DNA of 64,000 nucleotides from Stenotrophomonas sp. ZAC14D1_NAIMI4_1 (GTDB lineage: Bacteria > Pseudomonadota > Gammaproteobacteria > Xanthomonadales > Xanthomonadaceae). The notes beneath the pieces are model-generated. The model worked only from the letters and a program-made list of their open reading frames with translations. It made no database searches and was not told where the DNA came from. The position numbers and the translations under genes are program-made. Shown here piece by piece: positions 1 to 64,000 of the stretch. How positions within the stretch are numbered: position 1 is the stretch's first letter; each line of letters begins with the position of its first letter. The stretch covers positions 1,886,407 through 1,950,406 of the forward strand of contig NZ_CP026001.1 in the NCBI RefSeq assembly GCF_003086775.1, written 5' to 3'.

Positions 1-14
1 CGCGAACTGATCGG

Positions 15-41
15 GTAGCGCCGGGCATGGCCCGGCGCTAC
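15..41. repeat. SMAG (REP-like) palindrome, both ends GTAG/CTAC
   Basis: A near-perfect palindrome starts with GTAG and ends with CTAC around a GCGCCGGGC stem. It lies just downstream of the yggX stop. It matches the S. maltophilia SMAG family of short palindromes with a GTAG head, known to be scattered between genes in this species. Confidence 0.8.
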
Positions 42-45
42 CGGC

Positions 46-315
46 TCAGGCTTCCGGGGTGAAGCCGGCCGGCTTTTCGGCGTCCTTCTCGAACAGGAAC
101 TTCACCAGCTCCGCTTCCAGCATCGCGCGGTGCTCCGGCTTGCGCGGCGACAGGCGGTTTTCGTTGATCAGCATGGTCTGGTGCGCCAGCCAGGCCGACC
201 AGGCCGGCTTGCCGATGTGGTTGAACACGCGCTGGCCCAGGTCGCCGGGGTAGGGCACGAAGTCCAGGCCCTCGGCATCGCGTTGTTCGTACTGGCAGAA
301 GACGGTTCGGGGCAT
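46..315 (-). CDS. yggX: YggX family Fe(2+)-trafficking / oxidative damage protection protein
   Basis: An 89-residue cytosolic protein that begins MPRTVFCQY, with the conserved N-terminal Cys of the YggX family. The family protects Fe-S clusters and labile iron from oxidation. The later motif [17 protein letters not shown] and an acidic C-terminus fit the usual 87-91 residue length. A GTG nine bases upstream (position 324) would add MSA, but the ATG matches the family start (E. coli MSRTIFC). The gene follows mutY on the same strand with the start just past the mutY stop, so the two are probably co-transcribed. In enterobacteria mutY-yggX is also an operon, and MutY itself carries a 4Fe-4S cluster. 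Confidence 0.93.
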
Positions 316-320
316 GGCAC

Positions 321-1445
321 TCACTCGTGGTTGCGGGGTTTCGTAGATCTGCGTTTCGGCGCCTTCACCGGCGTGCCATCCAGCAGCTTGCGGATCGGCG
401 CGGGCAGGCCCAGCGCCGGGAGTTCATCAGCGGCCACCCAGCGCAGCGCGGGTTCGTCCACGCGCAGGCCGCGCACCTGCCGCGACAATACCTGCAGGTG
501 CAGCCGATAGTGGCTGAAAGTGTGCTGCAGCACGGGCAGTTCGTCGGCCTCTTCCAGCGAACCGTCGACGTGCGTGTCGAACCAGTCCTGCAGGTCGCTG
601 CCGGCCTCGGCCTGCGGCAGGGTCCACAGCTGGGCCCAGATGCCGGTATCGGGCCGCTTCTGCAGCAGCACGCGCTGCTGCGGATCGCGCAGCAGCAGGG
701 CCACCGCTTCGCGCTCGGGCAGGGTCTTGCCGGGTTTCGGCGTGGGCAGTTCGGCGGTGCGGCCTTCGCGGCGAGCCACGCAGTCTTCCTGCATCGGGCA
801 GATCACGCAGGCCGGCCTGGCGCGGCTGCACACGGTCGCGCCCAGGTCCATCTGTGCCTGGGTGTAGTCGGCCATGCGCCCGGCGGGTACCTGTGCCACA
901 TGTGCTTCGGCCAGCGCCCAGAGTTGCTTCTCGATGGCCGGCAGGCCGGGAAAGCCCTCGATGCCGTGGTAGCGGCTCAGCACGCGCTTGACGTTGCCAT
1001 CGAGGATCGCGAACGGGTCGTTCCAGGCCTGGCTGAGGATGGCGCCAGCGGTGCTGCGGCCGATGCCGGGCAGGGCATGCAGCGCATCGAAATCGCGCGG
1101 CAGGTCGCCGTCGTGCAGTTCCACGCAGCGCTTGGCCGCAGCATGCAGGTTGCGTGCACGGGCGTAATAGCCCAGGCCGGCCCACTGCGCCATCACTTCG
1201 TCGTTGCTGGCGGCGGCCAGGTCGGGCAGGCTCGGGAAATGCTGCAGGAAACGCTGGAAATACGGGATGACCGTGGTCACCTGGGTCTGCTGCAGCATGA
1301 TCTCCGACAGCCAGACCCGGTAGGGACTGCGCGGGTGCTGCCAGGGCAGGTCGTGGCGGCCGTGGTCGTCGAACCAGTGCAGCAGGTGGGCGACGAAGTC
1401 GTCTGCGGGGGCGGTTCCGGCGCTGGCGTGCGGCTGGCGGGGCAT
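321..1445 (-). CDS. mutY: A/G-specific adenine DNA glycosylase MutY
   Basis: A 374-residue base-excision repair enzyme that removes adenine mispaired with 8-oxoguanine. Visible signatures are the catalytic Glu48 in [10 protein letters not shown], the helix-hairpin-helix [12 protein letters not shown] at about 125-137, the catalytic Asp149 in [10 protein letters not shown], and the 4Fe-4S ligands Cys206, 213, 216 and 222 (C-X6-C-X2-C-X5-C). Residues from about 245 form the NUDIX-like C-terminal domain that recognises 8-oxoG. The length is normal for the family. The stop abuts the yggX start, which suggests a mutY-yggX operon. Confidence 0.97.
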
Positions 1446-1464
1446 GGGTATTCCGGGGAAGGGC

Positions 1465-1519
1465 AGCCACCCATGGGGTGGCTCTACCAGATTTCAGTAG
1501 AGCCACGCCATGCGTGGCT
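1465..1519. repeat. Inverted pair of SMAG palindromes
   Basis: Two SMAG units, at 1465-1487 (ending CTAC) and 1497-1519 (starting GTAG), face each other across 9 nt. Both stems read AGCCAC...GTGGCT. The pair fills the gap between ftsY and mutY. Dimers of this kind are a known arrangement of S. maltophilia SMAG repeats and may act on mRNA 3' ends. Confidence 0.8.
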
Positions 1520-1529
1520 GCACGGCGTA

Positions 1530-2834
1530 TCAGGCGCCCAGCGCTTCAGGCAGCAGGGCGTCGACGAAGGCTTCCGGATCGAATACGCGCAGGTCTTCCG
1601 GGCGCTCGCCGATGCCGGCGAAGCGGATCGGAATGCCGAACTCGCGGGCCAGGGCGAAGACCACGCCGCCCTTGGCGGTGCCGTCCAGCTTGGTCACCAC
1701 CAGGCCGGTCACCTTCACTGCGGCATTGAACTGGCGCAGTTGCGACAGCGCGTTCTGGCCCGTGGTGCCGTCGATCACCATCAGCACTTCGTGCGGCGCG
1801 GTTTCGTCGATCTTGCCGAGCACGCGGCGGATCTTGCCCAGCTCGTTCATCAGGCCGGACTGGGTATGCAGGCGGCCAGCGGTGTCGGCAATCAGCACCG
1901 AGGTGCCGCGCGCCTTGCCGGCCTGCAGCGCGTCGTAGGCCACCGAAGCGGCGTCGGCGTTCTGCCCCTGGGCGACCACGGCCACGCCGTTGCGCTCGCC
2001 CCAGGCCTGCAGCTGGGCCACGGCGGCGGCACGGAAGGTATCGCCGGCAGCCAGCATCAGGCTGTGGCCCTCATCCTTGAAGCGCTTGGCCAGCTTGCCG
2101 ATGGTGGTGGTCTTGCCGACGCCGTTGACGCCGACGGTGAGCACCACGAAGGGCTTGGCGTTGCGGTCGATCACCAGCGGCTTGGCCACCGGCTGCAGGA
2201 TCGCGATCAGCTCGCTGCGCAGTGCGGCCAGCAGCGCATTGGCATCGACGAACTCGCGCGACTTCATGCGCTTGCGCAGGCCCTCGACCAGGTCGGTGGT
2301 GGCGCCCACGCCGACGTCGGCGGTGATCAGTGCGGTTTCCAGTTCGTCCAGCAGGTCGTCGTCGAGCTTGGGATTGCGCGAGAACAGGCCGCCGAAGCTG
2401 CGGGCGATGACGCTGTTGCGCAGGCGCTCGCGCCAGCCGGGCTTGCCGGCCGGGGCCGGGGCGGCATCGACCAGCACCGGCAGATCAGCGGCGGGCGCGG
2501 CCGGAGCCTCGGCCGGGGTCACCGGCGCCAGCGGTGCGAGCACGGCGGCGGCAGCCAGGGCCTCGGCCTCGAAGTCCTCCGGGGCGATGACCCGTTCCTG
2601 CACCGGCGCTGCCGGTGCCGCGGCAACCGGCGGCTCGGGCGCGGCGACGGGCGCAGGCGCAGCGGCCTCGACGGTGGCCGGCGTGGCTGCCGGTGCGGCG
2701 GGTGCCTCCTCGACCGGAGCGGCAGACGGGAACGCCGCCGCCAGCTCGTCAGCCGAGTAATGCTGGGTCTTGGGCGCGTCCGTCGTGGCGGCGTCCTGGG
2801 GCTTCTTGCGGCGGAAAAAACTGAGCATTGGCAA
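1530..2834 (-). CDS. ftsY: Signal recognition particle receptor FtsY
   Basis: A 434-residue SRP-receptor GTPase that docks SRP-ribosome complexes at the inner membrane. The first ~130 residues are a low-complexity Ala/Pro/Glu-rich acidic A domain, as usual in this family. The NG domain follows, with G1 GVNGVGKTTTIGK near residue 235, DTAGR near 318, TKLDGTAKG, and the closing GIGERPEDLRVFDPEAFVDALL motif. The ATG at 2834 gives MPMLSFFRRKK, a basic amphipathic N-terminus typical of FtsY membrane targeting; a second in-frame ATG two codons later is also possible. Transcribed toward mutY and separated from it by a SMAG pair. Confidence 0.97.
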   Translation of the reverse strand: MPMLSFFRRKKPQDAATTDAPKTQHYSADELAAAFPSAAPVEEAPAAPAATPATVEAAAPAPVAAPEPPVAAAPAAPVQERVIAPEDFEAEALAAAAVLAPLAPVTPAEAPAAPAADLPVLVDAAPAPAGKPGWRERLRNSVIARSFGGLFSRNPKLDDDLLDELETALITADVGVGATTDLVEGLRKRMKSREFVDANALLAALRSELIAILQPVAKPLVIDRNAKPFVVLTVGVNGVGKTTTIGKLAKRFKDEGHSLMLAAGDTFRAAAVAQLQAWGERNGVAVVAQGQNADAASVAYDALQAGKARGTSVLIADTAGRLHTQSGLMNELGKIRRVLGKIDETAPHEVLMVIDGTTGQNALSQLRQFNAAVKVTGLVVTKLDGTAKGGVVFALAREFGIPIRFAGIGERPEDLRVFDPEAFVDALLPEALGA

Positions 2835-2958
2835 AAGGCGCTGAAATCAGAGGGATATGCTACCACTCGGGCCTGTCGGCCCGATGTGGACTCAAGGTTG
2901 CGCGTGCGGGGCCGTTAACCGGTCCGAGGGGCTGCGCAGGGCAGCCCGGAGACCGCCG

Positions 2959-3255
2959 ATGAACGTGATGGAGACTGCGCTGTCCGGAATGCGTGCGGCC
3001 CAGCAGGGCGTGCAGGTTGCCGCACACAACGTGGCCAACGTCGCCACCCCGGATGCCCAGCGCCTGCAGCTGCAGCGCGCTGCGGCCGGGCAGGGCGGGG
3101 TAGAGACGACGGTCGTTGCTGCCGACCCGGACCCCACCGCGCCATTGGGTGACCTGCTGGCGGCCAAGGCTGAAGTGGTGGCGTTTGCCGCCAACGCCGC
3201 GGTAATACGCCGCCAGGACCAGATGCTGGGCTCGCTGCTGGATCGGGAAGCCTAG
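2959..3255 (+). CDS. Small flagellar basal-body rod-like protein (orphan)
   Basis: A 98-residue protein. Its N-terminus (METALSGMRAAQQGVQVAAHNVANVATPD) matches the conserved rod/hook N-terminal motif (SG..AAQ....NVANV.T) of FlgB/C/E/F/G proteins. Its C-terminus (LLAAKAEVVAFAANAAVIRRQDQMLGSLLD) resembles the FlgC C-terminal helix. The middle of a normal FlgC (about 135 aa) is missing, so this is a minimal two-helix rod protein. It stands alone between ftsY and htpG, with no flagellar operon near. The start was chosen at the ATG that begins the motif; the in-frame extension to 2857 has no homology. Function as a rod component is unproven. Confidence 0.72.
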   Translation: MNVMETALSGMRAAQQGVQVAAHNVANVATPDAQRLQLQRAAAGQGGVETTVVAADPDPTAPLGDLLAAKAEVVAFAANAAVIRRQDQMLGSLLDREA

Positions 3256-3259
3256 GGCA

Positions 3260-3322
3260 GTCGAGCACGGCTCGACTCTACAAAAGCCTGCCATCGCCCG
3301 GTAGCGCCGGGCCATGCCCGGC
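3260..3322. repeat. Pair of SMAG palindromes
   Basis: The unit at 3260-3281 has a GTCGAGC stem and ends CTAC; the unit at 3301-3322 starts GTAG with a GCGCCGGGC stem. They sit between two convergent genes, the rod-like gene and htpG. Confidence 0.75.
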
Positions 3323-3335
3323 GCCCCGCTGCCGA

Positions 3336-5225
3336 TCAGGCCGACAGTTCCAGCAGCAGCTTGTTCAGGCGCGCCACGTAGGCACCCGGGTCCTTCAGGC
3401 TGTCACCGGCGGCCAGCGCGGCCTGGTCGAACAGCACCCGGCCCAGGTCGTCGAAGCGCGCGCCGTCGGCTTCCGCATCGAGCTTTGCGATCAGCGGGTG
3501 ACCCGGGTTGATCTCCAGCACCGGCTTGCTGTCGGGCACCTTCTGGCCGCTGGCTTCCAGGATCTGGCGCATCTGCAGCCCCAGGTCCTGTTCGCCGATC
3601 GCCAGCACCGCCGGCGAATCGGTCAGGCGGTGCGAGACGCGCACTTCGGCCACGTCATCGCCCAGCACCGACTTCAGGCGCTCGACCAGGCCCTGCCTGT
3701 CCTTCGCTGCCGCTTCCTGTTCCTGCTTGTCGGCTTCGCTTTCCAGCGCGCCCAGGTCGAGGTCGCCGCGGGCGATGTCGACGAAGCCCTTGCCGTCGAA
3801 ATCGGTCAGGTAGCCCATCAGCCACTCGTCGATGCGGTCGGTCAGCAGCAGCACTTCCACGCCCTTCTTGCGGAACACTTCCAGATGCGGGCTGTTGCGC
3901 ACCTGGCTGTAGCTCTCGCCGGTCAGGTAGTAGATCTTGTCCTGGCCTTCGGCCATGCGGCCGATGTAATCGGCCAGCGACACGGTCTGCGCATCAGCCT
4001 CGCCACGGGTGGAGGCAAAGCGCAGCAGGCCGGCCACCTTCTCGCGGTTGTTGTAGTCCTCAGCCGGGCCTTCCTTCAGCACCTGGCCGAATTCCTTCCA
4101 GAACGTGGCGTACTGCTCCGGCTTGTCGGCGGCCAGCTTCTCCAGCATGTCCAGCGAGCGCTTGGTCAGCGCTGCCTTCATCGAATCGATGACCGGGCCG
4201 GACTGCAGGATCTCGCGCGAGACGTTCAGCGACAGGTCGTTGGAATCGACCACGCCCTTGATGAAGCGCAGGTAGAGCGGCAGGAACTGCTCGGCCTGGT
4301 CCATCACGAACACGCGCTGCACGTACAGCTTCAGGCCCTTGGGCGCATCGCGGTGGTACAGGTCGAACGGCGCGCGGCCGGGCACGAACAGCAGCGAGGT
4401 GTACTCCAGCTTGCCTTCGACCTTGTTGTGGCTCCAGGCCAGCGGGTCGCTGTGGTCGTGCGCCACGTGCTTGTAGAACTCGGTGTACTCGGCGTCGCTG
4501 ATCTCGGTGCGCGGGCGGGTCCACAGCGCGCTGGCGCGGTTGACGGTCTCCCATTCACCGGCAGCGCCTTCTTCGCCTTCCTTCGGCATCTGGATCGGCA
4601 GGCCGATGTGGTCGGAGTACTTCTTGAGGATGCTGCGCAGGCGCCAGCCATCGGCGAAATCATGCTCGCCGTCCTTCAGGTGCAGGACGATGCGGGTGCC
4701 GCGCTCGGCCTTGTCGACGGTGGCCACGTCGAAGTCGCCTTCGCCGCGCGAGGTCCAGCGCACGCCTTCGCCTGCAGCCAGCCCGGCGCGGCGCGAGGTC
4801 ACTTCCACTTCGTCGGCGACGATGAAGGCGCTGTAGAAGCCGACGCCGAACTGGCCGATCAGCTGCGAATCCTTCTTCTGGTCGCCGGACAGCTGGCGCA
4901 GGAAATCGCCGGTGCCTGATTTTGCAATCGTGCCGAGGTGGGCGATGGCTTCGGCGCGGCTCATGCCGATGCCGTTGTCTTCGATGGTGATGGTGTGGGC
5001 GGCGGCGTCGAAGCTGACGCGCACGCGCAGCTCGCTGTCGCCTTCCAGCAGGGCGGGCTGGGTCAGGGCTTCGAAGCGCAGCTTGTCGGCGGCGTCGGCG
5101 GCATTGGAGACCAGTTCGCGGAGGAAGATTTCCTTGTTGGAGTACAGCGAGTGGATCATCAGCTGCAGCAGCTGCTTGACCTCGGTCTGGAAGCCAAGGG
5201 TTTCGGTCTGGGGGGTCTCGGTCAT
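3336..5225 (-). CDS. htpG: Molecular chaperone HtpG (Hsp90)
   Basis: A 629-residue cytosolic ATP-dependent chaperone. The N-terminal GHKL ATPase shows [22 protein letters not shown] and [11 protein letters not shown], followed by the middle domain (NVSREILQ) and the C-terminal dimerisation domain. The start is the ATG at 5225 ([20 protein letters not shown]), which aligns with family members. The open frame continues 160 codons upstream, but those codons run through palindromic repeats and are not coding. The upstream region is a 620-bp repeat composite, so the promoter must lie in the short unique stretch next to the start or inside the repeats. Confidence 0.97.
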
Positions 5226-5400
5226 CGATAGGGCTCCGTGTGCAATGCCGCGCCAGCGCGTGCGGCCTGGCCAAGGGGTATGGCTGATTGTCCCGAAATC
5301 AAGGGGTTGGTCGGGCAGGGCTGCGCCCTGCACCCGCCGGTAGTGCCGGCCGCTGGCCGGCAGCCTTAGAGTCAAAAGCCAGAGCGGCATTCCGTGGGAT

Positions 5401-5502
5401 GGCGGGGCACTGTGGGTTCGCGGGGACGCCGTGAACCCGTCCATGGGGGCTTGGTCGCCGCATCCATGCGGCTCACACCCCGCGAACCCACAGTGCCCCG
5501 CC
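5401..5502 (+). repeat. Structured hairpin element, copy A
   Basis: Arms 5401-5425 and 5478-5502 are a perfect 25-bp inverted repeat around a 52-nt loop. The outer seven pairs (GGCGGGG/CCCCGCC) are shared with the other copies, while the inner arm CACTGTGGGTTCGCGGGG is unique to this copy. The loop holds two mini-hairpins, CCC-GTCCAT-GGG and GCCGC-ATCCAT-GCGGC. Flanks are AGAGCGGCATTCCGTGGGAT on the left and TTCGACAG on the right. Confidence 0.85.
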
Positions 5503-5756
5503 TTCGACAGGTTCACGCGGCTGATGGAACCTGCTGTTGGTGGGTGCCGACCGTTGGTCGGCACATCTGTCAGATATCGAATGAATTCATCCACGCATGG
5601 CGTGGATCTACTGGCAACGGCGGCTGTTGGTAGGTGTCGACCTTGGTCGACACGATTTTCCATAAGACATCGATATCCAACCCAGTGCCGACCAACGGTC
5701 GGCACCCACCAACAGCAGCGTCATGCAGTTCCGACAGATCGCAGCCAACTGTCGAA

Positions 5757-5858
5757 GGCGGGGGGGGGCCGGTTGAGGGGGTGTGAGCGCCATGGATGGC
5801 GCGACCAAGCCCCCATGGATGGGTTTACGGCGTCCCCCTCAACCGGACCCACCCCGCC
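5757..5858 (-). repeat. Structured hairpin element, copy B (inverted relative to A)
   Basis: Read on the - strand, this copy has the same layout as copy A: 25-bp arms (23 of 25 complementary), a 52-nt loop, left flank CCGTGGGAT and right flank TTCGACAG. The inner arm is TGGGTCCGGTTGAGGGGG, different from A and identical to copy D. Loop mini-hairpins are CCC-ATCCAT-GGG and GCGCC-ATCCAT-GGCGC. Confidence 0.85.
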
Positions 5859-5989
5859 ATCCCACGGATAGCCGGCTGTTGCCTTTGCTCCGGCTGTTGC
5901 TCCGGCCTCTGCGGGTGCCGGGCGCAGCCCGGCCGAACTACAATTCCGCTTATGGTGAATTTCTCGAACAACTCCCACCGGGGGCGCCG

Positions 5990-7104
<1,115 letters not shown>

Positions 7105-7183
7105 ATCCTGCCCGCCGCGGCAGGGCCAGTAGTACCACGCACCCCCATTACGTAAACCACACGCACCACTCGGGAGGAAACCC

Positions 7184-7675
7184 ATGAACACCACCATGCG
7201 CGCGATGCTGATCGCTTCGTTTGCCCTGGCCTTCACCGCCTGCAAGAAGGAAGAGGCCGCTCCGGTCGAAGACGCCAAGCAGGCCCTGGTCGCTCCGGCC
7301 AAGGAAGACGATGCAGGCTGGAAGAAGTACCTGCAGGAAGTGGCGATCCAGAACATGGGCACCATCACCAACAGCCCGTTCCTGTATTACCTCTCGCCGG
7401 AATCGGACCCGGACTTCCAGGCCAAGTACGAGCGCCAGACCGAAAGCGCGACCCAGGCCGTGGCCCGTGGCGTGCAGCCGGGCAACATGCTGGCCTTCGG
7501 TTCGTCGGCCTCCGGCAAGATGGCTGACATGATCCAGGCCGTGTTCAAGGACGTCTCGCCGGATTCGATGAAGGGCGTGCGCGTCGTCTTCATCGGCCAG
7601 TCCGCAGACAACGCCCGCGTGCAGGCTGTCGTGCAGCCGACCGGCGCCGAGTACATTTTCGTCGAAGCCAAGTAA
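7184..7675 (+). CDS. Conserved hypothetical lipoprotein
   Basis: A 163-residue protein with a lipoprotein signal peptide: MNTTMRAMLIASFALAFTAC ends in a lipobox with Cys20. The mature part starts KKEEAAPVEDAKQ and contains MGTITNSPFLYYL, RGVQPGNMLAFGSSASGKMADMI and VRVVFIGQSADNARVQAVVQPTGAEYIFVEAK. A strong ribosome site (GGGAGGAAA) precedes the ATG. I do not recognise a characterised family. It is a single-gene unit between coaD and the ferredoxin gene, followed by a strong hairpin terminator. Confidence 0.85.
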   Translation: MNTTMRAMLIASFALAFTACKKEEAAPVEDAKQALVAPAKEDDAGWKKYLQEVAIQNMGTITNSPFLYYLSPESDPDFQAKYERQTESATQAVARGVQPGNMLAFGSSASGKMADMIQAVFKDVSPDSMKGVRVVFIGQSADNARVQAVVQPTGAEYIFVEAK

Positions 7676-7744
7676 GACCGTGCCATGGCGGCCATGCTCC
7701 GGCATGGCCCGGGCGACGCTCCGCAAGGGCGCCGCTGATGACCT

Positions 7745-7780
7745 GACCGGCCCGCGCGCCCGCGCGGGCCGGTCCTTGTC
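7745..7780 (+). terminator. GC-rich hairpin terminator after the lipoprotein gene
   Basis: A perfect 14-bp stem GACCGGCCCGCGCG with a 2-nt CC spacer is followed by CTTGTCC. The very stable hairpin lies between the lipoprotein and ferredoxin genes. The U-run is weak. Confidence 0.6.
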
Positions 7781-7806
7781 CCAAGGCGCGGGCGAGGAGT
7801 ATCGCC

Positions 7807-8088
7807 ATGTCGCTGAAAATCAACGAGCTCTGCGTCAACTGTGACGTCTGCGAGCCGGCCTGCCCGAACCAGGCCATTTCGATGGGTGAAACCATCTACC
7901 TGATCGACCCTGCGCGCTGCACCGAATGCGTGGGTCACTTCGACGAACCACAGTGCGTGGTCGTCTGCCCGGTCGAATGCATCGACCCGGACCCGGAGAT
8001 CGTGGAAACGGAAGTCCAGCTGCTGGCCAAGTTGCGCCGACTGCAGCACGATCACCCCGAACTCTATGCGGAGCCCCCATCCGAATGA
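7807..8088 (+). CDS. YfhL-type 2[4Fe-4S] ferredoxin
   Basis: A 93-residue soluble electron carrier. The first cluster motif is CVNCDVCEPACPN (Cys12, 15, 18, 22). The second is CTECVGHFDEPQCVVVCPVEC, with the characteristic insertion between the second and third Cys seen in YfhL/Fdx proteins of the Allochromatium type. An acidic tail follows. GAGGAG precedes the ATG. The stop overlaps the ggt start by four bases (ATGA), which suggests translational coupling with the exported gamma-glutamyltransferase, although no direct functional link is obvious. Confidence 0.93.
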   Translation: MSLKINELCVNCDVCEPACPNQAISMGETIYLIDPARCTECVGHFDEPQCVVVCPVECIDPDPEIVETEVQLLAKLRRLQHDHPELYAEPPSE

Positions 8089-9815
8089 AGACGCTGATCG
8101 TCCGTCCCCTGCTGCTGCTCGGCCTGGTGCTGAGCCCGCTGGCGTGGGCTGAAACCACCGCCCGTGCCGAGCGCCCCGATGGCGCGGCCATCGCCAGCGG
8201 TCATGCGCTGGCCACCCAGGCCGGCATCGACATCCTGGCGCAGGGCGGCAACGCCTTCGATGCGGCCGTGGCGGTGTCCTCCACCCTGGCCGTGGTCGAG
8301 CCGATCAGTTCGGGCCTGGGCGGCGGTGGCTTCTTCCTGCTGCACGATGCGGCCACCGGCAAGGACATCATGCTGGATGCGCGCGAGACCGCCCCGGCGG
8401 CCGCGACCCCGCAGGCGTTCCTGGACAAGCAGGGCAACCTGGACCGCGACCGTTCGGTCAACGGCCCGTGGTCTGCCGGTATCCCGGGCCTGCCCGCTGC
8501 GCTGGTGGAACTGTCGGCCAAGCACGGCAAGCTGCCGCTGTCGGCCTCGCTGCAGCCGGCCATCCGCATTGCCCGCGAAGGTTTCCCGGTCTATGACCGC
8601 ATGGCCAAGGGCTACGCCTCGCGCCGTGAGGTGATGGAACGCTTCCCCGGTACGCGCGAGGTCTACCTGCGCAACGGCAAGCCGATCGCCACCGGCGATC
8701 TGTTCAAGCAGCCGGAGCTGGCGCAGACCCTGGAGCGCCTGGCCGCAGGTGGCCGTGATGGCTTCTACAAGGGCCAGACCGGCAAGCTGCTGCTGGAAGG
8801 CGTGAAGCAGGCCGGCGGCAAGTGGACGGCCGACGAGCTGGCCGGCTACCAGGTCAAGCTGCGCGAACCGATCGTGTTCGACTACAACGGCTGGAAGATC
8901 ACCACCGCGCCGCCGCCGTCGTCCGGTGGCATCGCCCTGGCCAGCATGCTGCAGATCCTTGAAGGCTGGGACATCAAGCAGATGGATGCGGCCCACCGTA
9001 CCCATCTGGTGGTGGAAGCCATGCGCCGCGCCTACCGCGACCGCACCTTCTTCCTGGGCGATCCGGACTTCGTGCAGATCCCGCAGAAAGTGCTGACCAG
9101 CAAGGACTACGCGCAGGGCCTGCGGGCCACGATCCACCCGGAAAAGGCGACCCCGAGCGACCTGCTGTCGGGCAACCCGACCCCGCTGGAAGATGACGAG
9201 ACCACGCATTTCTCGATCATCGACCGCGATGGCAACCGCGTCGGCGCCACCCAGACCGTCAACCTGCTGTACGGCTCGGGCCTGATTCCCAAGGGCACCG
9301 GTGTGCTGCTGAACAACGAGATGGACGACTTCGCGCTGAAGCCGGGTACCCCCAACGCCTTCGGCGTGATGGGTTACGCGGCCAACGCGCCGAAGCCGGG
9401 CAAGCGCATGCTCAGCTCGATGACGCCCACCTTCATGGAGAACGCCGACAAGGTGGTGGTGCTGGGTACCCCCGGTGGCAGCCGCATCATCACCATGGTG
9501 CTGCTGGGCATCCTCGGCTATGACGCCGGCCTGGACGCACAGCAGGTGGCCGCCCTGCCGCGCTACCACCACCAGTGGCTGCCGGACCTGATCGAGGCCG
9601 AGAGCGATGCCTTCGACGCAGGCACCGTGAAGCAGCTGCAGGCGATGGGCCACAAGATCGACCTGCCGGGCGACGTCGCCGCCGGCGGCCGCGGCTCCAG
9701 CCACGTCTGGGGCAACCTGCAGACGGTGGAGTGGGACCGCAAGGCCAACAAGCTCTACGGTGGCAGCGATCCGCGCAACCCGGTGGGCAGCGCCCAGGTC
9801 GTGCCGGCGCACTGA
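8085..9815 (+). CDS. ggt: Gamma-glutamyltransferase (glutathione hydrolase), exported
   Basis: A 576-residue precursor with a Sec signal peptide (MKTLIVRPLLLLGLVLSPLAWAE). Gamma-glutamyltransferases cleave glutathione in the periplasm and mature by self-cleavage at a conserved Thr. Here the TTHFSIIDRDGN motif places the nucleophile and small-subunit N-terminus at about Thr373. Other family marks are GGNAFDAAVAVSSTLAVVEP, GLGGGGFFLLHD, and MLSSMTPTFMENADKVVVLGTPGGSRI with the oxyanion Ser-Ser and Gly-Gly. The length fits the family. The start overlaps the ferredoxin stop (ATGA). Confidence 0.96.
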   Translation: MKTLIVRPLLLLGLVLSPLAWAETTARAERPDGAAIASGHALATQAGIDILAQGGNAFDAAVAVSSTLAVVEPISSGLGGGGFFLLHDAATGKDIMLDARETAPAAATPQAFLDKQGNLDRDRSVNGPWSAGIPGLPAALVELSAKHGKLPLSASLQPAIRIAREGFPVYDRMAKGYASRREVMERFPGTREVYLRNGKPIATGDLFKQPELAQTLERLAAGGRDGFYKGQTGKLLLEGVKQAGGKWTADELAGYQVKLREPIVFDYNGWKITTAPPPSSGGIALASMLQILEGWDIKQMDAAHRTHLVVEAMRRAYRDRTFFLGDPDFVQIPQKVLTSKDYAQGLRATIHPEKATPSDLLSGNPTPLEDDETTHFSIIDRDGNRVGATQTVNLLYGSGLIPKGTGVLLNNEMDDFALKPGTPNAFGVMGYAANAPKPGKRMLSSMTPTFMENADKVVVLGTPGGSRIITMVLLGILGYDAGLDAQQVAALPRYHHQWLPDLIEAESDAFDAGTVKQLQAMGHKIDLPGDVAAGGRGSSHVWGNLQTVEWDRKANKLYGGSDPRNPVGSAQVVPAH

Positions 9816-9822
9816 TGTGGCG

Positions 9823-9844
9823 GTAGCGCCGGGCCATGCCCGGC
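9823..9844. repeat. SMAG palindrome
   Basis: GTAG-headed unit with a GCGCCGGGC/GCCCGGC stem directly after the ggt stop. Confidence 0.8.
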
Positions 9845-9862
9845 GAAGCAGGAATCACCAGA

Positions 9863-9892
9863 CCCCGCCACCCGGCGGGGTTCTGCATTTTG
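9863..9892 (+). terminator. Rho-independent terminator of ggt
   Basis: Stem CCCCGCC-ACCC-GGCGGGG is followed by a T-rich tract (TTCTGCATTTT), between ggt and the MBL-fold gene. Confidence 0.6.
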
Positions 9893-9934
9893 CGGCTAGC
9901 GATTATTTAACGGGGTGCCCTCGATAATTGCCGC

Positions 9935-10822
<888 letters not shown>

Positions 10823-10836
10823 GGGGGGGGCGTTCG

Positions 10837-11052
10837 GCAGGGCTTGCAGCCCTGCACCTGCAGAGGCCGAAGCAAGATCAAGAGCGGCATTCCGTGGGTT
10901 GGCGGGGCGGTGTCGGATTGCGGGGACGCCGCAAGTACGTCCGTGTAGGCTTGGCCGCCGCATCCATGCGGCGGACACCCCGCAATCCGACACCGCCCCA
11001 CCTTCGACAGGTTCACGCGGCTGTTGGTGGGTGCCGACCGTTGGTCGGCACA
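10837..11052 (+). repeat. Half-copy of the composite repeat element
   Basis: It starts with the terminal palindrome GCAGGGCTTGCAGCCCTGC (10837-10855), continues through the conserved AGAGCGGCATTCCGTGGG flank and structured element C (10901-11002), then TTCGACAG and a SMAG-like GTGGGTGCCGACC palindrome ending near 11052. This is the left half of the composite seen complete at 54594-55164; the inverted right half is absent. It fills most of the 281-bp gap between the MBL-fold and psiF-like genes. Confidence 0.75.
10901..11002 (+). repeat. Structured hairpin element, copy C
   Basis: Arms 10901-10925 and 10978-11002 are complementary at 24 of 25 positions around a 52-nt loop. The inner arm CGGTGTCGGATTGCGGGG differs from copies A, B, D and E. 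Loop mini-hairpins are TAC-GTCCGT-GTA and GCCGC-ATCCAT-GCGGC. Confidence 0.85.
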
Positions 11053-11103
11053 TCTGTCAGAGATCGATATTCAAATGGGGGCGGGTGAAGTCGATGGACG
11101 TTC

Positions 11104-11394
11104 TTACGAGGCTTTCAGGCAGCTGCTCATGAAGGTCTTGCGGGCGTCGCCGGCGAGTTTCTTCGTCGCGGCATCGGCATTGCACTGCTTCATGCGCTCC
11201 TGCGGGGTGGCGGCCTTGGTTTCGGTGGCGTGGCCGCTCAGGCAGGCGCTCTGCGCGGTTTTGTAGGCGTCGCCCTTCAGCCCTTTGTTCTTGGCCGAGC
11301 AGTCAGCCATGCGCTGCTGTTGCGGGGTGGCGGCGGTGGCCGCCAGGGGCAGGCCGATCAGCAGGGCGGCGGCCAGCAGGAACGAGGCGTTCAT
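11104..11394 (-). CDS. PsiF-repeat family exported protein
   Basis: A 96-residue protein with a signal peptide (MNASFLLAAALLIGLPLAATAA). Two PsiF-type repeats follow: RMADCSAKNKGLKGDAYKTAQSACL and RMKQCNADAATKKLAGDARKTFMSSCL, each with two Cys. PsiF of E. coli is phosphate-starvation inducible; its molecular role is unknown. The start at 11394 was chosen for the signal peptide and the GGAGA ribosome site. The frame is open 42 codons further but lacks homology. It lies 1.5 kb from the phytase operon start, a loose phosphate link. Confidence 0.85.
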   Translation of the reverse strand: MNASFLLAAALLIGLPLAATAATPQQQRMADCSAKNKGLKGDAYKTAQSACLSGHATETKAATPQERMKQCNADAATKKLAGDARKTFMSSCLKAS

Positions 11395-11546
11395 GGCATC
11401 TCCAGGGCGAGCGGTGCGGGTGCGCGGAGCATTCGCCTGCTGGCTGAAAAACGACGTGAAGATCCGCGATCGTCCCGGTAACGCTTGCCTGGGCGGGGCG
11501 ATCGGCGTATCGGTGGGCACCCGACTGTTCGCACAGGAGTACGCCC

Positions 11547-12026
11547 ATGACTGCCGATGCCGACCAGCATCCGGACACCGACCTGGTCATCAGCCGCGTG
11601 TTGGCCGCGCCGCGGGCGGCGTTGTGGCGGGCGTGGACCGAGCCTGACCTGCTGCGGCAGTGGTGGTGCCCGCGCCCGTGGACCACTGAAGTGCGCGCGT
11701 TCGAGCTGCGCGCGGGTGGGGCATTCCACACCTTCATGCAGGGCCCCGAGGGGGGCAGCAGCGATAACCCCGGGTGTTTCGTCGAGGTGGTGCCGCAGCA
11801 GCGCCTGGTGTTCACCTCGATGCTGGGCGGTGGCTGGCGCCCGCAGACGCCATGGCTGGGCTTCACCGCCATCATCACCCTGGCAGACGAAGGGCAGGGC
11901 TGCCGCTACACCGCGCAGGTGATGCACCCGGACAAGACAGTCCGTGACCAACACGAACAGATGGGGTTCTTTGAGGGCTGGAACATGGCCATCGACCAGC
12001 TGGAAGCGCTGGCGGCCGGGTTGTAA
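11547..12026 (+). CDS. SRPBCC (AHSA1/START-like) domain protein
   Basis: A 159-residue cytosolic protein with the AHSA1 pattern: ISRVLAAPRAALWRAWTEPDLLRQWWCPRPWTT near the N-terminus, GGAFHTFMQGPEG, then VEVVPQQRLVFTSMLGGGW and a C-terminal helix HEQMGFFEGWNMAIDQLEALA. The fold binds hydrophobic ligands; the ligand is unknown. AGGAG precedes the ATG. Divergent from the psiF-like gene and convergent with upp. Confidence 0.88.
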   Translation: MTADADQHPDTDLVISRVLAAPRAALWRAWTEPDLLRQWWCPRPWTTEVRAFELRAGGAFHTFMQGPEGGSSDNPGCFVEVVPQQRLVFTSMLGGGWRPQTPWLGFTAIITLADEGQGCRYTAQVMHPDKTVRDQHEQMGFFEGWNMAIDQLEALAAGL

Positions 12027-12032
12027 AGACTC

Positions 12033-12069
12033 GGGGTCGGAGCCCTTTCTGCGAAAGGGTTCCGACCCC
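12033..12069. terminator. Long hairpin between convergent genes (bidirectional terminator or repeat)
   Basis: A 17-bp stem, GGGGTCGGA then CCCTTTC pairing with GAAAGGG and TCCGACCCC through one G-T wobble, with loop TGCG. It lies exactly between the SRPBCC and upp stops. It lacks a T-run, so it may be a dispersed palindrome acting as an mRNA 3' barrier. Confidence 0.5.
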
Positions 12070-12079
12070 TTGAACCGGA

Positions 12080-12712
12080 TCACACCACGCGGGTACCGAA
12101 GATGCGGTCGCCGGCATCGCCCAGGCCCGGCAGGATGTAACCCTTGTCGTTGAGCTGGGCATCGATGGCCGCGGTGTAGATCTCCACGTCCGGATGCGCG
12201 GCCTTGACCGCTTCGATGCCTTCCGGCGCCGCGACCAGGAAGATGCCCTTGATGCGGCGCGCGCCGGCGCGCTTGAGCATGTCGATGGTGGCGATCAGGG
12301 TGCCGCCGGTGGCCAGCATCGGGTCCAGGATCAGCGCGTCGCGCTCTTCCAGGCGGCCGGTCAGGCGCTCGAAATAGGGCACCGGCTGCAGGGTTTCCTC
12401 ATCGCGCTGCAGGCCGACCACGCTCACGCGCGCAGCCGGGATCAGCGACAGCACGCCGCTGAGCATGCCCAGGCCGGCACGCAGGATCGGCACCACGGTG
12501 ATCTTGGCACCGGCGATGCGCTGCACGGTGACCGGGCCGGCCCAGCCGGGCAGGGTGTGCGGCTCGGTCTCCAGGTCGGCGGTGGCCTCGTAGGCCAGCA
12601 GCGTGCCCAGTTCGTTGGCCAGCTCGCGGAAATCCTTGGTGCTGAGCGCGGCGTTGCGCATCAGGCCGATCTTGTGCTGCACCAGCGGGTGGCGCACTTC
12701 GACGATCTTCAT
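12080..12712 (-). CDS. upp: Uracil phosphoribosyltransferase
   Basis: A 210-residue pyrimidine salvage enzyme converting uracil and PRPP to UMP. It starts [20 protein letters not shown], the canonical Upp N-terminus. The PRPP loop is [14 protein letters not shown], and the uracil-binding C-terminus is [17 protein letters not shown]. The start at 12712 fits the family length of 208-210; the open frame upstream overlaps the divergent TonB receptor gene. No purine-permease partner is adjacent. Confidence 0.97.
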
Positions 12713-12866
12713 GGTCGGGAAGGGGAATGGAGAGAGGCCCCCATTTTGCCGGATCGGCGCTGCGAAGCCCACGCCGCATGCAATGAATGTGCTGAACAGT
12801 GTCACCGCCATGCAATCTTGCGGACATACCGTGCAGACCCATTCTTCACAGGTATGGGACTCCACC

Positions 12867-15425
12867 GTGCACATCAAGACTCCGCTGGCCATGGCCATCA
12901 CCGTGACCCTGGCGCTGGGGGCCGCAGCACCGCTGCAGGCCGCCGGGCAGCAGGCCTTGGCCGCCACCGGCGCGGTTGCCGCCGATGCCGTCGACCTGGA
13001 CCGCATCGAAGTGCGCGCCCAGCTCGAATCGCAGATCCGCGCGGTCGACCTCAAGCGCAGCAGCGACGCCATCGAAGACGCCGTGTCTTCCGATGCCCTG
13101 GGCCAGTACCCGGACAAGAACGTCGCCGAATCGCTGCAGCGCCTGCCGGGCATCAGCGTGACCCGCGACCAGGGCGAAGGCCGTTTCGTGGTCATCCGCG
13201 GCCTGGATGCCAACCTCAACAGCGTCAGCATTGATGGCATCGCCGTGGGTACCCCGGAAGATTCCAGCCGTGCTGCACCGCTGGACGTCATTCCCTCCGA
13301 TTCGACCGAGCGCCTGCGCGTGGTCAAGTCGCCCACCCCGGACATGCCCGGTGATGCCATCGGCGGCGCGGTGCTGGTTGAATCGGCCTCGGCCTTCGAC
13401 CGCGACGGTCGCAGCCTGCGTGGCAAGATCGAAGCCAGCCACCAGCAGCTGTCCGGCGAGACCAGCCCGAAGGCCTCGTTCAACTACAGCGAAGTGTTCG
13501 CCGATACCTTCGGCGTGGCGCTGGGCGTGAACTACCAGAACCGCAAGTTCGAGTCGGACAACACCGAAGTCGAGTACGACGGTGAGAAGGATGCCGCTCC
13601 GGGCGATGTCACCGCGATCAACCTGCAGAACCGCAAGTACGAGATCGAGCGCAAGCGCATCGGTGCCAACCTCAACATGGACTGGCGCCCGGACGAGGAC
13701 AGCAAGTACTACCTGCGCACCCTGTACAGCCAGTTCGACGATGCCGAAACGCGCCAGCGCGTGATCTACAACTTCGACGACGCCGACATGGTCGCCACCG
13801 GCACCGACCAGTTCCGCCTGGACGACCTGCCGTCGGATGCGATCCAGAAGCGCATGCGCTACCGCACCAAGAAGGAAAACACCTTTGCTGCCAGCCTGGG
13901 TGGCGAGAACAAGCTGACCAACGCGGTGGTCGATTACAAGATCGGTTACACCCGTACCGAAGAGCGCGTCAACGACGAGATGGAAGCGCGCTTCGAACTG
14001 GATGCCGACGACATGTCCGGCACCCTGGACCAGCGCAGCCGCCTGCCGACCTACACGCTCAGCAGCAACGACTGGATGGACAACGCGAACTACGCGTTCG
14101 ACCGCTTCGTGATCTCGCCCAAGCAGGTCAACGACGAAGAGCGCAGCGCGCAGGTCAACGTGCGCTTCGACGGCGAAAGCAGCAGCATCAAGTTGGGCCT
14201 GCTGGGCCGCTGGCGCGACCGTGATGTCAACGTGGACGAAAGCGAGCTGCGCCGCGGCCCGGACATCGACCTGACCACCTGGACCGCCGCCGACCCGGAA
14301 CACCGCCACGGCGTGATGGGGCAGGGCATGAGCTCGGCGGCCATGCGCCGCTACTGGGCGCAGAATGGCAGCCGTTACACCGCCCGCCCGCAGGACGCTG
14401 CAGGCAACGCCGCCACCTCGCTGGAAGAGGACTACACCGCCAGCGAAGACATCTTCGCCAGCTACGCGATGGGCACCTGGGACATCGGTGCGCTGCGCAT
14501 CATCGGTGGCGTGCGCGTGGAAAACACCCGCTTCAAGGCCACGGGCAACAGTGTCGAGCTGGACGACGATGACGGCTACACCGTCAACCCGGTGCAGGCC
14601 AACCGCAGCTACACCAACGTGCTGCCGGGCCTGCACCTGCGCTACGACGCGGCCGACGACTGGGTGCTGCGCGCCTCGGCCAACAAGACGGTCTCGCGCC
14701 CATCCTTCGGTGACATCTCGCCGCGCCGCGCGCTGAACGCCGGTGACGAAGAACTGCGCCTGGGCAACCCGCAGCTGGATCCCTACGAATCGAAGAACAT
14801 CGACCTGTCGGTCGAGAAGTACATCGGCACCACCGGCATCGTCTCGCTGGGCCTGTTCCACAAGTCCATCGATGGCTACATCGTGGAAACCGTCAGCCAG
14901 AACGATCCGGCCTACGACGGCCTCGACGTGACCCGCCCGATCAATGGCCGCAAGGCCACCGTGCGCGGCGCCGAGTTCAACTGGCAGCAGCAGCTGGCGT
15001 TCCTGCCGGGCGCGCTGGACGGCCTGCTGGTCGGTGCCAGCGGCACCTGGCTGGACACCAAGTTTGATGCAGGCATCGACGGCCGCGAGGGCGAGGACTT
15101 CATGCTGCCACGCGCTTCCAAGCACGTGTACAGCGCGCACATCGGCTACGAGAAGTACGGCCTGAGCACGCGCCTGGCCGCGGTCTATCGCAGCGAGTAC
15201 CTGGACACCGTCGGTGCGGGCCGTGCGTTCGACATCTACGTCGCGCCCAACACCCAGCTCGACTTCTCGCTGGATTACAAGTTCACCCCGCGCATCAGCA
15301 TGTACTTCGAAGCGCAGAACCTGCTCGACAAGCCGCTGGAGCTGTACCAGGGCACCCGTTCGCGCACCCTGCAGATGGAAGAGTACGGCCGCACCTACGC
15401 CATCGGCCTGAAGGTGGCCCTGTGA
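12867..15425 (+). CDS. TonB-dependent outer-membrane receptor (phytase operon)
   Basis: About 852 residues. A signal peptide ([24 protein letters not shown]) is followed by a plug domain with [67 protein letters not shown], typical of the large Xanthomonas/Caulobacter TonB receptor family. The beta-barrel ends [15 protein letters not shown] chose the GTG at 12867 because GGGA lies seven bases upstream and it gives a normal signal peptide; in-frame ATGs at 12783 and 12810 are alternatives. The stop overlaps the phytase start (TGATG), so it is coupled to the phytase, phosphatase and pyrophosphatase genes. The substrate is inferred to be phytate or another phosphorylated compound. Confidence 0.85.
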
Positions 15426-16546
15426 TGGCGCGTGGCATGACCCTGCTGGCCGCCGCGATGGCTGCCTGCCTTGCCGCCGGCTGCACGCCTGCGGAGGCTC
15501 CGGCCGGTGCCGATACCGACGCCGCCGCGAAGGCACCGGCTGAGGCCGCGCGCTCGGTGTCGACCATCGCCGAGGCGTTCCTCAGCCCGATGACCCCGGA
15601 CGACAACATCGACTCGCCCGCTGCGTGGAAGGCGCCGGACGGCAAGACCTGGCTGATCGCCACCGCCAAGGCCACCGACAAGCTGGTGGTGTATGACGGC
15701 AGCACCGGCCAGCACCTGCGTGACGTCGGCACCGCCGGCACCGCGCTGGGCCAGTTCGACCGCCCCAATGGCATCTCGGTGACCGACGACCTGCTGTGGA
15801 TCGTCGAGCGTGACAACCACCGCGTGCAGGTGTTCTCGCTGCCCGATTTCACCCCGCTGGCGGTGTTCGGTGCCGACGACCTGCGCAAGCCGTATGGCCT
15901 GTGGGTCGACCGCCGCGCCGATGGCTACAGCGTGTACGTCACCGATTCGTGGGACAACGGCGAGGATGCACAGGGCAAGGACATCCTGCCGCCGCTGGCC
16001 GAGCTGGACAAGCGCGTGCGCCAGTACCACGTCACCCGCGATGGCGCCAAGGTTCAAGCGACCCTGGCGGCCAGCATCGGCGATACCAGCGAGGCCGGCG
16101 CACTGCGCGTGGTCGAGTCGATCTGGGGCGACCCGGCCAACGATCGCCTGCTGATCGCCGAGGAAGACGAAAGCTACGCCAGCGAGTTCAAGGTCTACAC
16201 GCTGGCCGGCCGTTTCACCGGCACCACCTTTGGCCGCGATGTGTTCAAGGCGCAGGCCGAAGGCGTGATGCTGCGCACCTGCGGCAAGGACGGCTGGTGG
16301 ATCACCACCGAGCAGGGCAAGCAGCGCAGCGTGTTCCACCTGTTCGACCGCCATACGCTGAAGCCGGTGGGTGCCTTCCAGGGCAATACCGTGGCCAACA
16401 CCGATGGCATCTGGATGATGCAGCAGCCGAGCCCGCGCTTCCCGCACGGTGCGCTGTATGCCGTGCATGACGACCAGGGCGTGGTGGCCTTCGACTGGGA
16501 AGCCATCGCCAAACAGCTGTCGCTGCCGCTGGAGTGTGGCGCATGA
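15425..16546 (+). CDS. Beta-propeller phytase-like (3-phytase) lipoprotein
   Basis: About 373 residues. A lipoprotein signal MTLLAAAMAACLAAGC is followed by an Ala/Pro linker and a six-bladed-propeller-like body. The segments DDNIDSPAAWKAPDGKTWLIATAKATDKLVVYDGSTGQ, DRPNGISV, IVERDNHRVQVF, ADGYSVYVTDSWD, ESIWGDPANDRLLIAEED and GVVAFDWEAI follow the acidic calcium-binding pattern of beta-propeller phytases, which strip phosphate from phytate. It overlaps the TonB receptor stop by one base and the phosphatase start by four. GTG 15422 or ATG 15437 are alternative starts. Family assignment is from motifs only; activity is inferred. Confidence 0.72.
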   Translation: MARGMTLLAAAMAACLAAGCTPAEAPAGADTDAAAKAPAEAARSVSTIAEAFLSPMTPDDNIDSPAAWKAPDGKTWLIATAKATDKLVVYDGSTGQHLRDVGTAGTALGQFDRPNGISVTDDLLWIVERDNHRVQVFSLPDFTPLAVFGADDLRKPYGLWVDRRADGYSVYVTDSWDNGEDAQGKDILPPLAELDKRVRQYHVTRDGAKVQATLAASIGDTSEAGALRVVESIWGDPANDRLLIAEEDESYASEFKVYTLAGRFTGTTFGRDVFKAQAEGVMLRTCGKDGWWITTEQGKQRSVFHLFDRHTLKPVGAFQGNTVANTDGIWMMQQPSPRFPHGALYAVHDDQGVVAFDWEAIAKQLSLPLECGA

Positions 16547-17907
16547 GCCGTCGTTGCATGAATGCCCTCGCGCTGGGGCTGCTGCTGGCGGTTCCCGCGC
16601 TGGGCTTTGCCGCTGCCGAACCGAACACCCAGGTGCCGGTGGGCAGCCACCACTATGCAGCCACGACCGTGCCGGACCGCATCGTCGCCTCGCCGTCGGT
16701 CGACCCCAGCCAGGGCTTCGCCGTGGCCTGGCGTACCGATGGCAGCGTGCAGGCGCCGCTGCTGGAAATCGCCCTGGCCGGTGATTCGCCGGCCATCGAG
16801 GGCATCCGCCAGGTGCGCGCGAAGACCCAGGAGCTGAAGACCGAGAACGGCGTGTCGCACCACCATCGCGCCGAAGTCGAGGGGCTGACGCCGGACACCC
16901 TGTACGTGTACCGCGTGCAGGGCAATGGCAGCTGGAGTGCCTGGAACCAGCTGCGCACGCTGGGCAAGGCCGGCGAGCCGCTGACCCTGCTGTATTTCGG
17001 CGATACCCAGAACAAGAACCTCAGCCATGTCAGCCGCGTGGTGCGTGCCGCGCAGAAGACCGCACCGGAGGCGCGCATGAGCCTGTTCGCCGGTGACCTG
17101 GTCAGCGGTGGCGACGGTGCCGATGACAGCGAATGGGGCGAGTGGTTCGCCGCCACCAGCTGGCTGGCGCAGGAGACCCTGGTGGCCCCGGCCATCGGCA
17201 ACCACGAGTACTTCGAAGAGTTCGAAGACACCCCGCAGGAACGCCGCGTGCTGGGCAAGCACTGGCCGGTGACGTTCGCGCTGCCGGGCAATGGTGCCGC
17301 AGCCGCGGCCAGCAGCACCTACTGGTTCGACGTGCAGGACGTGCGCGTGGCCGTGCTCGATGGCACGTCCGCACTCGACCTGGGTACGGCCAAGGCGCAG
17401 GCGCAGTGGCTGGACAAGGTGCTGGCCAACAACCCGCACCCGTGGACCATCGTGCTGCTGCACCAGCCGTTCTATTCGCCGCGCGAAGGCCGCGAGAACG
17501 GGGCGCTGCGCGACGTGCTGCTGCCGGTGGTCCGCCGCCACAACGTCGACCTGGTGCTGCAGGGCCACGACCACACCTACGGCCGCCGCGGCGAAGGGCA
17601 GGCCGCCACGCCGCAGTACGTGGTGACGGTGGCCGGCCCGAAGCAGTACCGCCTGTCCGACGAGGCACGCCGGACCATGGACCCGGTGGCCGAGGACACC
17701 CAGCTGTTCCAGGTGCTGAAGATCGACCCGCAGCACCTGCGCTACGAAGCCCGCACCGTCACCGGCCGGTTGTACGATGCCTTCGAGCTGCGCCGCGACG
17801 CCGCTGGCGGCAAGCAGCGGGTGGAGCTGCGCGAAGACCGCATCGCCCCGCGCGACTGCCCGCGTGCGCAGACCGCCAAGGGCCGTGCCGACCGTTGCTG
17901 GGAATGA
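16543..17907 (+). CDS. Exported purple-acid-phosphatase-like metallophosphoesterase
   Basis: A 454-residue protein with a signal peptide (MNALALGLLLAVPALGFAAAE). Residues ~30-140 form the N-terminal fibronectin-like domain of purple acid phosphatases (VDPSQGFAVAWRTDGSV, VEGLTPDTLYVYRVQG). The catalytic domain has YFGDTQNKN, LFAGDLVSGGDG, IGNHEYF, VLLHQPFY and LQGHDHTYGR, the five metal-binding blocks of the dimetal phosphoesterases. The start ATG overlaps the phytase stop (ATGA). It presumably completes dephosphorylation of lower inositol phosphates or other phosphomonoesters in the periplasm. Confidence 0.9.
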   Translation: MSRRCMNALALGLLLAVPALGFAAAEPNTQVPVGSHHYAATTVPDRIVASPSVDPSQGFAVAWRTDGSVQAPLLEIALAGDSPAIEGIRQVRAKTQELKTENGVSHHHRAEVEGLTPDTLYVYRVQGNGSWSAWNQLRTLGKAGEPLTLLYFGDTQNKNLSHVSRVVRAAQKTAPEARMSLFAGDLVSGGDGADDSEWGEWFAATSWLAQETLVAPAIGNHEYFEEFEDTPQERRVLGKHWPVTFALPGNGAAAAASSTYWFDVQDVRVAVLDGTSALDLGTAKAQAQWLDKVLANNPHPWTIVLLHQPFYSPREGRENGALRDVLLPVVRRHNVDLVLQGHDHTYGRRGEGQAATPQYVVTVAGPKQYRLSDEARRTMDPVAEDTQLFQVLKIDPQHLRYEARTVTGRLYDAFELRRDAAGGKQRVELREDRIAPRDCPRAQTAKGRADRCWE

Positions 17908-17918
17908 GGAGTGGCCGC

Positions 17919-18545
17919 ATGAATGCATCGCGACGCATCGAACCGCTGGCCGCCCTGGGCGCAGCCCTGCTGCTGGTGGCCGGTGCCGTGACCGCCGCCG
18001 ACAGCGTGCTGCACCCGTTCCTGGCGGCGCAGCCGAAGCAGGCCCCGGCCGAAGTGAACCTGGCGGTGGAGATCCCGGCCGGCAGCTTCACCAAGTACGA
18101 GATCAAGGAAGACGGCCTGGTGCACGTGGATCGCTTCCAGTCGATGCCGGTGGCCTATCCGGCCAACTATGGCTCGATGCCGCGCACGCTGGCCGGTGAC
18201 AACGATCCGCTGGATGCGCTGGTGCTGACCCGCGAACCGCTGCACCCCGGCGTGATCGTGCGCTTCCGCCCGATCGGCTACCTGAAGATGATCGATGGCG
18301 GCGAGCACGACGAGAAGGTGATCGGGGTGCCCACCGACAAGGTCGACCCGACCTACGCCAACATCCGCGACCTGTCCGATCTGCCTGAGATCGAACGGCA
18401 GCGCATCGAGGCGTTCTTCCGGGTCTACAAGGACCTGCCGGCCGGCCGCAACCCGGTGCAGCTCAATGGCTGGGGCAATGCCGCCGAAGCCCGTGCGCTG
18501 ATCAGCGAGGCGATGAAGCGCTTTAAGGCTGTCCCGACGCGTTGA
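17919..18545 (+). CDS. Exported family I inorganic pyrophosphatase
   Basis: A 208-residue protein with an N-terminal signal peptide or anchor (MNASRRIEPLAALGAALLLVAGAVTAAD) ahead of a family I PPase core: EIPAGSFTKYEIKEDG, VHVDRFQSMPVAYPANYGSMPRTLAGDNDPLDALVL and DEKVIGVPTDKVDPTYANIRDLSDLP. The three catalytic aspartates of the DxDPxD motif are kept. Most family I PPases are cytosolic, so the signal peptide is notable and suggests periplasmic PPi breakdown. GAGGAG precedes the ATG, 12 bp after the phosphatase stop. Last gene of the phosphorus-scavenging operon. Confidence 0.9.
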   Translation: MNASRRIEPLAALGAALLLVAGAVTAADSVLHPFLAAQPKQAPAEVNLAVEIPAGSFTKYEIKEDGLVHVDRFQSMPVAYPANYGSMPRTLAGDNDPLDALVLTREPLHPGVIVRFRPIGYLKMIDGGEHDEKVIGVPTDKVDPTYANIRDLSDLPEIERQRIEAFFRVYKDLPAGRNPVQLNGWGNAAEARALISEAMKRFKAVPTR

Positions 18546-18560
18546 GAGGGAATGGCACAC

Positions 18561-18616
18561 GCTGCGGCAACCGGATAGGCTGCCGCAGCGCGGTGCTGTG
18601 CCGCGGGGGAGCGGCA
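18561..18616 (+). other. Two consecutive hairpins between ppa and the next gene
   Basis: The first stem GCTGCGGCA / TGCCGCAGC (18561-18588 region) may terminate the phytase operon. The second, GTGCCGC-GGGGGA-GCGGCAC (near 18598-18616), carries the GGGGGA ribosome site of the next gene in its loop or stem edge, which could modulate its translation. There is no T-run. Confidence 0.4.
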
Positions 18617-18621
18617 CACGG

Positions 18622-19269
18622 ATGGATGCGAACTGGGTGATCGGGCTGGTGCTCGTCTGGATGCTGCTGCCGGGCTTTTTCTTCGGCGGGCGCTACAAGG
18701 CGGACCTTTCCTCGCCTCGTCTCTGGCGGCGCTGGCTGAACCGTGCCGTGTTGTACCCGTGGTTCCACCTCATCGCTGCCGTACTGCTGATGCACCTGGG
18801 CAACGGATTGTCTTCGCTGCGCCCGGAACTGGGCGAGGGCCTGGAGGATCTGGGGCATGGCCCCGCTGGTTTCGTGCTGCTGCCGTTTCCCCTGGCCGTG
18901 GTGCTGATGACCATCCCCGTGCGCGTGCAGCGCGTGCTTCGCGGGCGACGCTGGAAACCCGGTCCGGACCCGGAGCCCGCAGTGCTGCCGCAGGCGGTCG
19001 CAGCCATCAGGCCGCGGTCGCGGGATTATGGGCAGATCGATCTTGCCGACCCGGCCATGATCGAGGAACTGGCGCGCAGCCACTGGCAGGTCATGGATGC
19101 TGCCGATCGACGAGGGCTGGGGCTGGATCATGCCGAGCGGCTGCAGCGTGGTTTCCTGCGCTACCTGCTGCTGCTCGATGACCGGCAACTGGCCGAGCAG
19201 GCGGCTTCGGTCTATCGGCGGGCGATGATCGCCCATGCCTGGGACGGCCAGCGCGAACGCGGCCTGTAG
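18622..19269 (+). CDS. Hypothetical membrane protein
   Basis: A 215-residue protein with hydrophobic segments near residues 5-22 (VIGLVLVWMLLPGFFF), 40-58 (AVLYPWFHLIAAVLLMHLG) and 80-100 (FVLLPFPLAVVLMTIPV). A soluble C-terminal half follows with HWQVMDAADRRGLGLDHAERLQRGFLRYLLLLDD. No family is recognised. The ATG at 18622 follows a GGGGGAG ribosome site; a GTG at 18598 is in frame but lies upstream of that site. The TAG stop is part of the GTAG head of a SMAG repeat. Confidence 0.7.
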   Translation: MDANWVIGLVLVWMLLPGFFFGGRYKADLSSPRLWRRWLNRAVLYPWFHLIAAVLLMHLGNGLSSLRPELGEGLEDLGHGPAGFVLLPFPLAVVLMTIPVRVQRVLRGRRWKPGPDPEPAVLPQAVAAIRPRSRDYGQIDLADPAMIEELARSHWQVMDAADRRGLGLDHAERLQRGFLRYLLLLDDRQLAEQAASVYRRAMIAHAWDGQRERGL

Positions 19270-19289
19270 ACCCACGCCATGCGTGGATT
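19266..19289. repeat. SMAG palindrome providing a stop codon
   Basis: GTAG-headed unit with a CCACGC/GCGTGG stem. Its TAG is the stop codon of the upstream membrane-protein gene, and its other edge touches the stop of the convergent SUKH-like gene. Confidence 0.75.
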
Positions 19290-19873
19290 CAGCCCAGTAG
19301 CGTCTCGATGAATGACTCCGCGTCGATCCGGTCGCCCAGCACCCGGGCCACCGCCTGCACGGCTGCCTCCTGGTGCTCCGCGCGGATGCCGCCGTCGTCG
19401 TCATCGTTGTAGAGATCGTAGCCTGCATCCAGATAGACCGTGCCTGCGGCGGCCAGCGCCGCCATCAGGGTCGGCACATCCGTAGCGATCTCGCCGGCCT
19501 CCAGCAGGCCGGCGCCGTGGTGGCTGAACAACACCCGTCCGTCATCCAAGTCGAGGATGAAGGGATCCGCACCGCGGTCGGCAATCACCAGCCAGTTCGA
19601 CGGCCAGCTGTCGATCGGCTCGCCGCTGATGCCATTCCAGCGATACCCCGCTTGGTGACGCCACAGGCGTTGTAGCGGGGGAACCCACACTTCCAGACCG
19701 GGAATGGTGATGCCGGCACGGCCAACCTTGGCATTGATCTCTTGGCCCAGCGGCCCGATCTGCGCGTAGAAACGCGCCAGCACCGGCGGCAGCGGGAACG
19801 GGCGCTGCCAGTCACGTCCGTCTTGGGCCTGCAGCGGGCCAAAACGGGCGAAGGCAGCGTGCAGGTCATCCAT
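19289..19873 (-). CDS. SMI1/KNR4 (SUKH)-like protein
   Basis: A 194-residue cytosolic acidic protein. The pattern PLPPVLARFYAQIGPLG near residues 27-43, DSWPSNWLVIADRGADPFILDLDDGRVLFSHHGAG around 88-122 and a C-terminal helical tail follow the SUKH fold, in which W...NW.VI....DP...D...G is the core strand block. SUKH proteins are often immunity proteins to secreted toxins but also have housekeeping roles. No toxin gene is adjacent, so it is an orphan here. The assignment rests on motif shape. Confidence 0.55.
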   Translation of the reverse strand: MDDLHAAFARFGPLQAQDGRDWQRPFPLPPVLARFYAQIGPLGQEINAKVGRAGITIPGLEVWVPPLQRLWRHQAGYRWNGISGEPIDSWPSNWLVIADRGADPFILDLDDGRVLFSHHGAGLLEAGEIATDVPTLMAALAAAGTVYLDAGYDLYNDDDDGGIRAEHQEAAVQAVARVLGDRIDAESFIETLLG

Positions 19874-19976
19874 GGCGTCGTTGTTCCGGTAGTGGGCCCG
19901 GCAGCCTAGCAGATGGTCCTGCGTGCAATGCCTTCACCGCCGCTGGCTATCATGTGCGCCATCCAGAACGAAGGCG

Positions 19977-21398
19977 ATGCACGTGTCGGTAGCGTTGGTG
20001 TGGTTCCGCCGCGATCTGCGGCTGCAGGACAATCCGGCCCTGCAGGCCGCGCTCGATGCCGGCCACGAGGTGGTGCCGGTCTACATCCATGCGCCGCAGG
20101 AGGAGGGCGAATGGGTGCCTGGCGCAGCGTCGGATGCCTGGCGACACCGCTCGCTGGCCGCGCTCGATGCTGACCTGCGCGCGCGTGGTTCGGCCTTGGT
20201 GCTGCGCAGCGGCGACAGCCTGGACGCGCTGCAGGCGCTGATCGAAGAGACCGGCGCCGAGGCCGTCTACTGGAACCGCAAGTACGAGCCGGCCACCCAG
20301 CCGCGCGACGCCAGCATCAAGCGCACCCTGCGCGAGCAGGGCGTTGATGCGCAGAGCTGCAACGGCAGCCTGCTGTTCGAGCCGTGGGATGTCGCCACCC
20401 AGCAGGGGCAGCCGTACAAGGTGTTCACCCCGTACTGGCGCAACGTGCTCAGCCACTGGCGCCTGCCTGCGCTGCAACCCGCGCCGAAGAAGCTGGCATC
20501 GCACGGCGTCGCCAGCCGCGCGCTGGAGGAACTGCAGCTGGCGCCGACGCTGGACTGGGACACCGGCTTCTGGGAGCACTGGCAGCCGGGCGAAGCGGGT
20601 GCGCTGGAGGCGTTGTCGGTGTTCGAGGATGGCGCCCTGCGCGGGTACCGCGAGCAGCGTGACCTGCCGGACCGTGTAGGCACCTCGCGGATGTCGCCGC
20701 ACCTGCATTTTGGTGAGATCGCACCGTGGCGCATCGCCCATGCGCTGGAAGGCCTGCGCAGTGCCGGCACCGATGCCGATATCGACGGCTACCTGCGCCA
20801 GCTCGGTTGGCGTGATTTCGCCTATCACCTGCTGCACCACTTCCCGAAGACGCCGGACGAGAACCTCAACCCGCGCTTTGATCGCTTCCCCTGGGCCAAC
20901 CCCAGTGGCGCGCAGCTGCACGACTGGCAGCGTGGCAACACCGGCGTGCCGATCGTTGATGCCGGCCTGCGCGAGCTGTGGCATACCGGTTACATGCACA
21001 ACCGGGTGCGGATGATCGTTGCCAGCTACCTGTGCAAGCACCTGCGCGCGCACTGGCTGCACGGCGCGCGCTGGTTCTGGGACACGCTGGTCGATGCCGA
21101 CCTGGCCAACAACACGATGGGCTGGCAATGGGTGGCGGGCACCGGGGCCGACGCGGCGCCGTACTTCCGCGTGTTCAATCCGGTTACCCAGGCCGAGAAG
21201 TTCGATCCGCAGGCCCGTTACATCACCCGCTGGGTGCCGGAACTGGCGGCGCTGCCGGTCAAGGCGCGCTTCGCGCCGTGGCAGCATCCGCTGCTGCTTG
21301 CCGACAAGGCGCCGGGCTACCCGCGCACCCCGCTGGTGGACCTGGCTGCAGGCCGCGACGCCGCGCTGGCGGCCTACCGGAGCACGGGCGGCGCGTAA
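19977..21398 (+). CDS. phrB: Deoxyribodipyrimidine photo-lyase (class I CPD photolyase)
   Basis: A 473-residue light-driven DNA repair flavoprotein. The N-terminal antenna domain starts VALVWFRRDLRLQDNPAL. The FAD domain carries RVGTSRMSPHLHFGEIAPWRI, WRDFAYHLLHHFP, DAGLRELWHTGYMHNRVRMIVASYLCKHL and the terminal NNTMGWQWVAGTGADAAPYFRVFNPVTQAEKFDP block of class I photolyases. The start at 19977 (MHVSVALVWFRRD) follows AAGG; an in-frame ATG at 19923 adds an unconserved leader. Monocistronic by spacing. Confidence 0.96.
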   Translation: MHVSVALVWFRRDLRLQDNPALQAALDAGHEVVPVYIHAPQEEGEWVPGAASDAWRHRSLAALDADLRARGSALVLRSGDSLDALQALIEETGAEAVYWNRKYEPATQPRDASIKRTLREQGVDAQSCNGSLLFEPWDVATQQGQPYKVFTPYWRNVLSHWRLPALQPAPKKLASHGVASRALEELQLAPTLDWDTGFWEHWQPGEAGALEALSVFEDGALRGYREQRDLPDRVGTSRMSPHLHFGEIAPWRIAHALEGLRSAGTDADIDGYLRQLGWRDFAYHLLHHFPKTPDENLNPRFDRFPWANPSGAQLHDWQRGNTGVPIVDAGLRELWHTGYMHNRVRMIVASYLCKHLRAHWLHGARWFWDTLVDADLANNTMGWQWVAGTGADAAPYFRVFNPVTQAEKFDPQARYITRWVPELAALPVKARFAPWQHPLLLADKAPGYPRTPLVDLAAGRDAALAAYRSTGGA

Positions 21399-21410
21399 AG
21401 GCCGCCGATG

Positions 21411-21450
21411 AAGGCCGGCTCAGAAAGCTGAATGCAGCACGTCCGGCCTT
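21411..21450 (+). terminator. Possible terminator after phrB
   Basis: Inverted repeat AAGGCCGG / CCGGCCTT with a 24-nt loop, 13 nt past the phrB stop. The long loop and short T-tract make this weak. Confidence 0.35.
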
Positions 21451-21536
21451 CACATCCATCATCCCGGCATCGCGCCGGGCTGTATATCCTCCGGGTCGTT
21501 CGCACGCCGCACTGGCCGGCATCCAAGGAGACCACC

Positions 21537-22232
21537 ATGATCCGCAACACCACCCGCAACGTCGCCCTGGCCCTGATGACCGCTGCCGCGCTGACGGCGT
21601 GCGCCACCGGCGGCTCCTATGTGCAGAGTGACCAGTACGGCAACCCGACCGAACAGCAGAACCGCACCGGTCGCGGCGCCCTGATCGGTACCGCCGTCGG
21701 TGTCGCTGCCGGCCTGTTGAGCGGCAACAGCGCCACCGAACGTCGCCAGCACGCACTGGTCGGCGCCGGCATCGGCGCGCTGAGTGGCGCGGCCATCGGC
21801 AACTACCAGGATCGCCAGGAGCGCGCCCTGCGTGAGCGCACCGCCAACACCGGCATCGACGTGCAGCGCCAGGGCGACAACATCACCCTGAACCTGCCGG
21901 ACGGCATCACCTTTGATTTCGGCAAGTCGGCGTTGAAGCCGCAGTTCTATGGCTCGCTCAACGGCGTTGCCAGCACGCTGAACGAGTACAACCAGACCAT
22001 GATCGAAGTGGTCGGCCACACCGACAGCATCGGCAGCGACGCGGTGAACAACCGCCTGTCGAAGGAGCGCGCGGATTCGGTGGCCCAGTATCTGGTCGGC
22101 CAGGGCGTGCAGCAGGTGCGCATTGAAACCCTGGGCGCCGGCAAGGCCTATCCGATTGCCGACAACAGCACCGACGCCGGCCGCGCGCAGAACCGCCGCG
22201 TGGAAATCCGTGTGATTCCGCTCAAGCAGTAA
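21537..22232 (+). CDS. OmpA-family lipoprotein (YiaD-like)
   Basis: A 231-residue protein with a lipoprotein signal (MIRNTTRNVALALMTAAALTAC; Cys22). A glycine-zipper segment follows (RGALIGTAVGVAAGLLSGNSATERRQHALVGAGIGALSGAAIGNYQD), probably membrane-inserting. The C-terminal OmpA peptidoglycan-binding domain has FDFGKSALKPQ, VVGHTDSIGSDAVNNRLSKERADSVAQYL and NRRVEIRVIPLKQ, with the Asp/Arg pair that binds diaminopimelate. AAGGAG precedes the ATG at 21537. Likely outer-membrane anchored and wall-tethering. A strong terminator follows. Confidence 0.93.
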   Translation: MIRNTTRNVALALMTAAALTACATGGSYVQSDQYGNPTEQQNRTGRGALIGTAVGVAAGLLSGNSATERRQHALVGAGIGALSGAAIGNYQDRQERALRERTANTGIDVQRQGDNITLNLPDGITFDFGKSALKPQFYGSLNGVASTLNEYNQTMIEVVGHTDSIGSDAVNNRLSKERADSVAQYLVGQGVQQVRIETLGAGKAYPIADNSTDAGRAQNRRVEIRVIPLKQ

Positions 22233-22277
22233 CGCGCAGCGTTACTGCTTGAGCCGGTCCGGCCTTGGGCCGGAACG

Positions 22278-22306
22278 AAAATGCCGCCCTTGCAGGCGGC
22301 ATTTTT
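22278..22306 (+). terminator. Rho-independent terminator of the OmpA lipoprotein gene
   Basis: Stem ATGCCGCC / GGCGGCAT flanked by AAAA and TTTTT, a textbook bidirectional-type terminator. Confidence 0.85.
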
Positions 22307-22637
22307 GTGGGTGCCGAGCGTTGCTCGGCACGCCATGGAACTCTCAGTCGCATCGATGCTCGAGGGCTCCTGCTGCCGGTAGGTGCCGAGCGTTGCTCGG
22401 CACGCTCGACGGCGCCGGCTCGGGCTCTGGTAGGTGCCGACCTTGGTCGGCGCGCTCTGGGCTTTGTAGAGTCGAGCCATGCTCGACTCCGTAAAAGGCA
22501 GTCGAGCAAGCTCGACTCTACAAAAGGCAGTCGAGCAAGCTCGACTCTACAAAAGGCAGTCGAGCAAGCTCGACTCTACAAAAGGCAGTCGAGCAAGCTC
22601 GACTCTACAAAAAGCAGTCGAGCAAGCTCGACTCTAC
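22307..22637. repeat. SMAG repeat array with five tandem copies
   Basis: Three GTGGG/GTAGG-headed units (22307-22331, 22379-22403, 22430-22453) and one GTAG unit (22466-22489) precede a tandem array. In the array a palindrome GTCGAGCAAGCTCGAC plus TCTAC repeats at 22501, 22530, 22559, 22588 and 22617, with period 29 and an AAAAGGCA linker; the last linker is AAAAAGCA. It fills the gap between the OmpA gene terminator and the SDR gene stop. All units are identical, unlike CRISPR spacers. Confidence 0.9.
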
Positions 22638-22640
22638 ACA

Positions 22641-23366
22641 TCACCCCGCCGCCGTCGGCCGCACCACGATCTCGTTCACGTCCACGTCGCCCGGCTGCTC
22701 GATCGCGAACCGCACTGCGCGGCCGATCGCATCAGGCTGCAGCGCGATGGCGCGGTACTGCACCATCGCCTCCGCGGCGACCGGGTCGGTAATGGTGTCC
22801 GCCAGCTCGCTTTCGACCACGCCCGGGTGGATGCAGGTCACCCGCAGGTCGCGATGCTCCTGGCGCAGGCCCTCGGAGATCGCGCGCACGGCGTACTTGG
22901 TCGCGCAGTACACCGCTGCCGTCGGCACCACCGACAGCGCACCGATCGAGGCGATGTTGATGATCTGGCCCTGGCCACGCGCCTGCATGTGCGGCAGCAC
23001 GGCGGCGATGCCGTACAGCACGCCGCGGATGTTGACGTCGATCATCCGGTCCCACTCGTCCACCTTCAGCGAGGCCATCGGCGAGAGCGGCATGACGCCG
23101 GCGTTGTTGACGATCACGTCGATACTGCCGAACTCCGCCAGCGCCATCGCAGCGAACGCTTCGACCTGCGCGCGCTGGGTCACGTCCAGTGCCTGCACCC
23201 GCACCTGCGCGCCTTGTCCGCGCAGTTCGTCGGCGAGTGCCTGCAGCCGGTCGAGGCGGCGTGCGCCGAGCACGAGGCGCGCGCCAGGCTGGGCCAGTGC
23301 GCGGGCGATGCCGGCACCGATGCCACTGGATGCGCCGGTGATGAGGATGGTTCGGGAAAGGCTCAT
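22641..23366 (-). CDS. SDR family NAD(P)-dependent oxidoreductase
   Basis: A 241-residue classical short-chain dehydrogenase. The cofactor motif TGASSGIGAG lies at about 10-19, NNAGV at about 88, the catalytic Ser in NIASIGALS, and YCATK (Tyr-x-x-x-Lys) at about 155. The start at 23366 (MSLSRTILITGASSG) is preceded by a purine-rich site. It is divergent from a LysR regulator whose start is 117 bp away, a layout in which the regulator usually controls the enzyme. The substrate is unknown. Confidence 0.92.
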   Translation of the reverse strand: MSLSRTILITGASSGIGAGIARALAQPGARLVLGARRLDRLQALADELRGQGAQVRVQALDVTQRAQVEAFAAMALAEFGSIDVIVNNAGVMPLSPMASLKVDEWDRMIDVNIRGVLYGIAAVLPHMQARGQGQIINIASIGALSVVPTAAVYCATKYAVRAISEGLRQEHRDLRVTCIHPGVVESELADTITDPVAAEAMVQYRAIALQPDAIGRAVRFAIEQPGDVDVNEIVVRPTAAG

Positions 23367-23465
23367 GGCAGGACTCCTGGACGGGGAAAGGGTCGGTCTG
23401 GACCCGGTGTCGCCACGGTAGATCCCCCACGTTGTCGCGATAAGATGCCGATTGCCGATCAGCAT

Positions 23466-23481
23466 GTTAAGGACTGCTAAC
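23466..23481. promoter_or_regulatory. Candidate LysR-type operator in SDR/LysR intergenic region
   Basis: GTTAAGGACTGCTAAC has inverted GTTA/TAAC arms and a T-N11-A core, the usual LysR box. It sits two bases before the LysR start codon and about 100 bp from the divergent SDR start. This fits autorepression but is inferred from pattern only. Confidence 0.4.
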
Positions 23482-23483
23482 CA

Positions 23484-24368
23484 ATGTCCGTGGATCTCAA
23501 TGCCCTTGCCGTGTTCCAGCGGGTGGCCGAATGCCGCAGCTTCACCGGCGCCGCCGAGCAGCTGGGCGTGACCCGGTCTGCGGTCAGCCAGACGATCAGC
23601 AAGCTGGAACAGGGGCTGGGCATCGCCCTGGTTTTGCGCACCACGCGCAGCGTCAACCTGACCGATGCAGGGCAGGCGCTGCTGTCCTCGGTGCGGCCGG
23701 CGCTGGCAGAGCTGGATACCGCGCTGGAGGCGACCCAGCGTCGCCAGGCTGCCGTATCCGGGCAACTGCGGCTCGCGGTGTCCTCCATCGCAGAAGCCTT
23801 TCTGGCCGGGCCAATGCTGGCCAGCTTCGCGGCGCGGCACCCGGCGCTGCAGCTGGACATCACGGTGAGCGACGAAGAATTCGACATCGTCGGTGCGGGG
23901 TTCGATGCCGGTGTGCGCCTGGGCGAAGTCATCGCCCAGGACATGGTGGCGGTACCGGTATCGGCACGGCAGCGGCAGCTGGTGGTGTGCGCGCCGGCAT
24001 ACCGCGATCAGCATGCGCTGCCCACGCATCCGCGCGAGCTGGCCGATCATCGCTGCATCGGGTGGCGCAGTGCGCCGGGCAAGGCGCCGTATCGCTGGGA
24101 ATTCGAAGAGCGCGGACGGGAGTTCAGCGTCGATGTGCAGCCGGAAATCACCAGCAACGACATGGGCGTGATGGCGCGCCTGGCGGTGGCCGGCGCGGGC
24201 ATCGCCATCGGCATGGAAGAGACCTGGCGGCCGTGGCTGCAGCGCGGCGAACTGGTGCCGCTGCTGGAGCCGTACTGCCCGCGTTTCGCGGGCTTTTTCC
24301 TGTATTACCCGAGCCGCCGCCAAGCCGAACCAAAGCTGCGCGCGCTGGTCGAGCACGTATTGGGTTGA
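23484..24368 (+). CDS. LysR-family transcriptional regulator
   Basis: A 294-residue regulator. The N-terminal winged helix-turn-helix spans about 5-62 (LNALAVFQRVAECRSFTGAAEQLGVTRSAVSQTISKLEQGLGIALVLRTTRSVNLTDAG). The periplasmic-binding-like effector domain covers the rest (LRLAVSSIAEAFL, FDAGVRLGE, HRCIGWRSAPG, VAGAGIAIGMEE). It belongs to the group with a TTRS(V/L).LT recognition segment that usually controls an adjacent oxidoreductase. Divergent SDR gene at 22641-23366. Confidence 0.92.
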   Translation: MSVDLNALAVFQRVAECRSFTGAAEQLGVTRSAVSQTISKLEQGLGIALVLRTTRSVNLTDAGQALLSSVRPALAELDTALEATQRRQAAVSGQLRLAVSSIAEAFLAGPMLASFAARHPALQLDITVSDEEFDIVGAGFDAGVRLGEVIAQDMVAVPVSARQRQLVVCAPAYRDQHALPTHPRELADHRCIGWRSAPGKAPYRWEFEERGREFSVDVQPEITSNDMGVMARLAVAGAGIAIGMEETWRPWLQRGELVPLLEPYCPRFAGFFLYYPSRRQAEPKLRALVEHVLG

Positions 24369-24379
24369 TGGGCGGTGAC

Positions 24380-24403
24380 GTGCCGGCCGGCGGCCGGCAC
24401 TAC
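24380..24403. repeat. SMAG palindrome
   Basis: Unit with a GTGCCGGCC/GGCCGGCAC stem ending CTAC, between the convergent LysR gene and smeRv. Confidence 0.75.
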
Positions 24404-24409
24404 CGTCGA

Positions 24410-25438
24410 TCATGCCGCAGCAGTGACCTTCTCGAGGATGCGCTTGCCGCTGTTTTCCAGCGCGGCATCTTCCTTTTCCTGCTGCTGCCGTGCCAGCTTC
24501 GCCGCCGGGCACTGCGCCAGCATGTAGTTGGCGTCGAAGTTGAGCTTCTCCACCAGAAAATCGACGAAGGCACGCACCTTCGGCGAGACCAGGCGGCCGC
24601 CGGCAAACACCGCGTTGAAGTCCACTTCCGGCCCGGTCCAGCCGGCCAGAACGCGGCGCACCATGCCCGATTCGACGAACGGCTTGGCCATCACGTCGCC
24701 GGTCAGCAGCAGGCCTTCGCCGCACACCAGCGCGCCGTTCAACGCCGACATGTCGTTGGCGGTCATCAGTGGCGTCACCGGGAAATCGCGCAGCTCGCCA
24801 CCGTTCTCGCCCAGCTGCCAGGTGAAGCGCGGCGAGTTGCCGGTGTGGTACGGCTTGCGCATGGCCAGGATGCGGTGGAACTGCAGTTCCTCCGGGTGCA
24901 GCGGCTCGCCGTAGCGTTCGATGTAGGCCGGGCTGGCAAACACCTGCGTGCGCAGGCTGCCCAGCTTGCGCGCAACCAGGTTGGAATCGGGCAGGGCACC
25001 CACGCGCAGGGCAAGATCGGCCTCGCCTGCAATCAGGTCCAGTTTCTCGTTGCCCAGGTGCATGTCCAGGCGGATTTCCGGGTACTGCGCGTGGAACTGG
25101 CCCAGCAGCGGCGCGATCCAGGTAATGCCGATGGAGTAGGGCACGGTGAAACGCAGCCAGCCACGCGGGCCCGACTGCAGCTGGCTCACCGCGCTCTCGG
25201 CTTCTTCCAGTTCGCGCGCGATGCGCTGGCAGTGCTCGTGATAGATCGAACCGGCTTCGGTCAGGCCGAGGCGGCGCGTGGTCCGGTGCAGCAGGCGCGC
25301 GCCCAGGCGCGTTTCCAGCTCCTGCACTTTGCGGCTGACCGTGGTCTTGGGCAGGCCGAGCGATTTGGCAGCGGCAATGAAGCTGCCTTGCTCGACCACC
25401 TTGACGAAGATCAGCGTCTCGTTGAGATCGTGGGACAT
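24410..25438 (-). CDS. smeRv: LysR-family regulator SmeRv of the SmeVWX efflux pump
   Basis: A 342-residue LysR protein: HTH at about 5-60 (FVKVVEQGSFIAAAKSLGLPKTTVSRKVQELETRLGARLLHRTTRRLGLTEAG) and an effector domain to about 310, followed by a long C-terminal tail (QQQEKEDAALENSGKRILEKVTAAA). It is divergent from the smeU1-V-W-U2-X operon, the defining context of SmeRv in S. maltophilia. Residue 266 is Gly (in RRVLAGWTGPEVDF). Substitutions at Gly266 are known to switch on SmeVWX and raise quinolone and chloramphenicol resistance, so this allele looks wild-type at that site. Confidence 0.92.
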   Translation of the reverse strand: MSHDLNETLIFVKVVEQGSFIAAAKSLGLPKTTVSRKVQELETRLGARLLHRTTRRLGLTEAGSIYHEHCQRIARELEEAESAVSQLQSGPRGWLRFTVPYSIGITWIAPLLGQFHAQYPEIRLDMHLGNEKLDLIAGEADLALRVGALPDSNLVARKLGSLRTQVFASPAYIERYGEPLHPEELQFHRILAMRKPYHTGNSPRFTWQLGENGGELRDFPVTPLMTANDMSALNGALVCGEGLLLTGDVMAKPFVESGMVRRVLAGWTGPEVDFNAVFAGGRLVSPKVRAFVDFLVEKLNFDANYMLAQCPAAKLARQQQEKEDAALENSGKRILEKVTAAA

Positions 25439-25513
25439 GGTCGGGATCCTGGACGGCGGGGATGGGACAATCGTGACAGATCGATTGGACCGGGGACGGG
25501 ATGATTATTCCCC

Positions 25514-25527
25514 TTAATCCGGACTAA
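25514..25527. promoter_or_regulatory. Candidate SmeRv operator in smeRv-smeU1 intergenic region
   Basis: TTAATCCGGACTAA is a near-perfect dyad (TTA-N-TCCGGA-N-TAA) with a LysR-like T-N11-A core. It is the most AT-rich spot of the 25439-25584 gap, 76 bp before the smeRv start on the other strand and 58 bp before the leader ORF. The surrounding GATTATTCCCC and CAAGTAAAGG may hold the divergent promoters. Binding by SmeRv is inferred. Confidence 0.5.
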
Positions 25528-25584
25528 TCAAGTAAAGGTTTGAGGTCTATCGTGGCGCCATTCGTGAAATGGAGCTCGTCCCCC

Positions 25585-25812
25585 ATGAGCCTGCGCAACA
25601 TTCTTGCCCACTTCCGGCGTGCCGGCCAGAACGCTCTGGACCTGGCAATGACCGTCGAAGCCCGCCCCAGTTCCTTGGTACACAAGGATTTCCGGGAGTT
25701 TACCGCGCCCATGCGTAACCAGCGCGGCAGCTCGATCCGCCTGTCCGCCCAGCAGGGCGATCGACTGCGTCGAATTGGGACTATCCCGGATTTGGGAGGA
25801 AATGTCCCGTGA
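25585..25812 (+). CDS. Possible 75-residue leader protein of the smeVWX operon
   Basis: The ORF starts MSLRNILAHFRRAGQNALDLAMTVEARPSS and ends GTIPDLGGNVP, with GGAG nine bases before the ATG. Its TGA overlaps the smeU1 GTG by four bases (GTGA). It is basic, with no signal peptide or recognised domain. GC bias at third positions is high in the first ~58 codons and drops over the last ~17, where the smeU1 ribosome site GGGAGGAAAT lies. It may be a real small protein or a translated leader coupling into smeU1. No homologue is known to me. Confidence 0.35.
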   Translation: MSLRNILAHFRRAGQNALDLAMTVEARPSSLVHKDFREFTAPMRNQRGSSIRLSAQQGDRLRRIGTIPDLGGNVP

Positions 25813-26579
25813 ATGGGATTCTGACGCCCGAAGTCCTGGTTCTCGGCGGCACCGGTGCCGTCGGCCAGGGCGTGGTCGGCGCCCTGCTGGAGGCCGGCAG
25901 TCCGGTCCTGGTGGTGGGGCGCGACCCGGGCCGACTGGCGGCACTGCACGAGCAGTTCGCCGATGAGCCGGGCCTGCAGACGATGCTGGGCTCGCTCAGT
26001 GACGACGGCTCGGCGAAGGTGCTGGCCGAACGCGTGGCGCAGCGTCCGCGCCCGCTGGCCGCGGTGGTCGCAGCGATGGGCGGACCGTACAACCGCGGCC
26101 GCGTCATCGACCGCAGCGGCGATGCGCTGCTCGGTGCGATGCAGGCCGACCTGATGCCGCACGCCCATGCGGTGCGCCACCTGCTGCCACTGCTGCAGGA
26201 CAACCCGCATGCCCGCCGCTACGTGATGATCGGCAGCCCCGCCGGTGCCAAGCCCTGGGCGGGCTACGGTGAAACCTCCATCACCACCGCTGCGCTGCGC
26301 ATGTACGCGCAGGTGGTGCATCAGGAAGCGCAGGCACTGGGCGTGCGTGCGCAGATGCTGGAAGTGTGCAGCCCGGTCTGCACGCCGGCCAATGCGGCCA
26401 ATGCCTGCATCGAGTGGCCGAGCTCGCTGCTGGTCGGCCGCCGCGCGGTGTCCCTGCTGGACGGATGCCGCGACAACCGCGCCATCGTCCGCTGCGACAA
26501 CAGCGATGCGGAACTGCCGCGCGGCCTGTTGAACCTCGACCTGCCACCGCTGTGGCGCGACACCGCAGGCGTTGCTTGA
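25809..26579 (+). CDS. smeU1: SDR-like oxidoreductase SmeU1 of the smeVWX operon
   Basis: A 256-residue Rossmann-fold protein. The nucleotide loop is VLVLGGTGAVGQGVVGALLEAG at about 9-30, and a GSPAGAKPWAGYGETSITTAALRMYAQ segment sits where SDR enzymes carry their catalytic Ser/Tyr/Lys; here Tyr-x-x-x-Lys is not intact, so catalysis is doubtful. The GTG at 25809 has a strong GGGAGGAA site eight bases upstream. First recognised gene of smeU1-V-W-U2-X; the role of the SDR proteins in the pump operon is not established. Confidence 0.88.
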   Translation: MNGILTPEVLVLGGTGAVGQGVVGALLEAGSPVLVVGRDPGRLAALHEQFADEPGLQTMLGSLSDDGSAKVLAERVAQRPRPLAAVVAAMGGPYNRGRVIDRSGDALLGAMQADLMPHAHAVRHLLPLLQDNPHARRYVMIGSPAGAKPWAGYGETSITTAALRMYAQVVHQEAQALGVRAQMLEVCSPVCTPANAANACIEWPSSLLVGRRAVSLLDGCRDNRAIVRCDNSDAELPRGLLNLDLPPLWRDTAGVA

Positions 26580-26661
26580 CCTCAACCATCGTTGAGGTCG
26601 CAGGCTACGCCGCCGATTTACCGATCTTCGATTTCTACGCTGTACCACCCCTTCCGTACGG

Positions 26662-27894
26662 ATGCATGCCATGACTTCCCCCAACACCACCTCACACCGT
26701 TTCAGCCATCGCCTGGCGATGGCCGGCGTGTCGATCCTCGCAGCCGCGGTGCTGGCCGCCTGCAGTGGCGGCCATGCCGAAGAGGCCGGCGCACCGCCGC
26801 CGCCGCAGGTCAGTGCCGCCCCGGTGCTGGTCAAGCCGATCAGCCAGTGGGACGAGTTCAGCGGCCGCGTCGAGGCCGTGCAGAGCGTCGAGCTGCGCCC
26901 GCGCGTGTCCGGCTACATCGACAAGGTCAATTACGTTGAAGGCGAGGAAGTGAAGAAGGGCGCTGTCCTGTTCACCATCGACGCCCGCAGCTACCAGGCC
27001 GAGTACGATCGCGCCGCCGCCGAACTGGCCCGTGCCCGCACCCAGGCCAGCCTGGCCCGCAGTGAATCCGAGCGCGCCAAGCGCCTGTCCGAGCAGCAGG
27101 CCATCTCCACCGAGACCGCCGAGCAGCGTCGCGCTGCAGCTGACCAGTCCGGTGCGGCGGTGCAGGCTGCGCAGGCAGCATTGGATGCCGCGCGCCTCAA
27201 CCTGGAATTCACCAAGGTGCGCGCGCCCATCGACGGCCGTGCTGGCCGCGCGATGGTCACCGCCGGCAACCTGGTCACCGCCGGCGACAGCGCCAGCGTG
27301 CTGACCACGCTGGTCTCGCTGGATACGGTGTTCGTGTACTTCGATGCCGACGAAAGCACCTTCCTGCGCTACGCCCAGATGGCCCGCAAGGGCGAACGCC
27401 CGAGCGAGCGTGACAGCGAGCTGCCGGTGAAGGTCGGCCTGTCCGGTGAAGAAGGTTACCCGCACACCGGCAAGGTCGATTTCCTCGACAACCAGGTGGC
27501 CCGCAGCACCGGCACCATCCGCGTCCGCGCGCTGCTGGACAACGCCGACCGCCAGTTCACCCCGGGCCTGTTCGCCCGCGTGCAGCTGCTGGGCAGCGGC
27601 CAGTTCCAGGCCATGCTGATCGACGACAAGGCCGTGCTGACCGACCAGGACCGCAAGTACGTGTACGTGGTCGACAAGGATGGCAAGGCCCAGCGCCGCG
27701 ACATCCAGCTCGGCCGCACCGCCGAAGGCCTGCGCATCGTCCAGAGCGGCCTGGCCGCCGGTGACAAGGTCATCATCGACGGCGTGCAGAAGGTCTTCAT
27801 GCCGGGCATGCCGGTGCAGGCCAAGGCGGTGGCGATGCAGCCCTCGCCGGCGCCCGCACCGGGCCGCGATGCCACCGCCGCCCTGAACCACTGA
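26662..27894 (+). CDS. smeV: RND efflux periplasmic adaptor SmeV
   Basis: A 410-residue membrane fusion protein. The signal ends in the lipobox VLAAC, giving a lipid-anchored adaptor. The barrel-sandwich and hairpin segments are SVELRPRVSGYIDKVNYVEGEEVKKGAVLFTIDARSYQAEYDRAAAELARARTQ and LNLEFTKVRAPIDGRAGRAMVTAGNLV; the membrane-proximal domain ends at IIDGVQKVFMPGMPV. It links SmeW to SmeX. A second ATG at 26671 is an equally plausible start, and neither has a strong ribosome site. Operon order and downstream RND and OMF genes support the name. Confidence 0.93.
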   Translation: MHAMTSPNTTSHRFSHRLAMAGVSILAAAVLAACSGGHAEEAGAPPPPQVSAAPVLVKPISQWDEFSGRVEAVQSVELRPRVSGYIDKVNYVEGEEVKKGAVLFTIDARSYQAEYDRAAAELARARTQASLARSESERAKRLSEQQAISTETAEQRRAAADQSGAAVQAAQAALDAARLNLEFTKVRAPIDGRAGRAMVTAGNLVTAGDSASVLTTLVSLDTVFVYFDADESTFLRYAQMARKGERPSERDSELPVKVGLSGEEGYPHTGKVDFLDNQVARSTGTIRVRALLDNADRQFTPGLFARVQLLGSGQFQAMLIDDKAVLTDQDRKYVYVVDKDGKAQRRDIQLGRTAEGLRIVQSGLAAGDKVIIDGVQKVFMPGMPVQAKAVAMQPSPAPAPGRDATAALNH

Positions 27895-28021
27895 TCCGCC
27901 GTCTCCTGATCCAAGTTTCCGCTTAGCTGTCGGCGCCAGCGACAGCCTTCCCTGCCTTCGTCATTTTGACGAGGGGCAGGGCGGCTGTTGCCCGTCGGCG
28001 GCATTTCCCAGGAATTCCTCC

Positions 28022-31000
28022 ATGGACTTTTCCCGTTTCTTCATCGACAGGCCGATCTTCGCGGCGGTGCTGTCGATCGTGATCTTCGCCGCTGGCCTGA
28101 TCTCGATCCCGTTGCTGCCGATCGGCGAGTACCCCGAAGTGGTGCCGCCCTCGGTGGTCGTGCGCACGGTCTACCCGGGCGCCAACCCCAAGGTCATCGC
28201 TGAAACCGTGGCCACCCCGCTGGAAGAGGCGATCAACGGCGTCGAGGGCATGATGTACCTCAAGTCGGTGGCCGGCTCCGATGGCGTGCTGCAGATGACC
28301 GTCACCTTCCGCCCGGGCACCGACCCGGATGCCGCAGCGGTGAAGGTGCAGAACCGCGTGGCGCAGGCGCAGGCACGCCTGCCCGAGGACGTGCGCCGGC
28401 AGGGTGTGACCACCCAGAAGCAGTCGCCGACGTTCCTGATGGTGGTGCACCTGACCTCGCCCAATGGCAAGTACGACACCCTGTACCTGCGCAACTACGC
28501 CCGCCTGCACGTCAAGGACGCGCTGGCCCGTATCCCGGGCGTGGGTGATGCACAGATCTTCGGTGGCGGTGACTACGCCATGCGCGCCTGGCTGGACCCG
28601 GACAAGGTGGCCTCGCGTGGCCTGACCGCCAGCGACGTGGTGCGCGCCATGCGCGAGCAGAACGTGCAGGTTTCGGCGGGCCAGCTCGGTGCCGAGCCGC
28701 TGCCCAACAGCCAGTTCCTGACCCTGATCAATGCCCAGGGCCGGTTGAAGAGCGAAAAGGAGTTCGGCGACATCGTGCTCAAGAGCGGCACCGATGGCGA
28801 GATCGTGCGCCTGTCCGATGTGGCCCGCGTGGAACTGGGTGCCGGCGACTACACCCTGCGTTCGCAGCTGGATGGCAAGAACGCGGTCGGCATCGGCGTC
28901 TTCCAGTCGCCGGGTGCCAATGCGCTTGAGATCCGTGATGCGGTCATCGGCACCATGGACGAGATGCAGAAGACCATGCCTGCCGACGTGAAGTACGAAG
29001 CGGTGTATGACACCACCATCTTCGTGCGCGATTCGATCAAGGCCGTGGTGTCCACCCTGCTCGAAGCCATCGCCCTGGTGGTGCTGGTGGTGATCCTGTT
29101 CCTGCAGACCTGGCGTGCCTCGATCATTCCGCTGATCGCCGTGCCGGTGTCGGTCGTGGGTACCTTTGCCGCGCTGTACCTGCTGGGCTTCTCGATCAAC
29201 ACGCTGAGCCTGTTCGGCCTGGTGCTGGCGATCGGCATCGTGGTCGACGACGCGATCGTGGTCGTGGAAAACGTTGAACGCAACATCGAGGAAGGCCTCA
29301 CCCCGCTGGCAGCGGCCCACCAGGCCATGCGCGAAGTGTCCGGCCCGATCATCGCGATCGCGCTGGTGCTGTGCGCCGTGTTCGTCCCGATGGCCTTCCT
29401 GTCCGGCGTCACCGGCCAGTTCTACAAGCAGTTCGCCGTCACCATCGCCATCTCCACGGTGATCTCGGCCATCAACTCGCTGACCCTGTCGCCGGCCCTG
29501 GCCGCGCGCCTGCTGAAGCCGCATGACGCCGCCAAGGATGCGCCGACGCGCATCATCGACCGCCTGTTCGGCTGGGTGTTCCGCCCGTTCAACCGCTTCT
29601 TCAAGTCCAGCTCGGAGAAGTACGAGCGTGGCGTGTCGAAGATCCTCGGCCGTCGCGGTGCAGTGTTCGTGGTCTACGCGATCCTGCTGGTCGGTACCGG
29701 CGTGATCTTCAAGCTGGTGCCGCCGGGCTTCATCCCGACCCAGGACAAGCTGTACCTGATCGCCGGCGTGAAGCTGCCGGAAGGTTCGTCGATCGCGCGT
29801 ACCGATGAAATGCTGCGCAAGGTCGCCAAGATCGCCCAGGAAACCGATGGCGTCGCCCACACCATTTCGTTCCCGGGCCTCAACGCGCTGCAGTTCACCA
29901 ATACGCCCAACACCGGCGTGGCGTTCATTCCGCTCAAGCCGTTCAACGAGCGCCATGGCCGTACCGCCGCGCAGATCAACGCGGAGATCAACCAGAAGAT
30001 CGCCGGCCTGCAGGAAGGCTTTGCTTTCGCCCTGATGCCGCCGCCGATCCTCGGCCTGGGTAACGGCAACGGCTACCAGATGTTCATCGAGGACCGTGGC
30101 AACCTGGGTTACGGCGTGCTGCAGAATGCCGTGCAGTCGATGCAGGGTGCCGTTGCGCAGACCCCGGGCATGGCCTTCCCGATTTCCAGCTACCAGGCCA
30201 ACGTGCCGCAGCTGGATGCGGAAGTGGATCGCGTGAAAGCCAAGGCCCAGGGCGTGCAGCTCACCGAGCTGTTCGACACCCTGCAGACCTACCTCGGTTC
30301 GGCCTACGTCAACGACTTCAACCAGTTCGGTCGTACCTGGCAGGTGATCGCCCAGGCCGACGGCCCGTTCCGCGAGAGCGTCGAGGACATCGGCAAGCTG
30401 CGTACCCGCAATGATCGCGGCGAGATGGTGCCGATCGGTTCGATGGTCACCATCAAGCAGACCTTCGGCCCGGACCCGGTGCTGCGCTTCAACGGTTACC
30501 CGGCGGCCGATCTGGCCGGTGAAGCCGATCCGCGCCTGCTGTCCTCGGCCGAAGCGATGAACAAGCTGACCGAGATCGCCGACAAGGTGCTGCCGGTGGG
30601 CATGACCACCGAATGGACTGACCTGAGCTACCAGCAGGCCACCCAGGGCAAGGCCGCCTTCATCGTCTTCCCGGTGGCGATCATGCTGGCCTTCCTTGTG
30701 CTGGCAGCGCTGTACGAAAGCTGGTCGCTGCCGCTGGCGGTGATCCTGATCGTGCCGATGACCCTGCTGTCGGCCCTGTTCGGTGTGTGGATGACCGGCG
30801 GCGACAACAACGTGTTCGTGCAGGTCGGCCTGGTGGTGCTGATGGGCCTGGCGTGCAAGAACGCGATCCTGATCGTCGAATTTGCCAGAGAGCTGGAGAT
30901 GGGTGGCAAGGGCATCGTTGAATCGGCCCTGGAAGCCTGCCGCCTGCGCCTGCGCCCGATCGTGATGACCTCCATCGCGTTCATCGCCGGCACCGTGCCG

Positions 31001-31192
31001 CTGGTCCTGTCCCATGGTGCAGGCGCCGAAGTGCGCTCTGTCACCGGCATCACGGTGTTTGCCGGCATGCTGGGCGTGACCCTGTTCGGCCTGTTCCTGA
31101 CCCCGGTGTTCTACGTGGCCCTGCGCAAGTTCGTCACCCGCAACGGCGGTGGCCAGCTGGTGCAGCACGGCGAGCCCACCATTCACCACTGA
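28022..31192 (+). CDS. smeW: RND multidrug efflux transporter SmeW
   Basis: A 1056-residue inner-membrane AcrB-type pump. It starts MDFSRFFIDRPIFAAVLSIVIF, the usual RND TM1. The proton-relay aspartates are in GIVVDDAIVVVENVERN (Asp409-Asp410), and the TM10 lysine is in GLACKNAILIVEFARE (about Lys946). Two large periplasmic loops and twelve membrane segments give the normal length. It expels drugs from the periplasm or inner membrane using the proton gradient; in S. maltophilia SmeVWX exports quinolones, chloramphenicol and tetracyclines and responds to thiol-reactive compounds such as menadione. It follows smeV by 127 bp, a gap that contains no ORF I support. Confidence 0.96.
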   Translation: MDFSRFFIDRPIFAAVLSIVIFAAGLISIPLLPIGEYPEVVPPSVVVRTVYPGANPKVIAETVATPLEEAINGVEGMMYLKSVAGSDGVLQMTVTFRPGTDPDAAAVKVQNRVAQAQARLPEDVRRQGVTTQKQSPTFLMVVHLTSPNGKYDTLYLRNYARLHVKDALARIPGVGDAQIFGGGDYAMRAWLDPDKVASRGLTASDVVRAMREQNVQVSAGQLGAEPLPNSQFLTLINAQGRLKSEKEFGDIVLKSGTDGEIVRLSDVARVELGAGDYTLRSQLDGKNAVGIGVFQSPGANALEIRDAVIGTMDEMQKTMPADVKYEAVYDTTIFVRDSIKAVVSTLLEAIALVVLVVILFLQTWRASIIPLIAVPVSVVGTFAALYLLGFSINTLSLFGLVLAIGIVVDDAIVVVENVERNIEEGLTPLAAAHQAMREVSGPIIAIALVLCAVFVPMAFLSGVTGQFYKQFAVTIAISTVISAINSLTLSPALAARLLKPHDAAKDAPTRIIDRLFGWVFRPFNRFFKSSSEKYERGVSKILGRRGAVFVVYAILLVGTGVIFKLVPPGFIPTQDKLYLIAGVKLPEGSSIARTDEMLRKVAKIAQETDGVAHTISFPGLNALQFTNTPNTGVAFIPLKPFNERHGRTAAQINAEINQKIAGLQEGFAFALMPPPILGLGNGNGYQMFIEDRGNLGYGVLQNAVQSMQGAVAQTPGMAFPISSYQANVPQLDAEVDRVKAKAQGVQLTELFDTLQTYLGSAYVNDFNQFGRTWQVIAQADGPFRESVEDIGKLRTRNDRGEMVPIGSMVTIKQTFGPDPVLRFNGYPAADLAGEADPRLLSSAEAMNKLTEIADKVLPVGMTTEWTDLSYQQATQGKAAFIVFPVAIMLAFLVLAALYESWSLPLAVILIVPMTLLSALFGVWMTGGDNNVFVQVGLVVLMGLACKNAILIVEFARELEMGGKGIVESALEACRLRLRPIVMTSIAFIAGTVPLVLSHGAGAEVRSVTGITVFAGMLGVTLFGLFLTPVFYVALRKFVTRNGGGQLVQHGEPTIHH

Positions 31193-31255
31193 CATGCACC
31201 CCGCGGTCGCGGGCATTGGCTGGCGACCGCTTCCCCCAAACCAAGGCGTGAATCC

Positions 31256-31993
31256 ATGAACACCCATCAGAACAAGATTGCACTGGTCACCGGCGCCACC
31301 CGTGGCATCGGCCTGGAAACCGTGCGCCAGCTGGCCCAGGCCGGCGTGCACACGCTGCTGGCCGGCCGCAAGCGCGAGACCGCGGTGGAGCAGGCACTGC
31401 TGCTGCAGGGCGAAGGCCTGTCGGTGGAAGCCATCCAGCTGGACGTGACCGATGCTGCCAGCATCGCCGAAGCGGTCGAGCAGGTGCGCCAGCGCCACGG
31501 CCGCCTGGACATCCTGGTCAACAACGCCGGCATCATGATCGAGAACCCGGCGCAGGCGCCGTCCGAGCAGTCGCTGGAGACCTGGCACCGCACCTTCGAC
31601 ACCAACGTCTACGCGCTGGTTGCGGTCACCCAGGCGTTCCTGCCGCTGGTCAAGCAGGCCAAGTCCGGCCGCATCGTCAACGTGTCCAGCATGCTCGGCT
31701 CGCAGACCCTGCATGCCGATCCGAACTCGGGCATCTACGATTTCAAGGTCCCCGCGTACAACGCGTCCAAGGCGGCCGTGAACAGCTGGACCCTGGCCCT
31801 GGCGTACGAGCTGCGCAACACCCCGATCAAGGTCAACACCGTGCATCCGGGCTACGTGAAGACCGACATGAACGGTGGCAACGGCGAGATCGAGATCAGC
31901 GAAGGTGCGCGTTCCAGCGTGGAAATGGCGCTGATCGGCGAGGCCGGTGCCAGCGGCAGCTTCACCTACCTGGGTGGGGTGCTGCCATGGTGA
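31256..31993 (+). CDS. smeU2: SDR family oxidoreductase SmeU2 of the smeVWX operon
   Basis: A 245-residue classical SDR: cofactor motif TGATRGIGLETV at about 13-24, NNAGIMIEN near 90, catalytic Ser in NVSSMLGSQ, YNASK (Tyr-x-x-x-Lys) near 168, and HPGYVKTDMNG. It resembles carbonyl reductase-type SDRs. All catalytic residues are present, unlike SmeU1. Its end overlaps the smeX start by seven bases, so SmeX translation is probably coupled to it. A role in reducing reactive carbonyls or quinones that are pump substrates is a reasonable inference. Confidence 0.94.
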   Translation: MNTHQNKIALVTGATRGIGLETVRQLAQAGVHTLLAGRKRETAVEQALLLQGEGLSVEAIQLDVTDAASIAEAVEQVRQRHGRLDILVNNAGIMIENPAQAPSEQSLETWHRTFDTNVYALVAVTQAFLPLVKQAKSGRIVNVSSMLGSQTLHADPNSGIYDFKVPAYNASKAAVNSWTLALAYELRNTPIKVNTVHPGYVKTDMNGGNGEIEISEGARSSVEMALIGEAGASGSFTYLGGVLPW

Positions 31994-33408
31994 TCCGCAC
32001 GTTGGCGATGGCCATCTCCAGCCTGGTGCTGGCAGGGTGTGTCAGCGTCGGCCCCAACTACAAGGCCCCGGCGCAGGAGCCGGTGGTCCTGCAGGGCGCA
32101 CAGCAGGCGGTGTTCAGCACCGCCTCGCCGGTGGCCAGCTGGTGGGCGCAGTTCGATGATCCGGTGCTGGAAGAACTGGTGCACGGCGCACTGTCAGAGA
32201 ACCTGGACCTGCGCGTGGCTGTGGCCCGCGTCAGCCAGGCCCGTGCGGTGTTCGTCGAAAGCCGCTTCGACCAGGCCCCACATGTCACCGCTGGCGGCAG
32301 CTACGATCGCCGCAAGCAACCTGATCCGCAGCTGGGTGGGCAGCGGGTGTTCAGTGAAAGCTACCAGCTCGGCTTCGACGCCGGCTGGGAGCTGGATCTG
32401 TTCGGCCGCAAGCGCCGCGCTGCTGAAGCCGCTCGCGCCGATCTCGGCGCCGAACAGGCCAACCTGGCCGATGCCCAGGTGCTGGTCGCCGCCGAAGTGG
32501 CGCGCAATTACTTCGAGCTGCGCGGCACGCAGAAGCGCATCGCGGTGGCCCAGCACACGCTGGAAAACCTGCGCGATACGCAGAAGCTGACCGAGGCGCG
32601 CTGGGAACTGGGCGCCGGCAGCGAGCTGGATGTGCAGAGCAGCCGCGCCCGCCTGAAGGCGATCGAGGCCGACATCCCGCTGCTGGAAGTGTCCGAGGCA
32701 CAGTCGCGCAACCGCCTGGCGGTGCTGCTGGGCCAGCGTCCGGAAGTGCTGACCGCGATGCTGGCGCCGCAGGACGTGCCGGCGTTCGCCAAGGCGTTGC
32801 CGCTGGGTGACACCCGCGAACTGCTGCGCCAACGCGCCGACGTGCGCGTGGCCGAACGTCGCTTGGCCGCTGCCACCGCGCGCGTGGGCGTGGCCACGGC
32901 CGATCTGTTCCCGCGGCTGTCGCTGTCCGGTTTCGTCGGCTTCCTCGGCGGCGATGCCAGCGGCCTGGTCAACGGCAACAACAAGGCCTGGTCGCTGACG
33001 CCCTCGCTGAGCTGGGCCGCGTTCGACTTCGGCACCGTGCGTGCACGCCTGCGTGCCAGCAAGGCCGAGGCCGAAGGCGTGGCCGCGCAGTACGAGCAGG
33101 CAGTGCTGCTGGCGCTGGAAGACACCGAGAACGCGCTGACCCGCTACTCCAAGCAGCAGGCGCGGCTGGCCATCGTGGTCGAGCAGGCGCAGGCGGCACG
33201 GCGTGCCGAGTCGCTGGCGCAGATCCGCTTCCGCGAAGGCTCGGAGGACTTCCTGACCCTGCTGGATGCGCAGCGCACGCAGCTGGCCGCCGACGATGCA
33301 CTGGCCGCGGCCGAGGCGGAGGTCAACGTCAGCGTGGTGGGTGTCTACAAGGCCCTGGGCGGCTGGGGGCAGTCGCCGCAGGCGCCGAGCGTGGCGCAGG
33401 CGCAGTAA
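31987..33408 (+). CDS. smeX: Outer-membrane efflux channel SmeX
   Basis: A 473-residue TolC/OprM-family lipoprotein. The signal ends LVLAGC, and the mature N-terminus VSVGPNYKAP is typical of NodT-family factors. Two OEP repeats are visible: DLRVAVARVSQARAVFVESR...GFDAGWELDLFGRKRRAAEAARADLGA and RVGVATADLFPRLSLSGFVGFLGG...SWAAFDFGTVRARLRASKAEAEG. It overlaps smeU2. It provides the exit duct for the SmeVW pump. Confidence 0.95.
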   Translation: MVIRTLAMAISSLVLAGCVSVGPNYKAPAQEPVVLQGAQQAVFSTASPVASWWAQFDDPVLEELVHGALSENLDLRVAVARVSQARAVFVESRFDQAPHVTAGGSYDRRKQPDPQLGGQRVFSESYQLGFDAGWELDLFGRKRRAAEAARADLGAEQANLADAQVLVAAEVARNYFELRGTQKRIAVAQHTLENLRDTQKLTEARWELGAGSELDVQSSRARLKAIEADIPLLEVSEAQSRNRLAVLLGQRPEVLTAMLAPQDVPAFAKALPLGDTRELLRQRADVRVAERRLAAATARVGVATADLFPRLSLSGFVGFLGGDASGLVNGNNKAWSLTPSLSWAAFDFGTVRARLRASKAEAEGVAAQYEQAVLLALEDTENALTRYSKQQARLAIVVEQAQAARRAESLAQIRFREGSEDFLTLLDAQRTQLAADDALAAAEAEVNVSVVGVYKALGGWGQSPQAPSVAQAQ

Positions 33409-33424
33409 CCGCGGGACTGCAACA

Positions 33425-33468
33425 ACGACGAGGGGACGGATGCGCAGGCATCCGTCCCCTCGTTGTTT
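33425..33468. terminator. Terminator of the smeVWX operon
   Basis: Long stem ACGAGGGGACGGATGC pairs with GCATCCGTCCCCTCGT across a GCAG loop, then TGTTTG. It lies between convergent smeX and the EEP-family gene and could serve both. Confidence 0.75.
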
Positions 33469-33475
33469 GCGGCCG

Positions 33476-34333
33476 TCAGCGCTTCGGCCAGTCCAGCTCA
33501 ACCACCAGCGGGAAGTGGTCCGACGGCAGCACGCCGCCGATGCGGCGGTCATCGGTGGTGAAGCTGCGGGCATGGAAGCCGCGCACCAGCACCCAGTCCA
33601 GCTGCACGGTGGCCTTGCCGGTGAAATCGTGGAAGGTTTCGCGCGGGCCCTTCGGCGCCTTCACCTGCGTACGGGTGTCCTGCAGCACGCGGGTGAAGGC
33701 CTTGTAGGTTTCGCTGCCCGGCTCGGTGTTGAAATCACCGGTCAGCACCACCGGCAGGTCGGCGGGCAGCGTATCCAGGCGCTTGGCGATCAGCTCGGCA
33801 CCCTTGATCCGGCGCGGCTCGTCCTCGTCGCGGTAGGGCAGGTGGGTGTCCATGAAGTAGAAGCGGCGGCCATCATCGAGGCGGCGGAACAGCGCCCAGG
33901 TGACCATGCGCGGGTACAGGTTGCCCCAGGTGATGCTGCCGGGCACGTCCGGGGTATCGGACAGCCAGAAGTTGCCGGACTCCTCGATCGCCAGCACCTT
34001 GCTGTCGTAGAACACGCCCATGTGCTCATCGCCCTCGCCACCGCGGCGGCCTTCGCCGAACCAGCGGTAGCCGGGCAGGTGGGCGGCCAGGTAGGTGGCC
34101 TGTTCCTGCACCAGTTCCTGGGTGCCGACCACGGCCGGGTGCGCATCGAGGATGACCTTGACCATCACATCGCGACGGTCGTCCCAGCGCTTGCCCGGTT
34201 CGGTATCGGCGGGGGTGCGCACGTTGAAGGACATCACCTTCAGCGGGGTGGGCGGTTGGGCTGCCCAGGTAGCGGCAGGCAGAGCAAGGGCCAGCAGCGC
34301 GCACAGTGCGGGCCGGCGAAGACGCGACAACAT
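33476..34333 (-). CDS. Exported endonuclease/exonuclease/phosphatase (EEP) family protein
   Basis: A 285-residue protein with a signal peptide (MLSRLRRPALCALLALALPAATWAA). The EEP/DNase I-like fold is shown by KVMSFNVRTP (metal-binding Asn), VVGTQELVQEQ (Glu), FYFMDTHLPYRDE, LTGDFNTEPGS (Asp/Asn) and the C-terminal SDHFPLV (Asp-His). It is likely a periplasmic or secreted phosphodiesterase or nuclease; the substrate is not evident. The ATG at 34333 follows GGAGGG; upstream in-frame extension lacks these signs. A LacI-type dyad lies 20 bp upstream. Confidence 0.9.
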   Translation of the reverse strand: MLSRLRRPALCALLALALPAATWAAQPPTPLKVMSFNVRTPADTEPGKRWDDRRDVMVKVILDAHPAVVGTQELVQEQATYLAAHLPGYRWFGEGRRGGEGDEHMGVFYDSKVLAIEESGNFWLSDTPDVPGSITWGNLYPRMVTWALFRRLDDGRRFYFMDTHLPYRDEDEPRRIKGAELIAKRLDTLPADLPVVLTGDFNTEPGSETYKAFTRVLQDTRTQVKAPKGPRETFHDFTGKATVQLDWVLVRGFHARSFTTDDRRIGGVLPSDHFPLVVELDWPKR

Positions 34334-34353
34334 CGTGGAATCCCTCCATTCCA

Positions 34354-34367
34354 TGAAAACGGTTTCA
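34354..34367. promoter_or_regulatory. Candidate LacI-family operator upstream of EEP gene
   Basis: TGAAAACGGTTTCA has perfect TGAAA/TTTCA arms around a CG centre, the general form of LacI/PurR-type operators. It lies 20 bp upstream of the EEP gene start, and 171 bp before the divergent TonB receptor gene. The rest of the 205-bp gap shows no other signal I can support. Confidence 0.4.
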
Positions 34368-34538
34368 CGGAGCATGCCACGGAACGCAGGGCAGGGGGTA
34401 TGCCGGGATGGGTGGCTGGCGCGGAGCGGGCCGCCGCTGGTCCGCGGCACGATTTGACGCATCCGGACACGTCGGGAAAGATACGCCCCTGTTCCGGGCC
34501 AGCCATATCGCCACGCCCTCCCCCCAAGAGGAGTTCAC

Positions 34539-36647
34539 GTGCTGAGATATTCGCGGCTGACGGTCGCCATTTCGTTGCTGGTCTGCGCCCACGCCCACGC
34601 CGAGCAGGCCCCGCCCGCGCCGCAGACGCTGGACAAGGTCATCGTGACGGCCTCGCGTACCGGCCAGGATGCAGCCACCGCGCCGCAGACGGTGGTGATC
34701 ATCGGCAAGGAGCAGATCGAGCAGCAGCTGCGCCTCAGCAGCAATTCGTCCGATGTGCTGTCCAGCCTGCTGCCGTCGTACACGCCCAGCCGCGGCAAGA
34801 TGAATGGCAGTGGCGAGACCCTGCGCGGGCGCACGCCGCTGATCCTGGTCGATGGCATCCCGCAGTCGAACCCGCTGCGCCCCACCGGCCGCGAGGCGCA
34901 TACGATCGACTACGCGCTGGTCGAGCGCATCGAGGTGATCCAGGGCGCCAACGCCATGAACGGCCTGGGCGCTACCGGCGGCACCATCAACCTCATCACC
35001 CGGCGTCCGGAGCCGGGCGCGGTCAACCAGCACTTCGGCGTGCAGACGACGCTGCCGACCTCTGAAGTGCGCGGTGAAACCACGGGCTACCGCGCCGATT
35101 ACCGCATCAGCGGCAGCAAGGGAAAGTGGGATTACCTCGTCGGCGCCGGCTATGAAGACCAGGGCCTGTGGGTGGATGGCGAGGGCACGCCGATCGGCGT
35201 GGACGTCACCCAGGGCGACCTGATGTCCACCCGTGCCTACGACCTGCACGCCAAGCTGGGCTACTGGATCGACGACAACCAGGAGCTGCAGTTCAGCAGC
35301 AACCGCTACCGCATCAAGTCCAAGGCCGAGTATGTACCGGTGGCCGGCAACCGCGATCTGGGCGTTGCCACCACATCGGTGCGCGGCACACCGCCGGGTA
35401 CGCCGGCCTGGAACGATGCCTGGACCACCGGCCTCAGCTACACCCATCACGACCTGGCCGGCATGGAGCTGAAGGCGATGGTGTTCAACCAGGAGTTCGA
35501 AGGCTTGTTCGGCGCGGACAACTCGTCCACCTTCCAGGACCCGCGCATCGCGCCGGTCGGGACGTTGTACGACCAGTCGCGCTCGACCGCTTCCAAGTGG
35601 GGCAGCAAGACCAGCCTGGGCCGCGATGACCTGCTCGGTGGCGACCTGAAGATCACCGCCGGCGTGGACACGCTGCGCGACAGCGGCAAGCAGGACCTGT
35701 ACGGCACCGGCCGCACCTACGTGCCCGATTCGCGCTACAGCAGCGTGGCGGGCTTCGTGCAGGCCGACTACAAACTGCTGCCGCAGCTGACCGTGCAGGG
35801 TGGCTGGCGCCGCGAAGAGGCCGACCTGCGCATCGACAGCTACACCACGCTGTACCGCTACAACCGCGTGGCGGTGCAGGGCGGCAAGCTGAAGTTCCAG
35901 CAGAACCTGCGCAACATCGGCCTGGTGTACGCGCCGACCGAGCGCTTCAACACCTTCGCCAGCTATTCCGAAGGCTTCGGCATGCCCGACGTCGGCCGCG
36001 TGCTGCGCTCGATCAACACGCCGGGCACCAACGTGGAATCGCTGCGCTCGTTGCAGCCGCTGCTGACCCGCAACAGCGAGATCGGCGTGCGCTACCGCTC
36101 GCCGTCGTGGGAAGCCGAGGCCAGTGCATTCCAGTCACGCTCGGAGTACGGCACGCGCGTGATCGCGGTCGACGGTGCGTTCCAGCTCGCCCGCGAAAAG
36201 ACCGCCATCGAGGGCCTCGATGCGAGCGTGCGCTATCGGTTGAATGATGCCCACCGGCTGGGGCTGTCCTATGCCTGGACCCGCGGGCGCTACGACAGCA
36301 ATGCCGACGGCCGGCTCGATGCGCGGCTGGATGGCCTGAACATCGCACCGAACCGCGTCATCGCGACCTGGTCGGCGCAGTGGACGCCGGAGCTGTCGAC
36401 CTTCCTGCAGGGGCAGTACGCCTTCAGCCGCAACTTCGACGAGGCCGCCAAGGAATTCAGCGGCTACGCGCTGTTCGACGTTGGCGTTGACTACCGGCTT
36501 GCCAAGGGCAAGGTGAACCTGGGCATCGCCAACCTGCTCGACCGCCAGTACATCACCTACTACTCGCAGAGCGCGCTGATCGAACCGGCGCGGTACTTCG
36601 CCGGGCGTGGGCGGACGGTGACGCTGGGTTACAGCCTGGATTTCTGA
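34539..36647 (+). CDS. TonB-dependent siderophore-type receptor
   Basis: A 702-residue outer-membrane receptor. Signal peptide (SRLTVAISLLVCAHAHAE), then a TonB-box-like LDKVIVTASRTGQDAATAPQTVVIIGKEQIEQQ, the plug with SYTPSRGKMNGSGETLRGRTPLILVDGIPQ and RIEVIQGANAMNGLGATGGTINLITRRP, and a 22-strand barrel ending GRGRTVTLGYSLDF. The plug pattern fits siderophore receptors. It starts at a GTG with AAGAGGAG upstream. I see no convincing Fur box in the upstream gap, so iron control is not demonstrated. Confidence 0.92.
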   Translation: MLRYSRLTVAISLLVCAHAHAEQAPPAPQTLDKVIVTASRTGQDAATAPQTVVIIGKEQIEQQLRLSSNSSDVLSSLLPSYTPSRGKMNGSGETLRGRTPLILVDGIPQSNPLRPTGREAHTIDYALVERIEVIQGANAMNGLGATGGTINLITRRPEPGAVNQHFGVQTTLPTSEVRGETTGYRADYRISGSKGKWDYLVGAGYEDQGLWVDGEGTPIGVDVTQGDLMSTRAYDLHAKLGYWIDDNQELQFSSNRYRIKSKAEYVPVAGNRDLGVATTSVRGTPPGTPAWNDAWTTGLSYTHHDLAGMELKAMVFNQEFEGLFGADNSSTFQDPRIAPVGTLYDQSRSTASKWGSKTSLGRDDLLGGDLKITAGVDTLRDSGKQDLYGTGRTYVPDSRYSSVAGFVQADYKLLPQLTVQGGWRREEADLRIDSYTTLYRYNRVAVQGGKLKFQQNLRNIGLVYAPTERFNTFASYSEGFGMPDVGRVLRSINTPGTNVESLRSLQPLLTRNSEIGVRYRSPSWEAEASAFQSRSEYGTRVIAVDGAFQLAREKTAIEGLDASVRYRLNDAHRLGLSYAWTRGRYDSNADGRLDARLDGLNIAPNRVIATWSAQWTPELSTFLQGQYAFSRNFDEAAKEFSGYALFDVGVDYRLAKGKVNLGIANLLDRQYITYYSQSALIEPARYFAGRGRTVTLGYSLDF

Positions 36648-36723
36648 GGCGGGGCGTGCGGGCAGGAGGCCATCGTCGGCCGTGAACCCGTCAGGGGAAC
36701 ACCTTGCGATGCACACCGATCCG

Positions 36724-36757
36724 AAAAAACCGTTGGCGGCATTCAATCGCCAACGGT
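36724..36757 (-). terminator. Rho-independent terminator of the Cys-rich gene
   Basis: On the - strand, stem CCGTTGGCG / CGCCAACGG is followed by TTTTTT. It is 13 bp past the small Cys-rich gene. The remaining 36648-36723 stretch shows no feature. Confidence 0.85.
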
Positions 36758-36769
36758 CTTTGCGCGGAA

Positions 36770-36976
36770 TCAGTTCGGCGGCTGGCAGCCGGTCGAATTC
36801 TTCAGGCACCGGGACAGTGCGCCGTAGCAAAGGATCTGGTTGCTTTCCTTCATGCAACGTTCGTAGGCGCGGTAGCACTCATCGCACGGCGTCTCCGCGG
36901 CCACGCTGGTCAGGCTCACGCCAAATGCCAGGGCGAGGGTACAGATAGCAACAGACAGCTTGAACATCCTCTTCAT
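36770..36976 (-). CDS. Small cysteine-rich exported protein
   Basis: A 68-residue protein with a signal peptide (MKRMFKLSVAICTLALAFGVSLTSVAAE) and a ~40-residue mature chain carrying six Cys: TPCDECYRAYERCMKESNQILCYGALSRCLKNSTGCQPPN. Six spaced cysteines suggest three disulphides in a compact helical fold. No family is recognised. It has its own terminator and lies 66 bp downstream of the large lipoprotein hydrolase on the same strand, so the two may be co-transcribed. Confidence 0.72.
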   Translation of the reverse strand: MKRMFKLSVAICTLALAFGVSLTSVAAETPCDECYRAYERCMKESNQILCYGALSRCLKNSTGCQPPN

Positions 36977-37042
36977 GCCATATCTCCGTTGTCTGCCCGG
37001 TTGGGCCCGACCGACGGTAGCGCGACCTGTCGCGTGGTTCAA

Positions 37043-39058
37043 TCAAGGGTGCTTGCCGGTCGCATCATGCGCCTGCATGTCCTCGTGCAGGATGCGGCGC
37101 AGCTCGACAATCGCCGGCGTGGCTTCCTGCACGCTGTGCCCGGACACGATCACCTTTTCCGATACCGCATTGGGCAGGTGCGAGCTCCAGTAGGGCACCA
37201 GCCCGTCGTTGGTTTTTTCCAGCGGCCCGTCGGCGCTGGCGCGCGCGATGATGGAGTGGTAGCGCACCCGCGGTGACATTGGCAGATCGGCCACCGCCTT
37301 CACGAACGGATCGTGCTTGTCGAGGTTCTGGATGCTGTTCATCTGGTAACCGTGCTTGCCATCGTCGCGGTCGATGTGGCCTTCCTTGGCGACGTTGGCG
37401 GCGTCTTCCAGCACTGTCAGCGGCAGCCGCACCAGGCGGCCGATCCAGCGGCCCAGGCGCGTGCCGGCCACGTCGGTGCCACGGTGCGGGGTGGCGATGA
37501 AGACCACCCGCGAGATCTCCGGTTCGGGCTGGAAGGTCAGCAGCGGCGGGCCCTTGGTGCGCAGCAGTTCGCGCTGTGCCGGGCTCAGTTGGGTCGTGGC
37601 CAGCAGCGTATCCACCAGGTGGTCGCCCGACGAAGACACCATCAGCCGCGAGATCACCCCGCCCATGCTGTGCCCGACCAGCACCATGTCATGCGAGGCC
37701 ACGGCCTTGCCGCTGGGATCGTAGTGCTGCATCACGTCCTCGAGCGTGCGCCGGATCGCATCGTGGCTGAGCGCGATCGGCATGTTGGTCGGGTAGTAGA
37801 ACTGCCAGACCTGGAAATCGCTGCGGATCTCGTCGTCGCGCATCAGCTCGTTGGCCACGTTCACCCAGGCCTCGGGGCTGCTGGCCAGGCCGTGGATCAT
37901 CAACAGCACGCGGCGGTTGGGGTCGTAGGGCTGCATCATGAACAGATGCGGGCGGTCGATGCCGCCCTTGCCGCCGAACAGTGAGCGCAGCGATTGCCGG
38001 CTGAAGTTGGAACGGGCCAGCCAAAGCGCGTAGCCGGCGGTGAAGTTGGCAGCCAGCGGCACCTGCTCGCCATGCAGCTGCACCATCGAGATCTGGTAGG
38101 GGTCGTGGATCTCCAGCTCCGGCTCGTCGTCGTGCAGCATCTCCCACAGGTTGGCGCCGGAAAAACGCAGCAGCACGGTCATCGAGGGCGAGGGCATCTC
38201 ACTCCAGCTGCGCTCAGGTGGCGCGGCGTCCTGGCCTGGGCGGTCGGCATGCGCTGCAGCGGCCAGGCCGGTCGTGGCCGGGTCGGCCATCACCGCCACC
38301 AGTTCGGCGCCGAAGCCATCGCGGCGATGCACGCTGCGCAGGGTGCCGGTAAAGGACATCGAGGCGGCCGCGACCAGCTCGATCGGCTCGCGCGTGTCCT
38401 GCGTGGTGCCTGCATCGGGCTGGGCCAGCACGAAGGTCCAGCGGCCCAGCCGCAAGCGGCCGCTGTCGTTGCCGACCTGATGGCTGGAATAGGCATCGAA
38501 CAGCATCACCGCAGCTTCCTGCACGGCCAGGTTGTAGTAGTCGCGCACCTGGGTCTGGCGGTCTTCGAAGCCGCGCTGGTTGGCCGTGCGTTCGGTGAAG
38601 AACAGATACGCATAGGCCTGCCGCGCGACGTGCATCCACGCATCCAGCCGCGGCTGGAAGCCGGGATCGGCCACCAGCATCGCCGGCGTCGTGCCGCGCC
38701 GGGCCTTCGGCATGGGCATCGCCATCGCCTGCTGCAGCCACAGTTCGGCCAGCGCCGAGCGCTTGTCCTCCTCGCGCACCACGATGCTCGCTTCCATCGC
38801 CTCGATGCAGGGCAGGCCGGGCTTGGCGCAGGCGGTTTCGTCCAGGCCCGCCACCCGCAGCGTCTCGATGGTCGCCGCGCTGAGCTTGCCGCTGGTGAGG
38901 ATGTCGCCGCGCTTGAGGGCGATGTACTGGCCCGGGGTGACCGTGGCCACCTGCACCGAGGGGCCGAACTGGCGCAGCGTGGCGCAGCCGCTCAGCAGGA
39001 GCAGCGCGATGAAGACGAGGGTCGTGTGGCGGATGACGCCGAAGCCCGTGGTTGCCAT
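37043..39058 (-). CDS. Large lipoprotein with PGAP1/lipase-like alpha/beta hydrolase domain
   Basis: A 671-residue protein with a lipoprotein signal (TTLVFIALLLLSGC). The first ~350 residues are a family-specific region with no domain I recognise. Around residue 395 begins an alpha/beta hydrolase: RRVLLMIHGLASSPEAWVNVANEL (oxyanion HG), then VLVGHSMGGVISRLM with the nucleophile Ser near 480, VVFIATPHRGTD, and a late Asp/His (NDGLVPYWSSHLP, VSGHSVQEATP). This matches PGAP1-like or triacylglycerol-lipase-type hydrolases. Probably outer-membrane or periplasmic, with an unknown ester substrate. Confidence 0.85.
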   Translation of the reverse strand: MATTGFGVIRHTTLVFIALLLLSGCATLRQFGPSVQVATVTPGQYIALKRGDILTSGKLSAATIETLRVAGLDETACAKPGLPCIEAMEASIVVREEDKRSALAELWLQQAMAMPMPKARRGTTPAMLVADPGFQPRLDAWMHVARQAYAYLFFTERTANQRGFEDRQTQVRDYYNLAVQEAAVMLFDAYSSHQVGNDSGRLRLGRWTFVLAQPDAGTTQDTREPIELVAAASMSFTGTLRSVHRRDGFGAELVAVMADPATTGLAAAAHADRPGQDAAPPERSWSEMPSPSMTVLLRFSGANLWEMLHDDEPELEIHDPYQISMVQLHGEQVPLAANFTAGYALWLARSNFSRQSLRSLFGGKGGIDRPHLFMMQPYDPNRRVLLMIHGLASSPEAWVNVANELMRDDEIRSDFQVWQFYYPTNMPIALSHDAIRRTLEDVMQHYDPSGKAVASHDMVLVGHSMGGVISRLMVSSSGDHLVDTLLATTQLSPAQRELLRTKGPPLLTFQPEPEISRVVFIATPHRGTDVAGTRLGRWIGRLVRLPLTVLEDAANVAKEGHIDRDDGKHGYQMNSIQNLDKHDPFVKAVADLPMSPRVRYHSIIARASADGPLEKTNDGLVPYWSSHLPNAVSEKVIVSGHSVQEATPAIVELRRILHEDMQAHDATGKHP

Positions 39059-39179
39059 GCGATCCTCCGGCGCGGTGGCGCCACTCTAGCGGGCGGGGCG
39101 TCAAGGCGGAAGCACGTGGATAAACGCGCGCTGGGTGGACTGTGACACCATCGCTGGCAGTGCTTTTCAGGGAATGACG

Positions 39180-39635
39180 ATGCACCTGCTGGAAACCCGG
39201 ATTCCACCGCCGCTGGTGATGCTGCTGTGCGGGGCGATGGGGTATGCAGTAGCCCATGCCTGGCCGTGGCCGGCCCTGCCGGTTCCTGGCTGGGTTGCAG
39301 TGCTGGTGGGGCTGGCAGGGGTGGGGCTGAACCTGCTGCCCAAGCTTGCCTTCCGCCGCGCGCGGACCACCGTCAATCCACTGCGCCCGGCCGCTGCTAC
39401 ATCGCTGGTGACCGGCGGCATCTACCGCCACACGCGCAACCCGATGTACCTGGGGCAGGCGCTGGTGCTGCTGGGCGGAATGCTGTGGCTGGGCAGTGCT
39501 GCGGCGCTGCTGGTGGTGCCGCTGTTCGTCGGCTGGATCACGCGTTTCCAGATCCTGCCGGAGGAGCGGGTGCTGGCCGACCGGTTCGGCGCGGACTATG
39601 CCGCCTTCCGGCGCGAGGTGCGGCGCTGGCTGTAG
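39180..39635 (+). CDS. Isoprenylcysteine methyltransferase-like membrane protein
   Basis: A 151-residue integral membrane protein with four to five hydrophobic segments. It carries the ICMT/phospholipid methyltransferase signature GGIYRHTRNPMYLGQALVLLGGMLWLGS and the C-terminal ILPEERVLADRFGADYAAFRREVRRWL (E.....FG..Y..Y motif). The family includes small bacterial SAM-dependent methyltransferases of unknown substrate. The start at 39180 has AGGGA six bases upstream; ATG 39174 directly abuts that site and is less likely. Convergent with ssrA. Confidence 0.85.
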   Translation: MHLLETRIPPPLVMLLCGAMGYAVAHAWPWPALPVPGWVAVLVGLAGVGLNLLPKLAFRRARTTVNPLRPAAATSLVTGGIYRHTRNPMYLGQALVLLGGMLWLGSAAALLVVPLFVGWITRFQILPEERVLADRFGADYAAFRREVRRWL

Positions 39636-39652
39636 GGCAGGGCGCAGGCAAC

Positions 39653-39692
39653 AAAAAAGCCGGACCCCAATCGACGGGAGTGTCCGGCTTTT
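39653..39692 (-). terminator. Terminator of ssrA
   Basis: On the - strand, stem AGCCGGAC / GTCCGGCT is followed by TTTTTTG. It begins 24 nt past the tmRNA CCA end. Confidence 0.85.
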
Positions 39693-39715
39693 CGTACCCC
39701 GAAGGGCGGTACAGA

Positions 39716-40108
39716 TGGTGGAGGTGGGCGGAATTGAACCGCCGTCCGAAGGCACTCCATCCCCAGCACTACATGCTTAGCTCACCGTTGAATCTCATCC
39801 CCGAGCAGCACGGTGTGCAAAGCGCACCCGGGAACCAGCCTGTTTTGTTCTAGTGCCGGACTGACAGGCAGCCGCCCAGCGCGATTCCATGATAATGACT
39901 CTACGCTGCGAGCATGGACACAAGCAGTTTCGAGGCTCCGCCTAAGTCGGCAGAAGGTCACGCACCGCAGTTTTTAGGCTGCGAGAGCGACCGGAGCGTA
40001 GTTGTCGTCGTTGGCAACTAGAGTTTTGCAGCTGGATTTACGAGGACAGCTACCCCCTCGGCATGCGCCAGGCGACTTCACAACCCCCGTCGAAACCAAT
40101 GCACCCCC
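39716..40108 (-). ncRNA. ssrA: tmRNA (transfer-messenger RNA)
   Basis: A one-piece tmRNA of about 393 nt that rescues stalled ribosomes. The 5' acceptor strand GGGGGTG (ending at 40108) pairs with CACCTCC before the 3' A-CCA (39716). The 5' region reads GCATTGGTTTCGACGGGGG, the hallmark tmRNA start. The T arm is GGCGG-TTCAATT-CCGCC. The tag frame is annotated separately. The terminator lies just downstream. smpB, its protein partner, is on the same strand 0.9 kb upstream. Confidence 0.97.
39974..40015 (-). other. ssrA: tmRNA proteolysis-tag reading frame
   Basis: The resume codon GCC begins a 13-residue tag ANDDNYAPVALAA followed by TAA. The ending ALAA is the ClpXP recognition type, and the start AND(D/E)NY matches the gammaproteobacterial consensus. 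Confidence 0.93.
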
Positions 40109-40328
40109 GGTTTCTTCAAGTTCTGCAAGGTACTAGGCCAAGTGCGTGTTGCCACGTGCCGGGCCTGCCCAACGGTTGCAATGCTACGGCAAAACAGCTG
40201 AACAGTCACCTTGGCAATCCGCAACAAGTTGTAGAGCCGTTGTCATAGCGGATTGCTAACTTCATTGGCACGATTTTGCGACACACTGGCGGCCAACATC
40301 CGAGCCAGGAACGACACGGAGACCCCGG

Positions 40329-40901
40329 GTGACTGACACCATCCAACAACGCAGCCTGCGACAGCTGGTCGGGCCGGTAGGCGCCGACTACCGCCGACGC
40401 GCGTTGCCGCCCGGCTGGGTATGGGCAGTACTGGCTGCGATCGTCACTGCGGCCTGCCTGACCGCGTTGCCGGCGACGGCGGCGGTGTTCCTGGTGGCCA
40501 GTGCGGTGGTGGTGTACTGGCCGCGTCGCGACCAGGCCCTGGTGCCGGGCTGGCGCATGCTGGCCCTGGCCGTGCTGGCGGTGATGGTGTGGGGCCCGGA
40601 TGTCATCGCGCTGTGGTTCGAGCACGGTGCGGCGGTGGCCCTGCTGACCCTGGCCTCGTTGAGCATCCTGACCCATGTCCGCCGCAGCTGGGCGCTGTCG
40701 CAGCAGCTGCAGCACCGGGCCGATGCGCTGGATGACCAGCAGCTGCTGGCGCTGTTGCCGGATGATGCGGCCCAGCTGGCAAAGCAGTGGCGGGCCGGCG
40801 ATGACCGGCATGCGCCAGAGCTGGCGGTGGTGATGCACCTGGCGGTGATGCACGCGGCCTTGGCGCCGCGGATGCGCGGGCAGGGCATGCTGGCCGGCTG
40901 A
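40329..40901 (+). CDS. Hypothetical membrane protein
   Basis: A 190-residue protein with three or four transmembrane segments in the first half (WVWAVLAAIVTAACLTALPATAAVFLVASAVVVYW, WRMLALAVLAVMVWGPDVIALWF, AVALLTLASLSILTHV) and a soluble His/Asp-rich C-terminus (LQHRADALDDQQLLALLPDDAAQLAKQW). It starts at a GTG behind CGGAG. No family is recognised. It lies between ssrA and smpB on the opposite strand. Confidence 0.65.
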   Translation: MTDTIQQRSLRQLVGPVGADYRRRALPPGWVWAVLAAIVTAACLTALPATAAVFLVASAVVVYWPRRDQALVPGWRMLALAVLAVMVWGPDVIALWFEHGAAVALLTLASLSILTHVRRSWALSQQLQHRADALDDQQLLALLPDDAAQLAKQWRAGDDRHAPELAVVMHLAVMHAALAPRMRGQGMLAG

Positions 40902-40915
40902 CCGTCCGCCTCTCT

Positions 40916-41004
40916 GTAGAGCCGAGCCATGCTCGGCTGCCTTGAAAACCAAGCCGAGCATGGCTCGGCTCTACAAAAGGCAAGTCGAGCAAGCTCGACT
41001 CTAC
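40916..41004. repeat. Three SMAG palindromes
   Basis: Units at 40916-40938 (GTAG head), 40952-40974 and 40984-41004 (both ending CTAC) lie between the convergent membrane-protein gene and smpB. The third carries the same GTCGAGCAAGCTCGAC core as the 22.5-kb array. Confidence 0.8.
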
Positions 41005-41013
41005 AGACAGCTC

Positions 41014-41517
41014 TTACGCGTCGCGGTTTCCGCGACGCATCACGCGCTGCTTCTCGATCGCCCAGTCGCGGTCCTTGGCGGCATCGCGCTTGTCGTGGGT
41101 CTGCTTGCCCTTGGCCAGCGCCACTTCGAGCTTGATCTTGTTCTTGCTCCAGTACATAGCCGTGGGCACGATCGTGTAGCCATCGCGCTCGACCTTGCCG
41201 ACCAGCTTGTCGATCTCGTTCCGGTGCAGCAGCAGCTTGCGCTCGCGCCGGTCGTTGGCCACCACGTGGGTGGAGGCCTGGATCAACGGGGTGATCTGCG
41301 CGCCGATCAGGAAGATCTCGCCCTGCTTCACGTAGGCGTAGGCGTCGATGATGTTGCCGCGCCCGGCGCGGATCGACTTCACCTCCCAGCCCTGCAGGGC
41401 CAGGCCTGCCTCGAAGCGCTCCTCGATGTGGTACTCGTGGCGGGCACGCTTGTTCAACGCAATGGTTTTGTTGGCCGTCGCGTTCTTTGCTTTATCCTTG
41501 CCGCTGTTCTTGCTCAT
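41014..41517 (-). CDS. smpB: SsrA-binding protein SmpB
   Basis: A 167-residue partner of tmRNA in trans-translation. It has a Lys-rich N-terminus, then the oligonucleotide-binding barrel with [51 protein letters not shown] and a basic C-terminal tail [27 protein letters not shown] that enters the ribosomal A site. The start at 41517 fits the family; the upstream open frame is antisense to ratA. Divergent from ratA, 57 bp apart. Confidence 0.97.
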
Positions 41518-41574
41518 TTCCGTATTGTCTCCGATTCGGGCCCGCCCGGTCGATTGCCGAAACGCGCCGTCTTT

Positions 41575-42000
41575 ATGCCTACTATCCGCCGCAGCGCCCT
41601 GGTCGAACACTCGGCCGCGCGCATGTTCGACCTGGTCAACGACGTCCAGGCCTATCCGCGCCGCTTCCGCTGGTGCTCGGATGCCCGCGTCCTGGAACAG
41701 GGCGAGGACCGCCTGGTCGCCCGCCTGGATCTGGGCCTGGGTTCGTTCAGCACCTGGTTCCAGACCGAAAACACCCTGCAGCGCCCGCACAGCATTGATA
41801 TGCAGCTGCGCGACGGCCCGTTCAAGCAGCTGCACGGTCGCTGGGAATTCCATGCCCTGGCCGAGGATGCCTGCAAGGTCACCCTGACCCTGGAGTTTGA
41901 GCCGAAATCCCGCCTGCTTGCGCCGGCGCTGGCGATCGGTTTCCAGGGCCTGGCCGACCGCATGGTCAACGACTTCGTCCGCGTTGCCGACGAGGGCTGA
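41575..42000 (+). CDS. ratA: RatA/Coq10-type START-domain protein
   Basis: A 141-residue START/polyketide-cyclase-fold protein: [39 protein letters not shown] and [27 protein letters not shown] match RatA/YfjG and Coq10. E. coli RatA was reported to block 70S assembly, and the Coq10 relatives bind ubiquinone. Conserved neighbours smpB and rnfH support the name. Three bases separate it from rnfH. Confidence 0.93.
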
Positions 42001-42003
42001 GCG

Positions 42004-42261
42004 ATGATCGAGGTCGAGGTGGTACTGGCCTGGCCGCAACAGGTGCAGTCACGCCGGTTGCAGCTGCCGGAAGGTGCGACCGTGGCCGAAGCCGTTGCCG
42101 CAGCCGCCCTCGACGGCAGTGCCGGGTGTCCGGCCGCCGCCGTGCATGGCGTGCTGGCACGCCCGCAGCAGGCGTTGCTGGACGGTGATCGGGTGGAACT
42201 GCTGCGGCCGCTGCAGGCCGATCCCAAGGAAAACCGCCGGCGTCGCGCGCGCGGCGATTGA
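42004..42261 (+). CDS. rnfH: RnfH (UPF0125) family protein
   Basis: An 85-residue ubiquitin-fold protein: [35 protein letters not shown] then [23 protein letters not shown], the conserved RPLxADPKExRRxRA ending of RnfH. It is three bases after ratA and cotranscribed with it. The molecular role is unknown despite the name. Confidence 0.95.
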
Positions 42262-42296
42262 CTCCGGGGTCCCGCCCCGAAGGGCGGGCGGTGGGC

Positions 42297-42686
42297 TCAG
42301 CGACCCTTCTTCTTGTCCTTGGCCAGGTTGCGGCCGAACTGGCGGACCGTCTGCTGGGCCAGGGCCTTGTCGTTGGCCGGGAAGTACTCGCCATCCCAAC
42401 GGGTGACGGCGTCATTCTCGAAGTACACGGTGAAGTTCTTCACTTCGGTACGGCCGAGACGGTTCACGCGCTGGCTGGAGGTGTAATCCCAGCGCTGGGC
42501 GTGGAAGGGGTCCGGCACGGACGGGGTGCCCAGCAGCGCATTCACCTGCTGCTTGCTCTGCCCGACCTGCAGCTTGGAGACGGCATCTTCCCGGATCAGG
42601 TTGCCCTGATAGATGGGTTGCTTGTAGATGATGCCGCACCCGGTGGTGGACAGGGCGACGGCGGCGACCAACAGAAGATTGCGCAT
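42297..42686 (-). CDS. bamE: Outer membrane assembly lipoprotein BamE (OmlA/SmpA)
   Basis: A 129-residue lipoprotein (lipobox STTGC, Cys17) of the BAM complex that inserts beta-barrel proteins. Mature signatures are YKQPIYQGNLIREDAVSKLQVGQSKQQVNALLGTPSVPDPFHAQRWDYTS, the GxS...V..LLG.P......F....WDY BamE pattern. It is divergent from fur, the omlA-fur arrangement known from xanthomonads and pseudomonads, with a shared 103-bp promoter region. Confidence 0.96.
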   Translation of the reverse strand: MRNLLLVAAVALSTTGCGIIYKQPIYQGNLIREDAVSKLQVGQSKQQVNALLGTPSVPDPFHAQRWDYTSSQRVNRLGRTEVKNFTVYFENDAVTRWDGEYFPANDKALAQQTVRQFGRNLAKDKKKGR

Positions 42687-42789
42687 CGGTACTGGCGGTT
42701 GGGGAAATCAAACCGATGATACACTCCCGGCGTGCCACCGCGACCCAATCCGAGGCAGCTGGCGCTAAATCGCCAATGAACGGAGACCT

Positions 42790-43197
42790 ATGGAAACCCA
42801 CGACCTGCGTAAAGTCGGCCTGAAGGTGACCCATCCGCGGATGCGGATCCTGGCGCTGCTCGAGCAGCGCAATGCCCAGCACCACATGACCGCCGAAGAC
42901 ATCTACCGCCAGCTGCTGGAGCACGGCGATGAAATCGGCCTGGCCACGGTGTACCGGGTGCTGACCCAGTTCGAGGCCGCCGGCCTGGTGCTGAAGCACA
43001 ACTTCGAAGGCGGCCAGGCCGTCTACGAGCTGGACCGCGGCGGCCACCACGACCACATGGTCGATGTGGACAGCGGCAAGATCATCGAGTTCGAAAGCCA
43101 CGAAATCGAGGAGCTGCAGCGCAAGATCGCCGCAGACCACGGCTACGAGCTGGAAGAGCATTCGCTGGTGCTGTACGTGCGCAAGAAGCGCAAGTAA
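42790..43197 (+). CDS. fur: Ferric uptake regulator Fur
   Basis: A 135-residue iron-dependent repressor. The N-terminal winged helix reads METHDLRKVGLKVTHPRMRILALLEQ...TAEDIYRQLLEHGDEIGLATVYRVLTQFEAAGLV. The metal-binding half has HHDHMVDVDSGKIIEFESHEIEELQRKIAADHGYELEEHSLVLYV. The CxxC zinc pair common in Fur of other groups is absent, as in other xanthomonad Fur proteins. It is the global regulator of iron uptake; the divergent bamE start lies 103 bp away. Confidence 0.97.
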   Translation: METHDLRKVGLKVTHPRMRILALLEQRNAQHHMTAEDIYRQLLEHGDEIGLATVYRVLTQFEAAGLVLKHNFEGGQAVYELDRGGHHDHMVDVDSGKIIEFESHEIEELQRKIAADHGYELEEHSLVLYVRKKRK

Positions 43198-43227
43198 GGC
43201 GCTGCAGCCAGCAGTGGATACACGAAG

Positions 43228-43252
43228 ACCCCGGGCATGCCCGGGGTTTTTC
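43228..43252. terminator. Terminator between fur and the GDSL hydrolase gene
   Basis: Stem CCCCGGGC-AT-GCCCGGGG followed by TTTTTCG, flanked on the left by GAAGA. It serves fur and possibly the convergent gene. Confidence 0.85.
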
Positions 43253-43257
43253 GTTTG

Positions 43258-44508
43258 TCACGGCAGGTCCGAGCCATGCGTGGATGGCCCCATCAACACC
43301 TGCAGGTCCACCGCCTCGGCCATCGCCCGGTTGCCGGCATCGCCGGGGTGCAGGTGGTCGCCCGAGTCAAAGGCGGGGGCCATCCGCGACGGATCAGCGG
43401 GATCACGCAGGGCCGCATCGAGGTCGATCACGGCGTCGAACGGGCTGTCGCTGCGCAACCAATCGTTGAGCTGCCGGCGCAGCGTGTCCTTGTCCGCAGC
43501 GTAGTAGTCCTCCAGTGGCGTACCGGGGAGGGCGCCCGCGAAGGGCGGCAGGGTCGCGCCGAGGATCCGCAGGCCCCGGCCGTGGGCCTGCCGTGCCAGC
43601 GCCCGGTAGCCGGCCTGCAGCTGGCCCAGGGTGGGCCGGGCCTCGTCGCGGGCAAAGGCCGTGCCCGGCCAGCTGATGTCGTTGATGCCGAGCAGCACGA
43701 TCACGCTGGCCACGCCGGGTTGGTCGAGCACGTCACGCGGGAAGCGGGTGAGGGCGGCTTCGCCCATGCCGTCGCGCAGCAGGCGGCCGCCGGAGATGCC
43801 GGCATTGGCCACGGCCACCCCGCGCGGAGCCAGGCGGGCGGCCAGATGGTCGGTCCAGCGCTGGTCCTGGTCCAGGCTGGCGGTCGCGCCATCGGTGATC
43901 GAATCGCCGATGACCACCACGCTGCGCGCGCTGGCTGGCGCCTCGACATCGATTCCGGTCAGCACCAGGCGCGCGGTGGTGGGTTCGGCCCCGTGCAGGG
44001 TGGTCGCTCGGCTCTGGTCACCGGGGGCGATCCAGCTGGTCTGCCGGCCGTCCCAGTGGAAGCTGTGCAGCGGCGTGGCTGCTGGCAGGTAGAGGCTGAC
44101 CTGGACGGCCTGCAGGGCGCGGGTGGGCAAGGCCAATGGGTCGCTCAGGCGTTCCTGGCCGGGGGCGATCAGCACGCTGGGCTGGCCGTCGAACCGCAGG
44201 GCCAGGGGCGCGCTGCCGGCGGCGCTGGCCACGCTGGCCGCGCCTACCCGCAGCGGCTGCTGCCCATGGGCATTGCTCAGCCGCACCCGCAGCCGCGGTC
44301 CGCCCAGGCTGATGCGCGCAGTCTGGCGAAAGGTCTGGTCCTGCAGGGCGGGCGGGATCAGGGTCGGAAACAGGAAGTCCGCGCCCCAGACCGGTTGCGG
44401 GCTGGCCTGCCAGCTGGCCACCCAGTGGCTGGGGCTGGCTTGTTCAGCGCTGGCGGTGCCGGACAGGGCGATCAGGGCAGTGACGGCAAGATGGCGGAAG
44501 CGGTGCAT
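43258..44508 (-). CDS. Exported SGNH/GDSL-family hydrolase
   Basis: A 416-residue protein with a signal peptide (MHRFRHLAVTALIALSGTASAE). The first ~185 residues form a beta-rich domain (WVASWQASPQPVW, LRVRLSNAHGQQPLRVGAASV). The catalytic SGNH domain has VVVIGDSITDG (Ser near 200), NAGISGGRLLRDGMG, VIVLLGINDI (Asn) and a C-terminal SGDHLHPGDAGN Asp-His pair. It resembles exported esterases related to carbohydrate or lipid de-esterification. The substrate is unknown. Divergent from the LysR gene. Confidence 0.92.
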   Translation of the reverse strand: MHRFRHLAVTALIALSGTASAEQASPSHWVASWQASPQPVWGADFLFPTLIPPALQDQTFRQTARISLGGPRLRVRLSNAHGQQPLRVGAASVASAAGSAPLALRFDGQPSVLIAPGQERLSDPLALPTRALQAVQVSLYLPAATPLHSFHWDGRQTSWIAPGDQSRATTLHGAEPTTARLVLTGIDVEAPASARSVVVIGDSITDGATASLDQDQRWTDHLAARLAPRGVAVANAGISGGRLLRDGMGEAALTRFPRDVLDQPGVASVIVLLGINDISWPGTAFARDEARPTLGQLQAGYRALARQAHGRGLRILGATLPPFAGALPGTPLEDYYAADKDTLRRQLNDWLRSDSPFDAVIDLDAALRDPADPSRMAPAFDSGDHLHPGDAGNRAMAEAVDLQVLMGPSTHGSDLP

Positions 44509-44551
44509 CGGGCAATCCCGGCAGGAGGAAGCGCCATGGTGATTGCGGCCC

Positions 44552-44596
44552 CATCTGTGAACTAGACTGCGGATGGATAATCATCTGTGAACTGGA
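44552..44596. promoter_or_regulatory. Direct repeats between GDSL hydrolase and LysR genes
   Basis: CATCTGTGAACTAGA (44552) and CATCTGTGAACTGGA (44582) match at 14 of 15 positions and are exactly 30 bp apart, about three helical turns. They occupy the divergent promoter region and are candidate binding sites for the adjacent LysR regulator. Confidence 0.5.
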
Positions 44597-44605
44597 TTCA
44601 CTGGC

Positions 44606-45523
44606 ATGGCGCGACCCGACATCAACCGATCCGGCGAACTGGAAGTGTTCGTACGGGTGATCGAGACCGGCGGCTTTTCCGCCGCCGCGCGCTCGCTGGA
44701 CATGACGCCTTCGGCGGTCAGCAAGCTGGTGGCGCGGCTGGAACAGCGGTTGGGCACGCGCCTGCTGCAGCGCTCCACCCGGCAACTGCAACTGACCCCG
44801 GAAGGCTGCGCGTTCTACGAACGTGGGCTGCGGGTGCTGGCTGACCTGGAGGAGGCCGAGCGCTGTGCCAGTGCCCATGCCGAGCCGCGTGGGCGGCTGC
44901 GGGTCAATTCCAACGTGCCCTTTGGCCAGCACTTCCTGCTGCCGCTGCTGCCACGGTTCCTGCAGCTCAATCCCCAGGTGGGCGTGGACCTGATGCTGAA
45001 CGACGAGGTGATCGACCTGCTGGAGCAGCGCACCGACGTCGCCGTGCGTGCGGGGCCGCTGAAGAGCTCCAGCCTGGTGGCGCGGCGGCTGGGCTCGACG
45101 CGGATGATGATCGTGGCGGCGCCGTCCTACGCGCAGCGGCAGGGGCTGCCGCGCACGGCCGAGGAACTGCTGGCGCACAACCGGCTGGACATCGGCCATG
45201 CGCGGGCGATGCAGGGCTGGCCGGTGCTGCAGGACGGCCGCGAGCGCATGGTGCTGCCCAACGGCAATGCCCGCGCCAGCAATGGTGACGCGCTGCGCCA
45301 GCTGGTGCTGGGCGGGCTGGGCATGGCGCGGCTGGCCGCGTTCCAGGTGCAGGCCGACATAGCCGGTGGGCGCCTGCTGCCGGTGCTGGAAGACGCCAAC
45401 CCGGGTGACCTCGAAGAGGTGCACGCGGTGTTCCTGGGGCAGGGCGGTTACCTGCCGCTGCGGGTGCGCGCGTTCCTCGACTTCCTGGTGGAGAACGTGG
45501 ATCTGGCGCGGCCGTTGGGGTAG
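44606..45523 (+). CDS. LysR-family transcriptional regulator
   Basis: A 305-residue regulator: HTH at about 10-66 (LEVFVRVIETGGFSAAARSLDMTPSAVSKLVARLEQRLGTRLLQRSTRQLQLTPEG) and an effector domain (RLRVNSNVPFGQHFLLPLLPRFLQLNP, DVAVRAGPLKSSSLVARRLGSTRMMIVAAPSY, GLGMARLAAFQVQADIAGGRLLPVL). This is the large LysR subgroup with V(R)AGPL and GR.LPVL motifs. The divergent GDSL hydrolase is the probable target. Its TAG stop is the GTAG of a SMAG unit. Confidence 0.93.
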   Translation: MARPDINRSGELEVFVRVIETGGFSAAARSLDMTPSAVSKLVARLEQRLGTRLLQRSTRQLQLTPEGCAFYERGLRVLADLEEAERCASAHAEPRGRLRVNSNVPFGQHFLLPLLPRFLQLNPQVGVDLMLNDEVIDLLEQRTDVAVRAGPLKSSSLVARRLGSTRMMIVAAPSYAQRQGLPRTAEELLAHNRLDIGHARAMQGWPVLQDGRERMVLPNGNARASNGDALRQLVLGGLGMARLAAFQVQADIAGGRLLPVLEDANPGDLEEVHAVFLGQGGYLPLRVRAFLDFLVENVDLARPLG

Positions 45524-45621
45524 TGCCGGCCGCTGGCCGGCATCCTCCTCACCTTCGTCCGCAGATGTCCGGTTGCCGGCCAGCGGCCGGCACTACCTGT
45601 AGATCCACGCCATGCGTGGAT
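45520..45621. repeat. Three SMAG palindromes, first one supplying a stop codon
   Basis: Units at 45520-45543 and 45573-45596 are inverted copies with a GTGCCGGCC stem; the third, at 45599-45621, has a GATCCACGC stem. The TAG of the first GTAG terminates the LysR gene. Confidence 0.8.
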
Positions 45622-45636
45622 AAACGCGAACAGGCT

Positions 45637-47298
45637 TCAGGCCTGCAGCAACTTGCGGGCGGCCGCGCGCGCTTCCTTGCTCACTTCCACGCCACCCAGC
45701 ATGCGCGCTAGCTCTTCCTCGCGTGCCTTGGTATCCAGCTTCTCCACCGCGCTCTGGGTCATGCCTTCCACCGGGGCCTTGCTGACCCGGTAATGGGCGT
45801 GGCCCTTGGAGGCGACCTGCGGCAGGTGGGTGACGCACAGCACCTGGCGCTTCTCGCCCAGCGCGCGCAGCTTCTGGCCGACGATGTCGGCCACCGCGCC
45901 GCCGATGCCCGAATCGACTTCGTCGAACACCATGGTCGGTACTGCATCGAGGTCCAGCGCAGCCACTTCGATGGCCAGCGAGATGCGCGACAGTTCGCCA
46001 CCGGAGGCGACCTTGCGCAGCGCACGCGGTGGCTGCCCGGCATTGGCTGCCACCAGGAACTCCACGCGCTCGGCACCCTGCGGGTCGGGCTTGCCGCTGT
46101 CCTGCGGTTCCAGCTCGATCAGGAACTGGCCGCCGCCCATGCCCAGCTCGGCGATGATGCCGGTGGTGGTGGCCGACAGTTCGGTCGCGGCCTGGCGGCG
46201 GCTGCTGCTGAGCACTTCGGCCTGCACGCGCCACGCGGCGGCAGCCTTGTCGATCTCACCGGCCAGGCGCTGCAGGCGCTCGTCGGCGCCGCGCAGCTGC
46301 TCCACTTCGGCATGCATGCGCTCGCGCTGCGCGCCCAGTTCGTCCATCGGCACGCGGTGCTTGCGGGCCAGGTCGTGCAGGCGGCCGAGGCGGCGCTCGT
46401 TCTCCTCGAACTGCTCCGGGTCGGCATCGAGATCGTCGTGCACCCGGTCCAGCAGCGACAGGGCTTCGTGCAGCTGGATCGAGGCGTTCTCGATCAAACC
46501 GTCCACCTCGCCCAGGCGCGGGTCGTGCTCGATCAGGCGTGACAGCTCGTGGCGCACCTGCTGCAGCAGGTCCAGCGCCGAGCTGCCGTCGTCGCCGTTG
46601 AGCTGGTTGCTGGCCGCCTGGCAGGCGCTCAGCAGGGCGCTGGCGTGGGCCTGGCGACGGTGGCTGGCGCCCAGGGCGGCAATCGATTCGGGTTCCAGGT
46701 CCTCGCGGTCGAGCTCGCGCAGCTGGTGCTCGAGGAAGCCGATGCGGTCGGAAACGTCGCCCTGTTGCGACAGCGCCAGTGATTCATCGACCAGCGCCTG
46801 CCACGCGGCGGCGGCGCGGCGCACCTGGCGGCGCTCGGCCTCGTTGCGGGCATAGGCATCGAGCAGGGCCAGCTGCGACGGGCGCGTCAGCAGGGCCTGC
46901 TGCTCATGCTGGCCATGGATTTCCACCAGCCGCCCTGCCAGTTCGGCCAGCTGTGCCAGGGTCACCGGGCGGCCGTTGATCCAGGAGCGCGAGCCACCGT
47001 CGGCGCGGATCACCCGGCGCAGCTGGCACTGGTCCTCATCGTCCAGCTCGTTGTCGGCCAGCCACTGGCGTGCGGCCTGCAGCTGGTCCAGGGCGAACTC
47101 GGCCGACAGCTCGGCGCGGGCGGCGCCGTGGCGGACCACGCCGCTGTCGGCGCGCAGGCCGGACAGGAAGCCCAGCGCGTCGACCATCAGCGACTTGCCG
47201 GCGCCGGTCTCGCCTGAAACAACGGTCATGCCGGGCCCGAACTCCAGTTCGGTGGCGCGGACGACGGCAAAATCCTTGATCGAAAGATGTCTGAGCAT
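45637..47298 (-). CDS. recN: DNA repair protein RecN
   Basis: A 553-residue SMC-like ATPase that acts in double-strand break repair. Walker A GETGAGKSLMVDALGFL lies near residue 30, coiled-coil arms occupy about 160-370, the ABC signature is VASGGELSRISLAIEV, and Walker B is PTMVFDEVDSGIGGAVADIVGQKL. The start at 47298 (MLRHLSIKDFAVV) is the family start; the in-frame extension lacks homology. Divergent from hrcA. No obvious LexA box (CTG-N10-CAG type) was identified at the start. Confidence 0.97.
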   Translation of the reverse strand: MLRHLSIKDFAVVRATELEFGPGMTVVSGETGAGKSLMVDALGFLSGLRADSGVVRHGAARAELSAEFALDQLQAARQWLADNELDDEDQCQLRRVIRADGGSRSWINGRPVTLAQLAELAGRLVEIHGQHEQQALLTRPSQLALLDAYARNEAERRQVRRAAAAWQALVDESLALSQQGDVSDRIGFLEHQLRELDREDLEPESIAALGASHRRQAHASALLSACQAASNQLNGDDGSSALDLLQQVRHELSRLIEHDPRLGEVDGLIENASIQLHEALSLLDRVHDDLDADPEQFEENERRLGRLHDLARKHRVPMDELGAQRERMHAEVEQLRGADERLQRLAGEIDKAAAAWRVQAEVLSSSRRQAATELSATTTGIIAELGMGGGQFLIELEPQDSGKPDPQGAERVEFLVAANAGQPPRALRKVASGGELSRISLAIEVAALDLDAVPTMVFDEVDSGIGGAVADIVGQKLRALGEKRQVLCVTHLPQVASKGHAHYRVSKAPVEGMTQSAVEKLDTKAREEELARMLGGVEVSKEARAAARKLLQA

Positions 47299-47356
47299 GG
47301 GTACAGGGGTGTCTGAGCCGCGCAACGCTAGCACGCGCGGCGGGGTGGTCCAATGA

Positions 47357-47385
47357 CTTGCCAAGGCGACGCACCGCCATTATCT
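47357..47385 (+). promoter_or_regulatory. Candidate heat-shock (sigma-32) promoter of hrcA
   Basis: CTTGCC (47357-47362), 14 nt, then CCATTAT (47377-47383) resembles the sigma-32 CTTGAA / CCCCAT-T pattern. It lies 28 bp upstream of the hrcA start. No CIRCE inverted repeat was seen. Confidence 0.5.
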
Positions 47386-47412
47386 AGTGTCCGTGTCTCA
47401 CAGGTTGATTCC

Positions 47413-48477
47413 ATGCACGGTTCCGCTGACCAGCTTGCCCCGCGTGCGCGCCATCTGCTGCGCACGCTGATCGCGCGTTACATCCAGGACGGTGAGCCGG
47501 TCGGCTCGCAGACACTGGCGCGCGTGGCTGGCCTGGAGGTCAGTCCGGCGACCATCCGCAACATCCTGGGCGACCTGGAGGACCTGGGCCTGCTGGCCTC
47601 GCCGCATACCTCGGCCGGGCGCATCCCGACCGCGCACGGCTACCGGGTGTTCGTGGACAGCCTGCTGCAGATGCAGCCGCCGGGCGAGGGGGAACTGGCC
47701 CGCCTGCGCCACGAACTGGCCGGAGGCGGCAGTACCCAGGCCCTGCTGGGCAGCGCCTCGGAGCTGCTGTCGGCCATGAGCCACTTCGTGGGCGTGGTCA
47801 GCGCGCCGCGGCGCGAGCAGTTCGCCTTCCGCCAGATCGATTTCGTGGCGCTGGACGGGCGCCGGGTGCTGGCGATCCTGGTGTTTGCCGACAACGAGGT
47901 GCAGAACCGGGTCATCGAGACCCGCCAGGACTTCGAGCCGGGCCAGCTGGAACAGGTGGCCAACTACCTCAATGCCCATTTTGCCGGCCTGCCGCTGGCC
48001 GAGATCCGCACCCGCCTGCTGCTGGAGCTGCGCGACGCCCGTTCCGAGCTGGAGCTGCTGCTGGCCCACAGCATCGAGCTGGCCGAGCAGGCCCTGCAGC
48101 CGCCGGCCGATGACATGCTGGTGGCCGGCCAGACCCGGCTGATGGGGGTGCAGGACCTGTCCGACCTGGAACGCCTGCGCGAACTGTTCGAACTGTTCTC
48201 CAGCAAGCGCGAGATCCTGCAGCTGCTGGAGCGGACCATCCAGGCCCCGGGCGTGCGCATCTTCATCGGTGAAGAGACCGGGATGATGCCGCTGCAGGGG
48301 GTCTCGCTGGTCACAGCGCCCTATACCGCCAACGGGCAGGTGCTGGGCGTGCTGGGGGTGATCGGGCCCAAGCGGATGGCCTACGACCGGGTGATTCCGC
48401 TGGTCCAGGCCACCGCGGACGTGCTCGGGGCGGCCTTTTCGCCCCCGGGACGCGGTCCGGGGCCGGCAGACGCTTGA
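47413..48477 (+). CDS. hrcA: Heat-inducible transcription repressor HrcA
   Basis: A 354-residue repressor. The N-terminal winged helix is APRARHLLRTLIARYIQDGEPVGSQTLARVAGLEVSPATIRNILGDLEDLGLLASPHTSAGRIPTAHGYRVFVDSLL. The GAF-like domain and the ending FIGEETGMMPLQGVSLVTAPYTANGQVLGVLGVIGPKRMAYDRVIPLVQATADVL are fully conserved. HrcA binds CIRCE, but no CIRCE occurs in this cluster, so its targets (for example groESL) must lie elsewhere. The start at 47413 was chosen by homology; the ribosome site is weak. Confidence 0.95.
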   Translation: MHGSADQLAPRARHLLRTLIARYIQDGEPVGSQTLARVAGLEVSPATIRNILGDLEDLGLLASPHTSAGRIPTAHGYRVFVDSLLQMQPPGEGELARLRHELAGGGSTQALLGSASELLSAMSHFVGVVSAPRREQFAFRQIDFVALDGRRVLAILVFADNEVQNRVIETRQDFEPGQLEQVANYLNAHFAGLPLAEIRTRLLLELRDARSELELLLAHSIELAEQALQPPADDMLVAGQTRLMGVQDLSDLERLRELFELFSSKREILQLLERTIQAPGVRIFIGEETGMMPLQGVSLVTAPYTANGQVLGVLGVIGPKRMAYDRVIPLVQATADVLGAAFSPPGRGPGPADA

Positions 48478-48540
48478 AACGCAGCATCCCGCCCACACTA
48501 GGGTGGGTGGAGGCGGAGAGTGACCGCCAGGGACCCAGAC

Positions 48541-49056
48541 ATGAACCAAGAACATCCAGATATCGAAGCCCAGCAGAGCGCCGCCGATGCGGCCGCTGCC
48601 GCAGGCACCCATGACGAACTGGAGCGCCTGCGCGCCGAGGTCGAGCAGGTCAAGGCCGATGCGCTGCGTGAGCGCGCCGACCTGGAGAACCAGCGCAAGC
48701 GCGTGGCCCGCGACATCGACCAGGCCCGCAAGTTCGCCAACGAGAAGCTGCTGGGCGAGCTGCTGCCGGTGTTTGACAGCCTGGATGCCGGCCTGAAGGC
48801 TGCCGGCGACGACGCCAACCCGCTGCGCGAGGGGCTGGAGATGACCTACAAGCAGCTGCTGAAGGTCGCCGCCGACAACGGCCTGGTCCTGCTGGACCCG
48901 ACCGGCCAGCCGTTCAACCCGGAACACCACCAGGCCATCAGCCAGGTGCCGGCCCCCGGTGCCGCCCCCGGCAGCGTGGTGACCGTGTTCCAGAAGGGCT
49001 ACCTGCTCAACGAGCGCCTGCTGCGGCCGGCGCTGGTGGTAGTGGCCGCCGATTGA
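48541..49056 (+). CDS. grpE: Nucleotide exchange factor GrpE
   Basis: A 171-residue cochaperone of DnaK. A short acidic N-terminus precedes the long coiled coil [58 protein letters not shown] and the beta-wing ending ([52 protein letters not shown]). It is 63 bp after hrcA, with no hairpin between. Confidence 0.97.
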
Positions 49057-49089
49057 CGCGCCGGGCCGGCAACGGCCCACCGCCGTCGG

Positions 49090-49111
49090 GTAGCGCCGGG
49101 CCAGGCCCGGC
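49090..49111. repeat. SMAG palindrome
   Basis: GTAG-headed unit with a GCGCCGGGCC/GGCCCGGC stem between grpE and the dnaK promoter. Confidence 0.7.
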
Positions 49112-49148
49112 GGACCTTGAACGGTTGAACACAGCGTTCGGGTGATGG

Positions 49149-49177
49149 CTTGAATGTTCCACGAGCCTCCCCCACAT
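49149..49177 (+). promoter_or_regulatory. Heat-shock (sigma-32) promoter of dnaK
   Basis: CTTGAA (49149-49154), 15 nt, CCCCACAT (49170-49177) is close to the sigma-32 consensus CTTGAA-N13/15-CCCCAT-T. It gives a 5' leader of about 55-60 nt before the dnaK ATG at 49242. Confidence 0.7.
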
Positions 49178-49241
49178 CCCATTCATCCACCGGCCGACCG
49201 GCCGGACTGACACCAACAAGCATTCTTCAGGAGTCTCCCCC

Positions 49242-51167
49242 ATGGGCAAGATCATTGGTATCGACCTCGGCACCACCAACTCGTGCGTGGCGATCATGGA
49301 CGGCGGCAAGGCCCGCGTCATCGAGAATTCGGAAGGCGATCGCACCACCCCGTCGATCGTCGCCTACACCAAGGACGGCGAAGTCCTGGTCGGCGCCTCG
49401 GCCAAGCGCCAGGCTGTCACCAACCCCAAGAACACCTTCTACGCGGTGAAGCGCCTGATCGGCCGCAAGTTCACCGACGCCGAAGTGCAGAAGGACATCG
49501 CCCACGTCCCGTACAGCATCCTGGCCCATGACAACGGCGATGCCTGGGTGTCCACCAGCGATGCCAAGAAGATGGCGCCACAGGAAATCTCGGCCAAGGT
49601 GCTGGAAAAGATGAAGAAGACCGCCGAGGACTTCCTCGGTGAGAAGGTCACCGAAGCGGTCATCACCGTGCCGGCCTACTTCAACGACAGCCAGCGCCAG
49701 GCGACCAAGGACGCAGGCCGCATCGCCGGCCTGGACGTCAAGCGCATCATCAACGAGCCGACCGCGGCCGCGCTGGCCTATGGCCTGGACAAGGGCGACA
49801 ACAAGGATCGCAAGATCGTGGTGTACGACCTGGGCGGCGGCACCTTCGACGTCTCGGTGATCGAGATCGCCAACGTCGACGGTGAGAAGCAGTTCGAAGT
49901 GCTGGCCACCAACGGTGACACCTTCCTGGGCGGCGAAGATTTCGACAACCGCGTCATCGAATACCTGGTTGAAGAGTTCAACAAGGACCAGGGCATCGAC
50001 CTGCGCAAGGATCCGCTGGCCCTGCAGCGCCTGAAGGACGCCGCCGAGCGCGCCAAGATCGAGCTGTCCAGCGCCCAGCAGACCGAAGTGAACCTGCCGT
50101 ACGTTACCGCTGACGCGTCGGGCCCGAAGCACCTGAACATCAAGCTGACCCGCGCCAAGCTGGAGTCGCTGGTGGACGAGCTGATCAGGAAGTCGATCGA
50201 GCCGTGCCGCGTCGCCCTGAACGATGCCGGCCTGCGCTCGAGCGACATCAGCGAAGTGATCCTGGTTGGTGGCCAGACCCGCATGCCGAAGGTGCAGCAG
50301 GCGGTGACCGAGTTCTTCGGCAAGGAACCGCGCAAGGACGTCAACCCGGACGAAGCCGTGGCACTGGGTGCGGCGATCCAGGGCGGCGTGCTGGGCGGCG
50401 ACGTCAAGGATGTGCTGCTGCTGGACGTGACCCCGCTGTCGCTGGGCATCGAGACCATGGGCGGCGTGTTCACCAAGATCATCGAGAAGAACACCACCAT
50501 CCCGACCAAGGCGTCGCAGGTGTTCTCGACCGCTGAAGACAACCAGTCGGCCGTGACCGTGCACGTGCTGCAGGGTGAGCGCGAACAGGCCCGCTTCAAC
50601 AAGTCGCTGGCCAAGTTCGACCTGTCCGGCATCGAGCCGGCCCCGCGCGGCCTGCCGCAGGTGGAAGTGTCCTTCGACATCGACGCCAACGGCATCCTGC
50701 ACGTGTCGGCCAAGGACAAGAAGACCAACAAGGAACAGAAGGTCGAGATCAAGGCCGGTTCGGGCCTGTCCGAGGAAGAGATCGCACGCATGGTCGCCGA
50801 CGCGGAAGCCAACCGCGAAGAAGACAAGAAGTTCCAGGAACTGGTGCAGGCCCGTAACCAGGCCGACGCCCTGATCCACGGCACCCGCAGCGCCATCACC
50901 GAGCACGGCAGCAAGGTCGGCGGCGATGTCATCGGCAAGGTCGAGGCCGCACTGGCCGACCTGGAAACCGCGATGAAGGGCGACGACAAGGCACAGATCG
51001 AAGCCAAGTCGAAGGTGCTGGAAGAAGCAGGCCAGGCGCTGTTCGCCGCGGCTTCGGCCGAACAGGGCGGTGCCGCCCCGGGTGCCGACGCCGGCAACGC
51101 AGGCAAGGCGCAGGATGACGTGGTGGACGCCGAGTTCACCGAAGTCAAGGACGACAAGAAGTCCTGA
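49242..51167 (+). CDS. dnaK: Molecular chaperone DnaK (Hsp70)
   Basis: A 641-residue Hsp70. The nucleotide-binding domain has [35 protein letters not shown] and [16 protein letters not shown]; the substrate-binding domain begins after [36 protein letters not shown]. The C-terminus [11 protein letters not shown] is the proteobacterial form of the EEVD-like tail. A good ribosome site (CAGGAG) precedes the ATG. It has its own candidate sigma-32 promoter, so dnaK can be induced independently of hrcA-grpE. Confidence 0.99.
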
Positions 51168-51178
51168 TCCGGACCGAC

Positions 51179-51205
51179 ACGGGACGCTGGCTACCAGCGT
51201 CCCGT
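51179..51205 (+). terminator. Hairpin between dnaK and dnaJ
   Basis: A perfect 12-bp stem ACGGGACGCTGG / CCAGCGTCCCGT with a 3-nt loop, followed by TGTCGT. It lies 12 bp after the dnaK stop and may partly terminate or protect dnaK mRNA, setting DnaJ below DnaK. Confidence 0.65.
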
Positions 51206-51321
51206 TGTCGTACCAGGGTCCTGACCGCCCACCGGCGTGTCGGGGCGCCCGACGCAAGAGCGGACCTGGTTCCGCTCTTCCGCTTTGACGAATCCCGACT
51301 TTCCGGAATGCGATCCACGAT

Positions 51322-52446
51322 ATGAGCAAGCGCGATTACTACGAAGTGCTGGGCGTTGCCCGCACCGCCACCGACGAAGAGCTGAAGAAGGCCTACCGTC
51401 GCTGTGCGATGAAGTTCCACCCGGACCGCAACCCGGGTGATGCGGCGGCCGAAGCCTCCTTCAAGGAGTGCAAGGAAGCCTACGAAACGCTGTCCGACGG
51501 CAACAAGCGCCGCATGTACGATGCCCACGGCCACGCCGCGTTCGAGCACGGCATGGGCGGCGGCGGTCCGGGCGGCCCGGACATGAACGATATCTTCGGC
51601 GATATCTTCGGCAACATCTTTGGCGGTGGCGGCGGTGGTCCGCGCCAGGCCCGTCGCGGTGCCGACATCGGCTACGTGATGGAGCTGGACCTGGAAGAAG
51701 CCGTGCGCGGCGTCGAGCGCCGGATCGAGATCCCGACCCTGGCCGAATGTGGCGACTGCGATGGCAGTGGCTCGGAAGACGGCAAGGTCGAGACCTGCAA
51801 CGTGTGCCATGGCCGCGGCCAGGTGCGCATCCAGCGCGGCATCTTCGCCATGCAGCAGGCCTGCCACAACTGCAACGGCCGCGGCCAGATCATCGCCAAG
51901 CCCTGCAAGACCTGCCACGGCAACGGCCGCATCGAGGAAGACAAGGTGCTGTCGGTGAAGGTGCCGGCCGGCGTCGATACCGGCGACCGCATCCGCCTGC
52001 AGGGCGAAGGCGAGGCCGGCCCGGCCGGTACGCCGCCGGGTGACCTGTACGTGGAAGTGCGCGTGCGCGAGCACCACATCTTCCAGCGCGACGGCGACGA
52101 CCTGCACTGCGAAGTGCCGATCCGCATCTCGCAGGCCGCGCTGGGCGATACCGTGCGCGTGGCCACCCTTGGCGGCGAAGCGGAGATCCGCATTCCGGCC
52201 GAGACCCAGACCGGCAAGCTGTTCCGCCTGCGCGGCAAGGGCGTGCGTTCGGTGCGCAGCCGCAGCGAGGGCGATCTCTACTGCCGCGTCGTGGTGGAAA
52301 CCCCGGTGAACCTGACCAACGACCAGCGCAAGCTGCTGGAACAGTTCGAAGCCACCTTCGTCGGCGAGGAAGCGCGCAAGCATTCGCCGAAGTCGGCCAC
52401 CTTCATGGATGGCGTGAAGGGCTTCTGGGACCGGATGACGTCCTGA
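51322..52446 (+). CDS. dnaJ: Chaperone DnaJ (Hsp40)
   Basis: A 374-residue type I J-protein. The J domain contains [38 protein letters not shown] (HPD present), then a Gly/Phe-rich linker ([29 protein letters not shown]). The zinc centre has four CxxCxGxG repeats ([32 protein letters not shown]), followed by two substrate-binding domains. It stimulates the DnaK ATPase. Confidence 0.98.
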
Positions 52447-52470
52447 GTTCTTGAGCGGAAACGTAGAACG

Positions 52471-52499
52471 GTAGCGCCGGGCCATGCCCGGCGTTTTCG
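52471..52499 (+). repeat. SMAG palindrome that may act as the dnaJ terminator
   Basis: GTAG head, stem GCCGGGC/GCCCGGC, immediately followed by GTTTTCGTTT. It lies between convergent dnaJ and the AraC gene. Confidence 0.6.
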
Positions 52500-52509
52500 T
52501 TTGCGGGCG

Positions 52510-53307
52510 TCACCGGAAGAATGCCGCCGGCGTCTGCCCCAGCTGCCGCTTGAACATGCTGGTGAACGCACTGGGGCTGTCATATCCCATTGCCAGCGCC
52601 ACATCGATCACCTTTTCGCCCACGGCCAGGCGCTCCATCGCGGCCAGCAGGCGTGCCTGTTGCCGCCACTGGCCGAAGGTCATGCCCAGCTCGCTGGCGA
52701 AGTGGCGCTGGATGGTTTTCACGTCCACTGCCAGCGCTTCGGCCCAGTCCTGCAGGGTGGCTTCGTCGCCGGGGTGCTTCTGGATGTGCTGGCAGATGCG
52801 CTGCAGGCGCGGGTCGGTGGGCGTCGGCAGGTGCAGCGGCAGCACGTCCATGCGGTGCAGCTCGTCCAGCAGCAGGCGCACTACGCGGCCATCGCGGCTG
52901 TCATCGTGGTGCTCGCCTTCGATCAGCGTGGCCGCGTGCAGCAGCTCGCGCAGCAGGGGCGCCACCTGTACCGCAAATGCCTCGGTGGCCAGCTGCGGGG
53001 CGAACGCCGGATCGATGTAGAGGCTGCGCATGTGCACATCGGCAATGCAGTCCACCGCGTGGGCCATGCCGGCCGGCATCCAGATGGCGCGCGTGGACGG
53101 CACCACCCAGCGGCCGACTTCCGAGCGCACCACCATCAGGCCGGACATCGCGTAGACCAGCTGGTGGCGGCGATGGCGGTGTGGCGACACCCGGGTGCCG
53201 GCCGGGTAGTCCTTGACCCGGCAGGTCACCGGCCGATGGCCGGGGACTTCGTTCCAGGGCGCGGATTCCCTGATCGCGCAGGAAGTGTCCTTTTTGCGAT
53301 ATGGCAT
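52510..53307 (-). CDS. AraC-family transcriptional regulator with cupin sensor
   Basis: A 265-residue regulator. The N-terminal cupin has YPAGTRVSPHRHRRHQLVYAMSGLMVV and WMPAGMAHAVDC. The C-terminal double HTH has LQDWAEALAVDVKTIQRHFASELGMTFGQWRQQARLLAAMERLAVGEKVIDVALAMGYDSPSAFTSMFKRQLGQTPAAFFR. Start at 53307 (MPYRKKDTSCAIRES); the ribosome site is weak. Divergent from the MFS transporter 73 bp away, which it probably regulates. Confidence 0.93.
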   Translation of the reverse strand: MPYRKKDTSCAIRESAPWNEVPGHRPVTCRVKDYPAGTRVSPHRHRRHQLVYAMSGLMVVRSEVGRWVVPSTRAIWMPAGMAHAVDCIADVHMRSLYIDPAFAPQLATEAFAVQVAPLLRELLHAATLIEGEHHDDSRDGRVVRLLLDELHRMDVLPLHLPTPTDPRLQRICQHIQKHPGDEATLQDWAEALAVDVKTIQRHFASELGMTFGQWRQQARLLAAMERLAVGEKVIDVALAMGYDSPSAFTSMFKRQLGQTPAAFFR

Positions 53308-53380
53308 GACCAGAACGCGGCGGAAGGGAGGGGGAGGGCACCGTAGCATGCAGGGCTCGCCCCCAACCTGACTGCGCACC

Positions 53381-54580
53381 ATGTCCAGCCTGGCTACACC
53401 CGCCCCCACCGCCCGCAGCTCGACCCGCGGCGTGCTGGCGGCGATTTCCACCTCCCACATGGTCAACGACATGATGCAGTCGCTGATCCTGGCCATCTAT
53501 CCGGTGATCAAGGGAGGCTTCAACCTCAGCTTCACCCAGATCGGCCTGATCACGCTGACCTACCAGCTGACCGCTTCGATCTTCCAACCGCTGGTCGGCC
53601 TGGTCACTGACCGCAAGCCGGCACCGTACTCGCTGCCGATCGGCATGGCCTCGACCCTGTGCGGCATGCTGCTGCTCGGCTTCGCACCGAACTACGCCAT
53701 GGTGCTGCTGGCCGCGGCCATGGTCGGCATCGGTTCTGCCATCTTCCACCCGGAAGCCTCGCGCATCGCGCGGCTGGCCTCTGGCGGTCGCCACGGTTTT
53801 GCCCAGTCGGTGTTCCAGGTCGGCGGCAACTTTGGTACCGCGCTGGGCCCGCTGATCGCTGCGGCGGTGATCGTGCCGTTCGGCCAGCACGCTGCGTCGT
53901 GGTTTGCCGGCGCCGCGCTGATCGGCATCGCCCTGCTGACCTATGTCAGCCGCTGGTATGCGCTGCATCTGGGCGCCCCGCGCCCGGTCGGGCAGGCCAC
54001 GGTCGCCCCGCGTCATCCGACCCGCACCGTGGCCCGGGTGATGGCGATCCTGCTGGTGCTGATCTTCAGCAAGTACTTCTACATGGCCAGCATCGGCAGC
54101 TACTTCACCTTCTACCTGATCCACCATTTCGGCATTCCGGTGGCGCAGGCCCAGCTGCACCTGTTCGCGTTCCTGGTGGCGTCGGCGGCCGGTGGCTTCC
54201 TCGGTGGCCCGCTGGGCGACCGCATCGGCCGCAAGCCGATCATCTGGACCTCGATCCTGGGCGTGGCGCCGTTCGCGCTGGCGCTGCCGCATGCGGATCT
54301 GTTCTGGACGACGGTGTTGGCGGTGCTGATCGGCTTCGTGCTGTCGTCGGCGTTTTCGGCCATCGTGGTGTACGCGCAGGAGATGATGCCGCACCGCATC
54401 GGCATGGTGTCGGGGCTGTTCTTCGGCTTCGCGTTCGGCATGGGCGGGTTGGGTGCGGCGGTTCTAGGCCTGCTGGCGGACAAGACGAGCATCGAGTACG
54501 TGTACCAGCTGACCGCGTTCCTGCCGCTGCTGGGCATCATTGCCGCCTGGCTGCCGCCGTCGCGTCCTGCTGCTCACTGA
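53381..54580 (+). CDS. MFS transporter of the fosmidomycin-resistance (Fsr) family
   Basis: A 399-residue protein with 12 predicted membrane segments. The Fsr-type N-terminus is STSHMVNDMMQSLILAIYPVIKGGFNLSFTQIGLITLTYQLTASIFQPLVGLVTDRKPAPYSLPIGM, with GGFLGGPLGDRIGRKPIIW at the mid-loop and PHRIGMVSGLFFGFAFGMGGLGAAVLGLLADKTSIEYVY near the end. E. coli Fsr exports fosmidomycin; the natural substrate is unknown. The divergent AraC regulator suggests inducible expression. Confidence 0.93.
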   Translation: MSSLATPAPTARSSTRGVLAAISTSHMVNDMMQSLILAIYPVIKGGFNLSFTQIGLITLTYQLTASIFQPLVGLVTDRKPAPYSLPIGMASTLCGMLLLGFAPNYAMVLLAAAMVGIGSAIFHPEASRIARLASGGRHGFAQSVFQVGGNFGTALGPLIAAAVIVPFGQHAASWFAGAALIGIALLTYVSRWYALHLGAPRPVGQATVAPRHPTRTVARVMAILLVLIFSKYFYMASIGSYFTFYLIHHFGIPVAQAQLHLFAFLVASAAGGFLGGPLGDRIGRKPIIWTSILGVAPFALALPHADLFWTTVLAVLIGFVLSSAFSAIVVYAQEMMPHRIGMVSGLFFGFAFGMGGLGAAVLGLLADKTSIEYVYQLTAFLPLLGIIAAWLPPSRPAAH

Positions 54581-54653
54581 GGGGTTTGGGTTTGCAGGGC
54601 TTGCAGCCCTGCACCTGCTCAATGCAACGTCAAATGCGTGCATTCAGTGGGTT

Positions 54654-54755
54654 GGCGGGGTGGGTCCGGTTGAGGGGGACGCTGCAAGTACGTCCATGTA
54701 AGCTCGGTCGCCGCATCCATGCGGCTCACGCCCCCTCAACCGGACCCACCCCACC
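54654..54755 (+). repeat. Structured hairpin element, copy D
   Basis: Arms 54654-54678 and 54731-54755 pair at 24 of 25 positions around a 52-nt loop. The inner arm TGGGTCCGGTTGAGGGGG is identical to copy B, 49 kb away. Loop mini-hairpins are TAC-GTCCAT-GTA and GCCGC-ATCCAT-GCGGC. Confidence 0.85.
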
Positions 54756-54989
54756 TTCGACAGTTTTCCGCGAGCTGTCGAAACGGCGTTCTGCTTTGGT
54801 GGGTGCCGACCGTTGGTCGGCACGGGGTCCGTCGGAATGGCGATCTGCTGGGGTAGGTGTCGACCTTGGTCGACGAAGTAGATCCACGCCATGCGTGGAT
54901 GAATTCATTCGATATCTGACAGTTGTGCCGACCAACGGTCGGCACCCACCAACAGCTGCATTTACCAACAGCCGCGGGAAACTGACAGA

Positions 54990-55093
54990 GGTGGGGCGGT
55001 GTGGGTGGGCAGGACCGTTGGCGCCATGGATGGCGCCATCGAGCCCCCATGGATGGGTTTACGGCGTGTCCTGACCACCCACACCGCCCCGCC
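54990..55093 (-). repeat. Structured hairpin element, copy E (inverted relative to D)
   Basis: Arms 54990-55015 and 55068-55093 (26 nt) pair with one wobble and one mismatch around a 52-nt loop. On the - strand the inner arm is CGGTGTGGGTGGTCAGGAC, unlike any other copy. Loop mini-hairpins are CCC-ATCCAT-GGG and TGGCGCC-ATCCAT-GGCGCCA. Confidence 0.85.
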
Positions 55094-55194
55094 ATCCCAC
55101 GGAATGCCGCTCTGGCTTTTGCAGTTGACGTTGCATTGAGCAGGTGCAGGGCTGCAAGCCCTGCCGAAAACCCCCTTGGGCGTAGAATGCGGGC

Positions 55195-56103
55195 ATGAGC
55201 GAATCCCTCGACAACCACCTGCTCCACGGCCGTCGCCAGCGCCCCGACGGGCCCTCGCCGATCGATGTCATCTCCGTCCAGTCGCAGCTCGTCTACGGCC
55301 ATGCCGGCAACAGCGCCGCCGTGCCGCCGATGCGCGCCCTCGGCGTGCGCGTGGCGGAAATCCCGACCGTCCTGCTCAGCAATGCGCCGTTCTACGACAC
55401 CACCCGCGGCCGCGTGCTGCCGGCCGACTGGTTCGCCGATCTGCTGCTCGGTACCCGCGAACGCGGCCTGCCGCAGCGCGCGAAGATGCTGGTCTCCGGC
55501 TACTTCGGCAGCGCCGCCAACGGTGCCGCCTTCGCCGACTGGCTGGACGGGATCCTGCCGGCCTGCCCGCAGCTGCGCTACTGCCTGGACCCGGTCATCG
55601 GTGACACCCATACCGGCCCCTACGTGGAACCCGGGCTGGAGGCGATCTTCGCCGAGCGCCTGCTGCCGCACGCCTGGCTGGTCACGCCCAATGCGTTCGA
55701 ACTCAACCGCCTCACGGGCATGCCCGCCCTGGCCGAAGCCGATGCCATCGCCGCTGCGCGCACGCTGCTGGCCCGTGGCCCGCAGTGGGTGATCGCGCAC
55801 AGCGTGGGCGGTACCCCTGGCGAACTGGTGACCCTGGCCGTCGGCCGCGACGAGACCTGGCGCTGGACCTCGCCGCTGCTGCCGGTGGATGTGGCGGGCA
55901 CCGGTGACGTGCTGATGTCGCTGGTGGTGTCCTTCCTGCTGCGTGGCGAGTCGATGCAGCAGGCCATCTCGCGCGCCATCGCCGGCACCCATGCCGCGCT
56001 GGAAGCCACCCTGGCCAACGGCTTCGAGGAGTTCGACGTGATCGCTGCCGCGCCTGCCGCGCTGGCAGAGCCCGCGCGCTTCCATGCCGAACGCGTGGCA
56101 TGA
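55195..56103 (+). CDS. pdxY: Pyridoxal kinase PdxY
   Basis: A 302-residue ribokinase-fold enzyme that phosphorylates pyridoxal in vitamin B6 salvage. Family marks are DVISVQSQLVYGHAGNSAAVPPMRALGVRVAEIPTVLLSNAPFY, MLVSGYFGSAANGAAFADWL, YCLDPVIGDTHTGPYV, LVTPNAFELNRLTG and the catalytic LPVDVAGTGDVLMSLVVSFLLRGE. The stop overlaps the next gene by four bases (ATGA), which couples it to prephenate dehydrogenase. Confidence 0.93.
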   Translation: MSESLDNHLLHGRRQRPDGPSPIDVISVQSQLVYGHAGNSAAVPPMRALGVRVAEIPTVLLSNAPFYDTTRGRVLPADWFADLLLGTRERGLPQRAKMLVSGYFGSAANGAAFADWLDGILPACPQLRYCLDPVIGDTHTGPYVEPGLEAIFAERLLPHAWLVTPNAFELNRLTGMPALAEADAIAAARTLLARGPQWVIAHSVGGTPGELVTLAVGRDETWRWTSPLLPVDVAGTGDVLMSLVVSFLLRGESMQQAISRAIAGTHAALEATLANGFEEFDVIAAAPAALAEPARFHAERVA

Positions 56104-57230
56104 GCGATCTGCAGGCGCGTACGCCGCGCACGGTCGGCATCGTGGGCAGTGCCGGCGCCTATGGGCGCTGGCTGGCCCGGTTCTTCCAGCAGCACATGCA
56201 GCTGCAGGTGATCGGCCATGATCCGGCCGACCCGTCCTCGCATACGCCCGAAGAGCTACTGGCGCAGGCCGATGTGCTGGTGTTCTCGGCACCCATCCGG
56301 CATACCCCGGCGCTGATCGCCGGCTACGTGCAGCAGTCGGGCGGCCGCGAGCAGGGGCGCCTGTGGCTGGACGTGACCTCGGTGAAGGACGCCCCGGTGC
56401 AGGCGATGCTGGCTTCGCAGGCCGAAGTGGTCGGCCTGCATCCGATGACTGCGCCGCCGAAAGCACCGACCCTGAAGGGCCGGGTGATGGTGGTCTGCGA
56501 GGCGCGGCTGCAGCACTGGCAGCCGTGGGTGGACAGCCTGTGCGCCGCCCTGCAGGCCGAGTGCGTGCGTGCCACCCCGCAGCACCACGACCAGATGATG
56601 GCGCTGGTGCAGGCGATGGTGCATGCCACGCACCTTGCGCAGGCCGGCGTGCTGCGCGAGTACCAGCCGCAGCTGGGCGACCTGGCGGCGATGATGCCGT
56701 ACCGCTCGGCCTCGTTCGAGCTGGATACGGCGATCATCTCGCGCATCCTCTCGTTGAACCCGGCCATCTACGAAGACATCCAGTTCGGCAACCCCCATGT
56801 GGCGCCGATGCTGGACCGGCTGGTCGGCCAGCTGCAGTCACTGCAGGCCCTGGTCGGGCAGGGCGACGATACGGCGCGTGGCTGGTTCCGCGAGCAGATG
56901 CTGGCCGCCAGTCACGACGCCTTCGGCGAGCCCGCGCTGGCGGCGGGCAACTACACCTTCGAGCGCGTGGGCTACCTGCTGGCGGACCTGACCGAGCGCA
57001 ATGCCTTGTCGGTGCACCTGCCGGAGGATCGGCCGGGTTCGCTGCGCGAGCTGCTGCACGTATTCGAGCAGCACAGCATCAGCCTGGCCTCGATCCATTC
57101 GTCGCGGACGCCGGGCGGCGAGGTCCATTTCCGTATCGGTTTCGTGGCGGGCAGCGAGCCGCTGGCGATCGCGCGGGCGGCGGTGGAAGTCGACGCGAGC
57201 GGAATCGGCCGGGTGCTCGGCCAGGCCTAG
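56100..57230 (+). CDS. tyrA: Prephenate dehydrogenase with C-terminal ACT domain
   Basis: A 376-residue enzyme of tyrosine synthesis. The N-terminal nucleotide fold has TVGIVGSAGAYGRWLARFF, ADVLVFSAPIRHTPALI, LWLDVTSVKDAPVQAML and VVGLHPMTAPPKAPTLKGRVMVV. The helical domain contains QHHDQMMALVQAMVHATHLAQAGVL with the catalytic His. Residues from about 295 form an ACT domain (NALSVHLPEDRPGSLRELLHVFEQHSISLASIHSSRTPGGEVHFRIGF) likely for tyrosine feedback. The ACT extension is present in only part of the TyrA family. It overlaps pdxY by four bases. Confidence 0.88.
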   Translation: MSDLQARTPRTVGIVGSAGAYGRWLARFFQQHMQLQVIGHDPADPSSHTPEELLAQADVLVFSAPIRHTPALIAGYVQQSGGREQGRLWLDVTSVKDAPVQAMLASQAEVVGLHPMTAPPKAPTLKGRVMVVCEARLQHWQPWVDSLCAALQAECVRATPQHHDQMMALVQAMVHATHLAQAGVLREYQPQLGDLAAMMPYRSASFELDTAIISRILSLNPAIYEDIQFGNPHVAPMLDRLVGQLQSLQALVGQGDDTARGWFREQMLAASHDAFGEPALAAGNYTFERVGYLLADLTERNALSVHLPEDRPGSLRELLHVFEQHSISLASIHSSRTPGGEVHFRIGFVAGSEPLAIARAAVEVDASGIGRVLGQA

Positions 57231-57276
57231 TCATCCACAGGCGGTGTGGATGATTTCTGAGCAAACGTGTGGATAA
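57231..57276. other. Cluster of DnaA-box-like sites / hairpin after tyrA
   Basis: TCATCCACA (57231) and TGTGGATGA (57245) form a 9-bp inverted repeat around GGCGG; TGTGGATAA (57268-57276) is an exact complement of the DnaA box TTATCCACA. The inverted repeat starts right after the tyrA stop and is followed by TTTCTGAG, so it may equally be a terminator. Confidence 0.45.
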
Positions 57277-57319
57277 CCGCGCGCAGCCCTTGGCAGGCAA
57301 GGCTGTCAAGATGGTTGGT

Positions 57320-57343
57320 GAAAAATTGACCACGCAATTTTTC
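57320..57343. other. AT-rich dyad
   Basis: GAAAAATTG and CAATTTTTC are perfect 9-bp inverted arms around a 6-nt spacer, in a strongly AT-rich spot of a GC-rich genome. It could be a bidirectional terminator or a protein-binding site. Confidence 0.5.
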
Positions 57344-57360
57344 ATGCCCGTGGGCGGAGC

Positions 57361-57430
57361 GTGTCGACCAAGGTCGACACCTACCAGAGCAGGGCGGTAC
57401 GAAATCCGGTAGCGCCGGGCCATGCCCGGC
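57361..57430. repeat. Pair of SMAG palindromes
   Basis: Units at 57361-57384 (GTGTCGACC stem ending CTAC) and 57409-57430 (GTAG head, GCCGGGC stem) lie at the 3' end of the small gene that follows. Confidence 0.75.
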
Positions 57431-57435
57431 GAACC

Positions 57436-57630
57436 TCAGATCGTCAGCCGCAGTTCGCCGCCACTGGTGGTGAACTCGCGGCCATTACGGACCAGGTGAC
57501 GGCCGTCATCCAGTTCGTAGCGTGGCGTGGTTTCCCGGTCATTGCTGCTGCCGGCGGCATCGGGCTTGAACTCGATGATGATGTGGCTTTCGCCATTGCT
57601 GTCGACTGCGGGGAACTGACGGAACGACAT
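57436..57630 (-). CDS. Small conserved hypothetical protein
   Basis: A 64-residue protein, MSFRQFPAVDSNGESHIIIEF... ending SGGELRLTI, with a polar, beta-rich composition and no signal peptide. A perfect ribosome site (AAGGAGGTG) six bases before the ATG strongly supports expression. No domain is recognised. It stands between SMAG repeats and the ABC exporter gene on the same strand as that gene, 71 bp after it, so it may be the last gene of that unit. Confidence 0.75.
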   Translation of the reverse strand: MSFRQFPAVDSNGESHIIIEFKPDAAGSSNDRETTPRYELDDGRHLVRNGREFTTSGGELRLTI

Positions 57631-57701
57631 CGTGCACCTCCTTCAGCGGAACCTTCGGTTTCGCCGCCAGCTTGGGCCGGCCGGTGTTAGCCGGCCGTCA
57701 A

Positions 57702-59486
57702 TCAATCGACGAACTGCAGTCGCGCCAGCTCCGCATACAGTCCACCTTCAGCCAACAGCTCCGCATGCGTGCCTTCGGCGACGATGCGGCCCTGGTCCAT
57801 GACCACGATGCGGTCGGCCTTCAGCACGGTCGCCAGGCGATGGGCGATGACCACCGTGGTGCGCCCGGCCATCAGCCGTTCCAGGGCCTGCTGCACGCTG
57901 TGCTCGCTCTGCGCATCCAGTGCACTGGTGGCCTCGTCCAGCAGCAGGATGGGCGAATCCTTCAGCAGGGCGCGGGCGATCGCCACGCGCTGCTGCTGGC
58001 CGCCGGACAGGCGCGCGCCGCGCTCGCCCAGCTCGCTGTCATAGCCCTGCGGCAGTGCGCGCAGGAAGGTGTCGGCTTCAGCCGCTTGTGCCGCGGCTTC
58101 CACCTCGGCATCGCTGGCCTGCAGGCGTCCGTAGCGGATGTTGTCGCGTGCACTGGCGGCGAACAGGGTCGGCTGCTGCGGCACCAGCGCGAGCTGGGCA
58201 CGCAGGTCGGCCGGATCGACCTGGCGCACATCATGGCCGTCCACGCAGATGCGGCCGCTGGCTGGATCATGGAAGCGCAGCAGCAACGACAGCACGGTGC
58301 TCTTGCCGGCGCCGGACGGGCCGACCAGGGCCACGGTTTCGCCGGGACGCACGTTCAGGCTGAAGTGATCGAGCGCCGGCTGGTCCGGCCGCTGCGGGTA
58401 ATGGAACACCACGTCGTCGAACTGGATCTGCCCCTGCAGCGGCTGCGGCAGCGCATGCGGCTGCGCCGGTGCCCGGATCTCGATGTCTTCCTGCAGCAGC
58501 TCGCCGATGCGGCCCATGCCGCCGGCCGCGCGCTGCAGTTCGTTCCACACTTCGGCCAGCGCGCCCACCGAGCCACCACCGATCAGTGCATACAGCACGA
58601 ACTGGCCCAGGGTGCCGGCGCTCAGGCGGCCGTCGATGACATCGTGCGCGCCCAGCCAGAGCACGCCAACGATGGCGCCGAACACCAGCAGGATGGCGCT
58701 GGCAGTGACCAGCGACTGCGCGCCGATGCGCCGCCGAGCGGCGGTGATGGCATCGCCGAGCGCATGGTCGAAGCGACCGCGCTCGTAAGGCTCGCGGGCA
58801 TGGGCCTGCACGGTGCGTACCGCGCCCAGGGTCTCGCTGGCCAGGCTGTTGGCATCGGCGATGCGGTCCTGGCTGTTGCGGGCGACCACGCGCAGCTTGC
58901 GCGCGCCGATGATGATCGGCAGCACCGCGAGCGGGATGCCCAGCAGCGACCATGCGGCCAGCCGTGGGCTGGTGACGAACAGCATCGCCAGGCTGCCGAC
59001 CACCGTCACGCTGCTGCGCAGGGCCACCGACATGGTCGAACCGACCACGCTGCGCAGCAGTTCGGTATCGGCGGTCAGGCGCGACACCAGTTCGCCGCTG
59101 CGGCTGCGGTCATGGAAGCCGGCGCCGAGCTGGATCAGGTGTGCGTACAGCTGGCTGCGCAGGTCGGCCACGACCTTTTCGCCCAGCAGCGACACGAAGT
59201 AGAAGCGTGCGGCCGTGCCCAGCGCCATTACCACGGCCACCACCATCAGCAGCGCGAACGCGCGGTTGATCTGGCCGCCGCTGCTGAAGCCGTGGTCGAT
59301 CATCTGCTTGACCGCTGGCGGCAGGCTCAGTGTCGCTGCCGAGGAGACCGCCAGGGCCAGCAGCCAGGCGGTGAACAACCCGCTGTGGCGGCGCACGAAC
59401 GGCCACAGCGTACGCAGGCTGCCGAGGCGGCGCAGCGGCGGGGTTGAAGCGGACGTCTCGTCCTTGTCAGTCATCCTGGTGGTCAT
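57702..59486 (-). CDS. ABC exporter, fused permease/ATP-binding (MsbA-related)
   Basis: A 594-residue half-transporter: six membrane segments in the first ~330 residues (FTAWLLALAVSSAATLSLPP, AFALLMVVAVVMALGTAARFYFVSLLGEKVVADLR and so on), then the nucleotide-binding domain with Walker A ALVGPSGAGKSTVLSLL, signature ARLSGGQQQRVAIARALL, Walker B ILLLDEATSALD and the H-loop IAHRLATV. It is of the MsbA-related ABCB type; lipid or drug export is likely but the substrate is unknown. The start overlaps the end of the YigZ-family gene by 20 bp. Confidence 0.93.
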   Translation of the reverse strand: MTTRMTDKDETSASTPPLRRLGSLRTLWPFVRRHSGLFTAWLLALAVSSAATLSLPPAVKQMIDHGFSSGGQINRAFALLMVVAVVMALGTAARFYFVSLLGEKVVADLRSQLYAHLIQLGAGFHDRSRSGELVSRLTADTELLRSVVGSTMSVALRSSVTVVGSLAMLFVTSPRLAAWSLLGIPLAVLPIIIGARKLRVVARNSQDRIADANSLASETLGAVRTVQAHAREPYERGRFDHALGDAITAARRRIGAQSLVTASAILLVFGAIVGVLWLGAHDVIDGRLSAGTLGQFVLYALIGGGSVGALAEVWNELQRAAGGMGRIGELLQEDIEIRAPAQPHALPQPLQGQIQFDDVVFHYPQRPDQPALDHFSLNVRPGETVALVGPSGAGKSTVLSLLLRFHDPASGRICVDGHDVRQVDPADLRAQLALVPQQPTLFAASARDNIRYGRLQASDAEVEAAAQAAEADTFLRALPQGYDSELGERGARLSGGQQQRVAIARALLKDSPILLLDEATSALDAQSEHSVQQALERLMAGRTTVVIAHRLATVLKADRIVVMDQGRIVAEGTHAELLAEGGLYAELARLQFVD

Positions 59487-60063
59487 CTTCTATGCGGATA
59501 CGGTCACGGGTGGCGTCGCGCAGGCGGATTTTCAATGCGTCGACCTGGTCGGCGGGCAATTCCACCCGCAGGCGCACACCGTTGGCATCGAACTGTTCAT
59601 CGCGCTTTTCGGCGGCAAAGCCGGGCAGGGCGGCGTGCAGGGTGCCCAGATCCTCGAAGCCGGCCAGCAGCTGCAGGCGCGCCATCGCTACCAGCGGCAG
59701 GCGTGGCGCGGTGCGCAGGCATTCGGCGGCAGTGCCACCGTAGGCACGCACCAGGCCACCGGCACCCAGCTTGATGCCGCCATACCAGCGGGTCACCACC
59801 ACCATCACGCGGTCGAAGCCCTGGCCATCGATGGCCGCCAGGATCGGCCGCCCGGCGGTGCCTGCGGGCTCGCCATCATCGCTGGAACGGTAATCCTGGC
59901 CGTGCCGGTAGGCCCAGCAGTTGTGGGTGGCATCGGCCACGGCCACCTGCTGCAGGAACGTCAGCGCACCGGCGCCGCTGTCGATGGGCGCGGCGTGGGC
60001 GGTGAAGCGGCTGTGCTTGACGTCCAGCGTATGGCTGACGGGCTGGGCGAGGATATCGGGCAT
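59467..60063 (-). CDS. YigZ/IMPACT family protein
   Basis: A 198-residue protein with the IMPACT N-terminal domain: HTLDVKHSRFTAHAAPI, ATHNCWAYRHGQDYRSSDDGEPAGTAGRPILAAIDGQGFDRVMVVVTRWYGGIKLGAGGLVRAYGG (the DGEP.GTAG.P and RY.GG.KLG.GGL.RAY signatures), followed by a C-terminal alpha/beta domain. The function is not settled; eukaryotic IMPACT regulates GCN2. The start at 60063 (MPDILAQPVSH) was chosen; ATG 60072 is possible. The 3' end overlaps the ABC exporter start, so they are one transcript. Confidence 0.92.
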   Translation of the reverse strand: MPDILAQPVSHTLDVKHSRFTAHAAPIDSGAGALTFLQQVAVADATHNCWAYRHGQDYRSSDDGEPAGTAGRPILAAIDGQGFDRVMVVVTRWYGGIKLGAGGLVRAYGGTAAECLRTAPRLPLVAMARLQLLAGFEDLGTLHAALPGFAAEKRDEQFDANGVRLRVELPADQVDALKIRLRDATRDRIRIEDDHQDD

Positions 60064-60097
60064 TCCCACCATTCTACGGGGTCGCGGCGGGTCTGCC

Positions 60098-61078
60098 TCA
60101 GTCGTCCAGCAGCGGGCGCAGATCCCTTGGCAGGCGCGCTTCGGGATACGTCTGCAGGTAGCGCTCCAGGCTGGCACGGGCGAGGTCGCGCTGGCCGTTG
60201 TCGCGGCGCTCGCGGATCTTCTGCAGCCACTGCCGGCGCGGCAGCCTGGCATCGGCTGCGACTTCCGAATGCACCGCGTCGGCGCTGAGCGAGGCATCGC
60301 TGGAGCGGCGCAGCATCACGCCCGGCGCGCTGGTCGGCGCGGGCGCGGTATTGGCCTTGAAGGCGGTGGGTGCTGCACGGCGCTGGCTGCGGGCGGCGTC
60401 GGCGCTGGCCGCGGCTTCACCCTGGATCGCGTCCAGCTCGGCCGCAGCCGGGGCCGAATAGGCCACCGGTGCTGCGGGTGCCGCGGGCGCTGGCGGCGCA
60501 GGCGGTGCGGGTGCGAAGGCGGCCTCGGCAGCGGGTTCGGCAGGCAGGCTGCGCAGGGCGATGCGGGGCGCGGGTTCGGCCACCTCCGGGGCCGGGGCCG
60601 CCTGCGCCTCGGGCCTGCGGGCAACGGCGGGTTGGGCGGCCTGCTTGGCTGCAGCCTGCGGCGCGGGCAATGGCGGCGGCGGCGCAACCTCAGCCGCAGC
60701 GGACATGGGCTGCGGTGCCTGGGCATCGGCCGCAGCGGCGGCATCGGCGTCGGCGGCGGGCGCGGTGGCGATCTGTGCTTCCTGTGCCGGCAGCACCGGC
60801 GGTTCCGGGCGCATCTGCCAGGCAATGCCGACGGCGAATACCATCGACGCGGCGATGCCGAACACGGCCGGCCAGCGCCGCTGCGGCCGGCGCGCGGTCG
60901 ACGTCGTGGCGGTGTTGTCGGCTGCTGCCGCTGTGTCTGCGGCAGTCGTGGACACCGATGCACGCGCGGCCGCCAGGATCGCCGCGTCCAGCGCAGCAGG
61001 CGGTGCCTGGTCGTGGCGGCGACCGATCAGGCCGGCCAGCGCACGTTCTTCAGGCGACAGGGGATCGTCTCGATTCAT
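60098..61078 (-). CDS. Membrane-anchored putative anti-sigma factor, Pro/Ala-rich
   Basis: A 326-residue protein. The N-terminal ~80 residues are soluble and start MNRDDPLSPEERALAGLIGRRHDQAPPAALDAAILAAA; one membrane segment follows (WPAVFGIAASMVFAVGIAWQM). Then comes a ~150-residue low-complexity Ala/Pro periplasmic stretch and a basic C-terminal helical domain (LPRRQWLQKIRERRDNGQRDLARASLERYLQTYPEARLPRDLRPLLDD). It overlaps the ECF sigma gene by four bases (ATGA), the standard layout of a sigma/anti-sigma pair. No zinc (HxxxCxxC) motif is present, so the assignment rests on context. Confidence 0.65.
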   Translation of the reverse strand: MNRDDPLSPEERALAGLIGRRHDQAPPAALDAAILAAARASVSTTAADTAAAADNTATTSTARRPQRRWPAVFGIAASMVFAVGIAWQMRPEPPVLPAQEAQIATAPAADADAAAAADAQAPQPMSAAAEVAPPPPLPAPQAAAKQAAQPAVARRPEAQAAPAPEVAEPAPRIALRSLPAEPAAEAAFAPAPPAPPAPAAPAAPVAYSAPAAAELDAIQGEAAASADAARSQRRAAPTAFKANTAPAPTSAPGVMLRRSSDASLSADAVHSEVAADARLPRRQWLQKIRERRDNGQRDLARASLERYLQTYPEARLPRDLRPLLDD

Positions 61079-61767
61079 GCCTTCAGTCCCGCACGCAGCT
61101 TGTCCATCGCATAGCGCAGCCGCGATTTCACTGTTTCCCGGCCGACGCCGGTGATCTGGCCGATCTCCTCCAGGCTCAGTTCCTGTTCCAGCCGCAACTG
61201 CAGCACCTCACGCTGCTCGGGCGGCAGGTCTTCCATCGCCAGCTGGATGCGCCGGCGCTGCTCGAATTCAGACAGTTCAGCTTCCGGGGTCTGCCCGTCT
61301 TCCAGCGCAGCCAGGCGCAGATCGGCGTCGGCCGGCGCGGCAGGGCGATGGCGGGCGGCACGCCAGTGGTCGTTCAGGCGGTTGTGCGCGATACGGAACA
61401 ACCACGTGCTGAATGCAGCATCGGGCTGCCAGCCGGCGCGGGCGCTGATCACCCGCTGCCAGACGTCCTGGAAGATCTCTTCGGCCAGCGCGGTGTCGCG
61501 CAGTTGCCGCAGCAGGAAGCCGAACAGGCGCTTGCGATGGCGCGCATACAGGCTTTCGAACGCCTGCAGGTCGCCACCGGCCCAGGCCAGCATCAGCGCT
61601 TCATCGGTTGGCAGGGCGGTCGCTTCCACGGCATACAGGGTAAGGCCTGCAGGCGGTGGCGCATAGCCGTTGGCGGGGGCGGGGAGGGCGCAGTTCACGG
61701 CGGTTCGCGGGCGGGTGTCGACAGGAACAACGTGCCGGCGCACGAAACGGGGTTGGCGGGCTTCCAT
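61075..61767 (-). CDS. ECF-type RNA polymerase sigma factor
   Basis: Up to 230 residues. Region 2 is LMLAWAGGDLQAFESLYARHRKRLFGFLLRQLRDTALAEEIFQDVWQRVISARAGWQPDAAFSTWLFRIAHNRLNDHWR. Region 4 is AMEDLPPEQREVLQLRLEQELSLEEIGQITGVGRETVKSRLRYAMDKLR. The ATG at 61767 follows a GGGGGGGGA site; the first 46 residues are unconserved, and a GTG at 61629 would give a 184-residue protein of normal family length. It overlaps the anti-sigma-like gene by four bases. Divergent from the GGDEF gene. Confidence 0.93.
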   Translation of the reverse strand: MEARQPRFVRRHVVPVDTRPRTAVNCALPAPANGYAPPPAGLTLYAVEATALPTDEALMLAWAGGDLQAFESLYARHRKRLFGFLLRQLRDTALAEEIFQDVWQRVISARAGWQPDAAFSTWLFRIAHNRLNDHWRAARHRPAAPADADLRLAALEDGQTPEAELSEFEQRRRIQLAMEDLPPEQREVLQLRLEQELSLEEIGQITGVGRETVKSRLRYAMDKLRAGLKA

Positions 61768-61841
61768 TCCCCCCCCGGTGCCGCGTTATGCTCGCCCGCT
61801 CAGGGGAGGCGACGCTGTAGCGGCGCCAAGAGAACGTCATT

Positions 61842-64000
61842 TTGTCCACGCAAGCCGACCGTGTGTCATCGCTGTCACCTCACGAGGCCGTCTTGAGCAC
61901 GGCGCTGGTGCGCGCGCTGCATGCGCTGCTGCCGGACGCCGCGATCGTGCGGGTGGGGTGGAACGACCCGCAGCTGGGCCGCGGCCGGGACAGCTGGCCG
62001 CAGGGCGCCAGCGATGGCGAGCTCGACGGGGACGCGGGGATATGGGAGCACGCTGCCTGGGAGCACGATGGCGCACAGCTGTCGCTGCGGGTGCGCGGCG
62101 CGTCGCCTTCGGAAGCCTGGTGGGGGGTGTCGCGGCAGGCGATGGAGCTGGCCCTGCAGCGTGGCCGCCAGGCCGGACAGATCCGTGCCCTGGAACAGGC
62201 TGAACGGCTTCAGCAGGCGCTGTTCCAGATTGCCGATCTGGCCGGTGCCGACCTGGAAATGGGCGAGATGCTGCGCCACGTGCATGGCGTGCTCGGCTCG
62301 CTGATGTACGCCGAGAACTGCTACATCGTCGAGTACGACGATGTGCGCGACCAGATGCGCTTCCTGTATTTCGCCGACCAGGTGGATGACTTCGTGGCTG
62401 ACCCTTCGATCAGCTACGACGCCGGGCAGATGCCGCGCAGCCTGACCGTGGCCCTGCTGCGCCATGGCAAGCCGCTCAGTGGCCCGTCGCGCGAACTGCT
62501 GGCCGATGCCGAGGAAGAGCACGACCCCGAGCGCGGCCCGGAAAGCCTGGACTGGCTGGGCGTGCCGATGCTGCGCGATGGCCGCGTGTGCGGCGCCATC
62601 GTGGTGCAGAGTTACGAACAGGCTGCGCTGTATGGCGAAGCCGAGCGCGCGCTGCTGGGCTTCGTTGCCCAGCACGTGCAGACCGCGATGGACCGGCGCC
62701 AGGCACAGGTGCGGCTGGAACAGCAGGTGGAGCGACGCACGCTGGAGCTGCAGCGTGCCAACCGCAGCCTGCAGGACGAAGTGGCCGAGCGCCGTCGTGG
62801 CGAACAGCTGCAGACCGCGCTCTACAACATCGCCGAGATGGCCATGTCGGCCGACAGCCTGGCCCAGTTCTATGGGCAGGTGCATGGCGTGGTGGGCCGG
62901 CTGCTGGACGCGCGCAACTTCTACATCGCACTGGTCAATGCGCGCAGTGACGGCCTGGATTTCGTCTACTCGGTGGATGAGCACAACAGCTCGCGCGCGC
63001 CGCGCGCCTTCAGCCGCGGCCTGACCGAATACGTGGTGCGCCACCGACGCCCGCTGCTGGCATCGCGTGCGCAGATCGACGCGCTGCTGGCCACCGGCGA
63101 AGTGCGTGAGTCCGGCGCGCGTTCGCACTGCTGGCTGGGCGTGCCGCTGCTGCGCGACGACGAGGTGGTCGGCGCGATCGTGGTGCAGAGCTACACCGAC
63201 CAGATCGCCTTCAGCGTGCACGACCAGCGGCTGCTGACCTTCGTGGCGCAGAACATCGGTACCGGCCTCGCCCGCCAGCGCGACCAGCAGCGGTTGCGTT
63301 CGGCGCATGCCGAGCTGGAAAAACGCGTGGAAGAACGCACGCGCGAACTGGCTGAAGTGAATGACAAGCTGCTGGGCCAGATTGCCGAGCGGCTGCGCGC
63401 CGAGCAGCGCCTGACCCACCAGGCCATGCACGATGCGCTGACCGGGCTGCCCAACCGCCTGCACCTGCTGGACCGCCTGCAGGATGCGCTGGCGCTGGCA
63501 CGCCGCGAAGGCGGCCCGGTGTTCGCGATGCTGTTCCTGGACCTGGACCGCTTCAAGCTGGTCAACGACAGCATCGGCCACGCCGCCGGCGACCGCATGC
63601 TGGTGGAAGTGGCCAAGCGCATCGTGTCCATGGCCGGCGACGGCGATGTCGTGGCACGGCTGGGCGGCGATGAATTCGCCGTGCTGCTGCAGTGCCCGCA
63701 GGGATTGGCCCAGGCGCTGGATTTCGGCCAGCGCCTGCTGCTGGCCCTGCAGGAATCGATGTGGATCGCCGGGCGCGAACTGTTCCCCTCCGGCAGCCTC
63801 GGCATCGCCCTGTGGAATCCGCATTACCGCACCGGCGAAGAGCTGCTGCGCGATGCCGATGCGGCGATGTACCGGGCCAAGGCACAGGGCCATGACCGCT
63901 GCGCGATCTTCGATGAGGACATGCGCGAGCAGGCCATGCGCAGCCTGGACCTGGAAGCGGACCTGCGGCGGGCGATCAACAACCGCGATTTCGTGCCGTT
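61842..64000 (+). CDS. GAF-GAF-GGDEF(-EAL) cyclic-di-GMP signalling protein, truncated by window end
   Basis: About 719 codons are visible and the frame runs off the edge. A TTG start with AAGAGA upstream is the best candidate. The order is an N-terminal region, GAF1 (about 124-280), coiled coil, GAF2 (about 325-475) with the shared LGVPxLRDxxVxGAIVVQSY motif in both, a second coiled coil, and GGDEF (about 527-683, active motif GGDEF at 608-612, intact). The last residues (LEADLRRAINNRDFVPF) are the typical entry to an EAL domain. The I-site position before GGDEF reads GDGD rather than RxxD, so product inhibition is probably lost. No membrane segment is seen. Confidence 0.9.
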   Translation, partial: MSTQADRVSSLSPHEAVLSTALVRALHALLPDAAIVRVGWNDPQLGRGRDSWPQGASDGELDGDAGIWEHAAWEHDGAQLSLRVRGASPSEAWWGVSRQAMELALQRGRQAGQIRALEQAERLQQALFQIADLAGADLEMGEMLRHVHGVLGSLMYAENCYIVEYDDVRDQMRFLYFADQVDDFVADPSISYDAGQMPRSLTVALLRHGKPLSGPSRELLADAEEEHDPERGPESLDWLGVPMLRDGRVCGAIVVQSYEQAALYGEAERALLGFVAQHVQTAMDRRQAQVRLEQQVERRTLELQRANRSLQDEVAERRRGEQLQTALYNIAEMAMSADSLAQFYGQVHGVVGRLLDARNFYIALVNARSDGLDFVYSVDEHNSSRAPRAFSRGLTEYVVRHRRPLLASRAQIDALLATGEVRESGARSHCWLGVPLLRDDEVVGAIVVQSYTDQIAFSVHDQRLLTFVAQNIGTGLARQRDQQRLRSAHAELEKRVEERTRELAEVNDKLLGQIAERLRAEQRLTHQAMHDALTGLPNRLHLLDRLQDALALARREGGPVFAMLFLDLDRFKLVNDSIGHAAGDRMLVEVAKRIVSMAGDGDVVARLGGDEFAVLLQCPQGLAQALDFGQRLLLALQESMWIAGRELFPSGSLGIALWNPHYRTGEELLRDADAAMYRAKAQGHDRCAIFDEDMREQAMRSLDLEADLRRAINNRDFVP

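What the first reader, a model, noticed from the sequence alone, without database searches (positions are those of the whole stretch)
5401..5502. New family of structured repeats with covarying arms (five copies)
Copies A-E (5401-5502, 5757-5858, 10901-11002, 54654-54755, 54990-55093) share exact architecture: 7 constant outer pairs (GGCGGGG/CCCCRCC), a variable 18-19 bp inner arm, and a loop of exactly 52 nt. Four different inner-arm sequences are present, each matched by its own complement. The loop has two mini-hairpins whose stems also change in step (CCC/GGG versus TAC/GTA; GCCGC/GCGGC versus GCGCC/GGCGC) around a constant RTCCRT. Such compensatory change is the mark of selection, or of a copying process, acting on the fold, as RNA or as extruded DNA. 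I know of no published name for this family.
Basis: seen in the sequence. Interest (0 to 1): 0.85.

Follow-up and report, generated by a model that had tools for sequence, protein, structure and literature searches.

The report
Paired RNA hairpins resembling CsrA sites
A bacterial genome carries over a hundred copies of a folded repeat that looks, on the strand opposite to the one first read, like a double binding site for the RNA-binding regulator CsrA; copies often sit in mirror-image pairs whose stems are kept different, a layout that makes the role of an RNA family of unknown function testable.

Summary
The five hairpins are real and covary strongly. They belong to a repeat with about 143 copies in this genome; a covariance model built from it hits 49 of 61 genomes searched in the genus and 66 of 369 in the class Gammaproteobacteria (own genome included in both). 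It is not nameless: on the OTHER strand it is a long variable stem, a three-way junction and two hairpins with A-N-GGA-Y loops, a close relative of Rfam TwoAYGGAY RNA (RF01731). Window copies stay below Rfam's cut-off; a few bridging loci elsewhere pass both models. Non-Watson-Crick cells favour the AYGGAY strand, in own and in 31 distant copies. The loops fit the published CsrA/RsmA consensus, 23 nt apart. New here: in this genome, copies within 1 kb are outward-facing inverted pairs with unlike arms (1 of 40 alike, 7.3 expected); the layout recurs in other genera, with exceptions. Best explanation: a proliferating CsrA/RsmA-binding RNA element. Binding is inferred; copies show no bias towards the sense strand of neighbouring genes, which argues against a simple 3'-UTR role. 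Verdict: new variant of a known, functionally open kind.

The parts
5401..5502 (-). Copy A (left partner of pair A/B); strand given is the AYGGAY strand. P2 hexaloop 5439-5444, P3 hexaloop 5462-5467
5757..5858 (+). Copy B (right partner of A/B). P3 hexaloop 5792-5797, P2 hexaloop 5815-5820
10901..11002 (-). Copy C, single. P2 hexaloop 10939-10944, P3 hexaloop 10962-10967
   Evidence: hairpin found at this site in 3 of 30 orthologous loci read
54654..54755 (-). Copy D (left partner of D/E). P2 hexaloop 54692-54697, P3 hexaloop 54715-54720
54990..55093 (+). Copy E (right partner of D/E). P3 hexaloop 55026-55031, P2 hexaloop 55049-55054; Watson-Crick pairs in place of the tandem G.A at the P3 base
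5401..5858 (.). Outward-facing inverted pair A/B with unlike arms and short REP-type palindromes between; lies between an HSP90 gene (3336-5225 -) and a PF03602 gene (5990-6568 +), a divergent context
54654..55093 (.). Outward-facing inverted pair D/E with unlike arms, between an MFS gene (53381-54580 +) and a Phos_pyr_kin/PfkB gene (55195-56103 +)

Best explanation
25-bp P1 stem free in sequence, a three-way junction, and two hairpins with C-A-N-G-G-A-N-G loops whose starts are 23 nt apart, so that one CsrA/RsmA dimer could bridge them. The element multiplies in intergenic DNA and often sits as an outward-facing inverted pair whose stems are kept unlike. Transcribed copies most likely bind RsmA (CsrA) and act as dispersed decoys or target tags. 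Shown: fold, covariation, strand preference, loop pattern, pair rule in this genome, presence/absence between species. Inferred: transcription, RsmA binding, titration, mode of spread.
For: Covariation: 88 own copies and A4, 37 rows from 28 distant loci, 37 of 39 pairs with changes on both sides (six of the rows are weak reverse-strand matches). Loops: P3 CATGGATG in 88 of 88; P2 C-A-N-GGA-Y-G with N = T 70, G 15, A 2, C 1; two CANGGANG with starts 23 nt apart in 121 of 121 intact own copies and 29 of 31 distant copies. Published: SELEX consensus RUACARGGAUGU, ANGGAN hexaloop with variable N, CsrA bridging of sites 10-63 nt apart (PMC7652899, passages); TwoAYGGAY already predicted to bind CsrA (PMC4333381, passages). 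Relation to RF01731: L157 passes its cut-off (44.0 vs 43); the G245, G277 and G133 places (55.0, 47.7, 44.6 bits; loci L395, L399, L400) also score 71.6, 68.4 and 64.4 bits with R1. CsrA gene in 61 of 66 element-bearing genomes; among near-complete ones 55 of 56 against 225 of 258 without the element, p = 0.015. Pair rule.
Against: No sense-strand bias: of 70 copies in the 118 pattern-scan stretches with both neighbours called, AYGGAY is sense to both in 20 and antisense to both in 21; of own singles between same-direction genes 9 against 12 (counted; some of these were later seen to have an expanded or more divergent partner). No promoter signal between partners (crude scan). Yersinia Ysr224 (RF02770), whose loop is very similar, is modelled on the opposite strand. 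Five element-bearing genomes gave no CsrA match, one of them 98% complete; over all 369 genomes the CsrA link is p = 0.06. The RF01731 and R1 genome sets overlap in 8 of 30, near the 5.4 expected by chance, and G406, source of L157, is not among those 30 (few candidates per genome were scored). In the minimum-energy fold of read-through transcripts both hairpins stay self-contained on both strands in only 18 of 36 pairs. Some copies have an interrupted hexaloop. By pair columns the own-genome G.U asymmetry is only 11 against 5 (counted; p = 0.21). No expression or binding data were available.
Confidence: 0.6

Rival explanations
1. A non-autonomous mobile DNA (MITE- or REPIN-like) whose extruded single-strand hairpins are recognised by a transposase; the loops serve that enzyme, not CsrA.
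For: High copy number; presence/absence at orthologous sites; no gene-orientation bias; inverted pairs.
Against: Of 34 Y1-transposase loci of the genus only one has an R1 match, a weak one (E 0.0065); the 25 best lines of a blast of the element and its flanks against them fall in one flank, where short REPs lie. Other transposase types were not searched. The loop pattern matches the CsrA consensus including its free position.
Confidence: 0.25
2. A REP/BIME-type 3'-end element (terminator or mRNA stabiliser) with no protein partner.
For: Intergenic; the loop core of the proximal partner starts 98-126 nt past the called stop codon in 12 of 15 '++' and 7 of 10 '--' pairs, and in convergent pairs on 9 of 12 left and 8 of 12 right sides (counted); divergent contexts 9 of 80 clusters against 14 of 55 gene pairs in the window.
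Against: Does not explain the near-invariant A-N-GGA hexaloops at 23-nt spacing across genera, nor the strand asymmetry.
Confidence: 0.1
3. Complementarity is kept by copying alone: template-switch correction between the arms of a quasi-palindrome, without selection on a folded molecule.
For: One-sided changes to a G.U pair are nearly absent beside 660 double-sided cells.
Against: Non-Watson-Crick cells are strand-asymmetric; mini-hairpins in the loop covary too; loop letters are conserved across genera. May well act alongside selection.
Confidence: 0.05

Closest known systems
TwoAYGGAY RNA (Rfam RF01731; Weinberg et al. 2010, PMC2864571)
   Same: Long, poorly conserved outer stem, branched core, hairpins with GGA loops, tandem G.A, several copies per genome; outward inverted pairs also in three RF01731-positive genomes, all of one genus.
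   Different: Window copies stay below the gathering score (genome best 37.8 of 43). P2 here has a 5-nt bulge and a CANGGAYG loop; in five of the six best-scoring RF01731 loci folded the second hairpin has a 5-nt loop of other sequence (L389-L393).
CsrB/RsmZ-type CsrA-sequestering sRNAs
   Same: Repeated GGA-loop hairpins (recalled); TwoAYGGAY shares Rfam clan CL00106 with PrrB_RsmZ and rsmX.
   Different: Dispersed genomic repeats with two sites each, not single-locus sRNAs with many sites. Their Rfam families were not searched over the whole own genome.
Ysr224, Yersinia sRNA (Rfam RF02770)
   Same: Very similar loop sequence (E 2e-4, 35.3 bits).
   Different: Gathering score 70 not reached; modelled on the opposite strand; outer stem differs.
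SMAG / GTAG REPs and REPINs
   Same: Intergenic high-copy palindromes; they lie between the partners in the window.
   Different: 20-40 bp with a GTAG tag (PMC3733652, abstract and sections 7 and 16); ours is c. 102 nt with a branched fold and unlike arms.
Terminal inverted repeats of S. maltophilia TIRYT transposase genes (PMC3733652)
   Same: Self-complementary, clustered repeats (section 16).
   Different: 15 of the 30 Y1 loci long enough to test are flanked by a different self-complementary GGGGTCAGATC-type repeat that fits that paper's GGGGWSAS motif (counted). K279a itself was not read.
RsmU of Xanthomonas campestris (PMC7694677)
   Same: GGA-motif RsmA-binding RNA from a 3'-UTR, in the same bacterial family (passages).
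   Different: Single locus, reported as confined to Xanthomonas; sequence not compared here.

Membership tests
TwoAYGGAY RNA (RF01731) | Two hairpins with AYGGAY hexaloops | tested here: met
   P3 88 of 88 AYGGAY; P2 strictly AYGGAY in 71 of 88, the other 17 ARGGAY (G 15, A 2)
TwoAYGGAY RNA (RF01731) | Closing outer stem with little sequence conservation | tested here: met
   published description
TwoAYGGAY RNA (RF01731) | Tandem G.A in a stem | tested here: met
   56 of 88 at the P3 base, Watson-Crick in the other 32; seen by eye in L154 and L160
TwoAYGGAY RNA (RF01731) | Rfam gathering score 43 bits | tested here: not met
   Window scan at gathering: no match; own genome best 37.8 bits, 0 of 17 matches over the cut-off. 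Relatives detected by R1 do pass: L157 and the G245, G277, G133 places. Hence filed as a related branch, not as a member
CsrA/RsmA-binding RNA | C-ANGGAN-G hexaloop hairpins at a bridgeable distance | tested here: met
   starts 23 nt apart, 15 nt between the 8-letter sites
CsrA/RsmA-binding RNA | Physical binding to CsrA/RsmA | not testable with these tools
   -
REP / RAYT system | Flanks a Y1 transposase gene | tested here: not met
   34 loci read (4 own, 30 of the genus), one weak R1 match; most of the other Y1 matches were not read
Ysr224 (RF02770) | Rfam gathering score 70 bits | tested here: not met
   Best 35.3 bits in the own-genome loci given (16 loci), 38.0 in 20 loci elsewhere

The most novel reading that the evidence does not exclude
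A self-spreading RNA element has turned many gammaproteobacterial genomes into distributed CsrA/RsmA sponges: in some, more than a hundred double CsrA sites, often laid out as outward-facing pairs with unlike stems, so that a transcript starting between the partners carries only AYGGAY hairpins while read-through from either side carries one AYGGAY hairpin and one with complementary loops. In xanthomonads (no CsrB/RsmZ homologue was found in Xanthomonas) this dispersed set could take over the sequestering role.
Probability: 0.25. Interest if true: 0.9.

Novelty: new variant of a known kind. Interest (0 to 1): 0.7.

Why it matters
TwoAYGGAY has been an orphan candidate RNA since 2010; in the literature I could search there is only a computational hint of CsrA binding. 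A relative with more than a hundred copies in this genome, with strand evidence, a fixed site spacing and a pair rule, makes its function directly testable. If it binds RsmA, a global regulator would be titrated by a proliferating repeat, and copy-number differences between strains would have regulatory meaning. The pair rule also bears on how inverted repeats persist in bacterial chromosomes.

Tried and rejected
Integron attC-like sites: no resemblance of the core (recalled, not tested by a search). RAYT/TIRYT terminal repeats: rejected for the 34 Y1 loci read. An insertion sequence in the hexaloop, my first reading of the five odd copies: rejected, these are structured expansions of the loop. 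Promoter between partners: no signal. Sense-orientation bias to genes: none. Replication-strand bias of single copies: 25 to 13, p = 0.07, not claimed. Unlike arms as a guarantee of independent folding: only half supported (one search was a first version of the same count). Rfam microRNA and other non-bacterial matches: generic long hairpins, dismissed.

The class search used a model trained on own copies. In the class and phylum draws only 10 candidates per genome were scored with R1, and 7 with RF01731, so absence is weak evidence. Gene positions come from my own simple callers. In one search I dropped 6 of 37 rows of A4, reverse-strand matches to already counted hairpins. In one search I left out the 5 interrupted copies. 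In one search I gave 100 of the 118 stretches, leaving out those titled Stenotrophomonas and six unlisted ones. From I picked 12 '+-' pairs; copies within 1 kb there are, by my count, 13 '+-' (one, L297, cut by the contig end and not tested) against 5 '-+' (L144, L308, L329, one each in L331 and L343), 2 '++' (L294, L340) and 1 '--' (L368).

Full report
Observation. The five hairpins are at the stated places and fold far beyond shuffles. B and E are on the minus strand, so A/B and D/E are inverted pairs and C is single. A loop pattern finds 132 matches (62 forward, 70 reverse; reversed-pattern control 0) in the 4.70-Mb genome; a covariance model, R1, built from 88 distinct copies (alignment A3) finds 136 at E <= 0.01 with 150 candidates scored, five of them in the window. 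With expanded copies included I compiled 143.

Covariation. On A3, 41 pairs, 94.9% of cells are standard pairs against 75.8% in shuffles and 42-51% for slid partners; 660 cells carry a double-sided change (211 in shuffles). The left P1 arms fall into 41 distinct sequences in 8 loose groups. A4, 37 rows from 28 distant loci, gives 37 of 39 pairs with double-sided changes and 96.3% paired (slid 38-45%); A4 was fitted to the model's structure, and six of its rows are weak reverse-strand matches.

Which strand. By cells the G.U excess is strong (46 to 5; 25 to 5 without one pair shared by 21 copies), but by pair columns it is only 11 to 5 (my count; p = 0.21). In 31 distant copies, one or two per genome from 28 genomes, the figures are 15 G.U and 14 G.A against 3 and 3. 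So the strand that folds best reads AYGGAY, not RTCCRT.

What it is. On that strand the element is a long variable stem, a three-way junction and two hairpins with AYGGAY-type loops: the architecture of TwoAYGGAY RNA, RF01731. Rfam's model hits own copies (E 0.0047; 17 matches at E <= 10 in the genome) but below its cut-off (best 37.8 of 43); a gathering-threshold scan of the window shows only tmRNA. Elsewhere the two meet: L157 (R1 89.8 bits) reaches 44.0 bits, and the places in G245, G277 and G133 with RF01731 scores of 55.0, 47.7 and 44.6 score 71.6, 68.4 and 64.4 bits with R1. Of the 12 RF01731 loci fetched, one per genome, 7 were matched by R1 at the same place at E below 0.001. The class-wide genome sets overlap little: 8 of the 30 RF01731 genomes (15 over the cut-off) are among the 66 R1 genomes, where 5.4 would be expected by chance, and G406, source of L157, is not among the 30 (counted; few candidates per genome were scored). 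I therefore call it a related branch rather than a member.

Range. R1 matches 49 of 61 Stenotrophomonas genomes, 66 of 369 in a class draw (58 of 271 genera) and 29 of 398 in a phylum draw; own genome included each time. All 29 of the phylum draw are of the same class, but the listing does not show how many of the 398 lie outside it. Viral contigs gave 3 stretches.

Loops and CsrA. In 88 own copies P3 is always C-AUGGAU-G and P2 is C-A-N-GGA-Y-G with N = U 70, G 15, A 2, C 1; in all 121 intact copies the C, A, GGA and final G of both loops never change and the two sites start 23 nt apart, as they do in 29 of 31 distant copies (the other two have lost one loop). P2 in many distant copies reads UACAGGGAUGUA. 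The review PMC7652899 (passages) gives the SELEX consensus RUACARGGAUGU, an ANGGAN hexaloop with variable N in RsmE complexes, and bridging of sites 10 to 63 nt apart with an optimum above 18; 23 nt here is start to start, 15 nt lie between the 8-letter sites. PMC4333381 (passages) had already matched TwoAYGGAY to the CsrA-binding motif; PMC2864571 (one table passage) lists TwoAYGGAY as probably an RNA and probably not cis-regulatory. CsrA (PF02599) is found in 313 of 369 genomes; of 66 with the element 61 have it (p = 0.06), and among near-complete genomes 55 of 56 against 225 of 258 without it (p = 0.015). Genome size may confound this.

The pair rule. Of 90 clusters in the genome 51 are '+-' pairs, 1 is '+--' and 38 are single; none is '-+', '++' or '--'. 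'Outward' means that AYGGAY lies on the strand reading away from the middle. In 40 intact pairs the arms of the partners are near-identical in 1 against 7.3 in shuffled pairings (0 of 1000 shuffles as low); for the loops 82 of 1000 shuffles are as low, no clear effect. At the D/E site 19 of the 30 relatives' loci read (own included) show both partners: the proximal arm is always of one type, the distal arm changes type between species and in none matches it (arms compared by eye). Outside the genome, copies within 1 kb are 13 '+-' against 5 '-+', 2 '++' and 1 '--' (counted); 12 of the '+-' pairs have left-arm identities of 0.29-0.67 (L361 may be Stenotrophomonas). In G328, G421 and G218, RF01731-positive genomes of one genus, four pairs are outward and each combines the same two arm types. 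Against the rule: L406 (G396) holds an outward pair with like arms about 0.9 kb apart and L407 (G322) showed no pair; L144 has two copies with the same arm 0.86 kb apart; G602 has a same-strand array. Unlike arms should avoid a 100-bp inverted repeat; whether they also keep the RNAs apart is doubtful, since only 18 of 36 read-through pairs keep both hairpins on both strands in the minimum-energy fold.

Spread and place. At site C 3 of 30 orthologous loci read hold the hairpin and one a degenerate copy, while the nearest relative has another 82-bp spacer; in 4 of the 30 the right flank was not found and 900 bases were scanned instead. At site D/E 19 of 30 hold both partners, 8 one recognised partner (some at contig ends or with an expanded partner), 3 none, among them L209 with a 62-bp spacer. 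The loop core of the proximal partner starts 98-126 nt past the called stop codon in 12 of 15 '++' and 7 of 10 '--' pairs, and in convergent pairs on 9 of 12 left and 8 of 12 right sides (counted). Divergent intergenic regions are under-used: 9 of 80 clusters. Of 34 Y1 transposase loci read one has a weak R1 match. Mode of spread: unknown.

Against a simple role. The AYGGAY strand is not preferentially sense: 20 against 21 in the pattern-scan stretches, with 31 further copies inside ORF calls that may be spurious, and 9 against 12 for own singles (counted). No promoter stands out between partners. The Yersinia relative Ysr224 is modelled on the other strand.

Judgement. Fold, strand preference, relation to TwoAYGGAY and the pair rule in this genome: high confidence. 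CsrA/RsmA binding: likely, inferred. Distributed sponge: possible. Literature: ten full-text searches; papers seen only as outline, sections or passages as stated (PMC3733652; PMC2817692; PMC6006769; others as cited). Within those searches I found no description of this repeat family or of the pair rule; Weinberg's supplement and most subscription papers were not available.

Noticed in passing
L080:1000-1420; L202, L212, L214, L224, L230; own copies in L019, L036, L041, L062, L073, L075, L087: Copies whose P2 or P3 hexaloop is expanded by a structured insert (nearly the same one per loop in the copies read), L080, L214 and L224 with both; on the AYGGAY strand the P3 insert carries, by eye, further hairpins with AGGA loops.
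   Followed up: partly
L231-L260 (Y1 transposase loci): 15 of 30 testable Stenotrophomonas Y1 loci are flanked by a self-complementary GGGGTCAGATCCC...GGGCTCTGACCCC-type repeat, fitting the GGGGWSAS terminal repeats of Di Nocera et al..
   Followed up: partly
window 5314-5331, 10837-10855, 54594-54612, 55146-55164: A short palindrome (GCAGGGCT..AGCCCTGC type) sits on the outer side of copies A, C, D and E; at the D/E site a relative without the pair keeps just one such palindrome (L209).
   Followed up: partly
L179, L192 (site C) and own flanks: Short tandem runs (CAACGG/CAACAG/AACGTC type) just outside the hairpins differ in length between strains.
   Followed up: no
G602, L331, L340; L308 and L329 (Xanthomonas): In some genera the hairpins form same-strand arrays or alternate; two Xanthomonas stretches have inward pairs.
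   Followed up: no
G255: 98% complete genome with 8 R1 matches among 10 scored candidates but no CsrA match: a useful test case.
   Followed up: no
window 39716-40108: tmRNA gene on the minus strand (Rfam RF00023).
   Followed up: no
L379, L380, L381: Three viral-collection stretches carry the double CANGGANG pattern.
   Followed up: no
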